Positions 1 through 37,347 of a stretch of DNA of 37,347 nucleotides are shown piece by piece. The position numbers and the translations under genes were made by a program. This stretch comes from a virus: positions 1 through 37,347 of IMG/VR virus record IMGVR_UViG_3300031565_000155, one strand, 5' to 3'. The notes beneath the pieces were generated by a model that saw nothing but the letters and a program-made list of their open reading frames with translations, searched no databases and had not been told where the DNA came from. Numbering within the stretch: the stretch's first letter is position 1; each line of letters starts with the position of its first letter.

Positions 1-130
1 CGCGACAGCGTCCAGCGCCATCGCGAGTGCAGGCACCTTCGCCACCCCGTTCCGCATCGACTCATACAAAGACGCGATGCCCAAGTGTGCGATCGATCCC
101 GTGTGCATCGCGTCGCTTGAGGTTTTCGAC
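1..130. repeat. Left copy of terminal overlap (contig circularity)
   Basis: Bases 1-130 match 37218-37347 at every position except base 4 (G here, A at 37221). The overlap lies inside a gene that reads in frame across the junction, so it marks a circular or circularly permuted assembly rather than a functional end repeat. Confidence 0.95.
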
Positions 131-216
131 GCGAGCCCGCAACCGTACTGCAACCACCACTTCTGGCGACAGGTGCGGAACGTGCCGAGTTCGGATTGGG
201 ATATTTGAAACCTCAT
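1..216 (-). CDS. N-terminal part of Cas4/AddB-like PD-(D/E)XK nuclease (continues at 37347-36357)
   Basis: This is the first 72 codons of the nuclease whose remainder is at the other end of the window. Translation starts at ATG 216-214, overlapping the TGA of the upstream gene as ATGA. The N-terminus (MRFQISQSELGTFRTCRQKW) is typical of RecB-family/Cas4 nucleases: a Ser-rich start, a Thr-Phe-x-x-Cys motif and a Trp-rich stretch, followed by a G-x3-H motif (G40, H44). Joined across the overlap, the protein is 358 aa. Cys16 would be the single N-terminal ligand of the Fe-S cluster completed by three C-terminal cysteines. The sequence runs off the window edge, but the terminal overlap makes the join certain. 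Confidence 0.85.
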   Translation of the reverse strand, partial: MRFQISQSELGTFRTCRQKWWLQYGCGLASKTSSDAMHTGSIAHLGIASLYESMRNGVAKVPALAMALDAVA

Positions 217-950
217 GCCTCACCTCCCTTCCCGTACGCACTCGGCGGCAAGAGGTTTTCCAACGCCGCCGAGATGGGATTCGCGTTGCCGCCGAACGGT
301 TTCCAGTCACCGATCTCGGAGTACAACCCGTCACCGTCGCGAACTCCCGACGCCGACTGTTGCGTCGGCCCCGTCGCAACGTGTTCGTGGTTCACCATCA
401 CGCAACTGGTCGCCTTGCCTTCGAAGTCCACCGCAGTCGCGTCAACAACGACCGTGACTGCAACGGCGTCGCACTCCGTGACCGTTTCCTCGATCAGCCT
501 GATGCTGATCATGCTCATGGCCGCATCGAACAACGCGTCCAGCTTTGCGTGCAGCGGGTTCTGGCTGGGGTCGTCCAGCATGTTCGCCGCTTGCGCGACG
601 TCGATGACAGCGGACTCCATGTCCACGTTCTTGACGGCCCACTCGCGAGCCACTTCGATCATGCGTTGCGCTTCCAAGTTCAGGAGCACGGGTCCAACTC
701 CGCAGTCGGGTTTGTTTCCGTCGGGGTAGTTGCGAGCCCAGACGATCGCGACGCTGCGGATCGGCTTGACGACCGCGTAGTCCCGAAGGTACGCCAGCAC
801 TTCCGCGAGCGCGGCGTCGGAGCCCTCTGCGGACAACAATGCCGAGCCGTGCTTGCGGAAGAGTGCTTCGACGTTCAACCCGCCGTCGGCGTTGTATACG
901 TCGTCGCCGTTGTGTGTGTGGAAGTAATCCGTTGGTGCTTTGTGTTTCAT
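213..950 (-). CDS. Hypothetical protein, 245 aa
   Basis: I do not recognise this protein. It starts at ATG 950, preceded by GGATCAGACAATG, the start context shared by its upstream neighbours. It ends in a TGA overlapping the ATG of the nuclease gene, so the two are probably translationally coupled. The sequence is soluble and mildly acidic, with no membrane segment or clear catalytic motif. A central Val/Ala-rich stretch (about residues 140-175) looks like a small beta-alpha domain. Its position between the MoxR/VWA module and an Fe-S nuclease suggests an early function in DNA processing or host takeover, but that is inference. Confidence 0.75.
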   Translation of the reverse strand: MKHKAPTDYFHTHNGDDVYNADGGLNVEALFRKHGSALLSAEGSDAALAEVLAYLRDYAVVKPIRSVAIVWARNYPDGNKPDCGVGPVLLNLEAQRMIEVAREWAVKNVDMESAVIDVAQAANMLDDPSQNPLHAKLDALFDAAMSMISIRLIEETVTECDAVAVTVVVDATAVDFEGKATSCVMVNHEHVATGPTQQSASGVRDGDGLYSEIGDWKPFGGNANPISAALENLLPPSAYGKGGEA

Positions 951-975
951 TGTCTGATCCTTTTGATTCGTTCGG

Positions 976-2013
976 TTAGAAGGTGAGGTTGTCGAGTGCT
1001 TCGGTCGGGGACGGCGCAGGCGCCTGCTCCGGTTCGGGGTCAGTGTCAGTGTCGGTCACAACGACGGTGACCTCTTGGACGTCCTTGCGCTTGCGCTTCG
1101 GCTTGCTTGCGACGCGAGCCGTCACGCCATGTTCGAGGTTCAGCGCTTCCAGCTTCGCGGACGCGAGTGCGATCGACAGCGCTTCGGCTTTGTTTCCGAG
1201 AATCGCACGGACGCTTTCCACCCGCAGTTCGATCTCGGCAAGGTCGGAGCGCTTGCGCTGGACGGTTCCCTCTCGGGTGTTACTCGCGCCTGCGGTCAGC
1301 TTGCCGATCTGAGCGGTGACCTCTTTGATCTCCGCATCGATCGACGAGGCGATTGCTCGCGCCGCCTGCGCCTTGCTTTCGGCGGTGTCATAGATCGGAA
1401 GCGCGGTCAGTTCGCACGACCCGATCCCCTCCAGCACGTTCGCGAAGTTGCGAATGGTCGCAGCCCCCACGGTCGGAACCCAGTACAGGCTCCCGCGCTT
1501 GAGTCGCGTTCCGCCGACGAACTCCATTGCCCGTGTCACCATGCGGTGGACGTCGCGATAGTCGGCGTGGTCGGTGTGGAACGCGAAACGATTCTCGACC
1601 TGCTTGCACAGTGCGTCGGTCGTTGTGTCCCCCTTGGCCGTGTACTCGATCTTGAGGTCGTCGTGGTCGTCCACGTAGAGAACCGCGCAGGTGACCTTCT
1701 TGGCGTCGTGCCCCTCCCCCTCTGAGCGGAACACATGGAACGCACGGTCGCGTTTCTTCGGAGTCTGCAAGGAGTAGCCCGACGGCGCATAACTTTCGAC
1801 GTCGCGGCGTGCGCGGCCGAGTGCACCCTGCGAACCGATCTCTTCCGCGATCAGGTTCTCGGGGAGTCCCGCGTCCGTGAGCGCTTGGCGAATCGCCAGG
1901 CGGCTGTATGCGTTGCTCTCCACTTCGGAGATCTCGGGCCACACAATGTCCCCGATGTGTTGACCTGCGGTGTCTTCAAGCAGGCGTGTGATTTCGTTCG
2001 CTGTGGTTTTCAT
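976..2013 (-). CDS. MoxR/VWA-module associated protein, 345 aa
   Basis: Third gene of an apparent cassette with the VWA protein and MoxR ATPase just upstream. ATG 2013 is preferred over a TTG six codons earlier, because the GAAAGGA Shine-Dalgarno lies 8-10 bases before the ATG and would otherwise be coding. The N-terminal half (about 1-200) appears globular and contains aromatic- and Asp-rich stretches. Residues 210-290 are Ala/Glu/Lys-rich and predicted helical or coiled coil. The C-terminus is a basic KPKRKRK patch followed by an acidic Thr/Asp/Pro tail. No enzyme motif is visible. Phage MoxR-VWA pairs are often followed by such a protein, so it may be the substrate adaptor or target, but no function is proven. 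Confidence 0.7.
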   Translation of the reverse strand: MKTTANEITRLLEDTAGQHIGDIVWPEISEVESNAYSRLAIRQALTDAGLPENLIAEEIGSQGALGRARRDVESYAPSGYSLQTPKKRDRAFHVFRSEGEGHDAKKVTCAVLYVDDHDDLKIEYTAKGDTTTDALCKQVENRFAFHTDHADYRDVHRMVTRAMEFVGGTRLKRGSLYWVPTVGAATIRNFANVLEGIGSCELTALPIYDTAESKAQAARAIASSIDAEIKEVTAQIGKLTAGASNTREGTVQRKRSDLAEIELRVESVRAILGNKAEALSIALASAKLEALNLEHGVTARVASKPKRKRKDVQEVTVVVTDTDTDPEPEQAPAPSPTEALDNLTF

Positions 2014-2034
2014 TGTCTTGGTTCCTTTCAAAGT

Positions 2035-3522
2035 TCAGATTGCAAAGAGGGTGGCGAATGGTTCCGCGCTTGTGTTTTCAATGTCGTCGTAGGTGACTTC
2101 GGTGGCGGACGCGAAGTCCACCGCGTCGTAACTGTCCGTGGTGTTGTTGTACTGACCGGGTGCGGACGTTCCGATGCCGACGAAGTGAAGTTCGACGCCC
2201 GCCTTCTTGAAGTCTGCAACCTGTTGCTTCCAGTCCACTTGGTCCTCACCGTCAGTGAGCAGGACGACGTCGGCCTTCTTGAACGCCTTCTCTTCCGAGA
2301 TGAAGTTGCGAGCGTGTTCAATGGCTGTCTGGATATTCGTTCCACCGTCTGCACGGCGAGCGATGATTGCGGCGAGCGCTTTCGGGTCGGGCTTGCCAGG
2401 CTTCGCGAACTTCGTCGTGGCCTGAACGATGTGGTCGAACTCGATCACGGCGAACACACGGCGTTGCTTGCGTGCGATCTCCATCATCGAAAGCATCGCC
2501 GCGATCGCGTACTCGTCGGAGTCACCGTCCATGCTGCCCGACTTGTCGATGCAGAAAACGATCGGCCCCTTTTCGTTCACCGCGACCTTGACGTCGAACT
2601 GCAACGCCGCGTGGTCCATCACGTTCGCCCACAACATCGGACCCATGACGGGATCGCCCATCTTCACTCGCTCACTCGGGAGCAACTGCATCAGGTCACC
2701 GCCGCGAGTAATGTCCTCGATGGCGCCAGGCCCGTGCTTCTTTTCCTTCTGCGCTTTGCGTGCGGACTCGCGCATGCGTCCCGCCATCTTCGCGATGCGC
2801 GCCATCTTGTCGCCCTTGACGCGGGACAACGACCGCTTGACGTCGCGGACGTCCTTGACGCTCAGGTCGTTTCCGGCTCCGACCTTCGCAACCATGGCGG
2901 TTGCTTCGTCGCAGGCTTCCTGATCCTTCGTCGCGCCCGCTATCGCGGCCTTCATGCGCTTGACCGCTCCCCGTTCCCTCGCCAGCTTGAACTCGCCAGG
3001 CTGGTTGCCCGAACCCGTGCCGCTGCCAGGTTCCCCGTCGTCGCCAGGCTCGCCGTCTTCCGACTCACCCTCTCCGCCCTGTCCAGGCTCGCCACGCTGC
3101 GGGTTGTCAGAGCCCGCAGGCGGCTCCGGCTTGTCTTCGTTCTGCTGTGCAACGTCGGGCGGCGTGACGGCGAAGGCCATCGCGTCGGCAACGCGACCAG
3201 CAAGGCGAGCGGCGTAAATGTCATCGCCCTCGGTTCCCTTGATTGCTTCGTTCCACTCGGGCAGGTCGCGGACCTTCTTCAACAGGTCGTCGGCCCAGCC
3301 CTTGTGCTCGCTCGGGACTTCCACTTCGGAGTTCCCGATACCGTACGCGTCCGCGAACAGTTCGCGAACCATCGTTCCCCACACGGCGCTGTCGGGGTGC
3401 TTTGCGTTTGCTGCCTTGAGCGTGTGCTCTGCGGTCGCGTTCTCTTTGTACAGGAGTCGCGTCCACGGGTTCGTTCCAACTGCGAGGTCGTGGTCGAGTG
3501 CTTTACGTTTTGCGTTTGCCAT
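2035..3522 (-). CDS. VWA-domain protein, ViaA/CobT-like partner of MoxR ATPase
   Basis: 495 aa, ATG 3522 with a GAAAGGA Shine-Dalgarno. Residues 1-120 are helical. Residues 125-178 are a Gly/Glu/Asp/Pro-rich linker like that of CobT. Residues 185-265 are Lys/Arg-rich helices. A von Willebrand factor A domain occupies about 318-485 with a complete MIDAS metal site: D326-x-S328-x-S330 (DKSGSM), T395 (GGTN) and D424 (LLTDGED). Proteins of this build work with MoxR/RavA/CobS AAA+ ATPases, the VWA domain presenting a metal-dependent binding surface. The ATPase gene lies 24 bp upstream, so the two probably form one complex. Real cobalt chelation is unlikely, since no cobalamin genes are present. 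Confidence 0.85.
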   Translation of the reverse strand: MANAKRKALDHDLAVGTNPWTRLLYKENATAEHTLKAANAKHPDSAVWGTMVRELFADAYGIGNSEVEVPSEHKGWADDLLKKVRDLPEWNEAIKGTEGDDIYAARLAGRVADAMAFAVTPPDVAQQNEDKPEPPAGSDNPQRGEPGQGGEGESEDGEPGDDGEPGSGTGSGNQPGEFKLARERGAVKRMKAAIAGATKDQEACDEATAMVAKVGAGNDLSVKDVRDVKRSLSRVKGDKMARIAKMAGRMRESARKAQKEKKHGPGAIEDITRGGDLMQLLPSERVKMGDPVMGPMLWANVMDHAALQFDVKVAVNEKGPIVFCIDKSGSMDGDSDEYAIAAMLSMMEIARKQRRVFAVIEFDHIVQATTKFAKPGKPDPKALAAIIARRADGGTNIQTAIEHARNFISEEKAFKKADVVLLTDGEDQVDWKQQVADFKKAGVELHFVGIGTSAPGQYNNTTDSYDAVDFASATEVTYDDIENTSAEPFATLFAI

Positions 3523-3546
3523 TGTGTTTTCCTTTCAGTCGTTCAG

Positions 3547-4731
3547 TTACAGGGTTTCGGCGTCGAACTTCGATTCATGCGCGGATTTGATCGTGGCCTT
3601 CATCGCCTCGAACTCAGTGGCCATCGCTTCCAGCACCGCGTCGATTCGCTTCGCGGCTTTTCCGCTGGTTGCTTCGCGGCGGCTGCGGATCTTTTCCCCA
3701 GCGTTCTTGAACACGGTCGGTGCGCGGAACATTTCGTCCGAGCGTCCCGTGTCGATCAACCGCTGTGCTTCGGTGCGTGCGGCGTTGTGGTACTCGCGGC
3801 ACTCCGCGACGAGCGGGTTGATCGCGGTCTTGGCGGCCGTCTCAATCTTTTCAACGTGGTCGCGTTCGTTCCACATGACGGGAACGAGTGCGGTGAAATG
3901 TTCCTCATCGATTTCGTCGTCCCCCGCGAGGTACGCCTTCGCTTGCAGCACCCGCACGGCCTTCACCCAACGTCGGTCGCCGTGTTCGATGCCGTCGCGT
4001 TCCAACTGCTCGCGGAACGCAAGCAACGAGGACGCGACGTCCTTGCTGAGTTCAATCGTCGCGACGTCTTCCAGCATCTGGTCCCACTCGGACTCACTGA
4101 TACGAATCGCAACGTCCCCGACTGCGCCCTTGCGACGGTCACCCGACGCGGCTGCTCGGCTGAACAGTTCGCGTCGGTTCTGCTTGGACTGGATCGGCTT
4201 GACCCAGTGTCGAAGCATGTAGCGGTCCCACATCGCGCCCAAGCTTTCGTCTTCGGGCATTTCGTTCGATGCGCTCACCACCATCTTGAGAGGAATCTTA
4301 TTGATCACGCCGCCATTCTCGAAGGTGCCCTCACACATGACCGGCAACAGGCAGTTGACGGCTGCGACACACTTCCAGATCTCGTCGGCGAAAACCATCT
4401 TGGCGCGGGGCAGTCGGTTCGCCGTGTTGCGTTCGTACTTGTCCTTCTGCATCGCGGTGTAGGAGTAGGGTCCCAAGAACTGCTCCGGCGTCGTGAACTT
4501 GTTGAACACAATTTCGAAATAGTCTTCGCCCTTGACGTCGAGGATGGTGGCCAGCTTGCGGAGCAGTTCCGACTTGCCGGTCCCCGCAGGTCCGAGCAGG
4601 CACGCATGCTCACCGGAGCAGAGTGCGAGCAGCAGGACGTCGATCTCCACGTCGCGTTCGATGAACGCTGCGGACAGTTCGGTGCGGGCGGTCTGAAACT
4701 TCGTGCGGATGTTGTTGTTGATGGTTGCCAT
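3547..4731 (-). CDS. MoxR-family AAA+ ATPase, RavA-like
   Basis: 394 aa from ATG 4731, which has a GGAG Shine-Dalgarno and the AAGACAATG context; an in-frame upstream start at 4797 lacks support. Walker A is GPAGTGKS (47-54) and Walker B is VFADE (113-117), followed by IWK. The stretch TTPEQFLGPYS (80-90), the LPRAKMVFADEIWK region, and a sensor-1 segment ending SASNEMPEDESL closely follow the Escherichia coli RavA pattern. The C-terminal ~180 residues are helical, as in RavA-type lid domains. MoxR ATPases remodel protein complexes together with VWA partners, and one lies directly downstream. Both are expected to be expressed early, close to the putative promoter region. Confidence 0.88.
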   Translation of the reverse strand: MATINNNIRTKFQTARTELSAAFIERDVEIDVLLLALCSGEHACLLGPAGTGKSELLRKLATILDVKGEDYFEIVFNKFTTPEQFLGPYSYTAMQKDKYERNTANRLPRAKMVFADEIWKCVAAVNCLLPVMCEGTFENGGVINKIPLKMVVSASNEMPEDESLGAMWDRYMLRHWVKPIQSKQNRRELFSRAAASGDRRKGAVGDVAIRISESEWDQMLEDVATIELSKDVASSLLAFREQLERDGIEHGDRRWVKAVRVLQAKAYLAGDDEIDEEHFTALVPVMWNERDHVEKIETAAKTAINPLVAECREYHNAARTEAQRLIDTGRSDEMFRAPTVFKNAGEKIRSRREATSGKAAKRIDAVLEAMATEFEAMKATIKSAHESKFDAETL

Positions 4732-4777
4732 TGTCTTGTTCTCCAATTGAATCAAAAGTTTTCGGTTGTAAAGGTTT

Positions 4778-5311
4778 TCAGTTGAACGAAAGTGCATCGA
4801 GGTCGGTGAGTTGCTTCTTCAGGTCTGCAAGTTGCTTCGCTTGCGCGTCGGCAACCTGCTCGGGTGTGTACGCCGCACGTTGCGGTGTGTTGCGTTCGTA
4901 TACGTTGCAACCCTCGGAGTGCCCCTCCTCTTCGGAGAGTGAGCCGCAATCGCAGTTCTCATCGACCGGCGGCGCATAGTGCTCGCCGTCGGGCACTGTG
5001 GCGGTCGCTCGGTAGTACCAGGACTTGCCACCGCCGCGCTTGAATCGCTCGACGCGTCCCAACTTCAAGCTGCGAGCCAGTGCGCGGTCAACAACCCGCG
5101 ACAGGTTCGCGGCTCGCGTCCGATAGCAGCCCATCATCTTGGCAACGTCGTCGGCGCTGAACAGTCGCGACCACTCGCCGCTGCTAATGTGTGACGTGAT
5201 TCGCTTCGTGGTCACCCCCATCGGGAACTGATCCACTGTCGCGTACACGCTGGCTCCGAGTACATCGAAGCAGGCTTGCTGTTTCGGTATGTCGAACAGT
5301 TCGGCCTTCAT
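4778..5311 (-). CDS. Putative winged-helix DNA-binding protein with Cys motif
   Basis: 177 aa; ATG 5311 overlaps the TGA of the 63-aa gene as ATGA. Residues 15-102 look like a winged-helix domain: helical segments with an R-T-R-A-A-N-L-S-R recognition-like helix (about 64-72), then a beta-hairpin rich in Lys/Arg/Gly ending in KSWYYRA. A short Cys cluster (C120, C122, C135) within an acidic loop could bind a metal. A C-terminal coiled coil (about 150-172) suggests dimerisation. As the second gene after the candidate control region it may be an early transcriptional regulator. No family could be named with confidence. Confidence 0.65.
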   Translation of the reverse strand: MKAELFDIPKQQACFDVLGASVYATVDQFPMGVTTKRITSHISSGEWSRLFSADDVAKMMGCYRTRAANLSRVVDRALARSLKLGRVERFKRGGGKSWYYRATATVPDGEHYAPPVDENCDCGSLSEEEGHSEGCNVYERNTPQRAAYTPEQVADAQAKQLADLKKQLTDLDALSFN

Positions 5312-5499
5312 ACCAGGCTCCAGTTTGCTTGCAATCGCTTGCGTCCCGTCTTCGCTGCAACTTCACGCATCAGGTCGTATGCCACTTGCTTGACGTCGGT
5401 GCGCGTTGCCACGACCGTTCGCTCCGCGATGTACTTGCTGTGCGACGACAGGACGACGATGCGCCACTTGCTCGGTCGTTTTTGTTTCGTTCGATTCAT
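5308..5499 (-). CDS. Small basic protein, 63 aa, first early gene
   Basis: Starts at ATG 5499, preceded by GGAGATACAGACAATG, a good Shine-Dalgarno with the shared AGACAATG context. The frame stays open upstream to 5691, but that part covers the inverted repeat and is not protein-like. The product is Lys/Arg-rich (start MNRTKQKRPSKW), with one likely beta strand (WRIVVLSS) and a helix. It has no recognised family. It is the first gene of the leftward series and is coupled to the next by an ATGA overlap. A small nucleic-acid-binding or host-modulating protein is possible, but this rests on charge and position only. Confidence 0.65.
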   Translation of the reverse strand: MNRTKQKRPSKWRIVVLSSHSKYIAERTVVATRTDVKQVAYDLMREVAAKTGRKRLQANWSLV

Positions 5500-5536
5500 T
5501 GTCTGTATCTCCGTTTGGGTTTTCAGTTCGCAGTTA

Positions 5537-5579
5537 CGTGTATCAGTGAAGCGAGTCGGTCCCGCTTCACTGATACACG
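5537..5579. promoter_or_regulatory. Perfect 17-bp inverted repeat upstream of first early gene
   Basis: Arms CGTGTATCAGTGAAGCG (5537-5553) and its exact reverse complement (5563-5579) flank a 9-base loop. It lies 38-80 bases ahead of the ATG at 5499. No U tract follows on either strand, so it is not a simple terminator. A weak -35-like TTGAGA (minus strand, 5600-5595) sits 17-19 bases before a poor -10-like hexamer within the right arm, so it could be a repressor operator overlapping a promoter, or a 5'-UTR hairpin. The repeat is certain; its role is inferred. Confidence 0.6.
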
Positions 5580-6223
5580 CCGTCGAGGCGCTACTCTCAA
5601 CGGACGCGTTTTGTTTTGCGACGTACCCACTCGGAGGATTGCAGAGCCCTGTTCCCGAGGTTTGAATCAGTCGTGCTTTACGAACAGTCAACGCGATTTG
5701 TTTACGTGTCGTGCGTTGCTGTCGTCAGTGTCGTCGCAAAGAACTTTGTGCTTGCGCTATGCCCCGGTGCGGGACGTTGAAGGCGCGTGGTGTCTGGGAC
5801 CGTGTCAGCTACCGACAAGATATTGAGTAGAAGCGACCGCGTGTGTTGTTCACAGCGTCCCGTGTGACGGCTTACGTGGGGGTCGGCTTACTCTGCGTCC
5901 GGTGGACGACTTTTCTCGTATCGATTCGGCTTGCTGGCTAGAGGTTCGTTTTGCGAACGAATCACTGTGACGGGATATTTTTCTGGAAGCGCTCGTCGGT
6001 GCGCTTGATCTGTTCGTCTGTGGTGCGGTGTTTCAAAACACTCGCTGTGGAACTCGGTGGTCTGCGAAGGCTACGCTCCTCTCGGCGACGCTCCCCCGCT
6101 CACACGGAGCAGACTTGGAACTGATCAGTTATTCGAATGTCAGAGAACCCGATACACAAAGTACAGAAGTGACCGAGGACTGCAAATCCCTTGTTCCTAT
6201 AATTGAAGTAAGCAAAGGAGTCT

Positions 6224-6245
6224 GGGGGGGGTCTGGGGGGGGTGG
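6224..6245 (+). repeat. G-tract repeat, possible G-quadruplex
   Basis: Two copies of a TCT + G8 unit side by side (G runs 6224-6231 and 6235-6242), followed by TGG. With two 8-G runs, four G-triplets are available, so an intramolecular quadruplex is possible on the plus strand. The minus strand carries the matching C8 tracts. It lies in the control region and has no coding explanation. Confidence 0.5.
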
Positions 6246-6314
6246 ATTGTGGGCCGCTTTTTGGGCTGTTTTCTCGCTACAGGACTTAGGATCACGGTTA
6301 GGTGCGATCCCCCG

Positions 6315-6343
6315 AAAAGGGCTCCTAGGACGCTCCTGGGAGC
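6315..6343 (-). terminator. Putative rho-independent terminator of late genes
   Basis: Read on the minus strand: a 10-bp stem with one mismatch (GCTCCCAGGA / TCCTAGGAGC; plus-strand arms 6334-6343 and 6321-6330), a 3-base loop (6331-6333), then CC and four T. It lies about 220 bp after the last late gene in the transcription direction. The short T run makes it only a fair terminator; a T8 run behind a weak 4-bp stem (6368-6395) just before it could help. Confidence 0.4.
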
Positions 6344-6562
6344 ATGCCTGGGCTCGATTGGTTTGCGAAAAAAAATGCCCGCCTAACGTGTGGCGATCGC
6401 ACCGTTTTCCGAGAGTCTGAAAAGTATCTACCGTGGCAAAATCGCGGAAACCGAAGCGTCCAGATTTCGCTCACCTATAGGCGAACAGGGAGCCGGAGGG
6501 TTTTCGCAAGTGGGTATCACCGAGTATCAATCGACGATCCTCAGCTTGCTGGGATTTGGCTG

Positions 6563-6775
6563 CTAGGCGCTCGCCTCGGGCTCGGTGCCTGCGAGCGGTT
6601 GCGTGATAATCGCGCCGCGTTTCCACAGCCGTTGCAGCATGCGTCCGCGCTCGCGACGGCCAACCCGATCGTTGTCTTGCGCCTGTGCGAGTTCGAACAT
6701 CGCACGCTCCTCTTCCGTCGCTTCGATCGACAACCGCCACCGTCGTTCAATATCCAACATTGTCTTGCGCTTCAC
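6563..6775 (-). CDS. Small charged protein, 70 aa, last late gene
   Basis: Start chosen at GTG 6775, which overlaps the endolysin TGA as GTGA and has GGAGG four bases upstream. An ATG at 6760 in the AAGACAATG context is the alternative (65 aa). The protein is rich in Arg and Glu (RRWRLSIEATEEERAMF, then RRERGRMLQRLW) and is predicted to be two helices with no membrane segment. Unknown function. It follows the endolysin, where phages often place lysis accessories or small late proteins. Confidence 0.6.
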   Translation of the reverse strand: MKRKTMLDIERRWRLSIEATEEERAMFELAQAQDNDRVGRRERGRMLQRLWKRGAIITQPLAGTEPEASA

Positions 6776-7284
6776 GTTGCCTCCGGAAGTCTGTAGCCGA
6801 TCACGCGGCCGAGTGGATACGCCTTCACGCTCACCGAATTTCCTTGATTTCCGCCGAGCACGCGAACGGTGTCACCGCCGCCGCCGCGACCAACAAAAAA
6901 CGCAACGTGGCCCGATGCAGGCTTCGGCGGGCGCGAGAACACAACAACGCAACCAGGCACAGGCGCGTCGATGCCCTTGCCCCAATCGAGCCACGACCGC
7001 GCACGGGCGCTGTTGGTGCCTGCAATGCCCGCTTCCTTGAAACACCAGTTCACGAACGAGGAGCACCACGGGGTTTCGTCGTCGTCGGCACTCAGGCCCG
7101 TGGTCGCGTGGTACTCGACCACTCGCGGGTTGTGTTCGTCGCCTCTGATTTCGCGTTCCCCGAGTTCGCCGTTCGCGATCTCGATCCACGTCGGGAAAAC
7201 CTCGTGGTCCACCGCGTCGTCCTCAAGGATCGCTTGCAGGTCCTCGATCACATCTTCCAGCGCCCTTCGTTGCTCGCGATTCAT
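6772..7284 (-). CDS. Endolysin, TIGR02594/CHAP-like NlpC/P60-type peptidase
   Basis: 170 aa; ATG 7284 overlaps the upstream TGA as ATGA. An N-terminal helix (1-28) precedes the catalytic domain, which follows the phage TIGR02594 pattern: PTWIEIANGE-x-G (31-42), the Cys motif TPWCSSFVNWC with catalytic C74, ARSWLDWG (95-102), GHVAFF with catalytic H126, and VLGGNQGN (142-149). Such enzymes cleave peptide bonds in peptidoglycan at the end of infection. There is no signal peptide, so export should depend on the holin encoded directly upstream. The family assignment is strong; the exact bond cleaved is not visible. Confidence 0.85.
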   Translation of the reverse strand: MNREQRRALEDVIEDLQAILEDDAVDHEVFPTWIEIANGELGEREIRGDEHNPRVVEYHATTGLSADDDETPWCSSFVNWCFKEAGIAGTNSARARSWLDWGKGIDAPVPGCVVVFSRPPKPASGHVAFFVGRGGGGDTVRVLGGNQGNSVSVKAYPLGRVIGYRLPEAT

Positions 7285-7796
7285 TCGATGTAAGGAGCGA
7301 CGCACACCAGCGCAACAATCCCCACCCCATCGAACTGCTCGACCTCGATCTCAGGCGCCTCGAAGCAGGCCGCGCCGTTCTCATCGATCGTCACACCGCG
7401 ATCGGCCGCGAGTGCCCTTAGAGCGTCCGCAGCGACCGGCAGCACGGTTGTTAGCGCCTGACCGGCGGTGATGCCGGTGCCGCACCCACCCAGGGCGAGC
7501 AGAACCAATAGATGAATCCCATGCTTTGCGCCGAGCGCCTTCGCCCCGAGCGCGGCGACCAGTGCGAGCGCCCCGCCCGACTTGCCCATGCCCTTGAGCA
7601 CACCGGCTACGCCAGCGATCGAGGCGATCGCGCCGACGCCCCACTCCCACGGGCACTTGTCGAGCGCCACCAACACCGTCAACGCAACGATCGCGAACCA
7701 GTCGGTGTACGCCTCGAAGCGGACCTTCGTGCTGCTCGATGGCGGCAGGGACGCGGGAAGCACAACGGGTCCGGGCGGCAAGTCAGCGTTCGGCAT
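7281..7796 (-). CDS. Membrane protein, putative holin
   Basis: 171 aa. The N-terminal 25 residues are Pro-rich. A membrane segment spans about 33-46, followed by a Gly/Ala-rich hydrophobic region (53-90, probably one or two segments) and a third hydrophobic stretch (92-104) ending in LGGC at 102-105, which resembles a lipobox. The C-terminal third is soluble and acidic until a last hydrophobic patch (159-169). The gene ends in an ATGA overlap with the endolysin, the classic place for a holin. Odd points are its length and the internal lipobox-like motif. The holin role is inferred from topology and position. Confidence 0.6.
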   Translation of the reverse strand: MPNADLPPGPVVLPASLPPSSSTKVRFEAYTDWFAIVALTVLVALDKCPWEWGVGAIASIAGVAGVLKGMGKSGGALALVAALGAKALGAKHGIHLLVLLALGGCGTGITAGQALTTVLPVAADALRALAADRGVTIDENGAACFEAPEIEVEQFDGVGIVALVCVAPYIE

Positions 7797-8076
7797 TGGG
7801 AACCTCCAGGCGTTTCAGGGATCCGTCGCTCGCAGGAACCCGAACGGTCGCCTTGTCAGTCGGCGCGTCCTGCGTCGCCCATCCTGCGCGAACCATCAGC
7901 CCGTCCATGGCCGCGATGATTTCCGGGGCGCAGTCGTCCGCGAACGTCAGGTCCTGCTCGACCACGGGTCCGTCGATCGCGATGCCCGTGGACGGGTCGC
8001 GAGCGAACTCCGCGAACTGCGCCCGGACCGCCTTGGACTCGAACGCGAACGGGCGTGTATAGCGCTTGACGATCAT
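7783..8076 (-). CDS. Hypothetical late protein, 97 aa
   Basis: Starts at ATG 8076, overlapping the tail-fibre stop as ATGA; a longer in-frame start at 8226 would lie inside the fibre gene in a different frame and looks artificial. The product begins MIVKRYTRPFAFESKAVRAQ and ends with a hydrophilic tail. No membrane segment or known motif. It overlaps the holin start by 14 bp. Small proteins between a fibre and a holin are often fibre chaperones or minor virion proteins; nothing in the sequence decides. Confidence 0.6.
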   Translation of the reverse strand: MIVKRYTRPFAFESKAVRAQFAEFARDPSTGIAIDGPVVEQDLTFADDCAPEIIAAMDGLMVRAGWATQDAPTDKATVRVPASDGSLKRLEVPNAER

Positions 8077-9161
8077 TCTGTTTTGAACCTGTGCAGAGGC
8101 GTGCACCGAACGGTGTTGCTGCCCGTGCCCTGCGTGTGCGGGTTGTAGGTTGTTGGCGACGTCGATGCTGCGATCGACGTCGTGAACTCGGTGGGCGCGG
8201 TGTTCGCGGACATGGCGGTGTTCCACATGTTAAACGAATCGGTATTGTAGAGATCCTGATACCAGTCCGTCCCTGCGGTGTGCCCGTAAAGCACCGCGTA
8301 GTAACCGGCCTTGATCACGTACGTCCCGCCGAGACTTGTGCTCTTTACGCCCGACCCCGACCACGGAACATCGACCTGAAAAATCTTGTCCATGTTGCCG
8401 TCGAGGATGGTCGCGTCGCTGGCCTGAAGTACAACGTGGCGCACGTTGCCGGACGCGCCGATGCCCGTCCGCACAACCATGTGAGTGCACGTAATGTCGT
8501 GCGGCGTGTAGAAGATCGCGCCGTAGAAGTTCGCATCGGTGCGGAATGAGTTCAGGATCTCCGTATCCGTGACGGCCTGGACTGGCCAGCCTTCGCTAGC
8601 GGTTTCCTCTGGTGCCGCGCCCGCTGCGCCGAGATCCTTCCACGTCGTGTTCGCGTCGCCCGATCCGTTGTTGACGTACGTGGACGAGGACGTGCCGTTG
8701 TCGCGCAGGTACAGGTCGCCGGGGTTCGCGGAGATGGTGCCGCTCGGGTCTTGCGTGCCGACGAACACGCGAACCTTCGAGCCGTTCGTACCCGTCTGCT
8801 CGAAACTCGCGATCGGGACCGTGTCCGCGCCCGCGTCTTTGACCGTGAACCGCTCGCCGGGGACGTTGTTGCCTATGCCGACGCGCCCGGTAGTACCCCG
8901 AACGCTAATGATCTCGCCCGCCGGAGTAGCCGCAGCGTTCGCGACCTCGTTAATCTGGAAACGATTCGCGGAGTTGATCACAGCCCAGTCCGAACTGCTC
9001 ACGCCAGCCGCTTTCAATCGGAGCTGCACTGATTGTGTCGTGCCGTTCGTGCTCTCGATCATTGCGATCAGAGTTGCGAGATCCGCATCCGACACGTACA
9101 GCCGGTGCAGCGGACTCGCGCCAACGCCTAGCTTCCCCGAGACCTTGTGATCGACACTCAT
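8073..9161 (-). CDS. Tail fibre / receptor-binding-like protein
   Basis: 362 aa, ATG 9161 with GAGGAA upstream. The N-terminal half contains repeat-like Gly/Asn/Thr-rich segments seen in fibre shafts, for example GRVGIGNNVPGERFTVKD (about 92-109), and DLYLRDNGTSSSTYVN, a pattern common in phage fibres. The C-terminal part (about 195-350) is rich in beta-strand residues and aromatic positions, like a distal carbohydrate- or receptor-binding head. There is no intramolecular chaperone motif that I recognise. It is coupled to the 97-aa gene by ATGA. Host-range determinant by inference. Confidence 0.7.
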   Translation of the reverse strand: MSVDHKVSGKLGVGASPLHRLYVSDADLATLIAMIESTNGTTQSVQLRLKAAGVSSSDWAVINSANRFQINEVANAAATPAGEIISVRGTTGRVGIGNNVPGERFTVKDAGADTVPIASFEQTGTNGSKVRVFVGTQDPSGTISANPGDLYLRDNGTSSSTYVNNGSGDANTTWKDLGAAGAAPEETASEGWPVQAVTDTEILNSFRTDANFYGAIFYTPHDITCTHMVVRTGIGASGNVRHVVLQASDATILDGNMDKIFQVDVPWSGSGVKSTSLGGTYVIKAGYYAVLYGHTAGTDWYQDLYNTDSFNMWNTAMSANTAPTEFTTSIAASTSPTTYNPHTQGTGSNTVRCTPLHRFKTE

Positions 9162-9162
9162 G

Positions 9163-10710
9163 CTAGTTGTTCCTCACGATCAAGGATCCGTCCGCGTTTG
9201 AAATACCGTCGCCATCGGATGCGAACGCCGCTTTACCTGCGAGCAACGGCAATGTGATGCCTGCGGAGTAGTCGCTACCAGGCACTGCGCCGTCGAGCGT
9301 CGGCGCAGCCGTGAGGAATATCTCGCCACCCTTCGCGTCGATGACGAGCCCGCCAGGCGTCCCGATGAACGCCCCGGCAGTGATCATTCCGTCACGGCGC
9401 GCCTTGAGCAACGGGCCAGTCGAGGCGATTAGCGTGGGGCCGCCGGTGATGAGTGCCGTGCCGTTGTCACGCGCCTCGATCGCCGCGCCTGCCCCTGTGT
9501 TTTCGATCTCGACGTTGCTCGTCTGCACGACAAAGGTTCCGGAGAACGAACAGGTCACGGCGGGACCCGCTTCGGAGACACCGATGCGGCCGCCACTCAT
9601 CGTGAGGTAAGCGCCGACGCCGACGCTGACCGGCTTGTCCGAAACGATGTAGCCGCTACTCTCGACGAACTCCGAGACAATCGGCCACGCGCCCGTGACG
9701 TAGATTCCCCAGCCGATCCAATCGGCATTCAGCGCAGCGCCGAACAGATCGACGGGGTAGGCACCCGTGTCGAACAGGGTCTCCTTGCCGAAGAACTGCG
9801 GCTGTCCTGCCTGGAGGATGTACGCGGTGGATGCGTCCAGTTCGACGCCGTAGTACGCGGCGACCGCGTCGAGGGCGATCTGAGAAAGGAGCGAACTGGT
9901 CGTCAGCTTGAGTTGAGCGAACGCAACCGCGGGCGCTCCCGAGGGAGCGGTGAAACCGCCGCTCGGTGCAGACGGCGCGATGATTTGAATGGACGCGACG
10001 ACGTTGAGCGTGACCGCAGCCCGCACGACGCGGTAGGTGCTCGCGCTCGTCGGCGCGACGGCGAAGTTTTTGGAGAACGTGAACGTGGTGGCGGTGTTGC
10101 GCCTGACCATCCCGCGCTGACCGACGCCGGGGCCTGCGGTGATCAGGACGGTCTGACCCTTGAACGCGTCCGGAGTGAGCCCGCCGCCGACCTTTACGAT
10201 CTGCGATGCGCTGGTCCCGGTGTCGGCGAGTTCCGCCGCCTGTGTCTCAGTGAACCCGTCGCCGGTTCCGCCACCGTCGCCAATAAACCCGATGGGAGCG
10301 CTCACCGTTCGCGTGAACGAATCGAGCGTGTATGACCCGTCGCCCATGTGGATGACGACCGCATGTTTCACGTCGTCGGGCGTGCGCTTGAGCGCTTCGG
10401 TAACCGTCTTGAGCGGTGCCCCGCTCGTGCCCGCGTTCGCGTCGTTGCCGTCAGCGTCGCGGACGTACAGGCCGATCGAGTCGGCAGTCGCAAGGACCAT
10501 CTGCCGCCACCCGGTGACGGTGCCCAGGTACCACCCAGGGAACGCGCCCCCGGTCTGATAGACAACGCGAGCGCGGTCAGCCGCCGTTTGCACGATGGCG
10601 TTACGCGCAGACTCGTCCGCGACCGCGTTGAATCCCTCGATCGTGTGATTTCCACGATTGCCCGACGGGTGGTCGGTCGATACGAGTTCGCCGTGTTCCT
10701 TGACCGTCAT
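9163..10710 (-). CDS. Tailspike/fibre with predicted right-handed beta-helix
   Basis: 515 aa from ATG 10710, which overlaps the upstream TGA as ATGA. An N-terminal region (about 1-85) holds sequence expected for virion attachment. Around residues 92-130 is SIGLYVRDADGNDANAGTSG followed by a TVTEAL stretch, the typical opening of pectate-lyase/beta-helix spikes ('space filler, then ...TV.EAL'). The rest is Gly/Ala/Thr/Val-rich with regular hydrophobic spacing and short ISTG-like turns, as in parallel beta-helix proteins. Such spikes bind and often cleave surface polysaccharide; no catalytic residues can be assigned by eye. Confidence 0.7.
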   Translation of the reverse strand: MTVKEHGELVSTDHPSGNRGNHTIEGFNAVADESARNAIVQTAADRARVVYQTGGAFPGWYLGTVTGWRQMVLATADSIGLYVRDADGNDANAGTSGAPLKTVTEALKRTPDDVKHAVVIHMGDGSYTLDSFTRTVSAPIGFIGDGGGTGDGFTETQAAELADTGTSASQIVKVGGGLTPDAFKGQTVLITAGPGVGQRGMVRRNTATTFTFSKNFAVAPTSASTYRVVRAAVTLNVVASIQIIAPSAPSGGFTAPSGAPAVAFAQLKLTTSSLLSQIALDAVAAYYGVELDASTAYILQAGQPQFFGKETLFDTGAYPVDLFGAALNADWIGWGIYVTGAWPIVSEFVESSGYIVSDKPVSVGVGAYLTMSGGRIGVSEAGPAVTCSFSGTFVVQTSNVEIENTGAGAAIEARDNGTALITGGPTLIASTGPLLKARRDGMITAGAFIGTPGGLVIDAKGGEIFLTAAPTLDGAVPGSDYSAGITLPLLAGKAAFASDGDGISNADGSLIVRNN

Positions 10711-10880
10711 GCCGTGCCTGCCACCACCTGAATCGCGTTCGCACAAACAAGGTTTGTGAGACCGTCTGCGATTACCTCAACCTGCGGAGTCACGACCGGA
10801 CTCGGGTCCCCGAACAACGGCCCGCGCAGGCTGCGACGAATGCCGAAGCCCGCCGCCCGTCTGTTGGCCGAGTTGCTCAC
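10707..10880 (-). CDS. Small late protein, 57 aa
   Basis: Start chosen at GTG 10880, overlapping the preceding TGA as GTGA; longer in-frame starts lie within the upstream gene and translate to low-quality sequence. The product is Arg-rich at the N-terminus (SNSANRRAAGFGIRRSLRG), with a beta-type C-terminus (VEVIADGLTNLVCANAIQVV). Unrecognised. Its place between two tail genes suggests a minor virion part or assembly factor. Confidence 0.5.
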   Translation of the reverse strand: MSNSANRRAAGFGIRRSLRGPLFGDPSPVVTPQVEVIADGLTNLVCANAIQVVAGTA

Positions 10881-11212
10881 GGACCAGAGATCCACCAAAG
10901 GAAATCGCCCGCCACGGGCATCGTCACCCGCAGATAACGAAGTGTGCTGCGGTTGGCGCGGAACTGAACCGACTGACCTGCCGCGAAGTACGCCTTGTTG
11001 GTCGGAACACCGACGGCGCTCGTGCCCATCAGGTAGTTGAAGTCCTGCGTCGCGTTGATGGTGATCCACATGTGCATGACGTCGTCGCCGACGCCTGCGA
11101 ACAGATCTTCCGCGACGGACGTTGCACCCGCGCCGAGCGCCTGCTCGGTGAGGTTGCCTGTGCTTGGCGGCCTGATTTGTGCCGCGTCCGCGAGTACTGG
11201 AGATCCACTCAT
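10877..11212 (-). CDS. Hypothetical virion-associated protein, 111 aa
   Basis: ATG 11212 overlaps the stop of the 692-aa gene as ATGA, and the stop overlaps the next GTG as GTGA. The sequence has the composition of a small beta-sandwich: alternating hydrophobics such as MWITINATQDFNYLMG and TLRYLRVTMPVAGDFLWWISG, with aromatics at the C-terminus. No family was recognised. Its location between ejection-type and fibre genes suggests a tail or fibre-attachment component. Confidence 0.6.
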   Translation of the reverse strand: MSGSPVLADAAQIRPPSTGNLTEQALGAGATSVAEDLFAGVGDDVMHMWITINATQDFNYLMGTSAVGVPTNKAYFAAGQSVQFRANRSTLRYLRVTMPVAGDFLWWISGP

Positions 11213-13287
11213 TGTTCCGATCCTCTCATCCTATTTAGCGCGTCCACGATGGTCATCTTTGCCATCCGAAGGTCGCCGCTGTCAATGGCTTGACGGACGG
11301 CGTCCGCTTGTTCACCAAACATTTCGGGGTCGCGTTCGACGAGGTTTCGCATGCGGTCGAGTTGCTGTTCGGTCGTTTCCTCGCCTGCAACGGTCGATGC
11401 GCCGCCCGCGAACTGACCAGAGCGACCGCTTGCGCCGAGCGCACGGCCAGCAGACCCGACGCCCTCTGCGGTGCGCTGACCGCCGCGCAACGCCGTTGCC
11501 GCAATGTCCGAGCCGTAGCGCTTCATGGTTTCGTACCCGACGCCGCCACCGAAATGACCTGACGCCATCGCGGGCAGGCTGACCACGGCGTTGCCCGACT
11601 CCTGTGATGCTCGTTTGCCCGAGATACCCGCAACGTCCTTCGCCATGCCGTACTGCGGACGCGCCGCGAGGTACGCCTGCGAAGTCTCAGGCAATGCCTG
11701 CTCCGTCATCGTCGTTTCCAGGGCGTTACGCGGGACACGCAACGCGCCGCGATGAACCCGATGCGCTCGCGCATCCTTCATCGGCGTCCCCGCGTGCGGC
11801 GGGAAGCCCGCAGATTCCTTGTACGAATCCTTGAGCCCTTGAAGTTGTCGCGGGGTGAAATATTCGTCGGGGTGCTTGCGCGCCTTCGCGATCAACCCGT
11901 CAACGATGCGTCGCATGCTTGCTTCGGCAGTTGTGTTGTCGGGGATCGTTCCCTTGTATTGCGACAACTGCCTGATGAACGTGGACTTCGGGAAGCCGTA
12001 CACCTGTTGCGTTGCGTCGTCCACGGACTGCCCGATGATGTTGCCAAGTTTTTCGACCAGCGGTCGTGCGTTCGCCGCGTACGTCGCAGGTCCAGACGGA
12101 GCGAGTGCGCCGAGCAACGTGCCGTACACCAGGCCCTCCTTGCCGCCCTCCTTCGCGCCCTCCCATCGACCACCGGGCTCGGCCGACAACGCGCCGTGAC
12201 CTGCGCCGACCGCCGTCCCCGCGCCTGCACCCATCGCGGTGAGTCCAAGACGCGACTGGCTGCCGGGACGCTTGTGCAGGCCCTGTTGCTCCGCGAACTC
12301 ACCGAGTTCCGCGATGTAGCCTGGCCCGCGCTGACGTTCCAGGTTGGTGTGCATCGCGCCGTACCCGCCTGCCGCTTTTCCTCGCCACTGGTTCGCCGCA
12401 GCGCCCAAGTATTCGCCCACAGGCCCCGCTGCCTTCGCGAACAGTGCGCCTGCCCCCGTGAGTCCACCGCCGAACGCGGCGCCTGTCTCGGCACCTTCAA
12501 GGCCGTCCCACAGGCGATCCGCGACGTTGTCTGCCTCGCTGTGGCCCGTCGCGGAAATGCCGGAGATCGTGGCGCCCGCCTTTGCGTTCGCGAGCACACG
12601 GGCCGCGAGGGGAGCGCTGGCCGTCGAGCCGCCGCCGCTCGCGATGATCGACGGAGCCATTCCAAGGATCTCACCACCGCCGTACAACACAGGCGATCGA
12701 TCGCGAGACTCCTGATTCGCGGCTCGCATGGACTCCTGCATCGACTCCTGCGCGCTACCTGCCGCGTACTCGCGAGGGATTCCCGTGCCGTCGTCGATCT
12801 CGGGAACCAGGCGCGAGGCAATCTCCTCTCCGAATCCGTACGTCGCGCCTTGAGCCGCGCCGCGTGCGGTGTCGAGCGCACCCTCGCCGATGGCTTCGCC
12901 CGCGTCACTCGCGTATTCGCCGCCAACGTGCGCGGCGTCGCCTGCGAAGTCTGCAACGTCCTGACCGACGCCCTTCATTCCGGTGAGTGCGCGTTGCCAA
13001 ATGTTCTGCTCGGGCGGCGGCTGTCGAACGGGCGCGGGCGGTGCCACGACCGGCTCGCGTTGCCCCGTTTCCATGTTCCAATCGCCTCCGCCTTCGGGAC
13101 CCTCCGTGATGCCCGTGACCGCGTTGAAAGCGCCCTCGGGTTCAGGCGCTTCGATCGCGGCCGCTTCGACAGCAACAGCAGGCGCGGCGTCGCCGCCGCC
13201 CGGCGCGTCAGTGGGGTCCCACGTGGTCGAGTTGTCGTTGGACACGTACCACTGGCCGTCTTTTGCTTGTCTATATGTTGGGGGCAT
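11209..13287 (-). CDS. Large internal virion/ejection-type protein, 692 aa
   Basis: ATG 13287, three bases after the previous stop. The N-terminus contains KDGQWYVSNDNSTTWDP, a short WYV-like motif seen in phage structural proteins. Residues 30-100 are Ala/Pro/Glu-rich and probably disordered. The central part (about 115-420) is strongly Ala/Gly-rich with alternating GA repeats, long helices and amphipathic segments. The C-terminus is helical and charged. This composition is typical of podovirus ejection (inner virion) proteins that enter the cell envelope with the DNA. No lysozyme motif was found. The class is inferred from position and composition. Confidence 0.6.
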   Translation of the reverse strand: MPPTYRQAKDGQWYVSNDNSTTWDPTDAPGGGDAAPAVAVEAAAIEAPEPEGAFNAVTGITEGPEGGGDWNMETGQREPVVAPPAPVRQPPPEQNIWQRALTGMKGVGQDVADFAGDAAHVGGEYASDAGEAIGEGALDTARGAAQGATYGFGEEIASRLVPEIDDGTGIPREYAAGSAQESMQESMRAANQESRDRSPVLYGGGEILGMAPSIIASGGGSTASAPLAARVLANAKAGATISGISATGHSEADNVADRLWDGLEGAETGAAFGGGLTGAGALFAKAAGPVGEYLGAAANQWRGKAAGGYGAMHTNLERQRGPGYIAELGEFAEQQGLHKRPGSQSRLGLTAMGAGAGTAVGAGHGALSAEPGGRWEGAKEGGKEGLVYGTLLGALAPSGPATYAANARPLVEKLGNIIGQSVDDATQQVYGFPKSTFIRQLSQYKGTIPDNTTAEASMRRIVDGLIAKARKHPDEYFTPRQLQGLKDSYKESAGFPPHAGTPMKDARAHRVHRGALRVPRNALETTMTEQALPETSQAYLAARPQYGMAKDVAGISGKRASQESGNAVVSLPAMASGHFGGGVGYETMKRYGSDIAATALRGGQRTAEGVGSAGRALGASGRSGQFAGGASTVAGEETTEQQLDRMRNLVERDPEMFGEQADAVRQAIDSGDLRMAKMTIVDALNRMRGSEQ

Positions 13288-13290
13288 GGC

Positions 13291-14931
13291 TCACCATTCA
13301 ATCTGGTCGGTACGAAACTGTCCGGCCTTTTTTGCGGCTGGTTCGGCGTCGTCGCTTTCGACCGCTTCGCCGCGCACGCCGCCCCAGTGCTTGCGGCTGT
13401 AGTCGTCTTCGCCGACGCCCTTGGTGTAGTTAATGTCACCGAGTTCGTCGGGGCGCGTCATTTGCAGACCGTAACCCTGCAAGATCCCCTGGCCGTTCTT
13501 CATCAGCATATTATGGAGACCCTCAAGCTGGGGTTCGGACCACCACCTCAACGTGGTGCGGATCTTGGGAAGCTCACGCTTGATCTCTTGGCGCGACTCT
13601 TTGTCACCGACGCCCATGCCAGAAATCTTCAGGATGATCCCCTGGTGCTCGTCGCGCAGAAAGTCGAACTCCTTTGCAATGCGGATCGCTTTCTGACTCC
13701 CGCGCTGCACGAACGGGATCGCCGAATACATGCGGTCAAGTCTTTGCATCCGAGCGCTCGCGTGCATTGCGCGGTTGACGGTGCCGATCTCGCGCTCGAC
13801 CGCTGCCGAGCCACGCTTATTGATCACGTCGCCATATCGACCGGGGATCCGAACGCTCAACCCGGTGTGCTCGTTCGCCATGTTGAAGTCTTCGATCTGC
13901 TGCGCTCGCTTCGCGGGCGACGCGGCGACTCCACCGCGTGCCTCGTCGCGCTGCCACTTCTGGATGTCCTTCGACAACGCGATCTCGGCCTTCGCCCGTT
14001 CCTTCGACGAGGTCAGCCGAGAGATCGCACCCACTCGCGTTGACCACGCCGGATCGAGTTCGTCCACGCCGAGTTGCTCTTTGAGCGCGCCAGACAACCG
14101 CGCCTGCACTTCGCCCGAACCCTCTGGTCCACCCTCGGTGCCCATCGGTCGCCTCGCGGGACCAGGACCGCTTCGACCCTGACCGCCGCGCCGACTCTTC
14201 GTCGGGTTTGCGAGGTTCCAGGCGTGAGTCTCCTGCGACCGCTTGTCGCGGTTCGCTCGCGCCTCTGCGGCGGTCATGCCGGGTGCTGGCCTCGCGCCTC
14301 CTGCGCGCTCGAACGCCTCGCGTCGGGACATTTTCGTGTCACCGCCGGGCACCACGATCCTCTGCTCACGCGGACCGATCTGTCCGTATGCCTGACCGAA
14401 GATTTGCTGTGCGCGGGCGTCTGCCAACGGCAGCGGACGCGGACCGTCCTGGACGTACTCACGCCGGTCGTCGTACTTCTGCGCCTTCACCTCGGGTGAG
14501 TCGGACGCCAGTGGCCACGGTGCCTCTGCGGCGTCGGTGCCCTCGGCATAGCCGGGGTCGGCGAGCGCCTGGAACCCCGCGTCCATTTGACCGAGTTCGC
14601 CGGGAGTCATGCGCTCCGACGAATAGTTCGGCGTGCCCATGTAGAACCGATCGTTGTCGTCGGCGAGCGACTCCACCGGAGGCGGCGACCCTGCGCCATA
14701 CGGACCGGGCGACCGCAGCGCTTGGTTGACCAACTGCACGTTCTGGGGTGGCTCGCTCAACTCCTGCAAACCGATCGCGAGCCTCTGCGCCTGCTCGCCC
14801 GCCGGATCCTCGACGCCCTCGGGTGCGCCAAGTTGCGACAGGTACGCGTCGATTCCGGACGCGCCACTGCTTACGGGGTATTCGTCCTCGTCCTCGTCGG
14901 GGAGATACGGTTGATATGGAAGGCGTGCCAT
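13291..14931 (-). CDS. Putative internal virion protein, 546 aa
   Basis: ATG 14931 overlaps the upstream TAA by one base. The N-terminal 200 residues are acidic and rich in Pro/Asp/Glu with little predicted order. Residues 205-275 are Arg/Lys/Gly-rich (RRGGQGRSGPGPARRP), and the C-terminal half is helical with many Lys/Arg/Glu. It has no signal peptide, membrane segment or catalytic motif visible. It lies between two other Ala/Gln-rich late genes, so an ejected inner-capsid protein is the best guess, at low certainty. Confidence 0.55.
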   Translation of the reverse strand: MARLPYQPYLPDEDEDEYPVSSGASGIDAYLSQLGAPEGVEDPAGEQAQRLAIGLQELSEPPQNVQLVNQALRSPGPYGAGSPPPVESLADDNDRFYMGTPNYSSERMTPGELGQMDAGFQALADPGYAEGTDAAEAPWPLASDSPEVKAQKYDDRREYVQDGPRPLPLADARAQQIFGQAYGQIGPREQRIVVPGGDTKMSRREAFERAGGARPAPGMTAAEARANRDKRSQETHAWNLANPTKSRRGGQGRSGPGPARRPMGTEGGPEGSGEVQARLSGALKEQLGVDELDPAWSTRVGAISRLTSSKERAKAEIALSKDIQKWQRDEARGGVAASPAKRAQQIEDFNMANEHTGLSVRIPGRYGDVINKRGSAAVEREIGTVNRAMHASARMQRLDRMYSAIPFVQRGSQKAIRIAKEFDFLRDEHQGIILKISGMGVGDKESRQEIKRELPKIRTTLRWWSEPQLEGLHNMLMKNGQGILQGYGLQMTRPDELGDINYTKGVGEDDYSRKHWGGVRGEAVESDDAEPAAKKAGQFRTDQIEW

Positions 14932-15974
14932 TAGAAAGGTCCCAATCCCCAGCCGAAGAGGCCGTCGTCGTCGTCGTCCTTGCCCAGCTTACCGGCCGCG
15001 TCTTCGGCCTGCCTTGCTCCGGCGATCGCACCGAGTGTGCTTGCGGTAGACTGCGCTCCCGCCGTCCCGACGCCAGCCTGCGCAAGCGTGCCGCGTTCGT
15101 CCAACCGCTGACCGGCGGTGTCGTAGTTATAGCGGTCGGCCACGGCGCCGAACTGCCGGTCGCCGATATCCTTGCTTCGCCCCCAGCGGTCGCGGTTCTC
15201 TTCCTGCCTCGTCCGCGTTTTATATTTGTCGTAGTCCTGACGCAGGTTGCGGTTGAATCGTTGCGCGTCGTCCGCTGCGGTGCCGCGCTTGTATTGCTCT
15301 CCGAAGGAGTCGCGCCGAATGTCGCCTGCGAGCCCGCCGTAATCGCGGAGCGCACTTTCGGAGCGATCGATCGCCATGCCTGACGCCGCGAGGTCTTCCA
15401 GCATGCGCCGGTCAGCGCCCTCCTGTTGCGCGGCGAGTCCCGCCTGCATCTCCGCACCCGCGCCGCCGAAGCCACGAGCACGGGCCGACGAGAGGGCGGC
15501 ACCACGCGCACCTCGGAGGTCTTGCTCCTGCCCGCGCCGGTTGAGTTCAAAAATCGCCTGCTCTTTGTCGGTGATCTCCGGATCGATGCGGTCGCCGAGT
15601 TCACTTAGCGCCCGTTTCTGCGCCCGCATCGCCGTCTTGTCGGCCCGTGCGTTCGCTGCCTTGCTTTTGTAACCGCCGACGAACTTCTCGGCCTTGATGG
15701 GCTTCAGGTTGTTTTCCTCGCGGATCATGTTCGCGAGAATGTGCATGTTGGACTTGGTCGCGTCGTTGCCCGCGATCTGGAGGGTGTCCTTCCCCGTCGT
15801 GATCATTTCATCGATCGCGGCTTCGTTCTTTTCGTACTGGTCCCGCGTCAGGTTGAGCGCCTCCATGAGGTACTCCTCGAAGCCGCCCTTGTTCAGCCGT
15901 GCCGCCTCTTCCTTGACCGCTACGCCGAACGCGAGTTTTTCGGAGGGCGTCATGTCGTCTTCATATGTGGGCAT
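14931..15974 (-). CDS. Putative internal virion protein, 347 aa, helical
   Basis: ATG 15974 with AAGGAA upstream. Almost entirely helical and rich in Ala, Arg, Gln and Glu; residues 110-300 form long charged helices with frequent AxxA and RxxD spacing. The C-terminus carries a DDDDDG stretch followed by a Gly/Trp/Phe tail. This resembles the smaller members of podovirus inner-core/ejection sets. No enzyme motif. The following gene starts on its stop codon, so expression is coupled. Confidence 0.55.
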   Translation of the reverse strand: MPTYEDDMTPSEKLAFGVAVKEEAARLNKGGFEEYLMEALNLTRDQYEKNEAAIDEMITTGKDTLQIAGNDATKSNMHILANMIREENNLKPIKAEKFVGGYKSKAANARADKTAMRAQKRALSELGDRIDPEITDKEQAIFELNRRGQEQDLRGARGAALSSARARGFGGAGAEMQAGLAAQQEGADRRMLEDLAASGMAIDRSESALRDYGGLAGDIRRDSFGEQYKRGTAADDAQRFNRNLRQDYDKYKTRTRQEENRDRWGRSKDIGDRQFGAVADRYNYDTAGQRLDERGTLAQAGVGTAGAQSTASTLGAIAGARQAEDAAGKLGKDDDDDGLFGWGLGPF

Positions 15975-16001
15975 CGAGTTCCTTCGATCTCTATAACAGG
16001 T

Positions 16002-16529
16002 TTAGGGCAGGTGGTCCTGGCTGAACGTGCCCCAATAGTTTTCTCCGTCGTAGTCGAAAACCAGTTTGTCCCGCGAATCGATCGCGGCAGTGATCACCGG
16101 CGGCGTTCCGCCCGGCCACAAAACATTCGTGTCCCAGCCCGCGACCGTGTTGGACGCGGTCCCCTGCTCGACGAACAGCACAACGCGACACACCCCCGGC
16201 GGGTCGATGAACTGCACGAGCGTGGCGCTTTGGTGCAACACCACCTTCTGGAACTGACCTTGTCCCCAGTCCACTTGCAGCGTCGGCACTTCGTCCAGCA
16301 CCGCCGCCACGCTCGGCGCGTCGCCGTAGGTCGCCGTCACCGCATTGACGACGTCCTGCGCGCCAACGTCGAGCACCCCCGTCAGAGCGCCGTTCGTGCC
16401 GTCCAGCGCCACACTCTCGCGGCCCGCACGCAGGACGTCGCGGGCAAGGTCCCCGACCTGTTGAGCGAGTTCCTCCATGGTCTCCGCGTAGCGCACTCGC
16501 TTGCGGATCTCGAACGGGACTTCGGCCAT
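16002..16529 (-). CDS. Hypothetical tail/virion protein, 175 aa
   Basis: ATG 16529 shares one base with the stop of the nozzle-like gene (TGATG). The N-terminal 40 residues are helical (MAEVPFEIRKRVRYAETMEE). From about residue 85 the protein is beta-rich with many hydrophobic strands (FQKVVLHQSATLVQFIDPPG, then CRVVLFVEQG). No family was recognised. It sits directly after the nozzle gene, where short-tailed phages often encode a plug or needle component; this is position-based. Confidence 0.55.
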   Translation of the reverse strand: MAEVPFEIRKRVRYAETMEELAQQVGDLARDVLRAGRESVALDGTNGALTGVLDVGAQDVVNAVTATYGDAPSVAAVLDEVPTLQVDWGQGQFQKVVLHQSATLVQFIDPPGVCRVVLFVEQGTASNTVAGWDTNVLWPGGTPPVITAAIDSRDKLVFDYDGENYWGTFSQDHLP

Positions 16530-19093
16530 CAGGCTCCACCGTTTGGTGCCTTCCCGGTGACTGACCCGGTGCGATCTGTTTTCGGATCGACGCGAATCAC
16601 GAGACCGTCAAGCGCCCACTCCGCAGTGTCTGCGGTGCAAAGCATTTGAAACCAAAACTGCGTCGCAAGACCGGCCTGCGCGCCGACAGAAACCTTGTGC
16701 GGAGAAGGGTCCTCGTCCGAGATGTTGATCACCTCGACGGAACTCGACTGACCGCCGCCAGCGGCGCTGTCCACAAAGGAGTTGCAGGTCGGCGTGATCA
16801 CGGCCGTCGTCCCCGCAGCCTGGAACAACAACACCACCTCGCGGAACTGCTTGAGCATGCCTGGCTCGCCGCTGCCAGAACGATTCAGGATGAAGTTCGC
16901 GTCCCCCTGGTTCAACTGCGGCAACGCCTGATTGACCGTCTGGAACTTCTGCATTGAATCGCCAGCACCCAGCTCTTCCATGAACACGAGGGTATTTTGG
17001 TCCTGGCTGTAGTGGACGCAAGCGACGGCCAGCGTGCACCGCGACCACTCATCGTTTGCAATGTTGTAGACGTAGTATTCGCCTCGATAGTCCTCACCGT
17101 CAGTGAACTCCGGGCGCAGCCACACCTCGCCGTGGAAGTTTTCGATCTGGAGTTCGCCCGTAAAGTTGAATAGCGCCGTGACTTGGTCGGTCACGCGATC
17201 GGCGTACGCCTTCTCAAGCGGCCGCTTGAGTTGCGGCGACAGGTTGCGAATGCCCGCGTCCCCGATCTCCAGCACTCCGCGATTCGTCCACGCGTAGATC
17301 GAGCTACCGAATCGCGCCACCGCATTCACGCTCGCCAGGTGCGTTGCCTCAAGGACGACGTCCACCACCAGGTTGGAATCAAACCCGCTGATTCGGTAGA
17401 CGCGCCCCTCGGTCGAGAATGCGTACATGGTCTCGGCAGTGGAGATCAATCGCAGGAGCGTCCCGTTGCCGAGGGTCTCGCGGTTGCCGAGCGGCCAGTG
17501 GTCGGGCTGGTTGTTCGCGCACCACCCGAGTCGGTTTTCTTCGATCTGCGCCGTCGAGTCGGTGTCGGACCCCGTGAAGTCCTCCAGGGGTGGCGAGTAT
17601 TTATCGCCGTTCGTCGCTCTGACGCCGAAGGCATCGTCTGCGGCATCGATCCCCGCGTAGTGGCGAGCAATCGTGAAGGCGATCCCCGATTGGTTGTCGA
17701 TCCCACCACCCGTGAGCCCGAGCAGTGCGCGGGAAAAAATAATCTCGTACACGTACGACGCCTGCGAGTGCAGGAAGACGTACAGGGTGATCGGAAGTTG
17801 CATCGAATACTTGGTGCCGTCGATCTCGATTTGGTCGATCACCGTCGTCGTCGCAGGTGTGCCAGTCGCGTTCTGGTCCATCGTGATCGTGCCCGGCACA
17901 GCCGACAGCACCCGAGTCCCGGCGGGCCACCCCCCGCTCGTGACAAGCTGGCCGACCGCAATCCCTTTGTCGTCAGTCGCGGAAACGCCCGTGACGGTCG
18001 CGAGACCGATCACCACAGTCCCCGTGACCGTGCGCTCCCCAATCCCGTTGGCTCGCTCGGTGGACGTCGTCAGCACGCCCCACGGCACGCCGACATACAG
18101 CGTGATGCTCTGCCGCTCACGCTCCACGATGCCGTACAACGTTCCGCGATACTCGGTGACGTCGCGCAAGCGCGGCGACTGGTAGCGGGCTGCCGCGATG
18201 CCCTGCTCGCCCGTGTTCGTGTACAGCGCCTCCCCGAGTTCGTCGTCTTTGATTCGGTCGATGATGGTAACGGTACGCGTGGTCAATGCGGTTGCATCGA
18301 CAACGGCACTCCCGACCAGAAAGCAGCGGCCGCCGGGGTCGCGGTCGCCCACTACCGTTCGCGTTCGGTACAGTTCAACGGTGAGCGTCGAGCCCGCCAC
18401 CAGTTCGATCTCCTCAAGCCCCGTCGCCCATCCGATTTGCAGCGCCATGTTGCGGACGCTCGCGTCAATGTTCTTGACGCGGATCAGGTTGCTCGGCGGA
18501 CTCGTGTACTCGGGAGTAAATCCGTCGTCAAACGTGCGTTTGAAGATGGCGCGGTAGTTCGCCTCAGCCCCGATGGGGTACGCCCGCCCGTCGGACGCGG
18601 GGATCAATGCACCGATGACGCCCATCGGCGTAGACAGGCCGCTACGCTGTGCGAGCGTGGGCGTCGCCACGTTCATGCGGAGCAGGTTGTTGCGGGACGT
18701 CACATACTGGCGCCCATCCTGCGAGTTGGACCCCGGGTAGTACACGGCCTGGACTCGCCCCGAATCGTACTTCGGAGGGCTGCCGTGCAGGCTGACGTCC
18801 GACACCACGCCCGCGTCAACGGTCACCCACTTGGTGAGCCACGTGTCGGAGTCGTCGTCCTTCTCGCCGACCAAAAGCATCTTGTTCGGGCGAGCGGGAA
18901 ACATCCGGCGCGGGAGGTAGTCCGTCGGCAGTGGCGTATTGACCACCTGATCGTCGGCGGGCAGCGGCTCAAGAACACCGGGCTTGCGGAAGACGATGTT
19001 GTCGCACCGCTGCATTGAACCCGGCGGCGAGACACCGAGCGGACCGGGGGTGATCCACAAGCCACGCAGCGGTGCAAGTTTGATGTCGGCCAT
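16529..19093 (-). CDS. Tail nozzle/tubular-B-like protein, 854 aa
   Basis: ATG 19093 overlaps the adaptor stop by one base. The protein begins with LAPLRGLWITPGPLGVSPPG and NIVFRKPGVLEPLP, the usual opening of podovirus tail-tube B (nozzle) proteins, which carry an early 'G...pp.. ...n.v.r..G.le.Rpg'-type motif. The body is beta-rich throughout, with repeated Thr/Val strands, as in the beta-propeller nozzle. It contains no coiled coil. The length fits (about 800 aa in T7-like phages). Together with the adaptor gene upstream it would form the short tail tube through which DNA leaves. Confidence 0.7.
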   Translation of the reverse strand: MADIKLAPLRGLWITPGPLGVSPPGSMQRCDNIVFRKPGVLEPLPADDQVVNTPLPTDYLPRRMFPARPNKMLLVGEKDDDSDTWLTKWVTVDAGVVSDVSLHGSPPKYDSGRVQAVYYPGSNSQDGRQYVTSRNNLLRMNVATPTLAQRSGLSTPMGVIGALIPASDGRAYPIGAEANYRAIFKRTFDDGFTPEYTSPPSNLIRVKNIDASVRNMALQIGWATGLEEIELVAGSTLTVELYRTRTVVGDRDPGGRCFLVGSAVVDATALTTRTVTIIDRIKDDELGEALYTNTGEQGIAAARYQSPRLRDVTEYRGTLYGIVERERQSITLYVGVPWGVLTTSTERANGIGERTVTGTVVIGLATVTGVSATDDKGIAVGQLVTSGGWPAGTRVLSAVPGTITMDQNATGTPATTTVIDQIEIDGTKYSMQLPITLYVFLHSQASYVYEIIFSRALLGLTGGGIDNQSGIAFTIARHYAGIDAADDAFGVRATNGDKYSPPLEDFTGSDTDSTAQIEENRLGWCANNQPDHWPLGNRETLGNGTLLRLISTAETMYAFSTEGRVYRISGFDSNLVVDVVLEATHLASVNAVARFGSSIYAWTNRGVLEIGDAGIRNLSPQLKRPLEKAYADRVTDQVTALFNFTGELQIENFHGEVWLRPEFTDGEDYRGEYYVYNIANDEWSRCTLAVACVHYSQDQNTLVFMEELGAGDSMQKFQTVNQALPQLNQGDANFILNRSGSGEPGMLKQFREVVLLFQAAGTTAVITPTCNSFVDSAAGGGQSSSVEVINISDEDPSPHKVSVGAQAGLATQFWFQMLCTADTAEWALDGLVIRVDPKTDRTGSVTGKAPNGGA

Positions 19094-20046
19094 CAGAGCC
19101 TCGCTGGCGGCGTCCAGCGGCGGTGCGCTCGCAGTACGCCGTAGCGCGGGACGAACGGCGTGGCGAGGTCGCGGACGCGAGGCTCCAGCATTTCTTTCAG
19201 GCGCTCCACGTCGCTCTGAACCTTCGACGCCAGCGCCATCGCCTTATCAACCGTGCCCATGTCCGACAGAATCACAACCGCAGCGGCGTCGGCCAACGTG
19301 CGATGAAACTCCTGCGGCAGCATCGTCGGCCACTCGCTTTCCTCTTCGCCGCGAACGAAGTCCCCGATCTGGATACGCGACAGGTCAGTGCCAGCGGGAA
19401 CCGTGATGACGAGGCCGGTCACGTCTTCCGCCAGGATGCTGACCAGATGCAGTTCGTGGGAACCGTTCGGCGCGATCACGTCGATTGTGTCATTGGTTGC
19501 CAGCGTCGATTCGCTCGCTAGCACGACAGGCAGCACCGCGACGGTGATGGTGAGCGCAACCGGATCGACAGCGGTGACCTTGCCCGTGAGGTTCGTCGCC
19601 TGCTTTTCCACGATCTTGCTCGCCCGAAGTTTGTACCACTGGCGCAACGTCCAGCCGCCGACGCTCACACTCGGCACAAGCCGCAGGAAGTCGGCGTTGT
19701 CTACGAACCCGTTGGGCTCGCCAGGTGACCCGACAAGGTCCGCGTGGTCGCGTTGCGTGACTTCGACCATCGGGCGTATCTGACCGCCAGGCTCGGCAGC
19801 CTCGACCGTCACAAGCCCCGCCACAAGCGCACGCGGGGGGATGCGGTACACGTCCGTGCCGACGGCCAGCGGGGTTTCAAGCAACTGTTGGCCGTAGCCG
19901 TTGCCTGCTCGCTTGATCGGCTCTTGGAAGATCGTCCGCAACGCGTCGGTGAGTTCCTGACGGATGCGCCCGGTGGAGTAGTCGGGGTGGGTGTCCGAGA
20001 TGCGCGCCGCGATACGCACCGCTGCGGTCAGTTCTACCTCGTCCAT
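19093..20046 (-). CDS. Head-tail adaptor / tail-tubular-A-like protein
   Basis: 317 aa, ATG 20046 with GGGAGG six bases upstream. Helical ends flank a beta-rich middle (about 120-240). Motifs such as PNGFVDNADFLRLVP and TLRQWYKLRASKIV fit the adaptor family of short-tailed phages, where a 'Y.lrPs.lV' pattern recurs. The middle insertion (about 150-225, Thr/Val-rich) looks like an added beta domain. The C-terminal helices (VDKAMALASKVQSDVERLKE) match adaptor packing helices. It would sit under the portal. Supported by pattern and gene order, not by a search. Confidence 0.65.
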   Translation of the reverse strand: MDEVELTAAVRIAARISDTHPDYSTGRIRQELTDALRTIFQEPIKRAGNGYGQQLLETPLAVGTDVYRIPPRALVAGLVTVEAAEPGGQIRPMVEVTQRDHADLVGSPGEPNGFVDNADFLRLVPSVSVGGWTLRQWYKLRASKIVEKQATNLTGKVTAVDPVALTITVAVLPVVLASESTLATNDTIDVIAPNGSHELHLVSILAEDVTGLVITVPAGTDLSRIQIGDFVRGEEESEWPTMLPQEFHRTLADAAAVVILSDMGTVDKAMALASKVQSDVERLKEMLEPRVRDLATPFVPRYGVLRAHRRWTPPARL

Positions 20047-20058
20047 CTCACCCTCCCG

Positions 20059-20454
20059 TCAGTAACCGCCGCCGTACCCACCGCCGCCACCGTAGCGGCG
20101 ACGCATTTGCTCCTCTTCGTCCATCGGAGGGTTGTTGGCGTAGTCCTGATCAATCGCGGACGCCTGACCCGGTGCCGTGGTGTTCGCACCACCACCACCA
20201 CCACCACCGATGTTCTTGCCCGCGAAGTCCGCAACCCGCATGACGTTGGCCCGCTGCGCCGCGTCGTCCTGCGCGCCCTGACGTGATAGCAACTGGGCGG
20301 CCTGCACATTGTAGGTGGGCGCGCCCAGTGACCGTGCGGAAGCCGCCTGCATTCCGGCGGCTGCCTCTCGTCGCTGTTGCTCCTGCTGCTTTTGGCGTTC
20401 CTGTTCCTTGACGAACATGTCAACGCCCATTGCAGCGACGAGAGGCCAAACCAT
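20059..20454 (-). CDS. Gly/Gln-rich small virion protein, 131 aa
   Basis: ATG 20454 with AAGGAG upstream. A short N-terminal hydrophobic segment (VWPLVAAMGVDMFV) precedes a Gln/Glu/Arg helix (16-35), then NIGGGGGGGA and a C-terminal YGGGGGYGGGY tail. The pattern of a hydrophobic N-terminus plus a Gln-rich helix is common in small podovirus ejection or head-completion proteins. Placed between coat and adaptor genes. Function is unknown. Confidence 0.6.
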   Translation of the reverse strand: MVWPLVAAMGVDMFVKEQERQKQQEQQRREAAAGMQAASARSLGAPTYNVQAAQLLSRQGAQDDAAQRANVMRVADFAGKNIGGGGGGGANTTAPGQASAIDQDYANNPPMDEEEQMRRRYGGGGGYGGGY

Positions 20455-20466
20455 TCAGATTGCTCC

Positions 20467-21741
20467 TTACGCCGGAGCGGTGTCGCCGTCGGACTCGATC
20501 GAAGTCACGATGGCGGAGTGGTACGGGATTTCGATGACCGGCGCCTGATGCGAATAGATCCGCATCTGGGAACCAGCGTTGCCGTCGAGTTCCTTCCAGA
20601 ACCACTCGCGGGACATTCCAAGGCGGAACGTCAGGTCAGTTGCACCGATACGCCGGAGCGTGTTGTTGCAAATGAACATGGCAATGCCCTGCTTCATGTA
20701 CTCGTGGATCTGGACGTTGACCTGACCGATCGGTGACTTCACCGTCAGTTGGGACATGCCCGTTTGCTTGATGTCCATCGGCTGGATGTACCGATCGATG
20801 GCGTCGAGTTCGTCGGTGAACTGCGCGAACTGCGCTGCGGAACACAGGTACGTTCCACCGTTCTTCGCGCCGTTGTTCTTCAACCGCGAGAACAGTTGCG
20901 CCAACTTGGCGACTGTCATCGGGGACGAAGCACCGCCAGCCGAGAAGTTGACGGCCTGCCACTGCGGGTAGACCGCAGCGTCGATGCCGAACAACGTGGT
21001 GGTGTTTTCGAGGATCGACTGGATGCCGACACAGGAATTGCCCTTCGCACCGCGAGTGAGGATCTTGTCACCCGCTGCGACGACCGCAGCACTGCCGCTC
21101 TTGAACAGCGAGATGCGGTTGATCGTCGGATCGGGCACAGCCACAACGGTCACGTCCGCAGCGCGGATCGTGGTGCCGTCGGACTGGTAGACGTCCACCA
21201 GTGCGCCGACCATCTTGTTCCACACGCCTGCACTCCAGGTGCCCTGCGTGATGTTCACGACCTGACCCGGATCGAGGTCGGGACCGGACACGGACGCGTT
21301 CACCACGGCGATTTCGTCGAGCGCTGCGGCTGCCGTTCCCGGACCGTAGAGCAACGCGAGTTCGCGGTAGAGTTCGCCACCTTCCATCATGGACTCGACC
21401 TTGTAATCGACCGCCTCCATGTAGGAACCCTCGCGACCTGCGGCCATTCGCGCCGTCACGTCGTACGGAATGTTGCCGACGAGCATGATCGTCGCGCCGT
21501 CCAACTGCGCGTTCTTCACCACCGAATCGACGGCCGTGTTCAACGCGAACGCGGTGCCGTCGGTGTTGTGAGTCACACCGTGTTCGAGTCCCAGCTTGAC
21601 TGGAAAGTTGTAGTTCTCGCCGACACGTTCTGCCGTGCGGAACTTTGCGAGGCGCGCAATCGTGTCCACGCTCGGAAGCGGGTTCACGTACGGGCCATAC
21701 CGACGCTTGAGTAGCGCCTGGATGTTGTTCAATGCGGACAC
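20467..21741 (-). CDS. Major capsid protein
   Basis: 424 aa, starting at GTG 21741 with AGGAG 6-7 bases upstream, an uncommon start for a highly expressed gene. It follows portal and scaffold genes, the standard coat position. The sequence has the mixed alpha/beta composition and long spine-helix region (VDYKVESMMEGGELYREL, about 113-130) expected of HK97-fold coats, plus a beta-rich C-terminal part (MFICNNTLRRIGATDLTFRL) and an ending with a strand-forming segment. The length is similar to P22 coat (430 aa). The assignment rests mainly on synteny and length. Confidence 0.8.
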   Translation of the reverse strand: MSALNNIQALLKRRYGPYVNPLPSVDTIARLAKFRTAERVGENYNFPVKLGLEHGVTHNTDGTAFALNTAVDSVVKNAQLDGATIMLVGNIPYDVTARMAAGREGSYMEAVDYKVESMMEGGELYRELALLYGPGTAAAALDEIAVVNASVSGPDLDPGQVVNITQGTWSAGVWNKMVGALVDVYQSDGTTIRAADVTVVAVPDPTINRISLFKSGSAAVVAAGDKILTRGAKGNSCVGIQSILENTTTLFGIDAAVYPQWQAVNFSAGGASSPMTVAKLAQLFSRLKNNGAKNGGTYLCSAAQFAQFTDELDAIDRYIQPMDIKQTGMSQLTVKSPIGQVNVQIHEYMKQGIAMFICNNTLRRIGATDLTFRLGMSREWFWKELDGNAGSQMRIYSHQAPVIEIPYHSAIVTSIESDGDTAPA

Positions 21742-21761
21742 TGGAATCTCCTGGGTGAATC

Positions 21762-21778
21762 GCCGAGGAAATCTCGGC
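21762..21778. promoter_or_regulatory. Small hairpin upstream of coat gene
   Basis: GCCGAG (21762-21767) and CTCGGC (21773-21778) form a 6-bp stem with a 5-base loop, about 20 bases before the coat GTG and just ahead of its Shine-Dalgarno. It lies in the 173-bp gap between scaffold and coat, the second-largest gap in the genome. It could stabilise or process the coat mRNA; no promoter consensus was seen in the gap. Confidence 0.4.
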
Positions 21779-21914
21779 TACCTGTTCGCCCCATTCGTTC
21801 AGCGTCCGCACAGTCGGTGATCTTGCTGGTTGTCCCTCTCGGGGTCCTGCCGCCAGTCCGCTGTGCTTTCCTCGCGATTGGTCTACGGCACGGTCGCACG
21901 GCGCAATCGAGCCG

Positions 21915-23024
21915 TCAAGCCCGTCGCCGCTCGCGGGTCGCCTCGATGTGAGCGCGGAAGTCCTGAACGGTCCCGGCCTTGCGCGAAACAGCGGCGTTCC
22001 CGCCGCCAGGTGCCACCCCACGGGGCGGGGGCGCTCGCCGTGCGGGTTGCGCTGGGGGTGCGCCGGGTTCGCCAGAGAGGGGTCCTGGTGTGGGGCGTTG
22101 TCCCACCTGGTACTCCTGCGCCATGCGGATCAGATCTTCCCGAGTCGCTCCGGCAGCGTCCAGCGCAATCTTCGCGGTCAGGTCGCCCGACTGCCAGAAC
22201 GCCCGCAAGTGGTCGTCGAAAATGCGACGCGCCGTCGGGCCGTCTGTGATCTTGGATTGCGCGAACGCGGGGGTTCGCATGCTCGCGACGCGTTCCTCCA
22301 TTCGCGCCTGTGACTGCTCCTCCTTCGTTCCGGCAAGCTGCTGCTGCTCGGCTCGCTGCCGCAGTCGAGACATGCGCTCGCGCCGCTCAGCTTCCCGCGC
22401 ACGCCGGGACAGGTCGCGTTCGCGTGGGGTCATGTCGGCTTCGCTCGCGTACATCGACGCGACGGGCTCCAGCACGGCCTCAATGTCGATGCCGAGAAGT
22501 TCGAGGTCGTCGGCCATCGATGAAGGGTTTTTCTTCCAACCGTCAACCATGCCCGCGAACGCGCCTTGAGTTTGCTGAAACTGTTGACGCTCACCGCGCA
22601 GGTCGTTCAGCTTGCGCGAGTAATCGCTCTGGCGCATTGCGCTGTCGCGGTAGTCGGACAGGCTGATGGTTTCCTCCATGCCGTCGCGGGTGATCTTGAC
22701 CTTGAGTTGGTCCATCAACGCGTCAGGCACAACGCCCTCGCTCTCCGTCAGCGCTTCGATGAACTCCTCGCGTGGCATGCCGAACAGTTCGTCCTGTTGA
22801 TCGTCGCCCTCGTCGAACCCGTCTTCGGGTGCTGCCGCGAGTTCAGACTCGTCCACGTAGTCTGCATCGGCGTTCGACGCGTCAACGAGGTCCGTGTCCG
22901 CTGCCGCATCGTTGTCGCCGACGGGCTCGCCGGGTGCGCGTCGCCCTTCCATGCGTCCGCGAAAGTCTGCGGGCTCCGCGTCTGGGGTGCCGACTTGTTC
23001 TACGCCTTCTGAGATTGGTTCCAT
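21915..23024 (-). CDS. Scaffolding protein
   Basis: 369 aa, ATG 23024 with AGGAGGG upstream. The N-terminal 90 residues are very acidic (many Asp/Glu). The middle (120-260) is helical and coiled-coil-like with Gln/Arg/Glu, including RRAREAERRERMSRLRQRAE. The C-terminal 60 residues are Pro/Gly/Arg-rich and basic (QPARRAPPPRG). A basic C-terminal end that contacts coat, plus an elongated helical body, is the usual scaffold build. The gene lies between portal and coat, matching the P22-like order. Confidence 0.75.
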   Translation of the reverse strand: MEPISEGVEQVGTPDAEPADFRGRMEGRRAPGEPVGDNDAAADTDLVDASNADADYVDESELAAAPEDGFDEGDDQQDELFGMPREEFIEALTESEGVVPDALMDQLKVKITRDGMEETISLSDYRDSAMRQSDYSRKLNDLRGERQQFQQTQGAFAGMVDGWKKNPSSMADDLELLGIDIEAVLEPVASMYASEADMTPRERDLSRRAREAERRERMSRLRQRAEQQQLAGTKEEQSQARMEERVASMRTPAFAQSKITDGPTARRIFDDHLRAFWQSGDLTAKIALDAAGATREDLIRMAQEYQVGQRPTPGPLSGEPGAPPAQPARRAPPPRGVAPGGGNAAVSRKAGTVQDFRAHIEATRERRRA

Positions 23025-23033
23025 CGTGCCCTC

Positions 23034-25202
23034 CTAGTTATTGAGTGTGGGTTCTGGCGGCTTCGCGGGTTCGGGTAGACCGATTCCGGTGTCCGCTGCC
23101 TTCTCGGTGAGCTTGCCTGACTTCATCGCACTCGCGGGGATGTTCTCCTCGCTCGTCGGTGTCGTCATTGGCGCGACAGCCGCAGGCGGTGGGAACTTCA
23201 ACAGCGCCGCAAGCGTCGGGGGAATGTCCTGATACGTGGTCATGTGCCAACGAATGTGTGCGAGCACCGCCAAGCGGACCTTCGGATCGTTCAGTGCTTC
23301 GGGCGTTGATAGTTCCGCGACGTGTTCCGGTACGTGCAGGAACGGGTTGTCTGTCGGCAGCACCGGGCACTCGGGCGTGATCTCCATCGGGGGACCAGGC
23401 TGCGCAGGCGCAATCGTTTGACCAGTCATGGGATCGATCTGCTCGGGTATGTCGGGGCCGGGCACCTCTTGAACGGTGACCTCGCCCGCTGCCAGCTTTT
23501 CGTTCTCCCACCTGATGCGCTCCAGCGCGGCACGGGACGCCCGATACAGCGGCGTGACTTGGCCCGTAGTAATGATTTCGATCGCCTGCTCGGGCGTCTG
23601 GATCGCACCAGGCACGTCCTTGAGGAAGTTCGCAACTTCGATCTGGCCTGCACGCGAACGAATCGAAGCCGGGACGGGCTTCATGCGGACGCGACGCATC
23701 GGACGCAACAGGTCAGCGCGGAACTCCTTGATCGCGGTGCGCTGGTGTTGCCCCGCCATCTCCAGCACAAGGAACTCGGGCGCTTTGCCGCGAATCAGAT
23801 CCAGCATCATGTTCGCCACCTTCTCGCGGTGTTCGTCGAGCGCGGCCTGTCGTCCCTGCTGGTAGTCCTCTGCGATGCTCGCGAACAGCGCGGCCATCGT
23901 GCCGCTCTTGATGTTGCTCGACGGATCGCCACGCGTGACGGAGTTTTGCCCCGACACGTTCTGCATTTTTTTGTCGATCCAACTCAAGAACCACTGACCG
24001 CCTGCCGCGACTTCGGCAAGCTGCAACGCCGCTGGTGGATCTGCGCCTGTCGGTTTGCGGATCAGGTACATGCCGTTCGCGAGTTGCTCCTCGCTGAACT
24101 CGGTCCCCTTGTCCGCGACGATCGACTGACGACCGAACGTCGAGAGGTTCGTGGCAATGTCCGACGTGAGTTGCGTGGCCATCTGATTCAGGACGACCAG
24201 ATCCCATGAGTCGGAATACCCGAGCGCACTGCCGACGAACTCAGCGGGCTGGTAACGCAACGCTGGCAAGCCGCCATCGTGCCCCTCGTCCACACAAACT
24301 GCCTCGTCGATGCAGCACACATACCGACCCTTCGGCATCGCAGGACACGCCTTGTGGTAGAAATGGCTGACGATAATATCGTCGTCGCTCACTTCCCCAT
24401 CGTCGAAACCGAACAGCGCCTCGTACCCCGTTGACTGGTGCGCGTTCGCCGACATTATCTGCTGGTATAGCTCGGGAGTTTCGAAGCGCTCGCCGCTCTC
24501 CTCGTCGATCTCATACCCGTACTGCTCCAACATTTCCCATCGGCTGCGGCGCTCGCGAACAATCACCCACAACAGTTCGTCCTCGAACTCGGTCGTCGGG
24601 TCAGTGATCACCTGCCACGGCGGCAGCACCTTCGCGACGATCGATGGCGTCGGCTCGGAGTCCGTCTCGGGAGTGACCGTGCCGTCGGGCAGAATCACGG
24701 GACGTTCGATCACCTCGCCGCCCTCCTCGTCCCATTGCAACCACGTCCACATCGTCGCGAACAGTTCGCCGCGCTCCACAAGCCGACGTTCCTTTGTCTC
24801 GCCGTACCACTTGCGATAGATCGCCTCCATCACGGACTCGCACAGATCGACCTGCCGTTCGCTGATGGACTCTGACGACGTCGTCGAGGCTTCAAACGCG
24901 GGGCGTTGTTTCGTCGCGTTGGTCACCGCGAGTCGGATGTAGCTGCGGACCTCGTTGACACGGAAGCGCACCAGTTCCCCTTGATCGCCTTCCAGCGCGA
25001 TCGATGCCGCGTCGAACCCGAGCAACGCACTCGGCTGGATGCCGTAATACTCCGCGAGCATGGACAGCCACATATCGATGTAGCCGCGTCGCTCCGCGAA
25101 CGTGTACCAGCGTTGCTCGCGGGTCTTGAGGGTTTCGCATAGCTCGGAGCCCTCGGCCTTCGCCCAGTACCCGCCGTCAGCGTTTCGATCGTCATGTGCC
25201 AT
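23034..25202 (-). CDS. Portal protein
   Basis: 722 aa, close to the length of P22-type portals. ATG 25202 lies three bases after the terminase stop. The N-terminal region (about 25-130) is helical with REQRWYTFAERRGYIDMW. The centre includes PPWQVITDPTTEFEDELLWV, the familiar portal 'p..v..Dp.....d..wv' segment followed by a long helix. Later parts contain GYSDSWDLVVLNQMATQLTS and the stem-type helices. The C-terminus is Pro-rich. The portal forms the dodecameric ring for DNA packaging with the large terminase encoded next to it. Confidence 0.85.
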   Translation of the reverse strand: MAHDDRNADGGYWAKAEGSELCETLKTREQRWYTFAERRGYIDMWLSMLAEYYGIQPSALLGFDAASIALEGDQGELVRFRVNEVRSYIRLAVTNATKQRPAFEASTTSSESISERQVDLCESVMEAIYRKWYGETKERRLVERGELFATMWTWLQWDEEGGEVIERPVILPDGTVTPETDSEPTPSIVAKVLPPWQVITDPTTEFEDELLWVIVRERRSRWEMLEQYGYEIDEESGERFETPELYQQIMSANAHQSTGYEALFGFDDGEVSDDDIIVSHFYHKACPAMPKGRYVCCIDEAVCVDEGHDGGLPALRYQPAEFVGSALGYSDSWDLVVLNQMATQLTSDIATNLSTFGRQSIVADKGTEFSEEQLANGMYLIRKPTGADPPAALQLAEVAAGGQWFLSWIDKKMQNVSGQNSVTRGDPSSNIKSGTMAALFASIAEDYQQGRQAALDEHREKVANMMLDLIRGKAPEFLVLEMAGQHQRTAIKEFRADLLRPMRRVRMKPVPASIRSRAGQIEVANFLKDVPGAIQTPEQAIEIITTGQVTPLYRASRAALERIRWENEKLAAGEVTVQEVPGPDIPEQIDPMTGQTIAPAQPGPPMEITPECPVLPTDNPFLHVPEHVAELSTPEALNDPKVRLAVLAHIRWHMTTYQDIPPTLAALLKFPPPAAVAPMTTPTSEENIPASAMKSGKLTEKAADTGIGLPEPAKPPEPTLNN

Positions 25203-25205
25203 CGT

Positions 25206-26738
25206 CTACCGTCCTGCCCATCGAGGCTTCCTGGCGAAGGTGCTGTTGAATGCGCTCGCGGTGTCGCTCGCGGTGCTCTGGTGCATGACCGCTCGCTGCA
25301 ACGTCGGGTTCAGGATGTAAGCCGGTGGCTTCGGGTTGTGTGCGCGATCCACGAAGCGGACCAAATACCTCAGCGCATCGATCAAGTCAAAGTGCCCGTA
25401 CAGTTCAGAGCGCAGGTAGTCGGTGCGGTGCTTGTTCCAGGAGCCCTCTTGCAGGTGCTCGATCAACAGCGCACCGCCCTCCTCATCGATCTCGATGCGG
25501 TCGTTGTAGAACCAGTCGCGGAGCGTGTACAGGCTCGCCTCTTTGCTGTCGCCCTTGTATGCCTTCGAAATGTTGATCCCGTGATCAGTCTGCAAGTCCG
25601 ACAGCAAGCGCAGGTCCGTGTCGCTCACTCGACCGTACGGCGCGTTGCATATGTCGGTGCCGTTCCACCACTTGGTGTCGCTCCACAGTTCGCGCTCGGT
25701 GTCTTGCCACACCTTCGCCACTTCGGCTGTACCGGCCGCCTTGCCCCTCTCGGCCCATGAACGCTGGACGCATAGTTTCGCACGCGGCGCATCCCAGAAC
25801 GCCCACACGATCCCGCAGAGGTCACGCATGCCGGGATCTGCCGCGCTGTACGTTGCAGCCCACTCAGGCGCTTCGATGTGATCGACAACGTGGCGTCGTG
25901 GATCGAACTCGGGCACCAGCGCCGTCGCCTCGTCGCGGACACGCTCGCCGAAATACTCGCGACGGCAACGGGGATGGTCGCGTCCCCCTGCCGCGTCGAT
26001 GAAATGTTCCCGCTCCTCGTCGTCCAGCAACGGGTTGTTGTCGATCGTGCGGAACACCCACGCCTTGCGTTGCTTTGCGTCGGGGATAAACACCTTGTCG
26101 TACGGATGGTTCGGCGTGTCGGGTGCTGTGCTTTGGAGAATCAATCGCGCACCGTCACGCCCCTGGAACTGCGGGTAGATAACCGACGCCACCGTTTCTT
26201 CGAGGTGCTGAACGAACCCCGCTTCGGTGACTACCGCGCCGTCGCTTCCACGTCCGCGCAACCCGTTGGGGTTCTTGTCGATGCCGACCAGCTTGATCAC
26301 TGACCCGTTCGGGAAGTAGTAGCCGTGCGTTTCGCCCATGCGTGCGGTGCGGTAGCGCGGTTCCATGTCTTCCGGACACTCGCCGAGCGACAGGATGTTC
26401 CGCATGAGCGGTACCACGATCTCGCCAATGTCCTTCGCGAACGCGGTGGCGTATGTGTGAACTGATCCCGGCTGACGGATCGCGTCCTCTAGTTTGATCA
26501 CCAAGCACAGCCAGTCCTTGCCGTAGCGTCGAGCGCAATCGAATACGAACAGGCGCCTGAACAGCCCCTCCTTCGTTGTGTGCGCCGTCTTGCTCCAGTC
26601 GCGGTACTCGCGATAGCAGGCAGCTTGATCGCCGTGCAGCAACCAGAACAGTTGACCTGCGCGCCACAGGACTTCCTTCTCGTCGTCCGTTACGAGATCG
26701 ACAGCCGACACCCACGGCAACGCCGCAGCGGTCTGCAT
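25206..26738 (-). CDS. Terminase large subunit
   Basis: 510 aa; ATG 26738 overlaps the small-subunit stop by one base. The ATPase half shows a Walker-A-like CARRYGKDW (68-76), with Arg/Gly-Lys-Asp as in terminases of the R-x-x-GK(D/S) type, and a Walker B ending AVVTEAGF (168-175, catalytic E172), then a coupling motif near LQSTAP (201-206). The nuclease half has AADPGMRD (D301 as a metal ligand) and a C-terminal HFDLIDALRYLV, the usual last Asp-bearing helix. It cuts and translocates DNA into the prohead with the portal. Confidence 0.9.
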   Translation of the reverse strand: MQTAAALPWVSAVDLVTDDEKEVLWRAGQLFWLLHGDQAACYREYRDWSKTAHTTKEGLFRRLFVFDCARRYGKDWLCLVIKLEDAIRQPGSVHTYATAFAKDIGEIVVPLMRNILSLGECPEDMEPRYRTARMGETHGYYFPNGSVIKLVGIDKNPNGLRGRGSDGAVVTEAGFVQHLEETVASVIYPQFQGRDGARLILQSTAPDTPNHPYDKVFIPDAKQRKAWVFRTIDNNPLLDDEEREHFIDAAGGRDHPRCRREYFGERVRDEATALVPEFDPRRHVVDHIEAPEWAATYSAADPGMRDLCGIVWAFWDAPRAKLCVQRSWAERGKAAGTAEVAKVWQDTERELWSDTKWWNGTDICNAPYGRVSDTDLRLLSDLQTDHGINISKAYKGDSKEASLYTLRDWFYNDRIEIDEEGGALLIEHLQEGSWNKHRTDYLRSELYGHFDLIDALRYLVRFVDRAHNPKPPAYILNPTLQRAVMHQSTASDTASAFNSTFARKPRWAGR

Positions 26739-27277
26739 CAGGACGGACCGTGTCCGTTGCCGTTACTCTTGCCGTTGCCGCTCTTGCTGCCGCCGTTGAG
26801 CCCGTGAGCGAGCAGGCGATCCATCACGCGGTCAGCCACGTCAGCGGTGTTCGCGGAGATCTCTCCGGGTGTATGCACGTCACCGATCGGCAACGCGACC
26901 ACGTCCAGCTTGCTCAGGCCGCAGAGTTCAGCTTGCAGGCGCAACGCACCGAGAGCGGGCGTCAGTTGACCCTTCGACAGCGCTTCCTCGTACAGGTGTT
27001 GCGCGAGCGGCAGGAGCTTGGTCCTTGCCTTCGCTGGGGTGCCGTAGGCTTGCGCTCGATAGTGCCAGAGCATGTTCACAGCTTTGATCAGGCGACGCGC
27101 CCTACGGTCGCTCACCGAGCACCCCGTGGTGATCAGGTGCAGACGGTCGGCGGGTCGCACCGTGCGAACCATCGCCCGTTCAGTGATCGCGATGTGGCGC
27201 AGGAACGTCCGCGTGTGGACAGGCTTCCCCGCTGTCAGGTCGCCCTCGCCCGCCCGCTTCGGGTCATGCTCGCGCAT
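26738..27277 (-). CDS. Putative terminase small subunit
   Basis: 179 aa, ATG 27277 directly following the upstream stop. The N-terminal part is Arg/Lys-rich with helices resembling a helix-turn-helix (about 50-85: SVSDRRARRLIKAVNMLWHY). A central helical part (85-120) would support ring formation, and the C-terminus is a flexible Gly/Asn/Ser/Lys tail. Its position right before the large terminase and its DNA-binding character support the call. The family match itself was not recognised. Confidence 0.65.
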   Translation of the reverse strand: MREHDPKRAGEGDLTAGKPVHTRTFLRHIAITERAMVRTVRPADRLHLITTGCSVSDRRARRLIKAVNMLWHYRAQAYGTPAKARTKLLPLAQHLYEEALSKGQLTPALGALRLQAELCGLSKLDVVALPIGDVHTPGEISANTADVADRVMDRLLAHGLNGGSKSGNGKSNGNGHGPS

Positions 27278-27697
27278 CTATGCCCAGACTAGGGACAGCC
27301 AGTCGCCGCGCAGGCGCACCACAAGCGGCGAGCACACCTTGCCGAGTTCGCGCAGGAACCCCGACGGCTCGACCAGCAACGCGTCCGCGTTCCAGTGATC
27401 CGCGACGTTGATGGGCTCCGTGAGTTCGCCCCTGATCAGTGCCGCGACGACACACTCGTCGGTGAGTCGCGCCATCGGAACCTTCTCAACGACCTTCGCG
27501 CCCTCTGGCACCGACTTGTCCTTGCGCGCCTGCTTGATCATTCCCTCTTGTGCGATCACGTAGAACACCCGCGTACCTGTGGTGAGGGGTACGAACGTGG
27601 GACGCTCCTGCTCGGGCTCCGCTGGCTCCGCTCCGGGCTCCGCTTCCTCGATCTCGGTGTCTTCCGCATTGAACTTGCTCGTCCTGAACCTGGCCAT
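27278..27697 (-). CDS. Hypothetical protein, 139 aa, before terminase
   Basis: Starts at ATG 27697 with GGGAGG upstream, rather than an in-frame start 12 codons earlier that overlaps the neighbour. The N-terminal 35 residues are acidic and Pro-rich (IEEAEPGAEPAEPEQE). The rest has beta strands (TTGTRVFYVIAQEGMI) and hydrophobic C-terminal strands. It abuts the small terminase. Not recognised; a role in packaging or head assembly is only suggested by location. Confidence 0.6.
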   Translation of the reverse strand: MARFRTSKFNAEDTEIEEAEPGAEPAEPEQERPTFVPLTTGTRVFYVIAQEGMIKQARKDKSVPEGAKVVEKVPMARLTDECVVAALIRGELTEPINVADHWNADALLVEPSGFLRELGKVCSPLVVRLRGDWLSLVWA

Positions 27698-27698
27698 G

Positions 27699-27953
27699 TC
27701 AGCCTCCCATTCGGATGCGGCGTGCGGCAGCAAAGCTGGACACGGCTCCGGCGCTGTTCGCGCTAATGATCTTTGCGAATCGATCCGCGATCTCTGCCTG
27801 CTCCGAGATCAATGACTCGACCCGGTCATTCAGGTCAGTCACCGCCGCGTCGGTCGCCAGCCTTCGGTCCTGCAGTACGAACCACCGACGGGCGACGTCC
27901 CACAGCAGGAGTGCCGAAATCACGACGGCCGATGCGAGTGCGTAGGAACTCAT
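27699..27953 (-). CDS. Small membrane-anchored coiled-coil protein, 84 aa
   Basis: ATG 27953 overlaps the HNH stop as ATGA; an in-frame upstream start would lie inside the HNH gene. One N-terminal membrane segment (about 5-20, YALASAVVISALLLWDVA), then a charged coiled coil (25-65). This topology resembles an inner-membrane spanin (Rz-like) or a small holin, though it lies far from the holin/endolysin pair. Function inferred from topology only. Confidence 0.55.
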   Translation of the reverse strand: MSSYALASAVVISALLLWDVARRWFVLQDRRLATDAAVTDLNDRVESLISEQAEIADRFAKIISANSAGAVSSFAAARRIRMGG

Positions 27954-28297
27954 TGGTTGAAGTATAGCGGGCGCGAAGGGTCGCCTGTCAAGGTACCGTG
28001 AGTGCGGACGACCATCTGCGACTGCCACTCACGTAGCCGCTCGCGATCCCAATCCTTGAAGTGACCCGATAAATCATGGAACTCCGTGTGGCACTGGTCG
28101 CACAGCGGCATCGTCAGGTCGTCCCCGTTCTTGGTTCCCTTCCCCTTGCCCATGCCTGTCGCGTGGTGAGCACGGTTCGGCACTTCGTCAGTCGGGAAAC
28201 GCCCGCAGCTACAGCAGGCAAGTCTGCGGACTCGTTGGAGGATTCGCTTGTCGCGGACGGGCTTGGTTTTCTGTTTCACGTGGAACAAGGTGATCAC
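27950..28297 (-). CDS. HNH endonuclease
   Basis: 115 aa. Start chosen at GTG 28297, which overlaps the preceding TGA as GTGA; a longer frame to 28531 runs through the previous gene and is low quality. Zinc ligands C28/C31 and C66/C69 frame the nuclease motif N-R-A-H-H (41-45) ... GDD (58-60) ... PLCDQCHTEFH (64-74). This is the aHH...PLC..CH..H pattern of HNH enzymes found next to terminases, which help cos-type packaging cleavage. The coding sequence includes a parS site at codons for FHVKQ near the start. Confidence 0.8.
   Translation of the reverse strand: MITLFHVKQKTKPVRDKRILQRVRRLACCSCGRFPTDEVPNRAHHATGMGKGKGTKNGDDLTMPLCDQCHTEFHDLSGHFKDWDRERLREWQSQMVVRTHGTLTGDPSRPLYFNQ
28272..28287. promoter_or_regulatory. 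Canonical parS (ParB-binding) site
   Basis: TGTTTCACGTGGAACA on the plus strand; read on the minus strand it is TGTTCCACGTGAAACA, an exact match to the bacterial parS consensus TGTTNCACGTGAAACA. It is a near-perfect palindrome (one mismatched pair) inside the HNH gene. The consensus match is visible directly. Whether the phage ParB-like protein or the host's chromosomal ParB binds it is unknown. I saw no second copy by eye. Confidence 0.75.
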
Positions 28298-28899
28298 AGG
28301 ATTTGGTAGAACTGGTTGCCACGTTTGCCATTCGCCAGTTCGGTGCCGGGGATCACCAGCACTCGCCATCGTCCTGCCGCTACGGCCCGCTGTGCGCGCC
28401 TGACGTCGGCGTCCAAGCGAGTAGCGCCCCAATGGTCGGCGCGGCCTCTGGAGGGATCCTTGACCCGTCCTGCAGCCCATTCGTCCGTGCGCTCGACGAC
28501 AGCCCGCCAGCGAGGCAAGTGAGCAGACCACGACACATGGCTCGGCCAGCCACTCGGGGGCGACCCGTCCGTTGTGAGCGCTCGCACCCAGAGTTGGCGC
28601 CGTGACGGCGTGCGGTTACCCAATCCAGCGCAATACGACCGCACAGCATCGGTGAAACCAATCGCGGGAAACTTTGATTGCAGTGCGCGCCAGCGTCGAG
28701 CCAGCACCCAAGCCATCACGTCGTGGTCGGTTGTCGCGATCCATCCTGCCTCTGCTACCTGTGCGCGAGACAACCACAGCCGCGCCCTCGGCGTCCACTG
28801 TTCAGCGGGTATCGGCAATGCGTGGGTGTCAGTCGCGAACAGCGCAAGCAGGAGCACAGCCAGAGCAACGCGCCGCATTGTATCGGGTGGGGTGGTCAC
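28294..28899 (-). CDS. Secreted or membrane-anchored protein, possible cell-wall hydrolase
   Basis: 201 aa from GTG 28899 (GTGA overlap with the glycosyltransferase stop); ATG 28878 is an alternative start. Residues 8-27 form a signal peptide or signal anchor (MRRVALAVLLLALFATDTHA). The mature part opens with helices containing VAEAGW (a Glu that could be catalytic) and later DHDVMAWVLARRW, a layout reminiscent of lysozyme/transglycosylase or SleB-like hydrolases. It has many Arg and Trp. The hydrolase idea is tentative. It neighbours HNH and terminase genes, not the endolysin. Confidence 0.55.
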   Translation of the reverse strand: MTTPPDTMRRVALAVLLLALFATDTHALPIPAEQWTPRARLWLSRAQVAEAGWIATTDHDVMAWVLARRWRALQSKFPAIGFTDAVRSYCAGLGNRTPSRRQLWVRALTTDGSPPSGWPSHVSWSAHLPRWRAVVERTDEWAAGRVKDPSRGRADHWGATRLDADVRRAQRAVAAGRWRVLVIPGTELANGKRGNQFYQIL

Positions 28900-29768
28900 T
28901 CGACCTCCACGATCCGCATGCCGTACTCGTCGGCGCCGTCAGCGATCTCGACGTCGGGGCGACGCACCAGTTTGTTCTTGCGGAACGGGCGATAGTCCAC
29001 GTGGTGGTGCCAGCGCTTGAACTTCCACACAAGTCGCGACACATCGGGGTGCATTGCCACCTGCATGCGTGACTTCGGCAGAGTTCCCTCCTTGTCGTAG
29101 AACTCTCCGGTGTTCCCGCCCTTCAAGGTGGAAGTCCGCACCTTGTTTTGCAGGAACGCATTGAACTGGATGGTGCACCAGCCGTCCTTCAACATTCGAA
29201 GCGACAGGTCGGTGTCCTCGTTGTAGCGCCCACGCCAACGATAGCTCAGGTCGTTGCGGATCAGATTGCAGGAGTAAATGCGGGTGTTCAGGATGAACGG
29301 CGGGAGTTTCTGTTTGCGCTTTGCGAACATCAGGTAGTTCGGTCCGGCCATGCTGACGTTGCGATAGCGGAGCACAAAGTCCTCCATGCAACGGAACGCC
29401 GTGCCGTCACTCACCTGCACACGCAGGTTGCGGTTCAATCGCCAGAAACCTTGAATGTTGTCGTCCATCACCCAATGCCACGCGTGACCGCCAGCGACGG
29501 AGTGGTCCCACGCAAAGTTGCGAGCCGCGCCGGGACCCTTGCTCTTGGTGCTGCCGAGTTTGTCGAACGTGTCGTAGCGGTCCTGATACGATTGCGGCAG
29601 CACCAGCACCGTTCCGTACGCTGGATCACATGCGGCCGCGTATGCGTCGCGTTCGGGTTGCTCGACGATCACATGGTACGGGACGCGCATTGACTCCAGC
29701 GCGGACAGCGTCAGCCGAACGTCGGCGCGTCCCTTGCTCGGGATGTACAGCGGGAACCTAGGATTCAT
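28896..29768 (-). CDS. TET-associated-type glycosyltransferase (TAGT)
   Basis: 290 aa, ATG 29768 overlapping the ParB-like gene by 11 bp. Motifs in order: LYIPSKGR (7-14), a VEQPERDAY segment (35-43), GAARN (80-84), HWVMDDNIQGFWR (98-110) with the nucleotide-sugar-binding DDN, YNEDTDLSLRMLKDGW (182-197), and KGGNTGEFY (216-224). These match the TAGT group of GT-A-like glycosyltransferases described with TET/JBP oxygenases in phages, which add sugars to hydroxymethylated bases. No TET/JBP-like protein was found here, so the acceptor is unknown: another modified base, or a virion protein. Confidence 0.8.
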   Translation of the reverse strand: MNPRFPLYIPSKGRADVRLTLSALESMRVPYHVIVEQPERDAYAAACDPAYGTVLVLPQSYQDRYDTFDKLGSTKSKGPGAARNFAWDHSVAGGHAWHWVMDDNIQGFWRLNRNLRVQVSDGTAFRCMEDFVLRYRNVSMAGPNYLMFAKRKQKLPPFILNTRIYSCNLIRNDLSYRWRGRYNEDTDLSLRMLKDGWCTIQFNAFLQNKVRTSTLKGGNTGEFYDKEGTLPKSRMQVAMHPDVSRLVWKFKRWHHHVDYRPFRKNKLVRRPDVEIADGADEYGMRIVEVE

Positions 29769-30459
29769 CGTCGCTTGCGACGCGCAGGTGGGCGACAGGC
29801 TCGACCTCTGCCTGTGGGTGCCACACGTACTTGGTGTGCTCCGTGAGTTGCTGTCCGATTATTTTCGCGAACTCCGCGACGTCGTCGTCGGTTTTAAAAT
29901 GCACCTTCACGGTGCGGTACGCCATCCGATCTTCCTGTTCGAACTCGGGCATGCCCTTGTTCCACTCTTCCTGGGGATCGATCACCGTATCCTCGAAGGC
30001 GCCTGCAATGCGGTCCAGGTCGGTGCCCGTCCAGCCTGCAATCTCCACGTCCTCGGGGTCGAGTTGCGCCAGCACCGCGTTCAGCAACGGCGCGTCCCAT
30101 ACTGCCATTTCGTTCAGGCGATTGTCGGCCAGCGCCAGAGCATGGGCCTCGTCCTCGCTCCACGCGCCAAAGCGAACAGGCACCTCGTTAGTCTCCACGC
30201 TCCTGACAGCGTCCGTGTGCCAGCCGATTCGTTCGTCGGGTGTCAGTGACTCCCACAAAGTTCGCAGGTACTCGACGGCCTTCAGGCGCGTGTGACCAGC
30301 GACCACTTCGCCGTGCTCGCGAGCGAGGATCACCGACCCCCAGCCGAACCTGCGGATTGATTCTGCGACTTTGCGCACAGGCTCGCCATCGTTCTGACGC
30401 GGGTTCCCTGCCCACGGCGTCAGTCCATCGGCTGAAACCCATTCAGCGGCGGCACTCAT
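29758..30459 (-). CDS. ParB/Srx-domain protein
   Basis: 233 aa, ATG 30459. N-terminal ParB-like domain: NPR (19-21), then VVAGHTRLKA (52-61) with the G-x-x-R-x-x-A box that binds CTP/NTP in ParB-Srx proteins, and LADNRLNE (110-117). The C-terminal part (about 165-225) begins with NKGMPEFEQED and has a beta-rich segment ending in YVWHPQAE. This layout matches the ParB domains linked to DNA methylases and base-modification operons rather than classical partition ParB, which would carry a central helix-turn-helix and dimerisation domain. It sits between methyltransferase and glycosyltransferase genes, 1.5 kb from a parS site. Confidence 0.75.
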   Translation of the reverse strand: MSAAAEWVSADGLTPWAGNPRQNDGEPVRKVAESIRRFGWGSVILAREHGEVVAGHTRLKAVEYLRTLWESLTPDERIGWHTDAVRSVETNEVPVRFGAWSEDEAHALALADNRLNEMAVWDAPLLNAVLAQLDPEDVEIAGWTGTDLDRIAGAFEDTVIDPQEEWNKGMPEFEQEDRMAYRTVKVHFKTDDDVAEFAKIIGQQLTEHTKYVWHPQAEVEPVAHLRVASDDES

Positions 30460-30472
30460 GGAACGGAGTCAA

Positions 30473-30853
30473 TCACGGAGCGTCGTCGGTGGCAAGGCTG
30501 TTGGGGTCCCACACTTCGATCCGCACGGCGTGTTCGCGCACCGCTCCGCGTTCTTGTGCGCCGAGCCATGTGATCCCGTCGCGTCCCGTGTCAGCGCAAC
30601 CGAGTGCGTCCGCTACGCCGTCGCGCACATGCTTGAGTGCATCCATCTCGGTCCCTTCATCGACGCGACGAGGCGCGATGCGGGTGAGCAGAACGCAAAG
30701 CGGGCGAACAGTCGCGAACCCCCGCAGCGGTCGAGTGCAAACCAGCTTTGTCGCGCCGCGTTGCGCCTTCGCAATCTTATGCAGCACTCGCCAGTGACCG
30801 CGTGCGTTGCTGGTCGTGCGAGTCTGCATCGGCATGGTGACCACTACTCTCAT
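30473..30853 (-). CDS. RusA-like Holliday junction resolvase
   Basis: 126 aa; ATG 30853 overlaps the methyltransferase TGA as ATGA. The N-terminus (MRVVVTMPMQTRTTSNARGH) and 'AKAQRGATK' follow the RusA opening strand-loop pattern, and residues 54-90 hold VLLTRIAPRRVD and ALKHVRDGVADALGCADTG, equivalent to the RusA 'D.DN...k...DaL.....DD' region with several Asp/Glu as metal ligands (D65, D71, D78, D82). RusA enzymes cut four-way junctions made during recombination-dependent replication. The Asn of the usual DxDN motif is not clearly present, so activity should be treated as probable. Confidence 0.7.
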   Translation of the reverse strand: MRVVVTMPMQTRTTSNARGHWRVLHKIAKAQRGATKLVCTRPLRGFATVRPLCVLLTRIAPRRVDEGTEMDALKHVRDGVADALGCADTGRDGITWLGAQERGAVREHAVRIEVWDPNSLATDDAP

Positions 30854-31608
30854 GGTCGCTTCCAGTATGCAGGACGCTGGTTCCACATGCGGGTTTTCTG
30901 TTGCGCGTACCCCGCCGTCCGCAGTACCGCATTGAATCGACGCGACACCGACCGACCGGGCAGCACCTCGTCCCCGACTTCGTACTCGGGGAAGTGGCCG
31001 ATCGCTGGCGAGGTGAAGGTGTTCGCGATCAACAGCGCTCGCGGTTTCATCCGCGCAAGGACGCGCCGCAAGTGACCGACGGGGACGGGCAGGTGCTCGA
31101 AGAACTCTGACGCGAACACCAAGTCCACCGGAGCCCGTATCTTGGACGCCTCGACAACCTTGAACCCGTACCGCTCCCCCAGCGAATCCGCTATGCGGCG
31201 TTGCTTGACGTCCTCGATGTTGGTCCCGAAAACCTCTGCATCGGGGAACAGTTGCGCGAGCGCGGCGGTGGTGAGCCCGAACCCGCAACCGAGATCGACC
31301 ACGCTCCGCACTCTGCCGAGATCTTCCGTGATGCTGCCGCCAGCTTCCATCGATCGATCGCCGCGAATCGCACGCAAGTACGGACGCGAGTACGTGGTCC
31401 AGCAGTCCCACAGTTCGGCCATGTACACGTCCTCGTCATACACGCTCCAGTCGGGCTCGCCGCTATCGAGCGACGCATACCAACGCCGCTCCAGTGCCTT
31501 GAGTTCTGACCCCGCGTCGGTCAGCGAGCAGTCCACCCCCAAGCTGGCGCACTCCGCGACCATCATCGCGAGGACGTCGCCGGACTTTTCGTCGAGCAGA
31601 CTATTCAT
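30850..31608 (-). CDS. SAM-dependent class I methyltransferase
   Basis: 252 aa, ATG 31608. Motif I VVDLGCGFGL (103-112) with the acidic residue of motif II near FGTN (127-130), and a motif IV region FASEFFEHLP (165-174) typical of small-molecule or sugar-type methyltransferases ('S..vleHl') rather than the N/DPPY or PC motifs of DNA base methylases. The C-terminal part contains ALLIANTFTS, another strand of the fold. Since it shares an operon with a glycosyltransferase and a ParB-like protein, it may methylate a sugar added to DNA or another attached group. The substrate is inferred, not seen. Confidence 0.75.
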   Translation of the reverse strand: MNSLLDEKSGDVLAMMVAECASLGVDCSLTDAGSELKALERRWYASLDSGEPDWSVYDEDVYMAELWDCWTTYSRPYLRAIRGDRSMEAGGSITEDLGRVRSVVDLGCGFGLTTAALAQLFPDAEVFGTNIEDVKQRRIADSLGERYGFKVVEASKIRAPVDLVFASEFFEHLPVPVGHLRRVLARMKPRALLIANTFTSPAIGHFPEYEVGDEVLPGRSVSRRFNAVLRTAGYAQQKTRMWNQRPAYWKRP

Positions 31609-31825
31609 AGGTCAAGGTCGCTTTGGCCCGCGCCGCTGCCGCGCTCTGAACTTTCAGGTTCGGGACGTCCTGTAGTCGCCGCGTCACCATCTCCATCGCG
31701 AGGTAACTCGACTCCGACATCGCCACCTCCATCTCCGATTGCATCGACGACTCTACGGAGCACCTGACTGTGATCGTGACCAGAAACTCTGCGGTCAGCT
31801 TGGGCCTGCGATTCGCGTTCGGCAT
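31601..31825 (-). CDS. Small protein, 74 aa, overlapping the end of the 275-aa gene
   Basis: ATG 31825 has a near-ideal Shine-Dalgarno (AGGAGGAG, 4 bases before the ATG). The protein starts MPNANRRPKLTAEFLVTITV and is Ala/Met/Glu-rich with likely helices. Over these 75 codons, by hand count, 60 third positions are G/C; the overlapping frame has 34 of 74. That strongly favours this frame as the protein-coding one here. It ends eight bases inside the methyltransferase start. Function unknown. Confidence 0.7.
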   Translation of the reverse strand: MPNANRRPKLTAEFLVTITVRCSVESSMQSEMEVAMSESSYLAMEMVTRRLQDVPNLKVQSAAAARAKATLTYE

Positions 31826-32432
31826 GAAACTCCTCCTGGGTTTTCGTAGACGACGGGCGTTCCATCGTCAGCATCCACGTCGGGAGCAACGCACGGTCGG
31901 TCCCCCACTGCTGGCAGTGTTCGCGGTAGTTCTCGGGGCACGGGACCGGCGCCACTACCCCATACTCCGCCTTCATGTACGACCGCAAGCGGGAAATGCG
32001 CGTGGAGAGGGATTCGTCCCCGATCTTCTCGGACCAGTACAGCGCACAGCAAATGGTTTCGAGGTTGCGGGTCGTCACGGCTTCCGCGTAGATCACCCGC
32101 TCCTTCCAGAACATGAAGTCCGCGTAAAGTTCCTTGTCGGTCGCCGTTGCTTTGCTGTGACTGCCTGCACGCAACCTGTCGTACAGGTTCATCGGGTCAA
32201 TCGGCAGCGTCGCCGGTGGTTGCATGAACGCTGGCCGACGAATCGTGTGCAGGTCGGCGTCCACTTCCGCCGCGTACAGGTTCCAGATCAACATGCGCTG
32301 GTCCTGCTTGTGCTTCCGAAACTCTGCGGTGTCTTTCGGATTGAACGCCAGCTTCGCGAACTCACGGACTATTTTTTGATAACGCTGCGAGCTTGGTATT
32401 GATCCGGTTCCACTCTTCGTTGTTGCCTGCAT
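31605..32432 (-). CDS. Hypothetical protein, up to 275 aa, with doubtful C-terminus
   Basis: ATG 32432 with AGGGAGG upstream. Residues 1-200 look genuine: helical, aromatic-rich, with RMLIWNLYAAEVDADLHTI and ADFMFWKERVIYAEAVTTRN, but no known motif. From about residue 203 the frame overlaps the 74-aa gene, its composition turns to Gly/Arg/Asp repeats and third-position GC drops to 46%, as if non-coding. Its TGA forms ATGA with the methyltransferase. Either the tail is a real overlapping extension, or an indel in the contig hides a shorter natural stop. Confidence 0.6.
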   Translation of the reverse strand: MQATTKSGTGSIPSSQRYQKIVREFAKLAFNPKDTAEFRKHKQDQRMLIWNLYAAEVDADLHTIRRPAFMQPPATLPIDPMNLYDRLRAGSHSKATATDKELYADFMFWKERVIYAEAVTTRNLETICCALYWSEKIGDESLSTRISRLRSYMKAEYGVVAPVPCPENYREHCQQWGTDRALLPTWMLTMERPSSTKTQEEFHAERESQAQADRRVSGHDHSQVLRRVVDAIGDGGGDVGVELPRDGDGDAATTGRPEPESSERGSGAGQSDLDL

Positions 32433-33078
32433 CACGGGCCTCCCTTAGTTCACGTTTCAGTTGATCGGTTTCGGTGTCGGGTTCTTGAGTAAGTGACTGT
32501 GCAGGTGTGTCGCCTGCGCGTTCGATAAATCCTTCCAGCTTCGACCCGTTGCGACAGATCAAGGTCAGGTCGTCATAGCCACCTGTCGCGTGGAACTCGC
32601 TTGCAACGCAACCGTCAATGGCGCGTTGGATTTGTGCTGCCGTGTACCCCTGCCGCAGCCGTGCGCGGAGTACGCGTGCCCGCTCCGGTGTGAGTCGGGC
32701 CTGCTCGTGGCCCGTCGCCCGCTGCCAGTATCCGAACAGCGCTCCGACGAGCGCTCGGGCTGTATCTCGGGGGTCGGGCAGGGAGCCCGATTCCGGGTCC
32801 TGGGAGCCCCTGTGAGCCGTTCTACCCCCGATTACAGTGAGTTTAGCGTGGGCACGCCCCGTGGGCTTGGAGCCCATCTGGGAGCCAGCGCCCAGGGAGC
32901 CCTCAGCGCCCCTCTGGGGCCGTCCCCCTGGGGGAGCGTCGAGCCCATCTCGGTGCTGGCGAGCAGGCGCCCGGTCAGCCCAGGGAGCGAGCGCGGCCAC
33001 GATGGCTGCACGGTCGTCCCCGTTCAGTTTGTTCGCTCGCGACAGCACCGCCGCGATTGATCGTAGGAGTTCGTCCAT
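32362..33078 (-). CDS. Replication-initiator/helicase-loader-like protein, 238 aa
   Basis: ATG 33078 chosen; a GTG at 33159 would add an Arg-rich N-terminus of doubtful value. There is no good Shine-Dalgarno for either. Residues 1-38 are helical, and 40-105 form a Gly/Ser/Pro-rich linker encoded by the iteron-like repeats. The C-terminal part (108-190) has ALFGYWQRATGHEQARLTPERARVL, then RLRQGYTAAQIQRAIDGC and a YDDLTLICRNGSKLEGFIERA ending, the pattern of the C-terminal domain of phage O/DnaT-like replication proteins. As in lambda O, the origin may lie inside its own gene. Probably recruits the host helicase. Confidence 0.7.
   Translation of the reverse strand: MDELLRSIAAVLSRANKLNGDDRAAIVAALAPWADRAPARQHRDGLDAPPGGRPQRGAEGSLGAGSQMGSKPTGRAHAKLTVIGGRTAHRGSQDPESGSLPDPRDTARALVGALFGYWQRATGHEQARLTPERARVLRARLRQGYTAAQIQRAIDGCVASEFHATGGYDDLTLICRNGSKLEGFIERAGDTPAQSLTQEPDTETDQLKRELREARDAGNNEEWNRINTKLAALSKNSP
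32779..32989. repeat. Iteron-like repeat cluster, candidate replication origin
   Basis: Within the linker-coding part of the initiator-like gene, about seven copies of a GGGAGCC-type word (variants CAGGGAGCCC, CTGGGAGCC, TTGGAGCCC) occur at 32779, 32799, 32867, 32878, 32892, 32939 and 32979. The segment AGCCCATCT appears twice (32871 and 32942). A less GC-rich interval (about 32820-32850) separates the outer copies. The repeats are visible; the origin role is inferred from their place in a replication gene. Confidence 0.55.
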
Positions 33079-33203
33079 TTTTTCAAACGCAAATGCGGCG
33101 AGCAGTCGAGCCCCGCGATTCCGAAGGGTGCGCGGGTTCTCTGACGGATCAGATCGCACACAACCGAATCGCAGGCTCGACCGCTCGCCGCAATCGCACT
33201 CCG

Positions 33204-33725
33204 CTAAAAGGGGACGTCCTCGTCAGCCGGTGGCGGGGGCGCGTCCCCCTCCATCGACAGGTCTGCGCTCGCCACCCATTCGTTCATGGCGTCGCGTTCT
33301 TCGGTCGTCAGGCGATGTTCAAAGAAGGAGATCCCCGCGTACACGTTTCCGTCTCGCGTCTCCGTCTTGAACTTCGCCTTGAAGGGGCGACGCAGGAACG
33401 CCTCCCGTACCGCATCGTCGTCGCTCAGGTCGAACGCGTCCGCGTAACCCATCGCCGCGCACATTGCGCCGATGCGCCCGTAGCTTTCCTTCGTTATGTA
33501 CGCCCGTTGCGTGAACAGCTTCCCGACGACCTGCGCTTTCGGCTCGCCGTCGATGACTACGCCGCTGAGTTTCAAGAACTCCTTGCCGTTCACGTTGGCC
33601 TGGCGCCCCGTGTACTTGGTAAACGCCACGATGTAGTCCCCTGGGATTTGCAGGAACTTGCTCGCGTCGGCGGTCGTCGCGTCCGGCGTGAACTTGCTTG
33701 GGTCGAATGTGTTTGTCTCAGTCAT
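33204..33725 (-). CDS. Single-stranded DNA-binding (SSB-like) protein
   Basis: 173 aa, ATG 33725 overlapping the ATPase stop by 8 bp. Beta-rich centre (about 30-150) with strands such as YIVAFTKYTGRQANVNGKEF and KAKFKTETRDGNVYAGISFF, in an order compatible with an OB fold. The C-terminus is Pro/Asp/Glu-rich and ends DEDVPF (168-173), the acidic tip with terminal Phe used by bacterial SSBs to recruit partner proteins. It lies directly after a Sak4-like recombinase, an arrangement seen for annealing/SSB pairs. Confidence 0.75.
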   Translation of the reverse strand: MTETNTFDPSKFTPDATTADASKFLQIPGDYIVAFTKYTGRQANVNGKEFLKLSGVVIDGEPKAQVVGKLFTQRAYITKESYGRIGAMCAAMGYADAFDLSDDDAVREAFLRRPFKAKFKTETRDGNVYAGISFFEHRLTTEERDAMNEWVASADLSMEGDAPPPPADEDVPF

Positions 33726-34536
33726 TTTCCTTCTCCTTCGTTTCGGTTGTCTGGTTGTCGAGTCTCTTGATCCACGAGGTCATGTTCGCCACTTCGACGT
33801 CGCGCAACGGGCGCAACGGTTTGGTCATAACGTTGTCGGGTCCGGCGAACTGAACGCTGTGGACCATCACGGTCTCCTCTCCCGACTTGCGCTTCGCGGC
33901 AACGCGAGCGACGCCGACCGCGTTGCACGCCGCGCCGATGATGGCGGGGAGTGAGCGCATCGGAAGCGCTGGACCGATGTGTCGCTCGCCCTCCACCTCT
34001 TTGTCGTCGAGCAACGCGAGGAACAAACAGTGGTAGGGGAGGTCGCGGCACATGCGAACGAACGAACGCCCGCGTGTAGCCATCGCACCCCAATGCCGCA
34101 TCGTCGTGTCGGGCAGGCCGTCCTTCGCGTTCTTCAACGGCGACTGTTCAACGATGCCTTCCCAAATCAGTTGCATGATGTCGGTCAGGCTATCGAACAC
34201 GATTGTTTTCGGTCGCAGGTAGGGCAACGCATCGATCGCCGCCTTCGCTTCCGCCTCGGGCAACTGGTCGCCGATCAGCTTTGCGATCGGCGCATCATCC
34301 GACTGCAACACATGAACCGCCTTCGCCAGTTCGTTCTTGTCTTTGATCCAGAACGTCGGGGGCATGGGGACGCCGAGCCGCTTCGCGTGGTCGCGCACGG
34401 TCTCGAATCCCTGACGCTCTGACAAGAGGATCAGCGGGTCCGGTGCGCTGACGCCGAGTGCGGTTTTGCCCGCGCCCGTTTGTCCGTACACCAGAATGTT
34501 TAGGTTTCGTTCGGTCTGTTGTTCATTCAGGAACAT
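33718..34536 (-). CDS. Sak4-like RecA-fold ATPase (recombinase)
   Basis: 272 aa, ATG 34536, overlapping the previous gene by 14 bp. Walker A GQTGAGKT (18-25) close to the N-terminus and Walker B TIVFDSLTD (111-119), then a conserved RHWGAMATRGRSFVRMCRDLPYH-type segment and a later strand with LALLDDKE. Lack of N- and C-terminal RecA extensions and the short length identify the Sak4 (single-strand annealing/strand-exchange) group, or the closely related phage AAA_24 proteins. Works with the SSB and nuclease genes near it in recombination-linked replication. Confidence 0.8.
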   Translation of the reverse strand: MFLNEQQTERNLNILVYGQTGAGKTALGVSAPDPLILLSERQGFETVRDHAKRLGVPMPPTFWIKDKNELAKAVHVLQSDDAPIAKLIGDQLPEAEAKAAIDALPYLRPKTIVFDSLTDIMQLIWEGIVEQSPLKNAKDGLPDTTMRHWGAMATRGRSFVRMCRDLPYHCLFLALLDDKEVEGERHIGPALPMRSLPAIIGAACNAVGVARVAAKRKSGEETVMVHSVQFAGPDNVMTKPLRPLRDVEVANMTSWIKRLDNQTTETKEKEND

Positions 34537-34897
34537 CGTCTTGGTTTACCTCTCCAGTTGTGTCGTCGAACCTGAGGTCCAACTGATCCATGGTTTCGAT
34601 TTGTTCTCGTAGTTTTTTGCGTGCCGCTTTCAGGTCTGCGCCCGCCTGCGCCATCGTTTCCTTTGCGAGTGCGGTGGTGTCGAGTTTCGTTTGGTATGCC
34701 TGGATTACATCGTTGCGCCAGGCTGCGAGTGCAGGACCATCCTGCGGTTCGTCGGACTCGATCGCGGCCTTCACCGCAGCGTCCATCTGTTGCTTGCGAG
34801 TTCGCCACAGGGTTCGCATGCCGTCAAGCCGTTGCTCCAGCCCTCCGAGCGTGCGAGCCGTTGCAACGATTCGCTCCTTGGTTTCGTTTTCACTCAT
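34523..34897 (-). CDS. Coiled-coil protein upstream of Sak4-like gene, 124 aa
   Basis: ATG 34897 with GAAAG upstream. Nearly all helical and charged: helices about 3-48 (RIVATARTLGGLEQRLDGMR) and 65-108 (KLDTTALAKETMAQAGADL), then an acidic tail ending DDVPE. No catalytic motif. Two long amphipathic helices suggest a dimer or bundle. Its overlap with the recombinase gene suggests a partner role in DNA metabolism, not shown by the sequence itself. Confidence 0.65.
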   Translation of the reverse strand: MSENETKERIVATARTLGGLEQRLDGMRTLWRTRKQQMDAAVKAAIESDEPQDGPALAAWRNDVIQAYQTKLDTTALAKETMAQAGADLKAARKKLREQIETMDQLDLRFDDTTGEVNQDDVPE

Positions 34898-34906
34898 GGT
34901 TTTCTT

Positions 34907-35254
34907 TCAGTTGAACCTCAAGCGGTCCAGCGCGTCGATGCTCGCAGGCCCGTTGACCTGTCGAACCGGCAACGCATAGATCGCGGCCAGCAGCGAGTTC
35001 ATATCCGCAGCGTCGCCGCGCTCCACGTCGCGAGTAACAGGCGTGTCATAGACGCAACCTTTCACGTCGTTGTGCATCACCGCAAGTTCGAAGTCCGCTC
35101 CGTTCGTGAGGACGTGGCCCGTGACAATGCTGGCGCCGTATCCGTTCGGGAATGAATAGATACGTTGCGTGCAATCCGCGAACACACACCCCCCCGGATG
35201 CGCGCCCGTCTTCACCAAACCAATCGTGGAGAGTGGTTCGTGGTCGTCAGACAC
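34907..35254 (-). CDS. Hypothetical protein, 115 aa
   Basis: Start at GTG 35254, with AAGGAG 8 bases upstream; an in-frame start further up would lie inside the previous gene. The product has alternating strands (RIYSFPNGYGASIVTGHVL, then FELAVMHNDVKGCVYDTPVT) with a YDTPVTRDV segment that recurs in phage proteins of unknown function. A helical C-terminus follows (DMNSLLAAIYALP). Located in the small-gene block before the recombination genes. Confidence 0.65.
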   Translation of the reverse strand: MSDDHEPLSTIGLVKTGAHPGGCVFADCTQRIYSFPNGYGASIVTGHVLTNGADFELAVMHNDVKGCVYDTPVTRDVERGDAADMNSLLAAIYALPVRQVNGPASIDALDRLRFN

Positions 35255-35588
35255 CGTGACGCTCCTTGTATTCGGCGTCGCTGAACTGACAGCGCTTCGC
35301 GGTCGCGTTCTCCACCCGGTACTCATACAAGCCGCGACGAACAGGGCGACGCTCCACGACCTGCACGTTCGATCCCATGATCTTCACCTTGCGGAAGTCC
35401 CGAAGCCGAGCCGATGCGGACGACTCGGAACACCCACAGGCGTCCGCGACGGCTCGCAACGTTCGCCACTCGCCGTCGCGTACGAGGTCCCACACGCGTT
35501 GCAGTAGCTTCGACAGTCGCTTGCGGTTCTCCCCCTCGCATGGCTCGGGCTCGCCGTCGAAGTGCGGCAGGTCGGCGGGGCGGTTCAT
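35247..35588 (-). CDS. Winged-helix DNA-binding protein
   Basis: 113 aa; ATG 35588 overlaps the preceding TGA as ATGA. After an acidic N-terminus (PHFDGEPEPCEGE), residues 23-90 form a helix-turn-helix: LLQRVWDLVRDGEWRTLRAV, then ADACGCSESSASARLRDFRK as the recognition unit, and a basic wing (VQVVERRPVRRGLYEYRV). This pattern is frequent in phage proteins that handle multi-copy replication or transcription control. As a candidate regulator it lies inside the operon and not at its start. Confidence 0.7.
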   Translation of the reverse strand: MNRPADLPHFDGEPEPCEGENRKRLSKLLQRVWDLVRDGEWRTLRAVADACGCSESSASARLRDFRKVKIMGSNVQVVERRPVRRGLYEYRVENATAKRCQFSDAEYKERHGV

Positions 35589-35902
35589 CCCTGCACCCAT
35601 CGCTTTCCACACCACACGATTCCGTTTTCGGTTTCGATCACCTCCGCGTTGCGTTCGTTCCGTGCGAACGTTGCGACGCGAGCCGCGAAGTCCTCGTTGG
35701 ACAAGGACTTTTCGCAGCTATCGCAGATCAATCCCTCGACGAACTCCTTCGCACGTTCGTTCAGGTCCGCGTCGTCGTCGCGCTGTGGGCTCAGGAGGGC
35801 GAACGTCACAGCGTCAGCTACGGTCGTTCGTTCCAAGTCGTTGTCGAGTGCCATGCCCCCGCACAGGTGCAGGGCCGATTCGATTGCTTGTCTTGTGTTC
35901 AT
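35585..35902 (-). CDS. Hypothetical protein with CxxC motif, 105 aa
   Basis: ATG 35902 overlaps the upstream stop as ATGA. Helical N-terminal half (MNTRQAIESALHL...), then DSCEKSL with an acidic neighbourhood (CDSC at 60-63), and a C-terminal IVWCGKRWVQG. The Cys pair plus the later Cys could bind one metal ion. The family is unknown. It belongs to a run of short genes between the nuclease and the Sak4-like gene. Confidence 0.6.
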   Translation of the reverse strand: MNTRQAIESALHLCGGMALDNDLERTTVADAVTFALLSPQRDDDADLNERAKEFVEGLICDSCEKSLSNEDFAARVATFARNERNAEVIETENGIVWCGKRWVQG

Positions 35903-36360
35903 GTTCCGGTGTCCTTGAGTTGTTGGTTTAGCCGATTGAGTTCTTCAAACTGTTTGTGCCACGGGCCGATCTCGGACAGTGCCCGTTGGTCGATCACGGT
36001 CCAGCACGCGGTGTTGCGAACGGACTGCAAGATTTCCCAACGCGTGTAGACGTTGCTGGCGAGGTACTCCACGTCCGTGTTGTCGTAGATCGTCAGGTCG
36101 AGCACCTCGCCGTTGTGTTCCAGCCACGCGTGTTCGATGGGGATCACCGAGTGCGCCCAGCCTTCGTGGTAAGTCACGTCCAGTTCCGTTTCCAGTACGA
36201 ACTTCTGCGAGTTCATAAAGCACTGTTTCAGGAGTGGACGCATGCCGACGCGCCGCAGTTCATCGCGCACCTCTTTCGGATGATGCTTCCACGGGACCTG
36301 TGCCCTGCCAGTGCTCAGGTACTCGCGGATCTTCCGCTCCGCGTACGCCGCGTCCCTCAC
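35899..36360 (-). CDS. Possible Cys-His-Asp (transglutaminase/papain-like) fold protein
   Basis: 153 aa from GTG 36360, overlapping the nuclease stop as GTGA. The order QCFMNS (46-51, C47), YHEGWA (64-69), IEHAWLEHNGEVLDLT (75-90, H77 and D88) fits a cysteine-protease-like triad with a Gly-bounded strand-turn, as in a set of phage/bacterial proteins with 'C..N...EG....HaW....G.v.D.T'. The N-terminal 40 residues are helical and basic. The triad spacing is visible; a catalytic role (protease, amidase or transglutaminase) is inferred. Confidence 0.6.
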   Translation of the reverse strand: MRDAAYAERKIREYLSTGRAQVPWKHHPKEVRDELRRVGMRPLLKQCFMNSQKFVLETELDVTYHEGWAHSVIPIEHAWLEHNGEVLDLTIYDNTDVEYLASNVYTRWEILQSVRNTACWTVIDQRALSEIGPWHKQFEELNRLNQQLKDTGT

Positions 36361-37347
36361 TGGTCCCTCCTGAACAAGCGGTCCATGCGCTCGCTGAATG
36401 AGGTCCCGCGAATATCGTACAGGCTGCCCGTGATGTTGCGGTCAGGACCCATCACGCATGCGTCCCGCATATCGCAGCGAGGGTTCCACGGGTTCGCGCA
36501 GGACGAACCGTTGCGAGTGTGCGCCAGCTTCCCACTCCGGGCTTGACGCAGGAGCCTGGCGTCCGCGATCAGTTCGCTTCGCCACCGTTCGAGTTCTGCC
36601 GCGCTGTACTTCCACTCATGGCGACAGGTCCACTTGTCGAGGATTCTCGGCAACGCCGTCACCACCTCGACCTGCTTGTCCGTGACAGGTATGCCGCGAA
36701 CGTTGACCTGCTCGTCCAGCGCCGCTTGGTAGATTCCGTGGGTTGTGTCGCACGCTGCCGTGCTGACCTTCCCATCCAGGTTCACCTTCGGTTGCTTCGG
36801 ACCGCCGCGACGAATCGCATTGATCACGACGCGGCCGAACTGCGACACCGGCGCCGGGTCGAGCATCGCCGCCGACGCCCACACATAGCCGGGTGTCTGC
36901 GGGTCTACTTCAAACCGTGCATCGAACGAGGTGGCGTCAGAGCCTGTCGTCTTGTGTTCCATGACAACGTACTCGCCCGTGACCCTGTCGCGCAGGACGA
37001 CGTCCGCAGCGCCGATGAACCGTGCGCCTGGCACCGTCTTGCGCTTGCCGTTCTCGCTCCAACGGATCGGAAGCTGGAACGGCTGCTCGACATAGATCAC
37101 CTCGTACTGGATCGCGTCCCTCTCATAGAACGCGTCGGCGTAGCGGGTGACGAGGTCGTCAGCGGTTTCGCCAACCCCCTCGCCCGTGGTGAAGTCGGTG
37201 TCGGTCGCCGTTGACTGCGCAACAGCGTCCAGCGCCATCGCGAGTGCAGGCACCTTCGCCACCCCGTTCCGCATCGACTCATACAAAGACGCGATGCCCA
37301 AGTGTGCGATCGATCCCGTGTGCATCGCGTCGCTTGAGGTTTTCGAC
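36357..37347 (-). CDS. Cas4/AddB-like Fe-S PD-(D/E)XK nuclease (remainder of gene)
   Basis: This is the larger part of the 358-aa nuclease; its first residues are at 1-216. Full-length numbering: the GAADVVL strand carries D144, and VVMEHKTT carries E159 and K161, giving the PD-(D/E)XK core. The C-terminus has C312, C320 and C326 in a CANPWNPRCDMRDAC block which, with N-terminal C16, match the one-plus-three cysteine Fe-S cluster of Cas4 and AddB nuclease domains. A flanking W-rich helix region (RHEWKYSAAELERW) precedes it. Such single-domain nucleases resect DNA ends and pair with annealing proteins such as the Sak4-like product upstream in the operon. Confidence 0.85.
   Translation of the reverse strand, partial: SKTSSDAMHTGSIAHLGIASLYESMRNGVAKVPALAMALDAVAQSTATDTDFTTGEGVGETADDLVTRYADAFYERDAIQYEVIYVEQPFQLPIRWSENGKRKTVPGARFIGAADVVLRDRVTGEYVVMEHKTTGSDATSFDARFEVDPQTPGYVWASAAMLDPAPVSQFGRVVINAIRRGGPKQPKVNLDGKVSTAACDTTHGIYQAALDEQVNVRGIPVTDKQVEVVTALPRILDKWTCRHEWKYSAAELERWRSELIADARLLRQARSGKLAHTRNGSSCANPWNPRCDMRDACVMGPDRNITGSLYDIRGTSFSERMDRLFRRDQ
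37218..37347. repeat. Right copy of terminal overlap
   Basis: Matches 1-130 except at 37221 (A versus G at base 4). In the nuclease frame the difference is a silent third-position change in a Val codon (GTT versus GTC), suggesting a polymorphic population or read error rather than a sequence change with effect. Confidence 0.95.

Follow-up and report, generated by a model that had tools for sequence, protein, structure and literature searches.

A MoxR ATPase, a VWA protein and a DUF6744 protein as a candidate three-part machine in replication regions of phages and plasmids

Phage MoxR-VWA pairs are of a kind known since 2007. Virus-encoded pairs of an ATPase and a VWA protein have been reported in Bacillus phage 0305phi8-36 (PMC2147016) and in haloviruses (PMC7911831), while those of jumbo phages have been proposed to act in virion assembly (PMC7824862). 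In the archaeal spindle-shaped virus ATV, the p618/p892 pair has been assigned to extracellular tail development (PMC4124505). The MoxR-VWA ternary conflict systems (VMAP, FtsH, beta-propeller, iSTAND) add a third component to a MoxR-VWA thresholding switch (Kaur et al., 2020; PMC7159879). Two further pairs serve for comparison: RavA-ViaA of E. coli, in which a RavA-type AAA+ core and lid has a MIDAS-bearing VWA partner encoded next door, and NorQ-NorD, a MoxR ATPase with its VWA partner. The latter works on a host metalloenzyme. Here we describe a viral locus in which a MoxR-VWA pair is followed by a third gene, encoding a protein of the Pfam family DUF6744. The pair is already known, but the MoxR-VWA-DUF6744 trio is not described in the literature searched, which left out most subscription journals and in which the term DUF6744 does not occur.

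The window, by which we mean the whole stretch of DNA analysed, is the IMG/VR virus record IMGVR_UViG_3300031565_000155 (37,347 nt). All of its genes lie on the minus strand. The ATPase, VWA and DUF6744 genes stand in tandem and are read leftwards, after two genes and before one gene without assigned function. The relevant features are as follows, in reading order within each group.

5308..5691, minus strand: gene at the start of the leftward operon, no convincing family (Pfam, PHROGs, NCBIfam and PADLOC searched)
4778..5311, minus strand: gene directly before the ATPase, no family (Pfam, PHROGs, NCBIfam and PADLOC searched)
3547..4731, minus strand: RavA-type MoxR AAA+ ATPase, 394 aa, catalytic residues invariant (PF20030, 3e-40; AAA_lid_8, 3e-11; RavA 3nbx, 1.8e-46)
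2035..3522, minus strand: VWA-domain protein, 495 aa, with complete MIDAS, helical N-terminal half and acidic linker (PF00092, 8.7e-14)
976..2013, minus strand: DUF6744 protein, third component by co-occurrence, with a basic and then acidic tail (PF20529, 5e-12; AlphaFold2 pLDDT 88.9)
213..950, minus strand: gene directly after DUF6744, no family (Pfam, PHROGs, NCBIfam and PADLOC searched)
36357..37325, minus strand: PD-(D/E)XK exonuclease, found after the module in 17 relatives (PF12705, 9.6e-13; phrog_1218, 8.4e-18)
33718..34536, minus strand: Sak4-like ssDNA annealing protein (phrog_124, 8.8e-20; synteny)
33204..33725, minus strand: DUF669 protein (PF05037, 7.7e-8; synteny)
32362..33159, minus strand: O-like replication initiator (phrog_16167, 5.3e-18; synteny)

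A preliminary description of this DNA had placed the ATPase-VWA pair close behind a candidate early promoter. We did not recover that promoter: the promoter and terminator scan gave nothing above chance, and the number of sigma-70-like sites in 4600-6900 was zero. Upstream of the early genes, about 1 kb (5692-6771) holds neither an assigned gene nor a sigma-70-like site; one 12-nt inverted repeat (6301-6312/6392-6403) lies inside this gap. Elsewhere in the window, a gene for a TET-associated glycosyltransferase (28896-29768, minus strand; PF20691, 4.2e-42; phrog_842) suggests that the phage may carry a hypermodified DNA base.

The ATPase, 394 residues long if translation begins at MATINNN (an ATG further upstream, at 4797, is a possible alternative), contains the motifs GPAGTGKS, TPEQFLGPYS, LPRAKMVFADEIWK and SASNEMPE. 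It possesses the Walker A and B, sensor 1, DR and sensor 2 motifs together with a MoxR-type lid, which places it among the MoxR AAA+ proteins, and K53, D116, E117, N156, D169, R170 and R253 are invariant among 53 sequences. Pfam matches were obtained to bpMoxR (PF20030), AAA_5 (5e-16) and AAA_lid_8, the latter two above their cut-offs. When solved-structure sequences were searched, RavA was the sole match (residues 17-294 of the ATPase), which supports the proposed affinity to RavA and speaks against a place among unrelated AAA+ groups. It was nevertheless rejected as a RavA ortholog, since it scored only 184 bits, over residues 17-304, against the 681-bit cut-off of the NF010054 equivalog. 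The protein is shorter than RavA (498 aa), its alignment to solved RavA stops at residue 294, and no match by sequence was found to the C-terminal triple-helix/LARA region of RavA. A tree built from 100 MoxR proteins placed the cellular RavA rows in a fully supported clade of their own, with E. coli YehL far off; the DUF6744-linked rows split into many deep lineages, and the window row sat on a long branch whose position is not settled. Given the equivalog scores below cut-off, the missing LARA match and the separate RavA clade, "RavA-like" is a fair name for this ATPase and "RavA" is not.

The adjacent VWA gene encodes a complete MIDAS, with the DxSxS, T and D metal-site residues at D326, S328, S330, T395 and D424. 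Across 48 phage homologues three of these residues (D326, S330, D424) never vary, and the other two (S328, T395) are at least 90% conserved. The AlphaFold2 model (pLDDT 83) has structural matches that include NorD (9qhd, E 3.1e-5) and the MDN1 MIDAS domain, and the VWA protein of ATV is detectably related to that of the window. Ortholog status was again rejected: the protein reached 51 bits, over the VWA region only, against the 500-bit cut-off of the ViaA equivalog NF008230. Thus, the preliminary description was right that a RavA-type MoxR ATPase and a VWA protein lie side by side with the motifs it quoted, and its RavA/ViaA-like label stands as a statement of likeness, RavA being the nearest solved relative, but not of orthology. 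Its CobT-like label falls away, as neither Pfam nor NCBIfam gave a CobT match for the VWA gene.

The third gene (alternative TTG start at 2031) scored 45.8 bits against the DUF6744 gathering cut-off of 27 bits. Its product is predicted with confidence to adopt a mixed alpha/beta fold whose C-terminal half is helical; in a search of solved folds the best E was 0.043, and the weak, partial XisI-like and ubiquitin-conjugating-enzyme-like matches were treated as no match. Four viral models matched significantly, including two uncharacterised uncultured-phage proteins and one HVTV-1 protein. The last is most probably gp25 (L146:9815-10966), which the DUF6744 sequence profile also recovered (7e-26). 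Conserved positions comprise glycines, aromatics and hydrophobics (GGxYFVP motif) and no polar catalytic set, a pattern more in keeping with an adaptor than with an enzyme. A SAP domain is present in one homologue and a Rho_N domain in another. The family is so divergent that tblastn with the window protein found no matches in cultured phages, and the scan alignment was limited to four members because the alignment of 63 members was too variable for scanning. Among the 63 non-redundant members gathered by the iterated profile, 55 match Pfam DUF6744 independently, indicating that the profile did not drift.

Having characterized the three proteins, we asked how constantly their genes occur together. 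In IMG/VR, scans with the window MoxR or VWA protein as a single sequence gave no matches and alignments were needed; profile scans by MoxR alone then yielded 88 viral loci, or 89 with the window. VWA is present in 86 and DUF6744 in 74 of these 89 loci, with a median span of 4.1 kb, whereas the next commonest neighbour family occurs at 18. Antisense ORF families at 58, 49 and 21 loci, which overlap the module genes, had been dropped by an overlap filter. Gene order varies: with D, M and V for the DUF6744, MoxR and VWA genes, we counted D-M-V at 46 loci, M-V-D at 18 (the window included), M-D-V at seven, and V-M-D and D-V-M at one each. The reverse search, a scan of GTDB genomes by DUF6744 alone, returned 30 loci, at which MoxR accompanies it in 23, VWA in 24 and both in 21. 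Of the seven loci lacking MoxR, five are contigs no longer than 6.2 kb; the other two are L105, which has VWA, and L112, which ends 2.9 kb downstream. Exactly one MoxR match (E ≤1e-8) was found in 10 of 11 DUF6744-bearing genomes examined, and DUF6744 was absent from all 14 cellular control genomes. The surmise that the module includes the third gene is therefore supported in both search directions, and the module idea survives the survey of relatives.

The distance matrices of the three genes, computed for 65 non-redundant full-trio loci, are correlated (Mantel r 0.70-0.76, reached by none of 1000 permutations) at median identities of 18% for DUF6744, 30% for VWA and 37% for MoxR. Shared phage ancestry contributes to this correlation; stable membership despite changing gene order is the stronger argument. 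The isolated Moorella phage MTATph1 carries all three genes. The halovirus HVTV-1 has its DUF6744 gene some 15 kb away from those for the VWA and AAA proteins, and the AAA protein gp59 was missed by the MoxR profile. Thirteen viral loci have MoxR-VWA and no DUF6744 within the stretch fetched. In a distinct MoxR-VWA-RT group of viral loci without DUF6744 (L043, L052, L064, L078, L079, L081, L082, L084, L086 and L087), a polymerase/reverse-transcriptase-like gene of phrog_2825 lies nearby, as does another gene that these loci share.

The trio is not confined to phage genomes. In bacterial genomes, most of the tested genes flanking the DUF6744 loci lack a PHROG match; an integrase, a ParB-like gene and a helicase turned up once each, so that these loci are at most candidate prophages. 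DUF6744 is also encoded on plasmids of Nocardia, Brevibacillus, Alicyclobacillus, Rubrobacter, Streptomyces, Pseudanabaena and Subdoligranulum, with the full trio side by side on Nocardia, Rubrobacter, Brevibacillus and Streptomyces plasmids. The gene table of the complete 96.7-kb Nocardia plasmid, incomplete as such tables are, records genes for conjugation and partition but none for a virion. Three terminase models were silent on the trio plasmids, although the same models miss several phage controls, which makes this silence modest evidence. On the Brevibacillus and Rubrobacter plasmids, dnaN and a helicase lie near the trio. The Listeria plasmid pLIS16 carries a related MoxR gene (L148:15010-15954) followed by an IS30 transposase; VWA and DUF6744 were not detected in the stretch fetched.

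We next considered the genomic setting. In 17 relatives a PD-(D/E)XK exonuclease gene follows the module within about 1.6 kb, accompanied by Sak4 and DUF669 in 16 of them and by an O-like initiator in 11. The same four genes, in the order seen in the relatives, occupy the window's other end (37325-32362). No terminal repeat was found in the window, and operon continuity across the contig ends is inferred from synteny with the relatives. Most likely, the contig edge cuts an operon that would continue at the other end, and the trio would then not be an isolated early cassette. At other DUF6744 loci, recognisable neighbours include DNA polymerase, primase, DnaB, helicases, ligases, thymidylate synthase, RecE and Erf, and the neighbourhood across relatives points to a probable role in DNA replication and recombination. 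In Aphanizomenon phage CL131, in whose record the ATPase is annotated, MoxR-VWA is followed immediately by a gene annotated as a DNA polymerase III beta clamp, and in scaffold MT836594 what appear to be a clamp-like ORF and an SSB-like ORF lie around the pair (L003 and L006 loci); CL131 gp148 contains an LPD29 domain.

These comparisons set the locus apart from its closest described counterparts. It shares with RavA-ViaA the RavA-type core and lid and the neighbouring MIDAS-bearing partner, but it lacks the LARA/triple-helix match and includes a third gene, and cellular RavA keeps a clade of its own. NorQ-NorD, too, has no third DUF6744 partner. The pairs of 0305phi8-36, the group 2.2 jumbo phages, CL131 and the haloviruses have all been reported as two-component; DUF6744 was not found in CL131 by Pfam search, and the group 2.2 jumbo phages differ further in that their VWA is fused to a metallopeptidase. 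In ATV, DUF6744 was not found in the 10.7-kb stretch fetched. The ternary conflict systems come close in having three components, and the window ATPase matches the bpMoxR model, but here the third component is DUF6744, no effector or sensor module was seen, and the setting is that of replication regions of mobile elements.

We propose, at about even confidence, that the trio is one three-part remodelling machine for early DNA metabolism. The MoxR ring, with its intact catalytic motifs, would be powered by ATP. The VWA protein would sit on this ring, as the precedents of RavA-ViaA, NorQD and midasin suggest, and its metal site may grip an acidic residue of the target. DUF6744 would be a dedicated adaptor that selects what is remodelled or anchors the machine on DNA, and the target, judging from genomic position, may be a protein complex of early replication or recombination belonging to the mobile element or to the host. 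More tentatively, and at somewhat below even confidence, trios in tailed phages, prophage-like loci and conjugative plasmids may together constitute an undescribed class of ternary MoxR machines that remodel replication and recombination complexes early in large mobile elements.

Early phage regions also hold counter-defence genes, and position thus cannot separate DNA metabolism from counter-defence. In the window the trio lies near the front of the leftward early operon, and it is common to phages and plasmids, which meet the same defences; SNF2-like helicases (phrog_16/62 type) lie near several modules, and the polyvalent-protein domain LPD29 adjoins MoxR-VWA in CL131. All of this would suit a machine that dismantles or inactivates a host complex, for example a defence complex, on behalf of incoming DNA. 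We nevertheless hold this reading to be rather unlikely, given that no known anti-defence family was found among the genes with Pfam, PHROGs or PADLOC (the last gave short P-loop matches only) and that the module is constantly accompanied by genes for replication and recombination and not by variable counter-defence genes. Conservation of all three components across such divergence also exceeds what most known anti-defence genes display. Host takeover or anti-defence, raised in the preliminary description, is therefore one option among several, and the neighbourhood of the relatives favours DNA replication and recombination instead. A machine directed against competitors, as in superinfection exclusion, would find a model in the thresholding switch of the ternary systems (PMC7159879), given the bpMoxR match and the three components. 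Such a function appears quite unlikely, as Pfam and PADLOC searches gave no VMAP, FtsH, beta-propeller or effector match, toxic or otherwise, around the window trio, and the third component stays the same from locus to locus, unlike a hypervariable effector, and resides in a replication setting.

Virion assembly, in which the pair would be a capsid or tail chaperone, is less likely than a role in DNA metabolism and on balance very unlikely, despite the experimental precedent in ATV (PMC4124505), the related ATV VWA protein and the proposal for jumbo phages (PMC7824862). The module lies in replication regions, away from structural genes, and its presence on plasmids in which virion genes were not detected argues, though it does not prove, that assembly is not the general function. 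That the three genes are mere neighbours, sharing an operon by chance and acting apart, is extremely improbable. Related phages do share gene order, and some DUF6744 genes lie several kb from the pair; yet membership is constant across five gene orders, holds in both search directions, and recurs in phages, in bacterial genomes and on plasmids whose other neighbouring genes differ.

MoxR-VWA machines are common, though their targets are known in few cases. If the proposed remodelling machine exists, a constant third partner, in phages of many hosts and on plasmids where virion genes were not detected, would speak against the view that viral MoxR pairs generally serve virion assembly, and the unannotated Pfam family DUF6744 would become a testable adaptor. 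The trio may thus offer a tractable route to what AAA+ remodelling does for the DNA of mobile elements.

Follow-up and report, generated by a model that had tools for sequence, protein, structure and literature searches.

A widespread viral gene cassette of a ParB-type protein, a TAGT glycosyltransferase and a methyltransferase that probably decorates DNA with sugar

What does a TAGT glycosyltransferase act upon when no TET/JBP oxygenase is found with it? The question is raised by IMG/VR record IMGVR_UViG_3300031565_000155, a record that may be incomplete and whose 37,347 bases are the window analysed here. The original prediction placed TAGT, ParB-like and methyltransferase open reading frames in 28896-31608, and all three are present there on the minus strand. 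They encode a SAM methyltransferase (30850-31608; Methyltransf_12, E 1.6e-9) of a TAGT-linked family that is not of the DNA-base type, a 233-aa putative adaptor of ParB type (29758-30459; phrog_620, E 1e-30) with a ParB-N module (about 30438-30010) and a TAGT-specific tail (29776-29964), and a 290-aa TAGT of the GT-A fold (28896-29768; PF20691, E 4.2e-42). The ParB-like gene overlaps the TAGT gene (29758/29768), with the methyltransferase gene upstream, and the other junctions overlap or abut as well (31605/31608, 30850/30853, a 13-nt gap and 28896/28899), so that the genes between 31608 and 28896 would form one transcription unit. A PADLOC search of eight window proteins gave a single match, of the ParB region to a type II methyltransferase model.

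Between the methyltransferase and the ParB-type gene lies a 126-aa ORF (30473-30853, minus strand), which the original prediction did not mention. It matched nothing in Pfam (E<=1) or PHROG (E<=0.01), and tblastn recovered no relatives of it among 80 TAGT loci. By eye we take it to resemble a RusA-type resolvase; it is probably a bystander.

The identity of the glycosyltransferase is clear. It matches PF20691 with 144.8 bits (cut-off 27.5) over profile positions 1-205 of 205, and it also matches phrog_842 in the PHROG search. The glycosyltransferase motifs, predicted to be intact, are so: an alignment of 52 TAGTs shows no variation at D102, D103, E184 and D185. The AF2 model (mean pLDDT 92.8, pTM 0.91) is a GT-A fold with its DD and ED motifs in place, and among the 50 structural neighbours listed, Z ranges from 12.7 to 14.7 and rmsd from 3.1 to 4.9. 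A C-terminal extension (about residues 252-290) is kept within the clade. Relatives of the enzyme are encoded on at least 597 IMG/VR stretches; a PDB sequence search found no homologue of it and a plasmid search no match.

Could the acceptor be a protein? The cassette might glycosylate, and methylate, a protein of the virion or the host to which the ParB-type adaptor binds. Protein GalNAc-transferases and a collagen galactosyltransferase are among the structural neighbours of the TAGT, although a shared fold says nothing about the acceptor. Human GREB1 has a related domain for which protein modification has been reported, which counts for a protein target. The strong conservation of the TAGT (mean column identity 67%, 26 rows) fits a single universal acceptor, whatever its nature. 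The ParB-N module, by contrast, is common to Mom-family and DNA-methylase genes, which favours DNA over protein as the target; together with the gene neighbourhood described below, this makes a protein acceptor improbable.

If the acceptor is DNA, which enzyme would supply a hydroxyl handle? No TET/JBP oxygenase (PF12851) was found in the 37,347-base record by a search that detects the enzyme of Nonlabens phage P12024L (E 2.8e-29). The predicted absence of this oxygenase thus stands for the record, not for a whole genome as had been claimed. Thymidylate synthase/hydroxymethylase (PF00303) and C5-methyltransferase (PF00145) are likewise absent from the record, in searches whose positive controls worked; PF00145 is present in 4 of the 25 IMG/VR records taken from the first 80 TAGT loci. 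A search of the family for TAGTs lacking TET, which the original prediction had proposed, gave PF12851 above the cut-off in 0 of 51 longer IMG/VR records of the clade (25 of the first 80 TAGT loci and 26 of 79 methyltransferase loci, with longer contigs picked); these records are possibly fragments, and one is only 14.8 kb. One locus (L412) has a match below the threshold (15.3 bits against a cut-off of 34.9). Where examined, a TAGT without TET therefore appears to be usual in this clade and not the oddity it was first taken for; T6 also has a TAGT without PF12851, accompanied by a dCMP hydroxymethylase. On these profile searches with their control, the TET pathway is rejected for the records examined.

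A more ordinary pathway may still be considered, in which an unrecognised enzyme, or a gene outside the record, provides a hydroxymethylated or hydroxylated pyrimidine that TAGT glucosylates as in T6. The T2/T6 TAGT is described as adding a second glucose to an already glucosylated (hydroxymethyl)cytosine. A PF00303 enzyme is found in six of the eight named phages that carry the TAGT of this clade; those of phage 65 and Kuja diverge in sequence and may be hydroxymethylases, and PTm1 encodes a second, weakly matching enzyme, so these phages may have a hydroxymethyl handle. In two loci (L053, by Pfam, and L044, by eye), TAGT has radical-SAM genes beside it. Against this, PF00303, like PF12851 above its cut-off, is found in none of the 51 IMG/VR records, in a search that detected T6 gp42 as a control. 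Moreover, the one gene that most loci share is the tail, which is small and in which no metal-ligand pattern was seen by eye. We regard this pathway as unlikely for the clade.

The most constant partner of TAGT is this C-terminal tail of the ParB protein and not its ParB-N module, a feature that the original prediction missed. The tail has the pattern W...GMPEF...VHF...FA.II.Q.LT..TKYVWHP and was detected in 126 out of 130 non-TET TAGT loci that are not truncated, with its own HMM, trained on 72 rows of L001-L080 without the window row. It occurs as the C-terminus of a ParB protein, as a separate ORF or fused to TAGT. Of 141 TAGT-matching sequences, 100 have it adjacent (<200 nt), 17 carry it as a fusion, nine have it 206-1645 nt away and 15 lack it; of the last group, eight end <200 nt upstream, three are TET-type and four are real or unclear exceptions (L044, L126, L141 and L142). 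Among loci not used for training, 51 of 57 (eight named phages and 49 genome loci) have the tail, and three of the other six are truncated.

No neighbour cluster other than the tail ORF is present in most TAGT loci, and the next clusters resemble terminase genes by eye, which speaks against a protein target. In one locus (L120), ParB-N, tail and TAGT form a single ORF in one frame. A tail-like stretch is fused ahead of TAGT in phiAS5, POP12 and others, with weak calls (i-E 0.002-0.007) in L116, L122 and L123. None of 69 phi-jlb1-type TAGT loci, 65 of which carry another tail, and none of 80 Mom loci has the window-type tail; by these profile searches, tails go with particular enzymes. Do tail and enzyme touch? 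In the L120 model, a strand at the end of the tail (213-216) and one at the TAGT C-terminus (489-492), which has no counterpart in the TAGT-only model, hint at docking of the tail onto TAGT.

The N-terminal part of the ParB-type protein is shared more widely. The protein also matches phrog_723 in the PHROG search; Pfam ParB_N is absent at E<=1, and a PDB sequence search at E<=1 returned one chance-level row alone. In the L120 model, the stretch homologous to this ParB-N matches structures of ParB/Noc (E 4e-6). No ParA partner was found among 39 window ORFs scanned with PHROGs. In 73 of 80 Mom loci, where the label Mom rests on Pfam's family name, ParB-N adjoins the Mom-family gene on its upstream side. 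One of these 80 loci (L220) contains TAGT, within flanks smaller than those used for the methyltransferase count below; its order is ParB-TAGT-ParB-Mom, and the two ParB-Ns are near-identical while their tails are unrelated. There are 313 phage records with a ParB match, and among the 60 of these that were listed many are named DNA methylases. Since tail-only loci exist, ParB-N is dispensable, as judged from gene content.

What would a methyltransferase contribute? Its motif was correctly given as 'SEFFEHL', and no DNA-methyltransferase family is matched at E<=1. The families matched above the cut-off (Methyltransf_12, 23, 25 and 11) are generic or small-molecule, and weak protein/RNA families lie below it. 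Among 16 PDB relatives (E<=0.01) there is a D-glucose O-methyltransferase (E 1e-3) and, by name, no DNA methyltransferase. As a lone query the protein found no relative; aligned with L042 and L048, which were chosen for their adjoining TAGT, it found 255, of which the best 80 were kept. In 73 of the 79 loci from these best 80, many of them near-copies, TAGT lies within 1.75 kb on the same strand and never on the opposite one, with a median gap of 9 nt and both gene orders (37:36); the other six have no TAGT. The single TAGT in 80 Mom loci serves as a baseline for this count. Both enzymes form one ORF in L048, L384, L385 and L390, although L384 and L385 look like near-copies.

The converse association is looser. 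A TAGT tree of 98 rows, 39 with the methyltransferase, kept only those rows that extend 1.8 kb or more to each side or that have the methyltransferase (62 were dropped). On it, methyltransferase presence changes 17 times, at least 14 of them forced by supported branches. It replaced a 138-row tree (21 changes, at least 10 forced) in which some methyltransferase-less rows had short flanks. Thus, the methyltransferase keeps company with TAGT, while TAGT is often without it, and the capping of an attached sugar, as originally proposed, is the role that fits best.

Might the three genes simply be unlinked neighbours, with ParB serving partition or gene control, TAGT acting on cell-surface sugars and the methyltransferase unrelated to either? 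Gene order in phages is mosaic, many phages have a ParB match (the 313 records above), and the paper on Psychrobacter phage Y8A names its ParB a partition protein. The one-frame fusions of ParB, tail and TAGT and of TAGT and methyltransferase nevertheless bring this reading close to refutation. The linkage of tail to TAGT (126/130) and of methyltransferase to TAGT (73/79, from the best 80 of 255) also counts against it, and we consider it very improbable. The same fusions and linkage point to a functional cassette, as had been predicted. The fusions make a partition role for ParB improbable, and, together with the ParB link, O-antigen conversion as well.

We therefore favour, with a probability of roughly 0.6, a phage DNA modification cassette. 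The ParB-N module would act as an adaptor that engages phage DNA, and the tail would dock TAGT. TAGT would then take a sugar from a nucleotide-sugar donor and attach it to a phage DNA base, an acceptor suggested by association and one on which neither TET nor a dCMP/dUMP hydroxymethylase would have acted beforehand. The methyltransferase, which is optional, may cap the attached sugar by methylation, and the sugar-bearing DNA would be shielded from host nucleases. A more specific version, in which the clade glycosylates a canonical base directly, without a hydroxyl handle being installed first, a ParB-N adaptor delivers the enzyme, the C-terminal tail of that adaptor chooses among TAGT, Mom and a methyltransferase, and the methyltransferase of the cassette caps the sugar, is tentative.

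On this evidence from genes and predicted proteins, the cassette is widespread and probably decorates viral DNA with sugar. With at least 597 IMG/VR stretches encoding TAGT relatives, phages may commonly carry sugar-modified DNA. Should a canonical base be the acceptor, DNA would be glycosylated here by a chemistry that does without an oxidised base. ParB-N would, if the proposal is true, serve phage DNA modification in general as a plug-in delivery subunit. An exchangeable ParB-N/tail arrangement would make DNA-modifier loci easy to find, and would suggest a role for the ParB genes beside DNA modifiers, which PMC12783734 calls unknown.

How does the window compare with known systems? Among the closest known systems, Aeromonas phage Aeh1 ORF087c and phiAS5 ORF0218, annotated as 'beta-glucosyl-HMC-alpha-glucosyltransferase', share the TAGT clade of the window (56-58% identical residues across 99% of the query) and likewise have the tail domain ahead of TAGT. 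That the Aeh1 relative may modify DNA is already in print: a table in PMC8056088, with reference to Iyer 2013, enters Aeh1ORF087c as a presumed DNA modifier whose base is unknown. In phiAS5, the window-family methyltransferase is absent from an 8.9-kb stretch, the neighbours are annotated as hypothetical, and the thymidylate synthase is 56% identical to part of T6 td.

PMC13216743 assigns the T2/T6 enzyme to PF20691. T6 ggt aligns with the window TAGT at the DD and ED motifs, but gave no blastp match to it (E<=10) in a six-sequence comparison. It adjoins the genes for dCMP hydroxymethylase and uvsX, the annotation shows neither a ParB nor a methyltransferase next to it, and 50 kb of T6 contain no tail match. 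P12024L resembles the window in having TAGT in tandem with a methyltransferase, but it has a PF12851 TET and lacks the tail domain; its TAGT is 22% identical to that of the window, blastp gave no meaningful match between the two methyltransferases, and a search with the P12024L TAGT found only three loci.

In the ParB-Mom modules of Y8A and its relatives, ParB-N adjoins a Mom-family gene on the upstream side, as it does TAGT in the window, but the enzyme and the tail are different; the Y8A module also adjoins the terminase. The Y8A paper names ORF16 partition ParB and places MOM at ORF69, whereas the Mom-like gene compared here is the neighbouring ORF17. The loci of the DNA carboxymethyltransferase CmoX (PMC12783734) use another chemistry, and the main text of that paper contains neither 'glycosyltransferase' nor 'Mom'; there, too, ParBc-domain genes lie beside a phage DNA modifier, as the ParB-type gene adjoins the putative modifier of the window.

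Four minus-strand genes of the window form one tight run, with a methyltransferase of the generic class-I superfamily first (31608-30850) and the TAGT glycosyltransferase (phrog_842) last (29768-28896). Between them lie an ORF of 126 aa (30853-30473) and the ParB-like gene (30459-29758; phrog_620/723), whose product gave no ParB_N match in a Pfam search at E<=1. The original prediction of a TAGT gene with ParB-like and methyltransferase neighbours holds, and the TAGT protein is a full match to PF20691. A 201-aa ORF (28294-28899, minus strand) overlaps the TAGT stop; its start looks signal-peptide-like by eye, and it matches neither Pfam (E<=1) nor PHROG (E<=0.01). Elsewhere on the minus strand (976-4797), genes for a MoxR-type AAA ATPase (PF20030 bpMoxR, E 3e-40), for a protein with a vWA domain and for a DUF6744 protein follow one another, a module of the MoxR-vWA type in a phage.

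How widespread is this TAGT? An IMG/VR scan returned at least 597 relatives, the best 80 of which were taken as the first set of loci (L001-L080), and a survey with a single genome for each species yielded 49. The phage collection contributes 24 matching records, several of them duplicate deposits of a genome, and the Aeromonas phages Aeh1, 65 and phiAS5 are included; the match covers at least 80% of the query in 22 records, and the two partial ones are Nonlabens phage P12024L. The TAGT stretch of a Prevotellaceae bin (L127:6001-6855) carries a single in-frame stop, perhaps a recoded stop or a broken gene; three Bacteroidota loci (L128, L132, L138) are similar. Recoded stops occur in crAss-like phages. 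Additional glycosyltransferases that perhaps add a second sugar are a second PF20691 enzyme between ParB and TAGT (L055:1824-2630), a similar one beside the main TAGT (L060:3720-4481) and, by alignment only, a TAGT-like enzyme upstream of it (L123:3749-5473). On a 156-kb contig, an enzyme from a different glycosyltransferase family (weak PF00534) lies between the tail, described next, and TAGT (L124:4902-5987).

The constant partner of TAGT is the tail, a C-terminal region of 60-75 aa, present also in the window ParB protein, that defines a protein cluster recurring in 73 of the first 80 loci. The tail occurs at the C-terminus of proteins with the N-terminal ParB module (ParB-N), as short stand-alone ORFs (82 aa in L026, 76 aa in L061 and 71 aa in L080, among others), and ahead of TAGT within one protein in phiAS5, POP12, PTm1, 1.076.O, 1.124.O and 65 (blastp E 1e-8 to 0.003). 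A tail HMM, trained on 72 rows of L001-L080 with the window excluded, placed the tail within 200 nt of TAGT in 100 of 141 TAGT-bearing sequences, in the same ORF in 17 and 206-1645 nt away in nine. The 15 without it comprise eight cut within 200 nt, three of TET type and four (L044, L126, L141, L142) in which it is lacking or unclear; once cut and TET-type loci are removed, the tail is present in 126 of 130. Outside the training set the HMM found it in 51 of 57 loci, three of the other six being truncated. Conversely, when a stand-alone tail was compared by tblastn with 50,697 phage records, 17 matched at E<=0.1, and all 17 are among the 24 TAGT-matching records above. One locus (L120) encodes ParB-N, tail and TAGT in a single frame; in its AlphaFold model (mean pLDDT 89.0, pTM 0.74), Foldseek relates ParB-N to ParB/Noc and TAGT to GT-A enzymes.

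ParB-N, by tblastn, is present in 313 phage records, and many of the 60 shown are named DNA methylases. ParB of Psychrobacter phage Y8A is followed by a gene (OQ059336.1 7125-7778) that matches PF25680, the Mom family (E 2e-55). In the Y8A paper this ParB is named as a protein of partition, and MOM is assigned to ORF69 (39,393-40,157), elsewhere in the genome; the Mom label for the ParB neighbour therefore rests on Pfam, and Y8A perhaps has two Mom-like genes. Among 80 IMG/VR relatives of this gene, ParB-N is adjacent, upstream and on the same strand in 73, at another distance in four and absent in two, with one locus truncated; the window-type tail was found in none of the 80. The order ParB-TAGT-ParB-Mom in L220 brings together two nearly identical ParB-N parts with unrelated tails. 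Among 69 loci with a second TAGT type, that of Lactobacillus phage phi jlb1, none has the window-type tail, and 65 have a different one particular to this type (together with ParB-N in 60, the tail only in five). ParBc genes also adjoin the DNA carboxymethyltransferase CmoX, in a report that calls the ParBc role unknown (PMC12783734). DNA modification is the common denominator of these contexts, and it counts against the less likely rival reading, in which the cassette glycosylates protein. In Microbacterium phage Hermeonysus (L144:3938-6113), ParB stands in tandem with a gene annotated as a glycosyltransferase, which Pfam did not match at E<=0.1, and with one resembling UDP-glucose dehydrogenase (PF00984), a hint that the sugar donor of this related module is a uronic acid.

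Is the methyltransferase an accidental neighbour? Its presence in only two of the first 80 TAGT loci (L042, L048) suggested so, and the reverse search overturned this. The best 80 of 255 methyltransferase relatives included L048; 73 of the 79 new loci have a TAGT ORF and six do not, in a search whose profile was biased by two TAGT-adjacent rows. No pair is on opposite strands, the median gap is 9 nt (largest 1,748), and TAGT follows the methyltransferase in 37 loci and precedes it in 36. The two are one ORF in L048, L384, L385 and L390, the L384 and L385 loci being apparent near-copies. A TAGT tree of 98 rows was built after near-copies, and 62 loci that were cut short or of distant type, had been removed; on it the methyltransferase label changes 17 times, at least 14 of them forced by supported branches, yet none of 500 shuffles clusters it as strongly; thus, the gene was inherited for stretches and repeatedly gained or lost. 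Its solved relatives include a D-glucose O-methyltransferase (E 1e-3) and other small-molecule enzymes. Since TAGT is often present in loci that lack the methyltransferase, a step downstream of TAGT is the most likely one for this enzyme.

Which enzyme prepares the base for the sugar? Neither TET/JBP, thymidylate-synthase/hydroxymethylase nor C5-methyltransferase was found in the 37,347-base record, and the TET profile did detect the P12024L enzyme, which lies in tandem with TAGT and a methyltransferase; the original observation that no such oxygenase is present holds for this record, which may be incomplete. In 25 and 26 IMG/VR records, chosen by length among the 80 and 79 loci and possibly incomplete, none has TET above the cut-off (one match is sub-threshold), none has PF00303 and four of the 25 have PF00145. 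In eight named phage records TET was likewise not found, and six of them have PF00303. Of these enzymes, that of phiAS5 is a plain thymidylate synthase, and the five main copies compared retain asparagine at the T6 gp42 aspartate position; the phage 65 and Kuja copies are divergent, however, and a further, weak copy occurs in PTm1, so that some large phages could have a hydroxymethyluracil handle. A less likely alternative to the preferred reading is a handle maker that these profiles did not recognise. Radical-SAM enzymes directly adjoin TAGT in L053 (1801-2733, Pfam match) and L044 (356-2712, by eye) and may belong to the same pathway.

Our preferred reading is modification of DNA. Fusions and module sharing suggest that ParB-N would engage DNA and that the tail would dock TAGT; TAGT, given its association with DNA modifiers, would then move a sugar onto a DNA base, which the methyltransferase may cap, as its one-way linkage and family suggest. 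In a literature search of partial coverage, no paper was found on the tail, on the sharing of ParB-N with Mom and TAGT, or on the TAGT-linked methyltransferase. Aeh1ORF087c is listed, after Iyer 2013, as presumably DNA-modifying with the base unknown, in PMC8056088. The TAGT of T2/T6, according to PMC13390438 and PMC13216743, adds a second glucose onto glucosylated cytosine.
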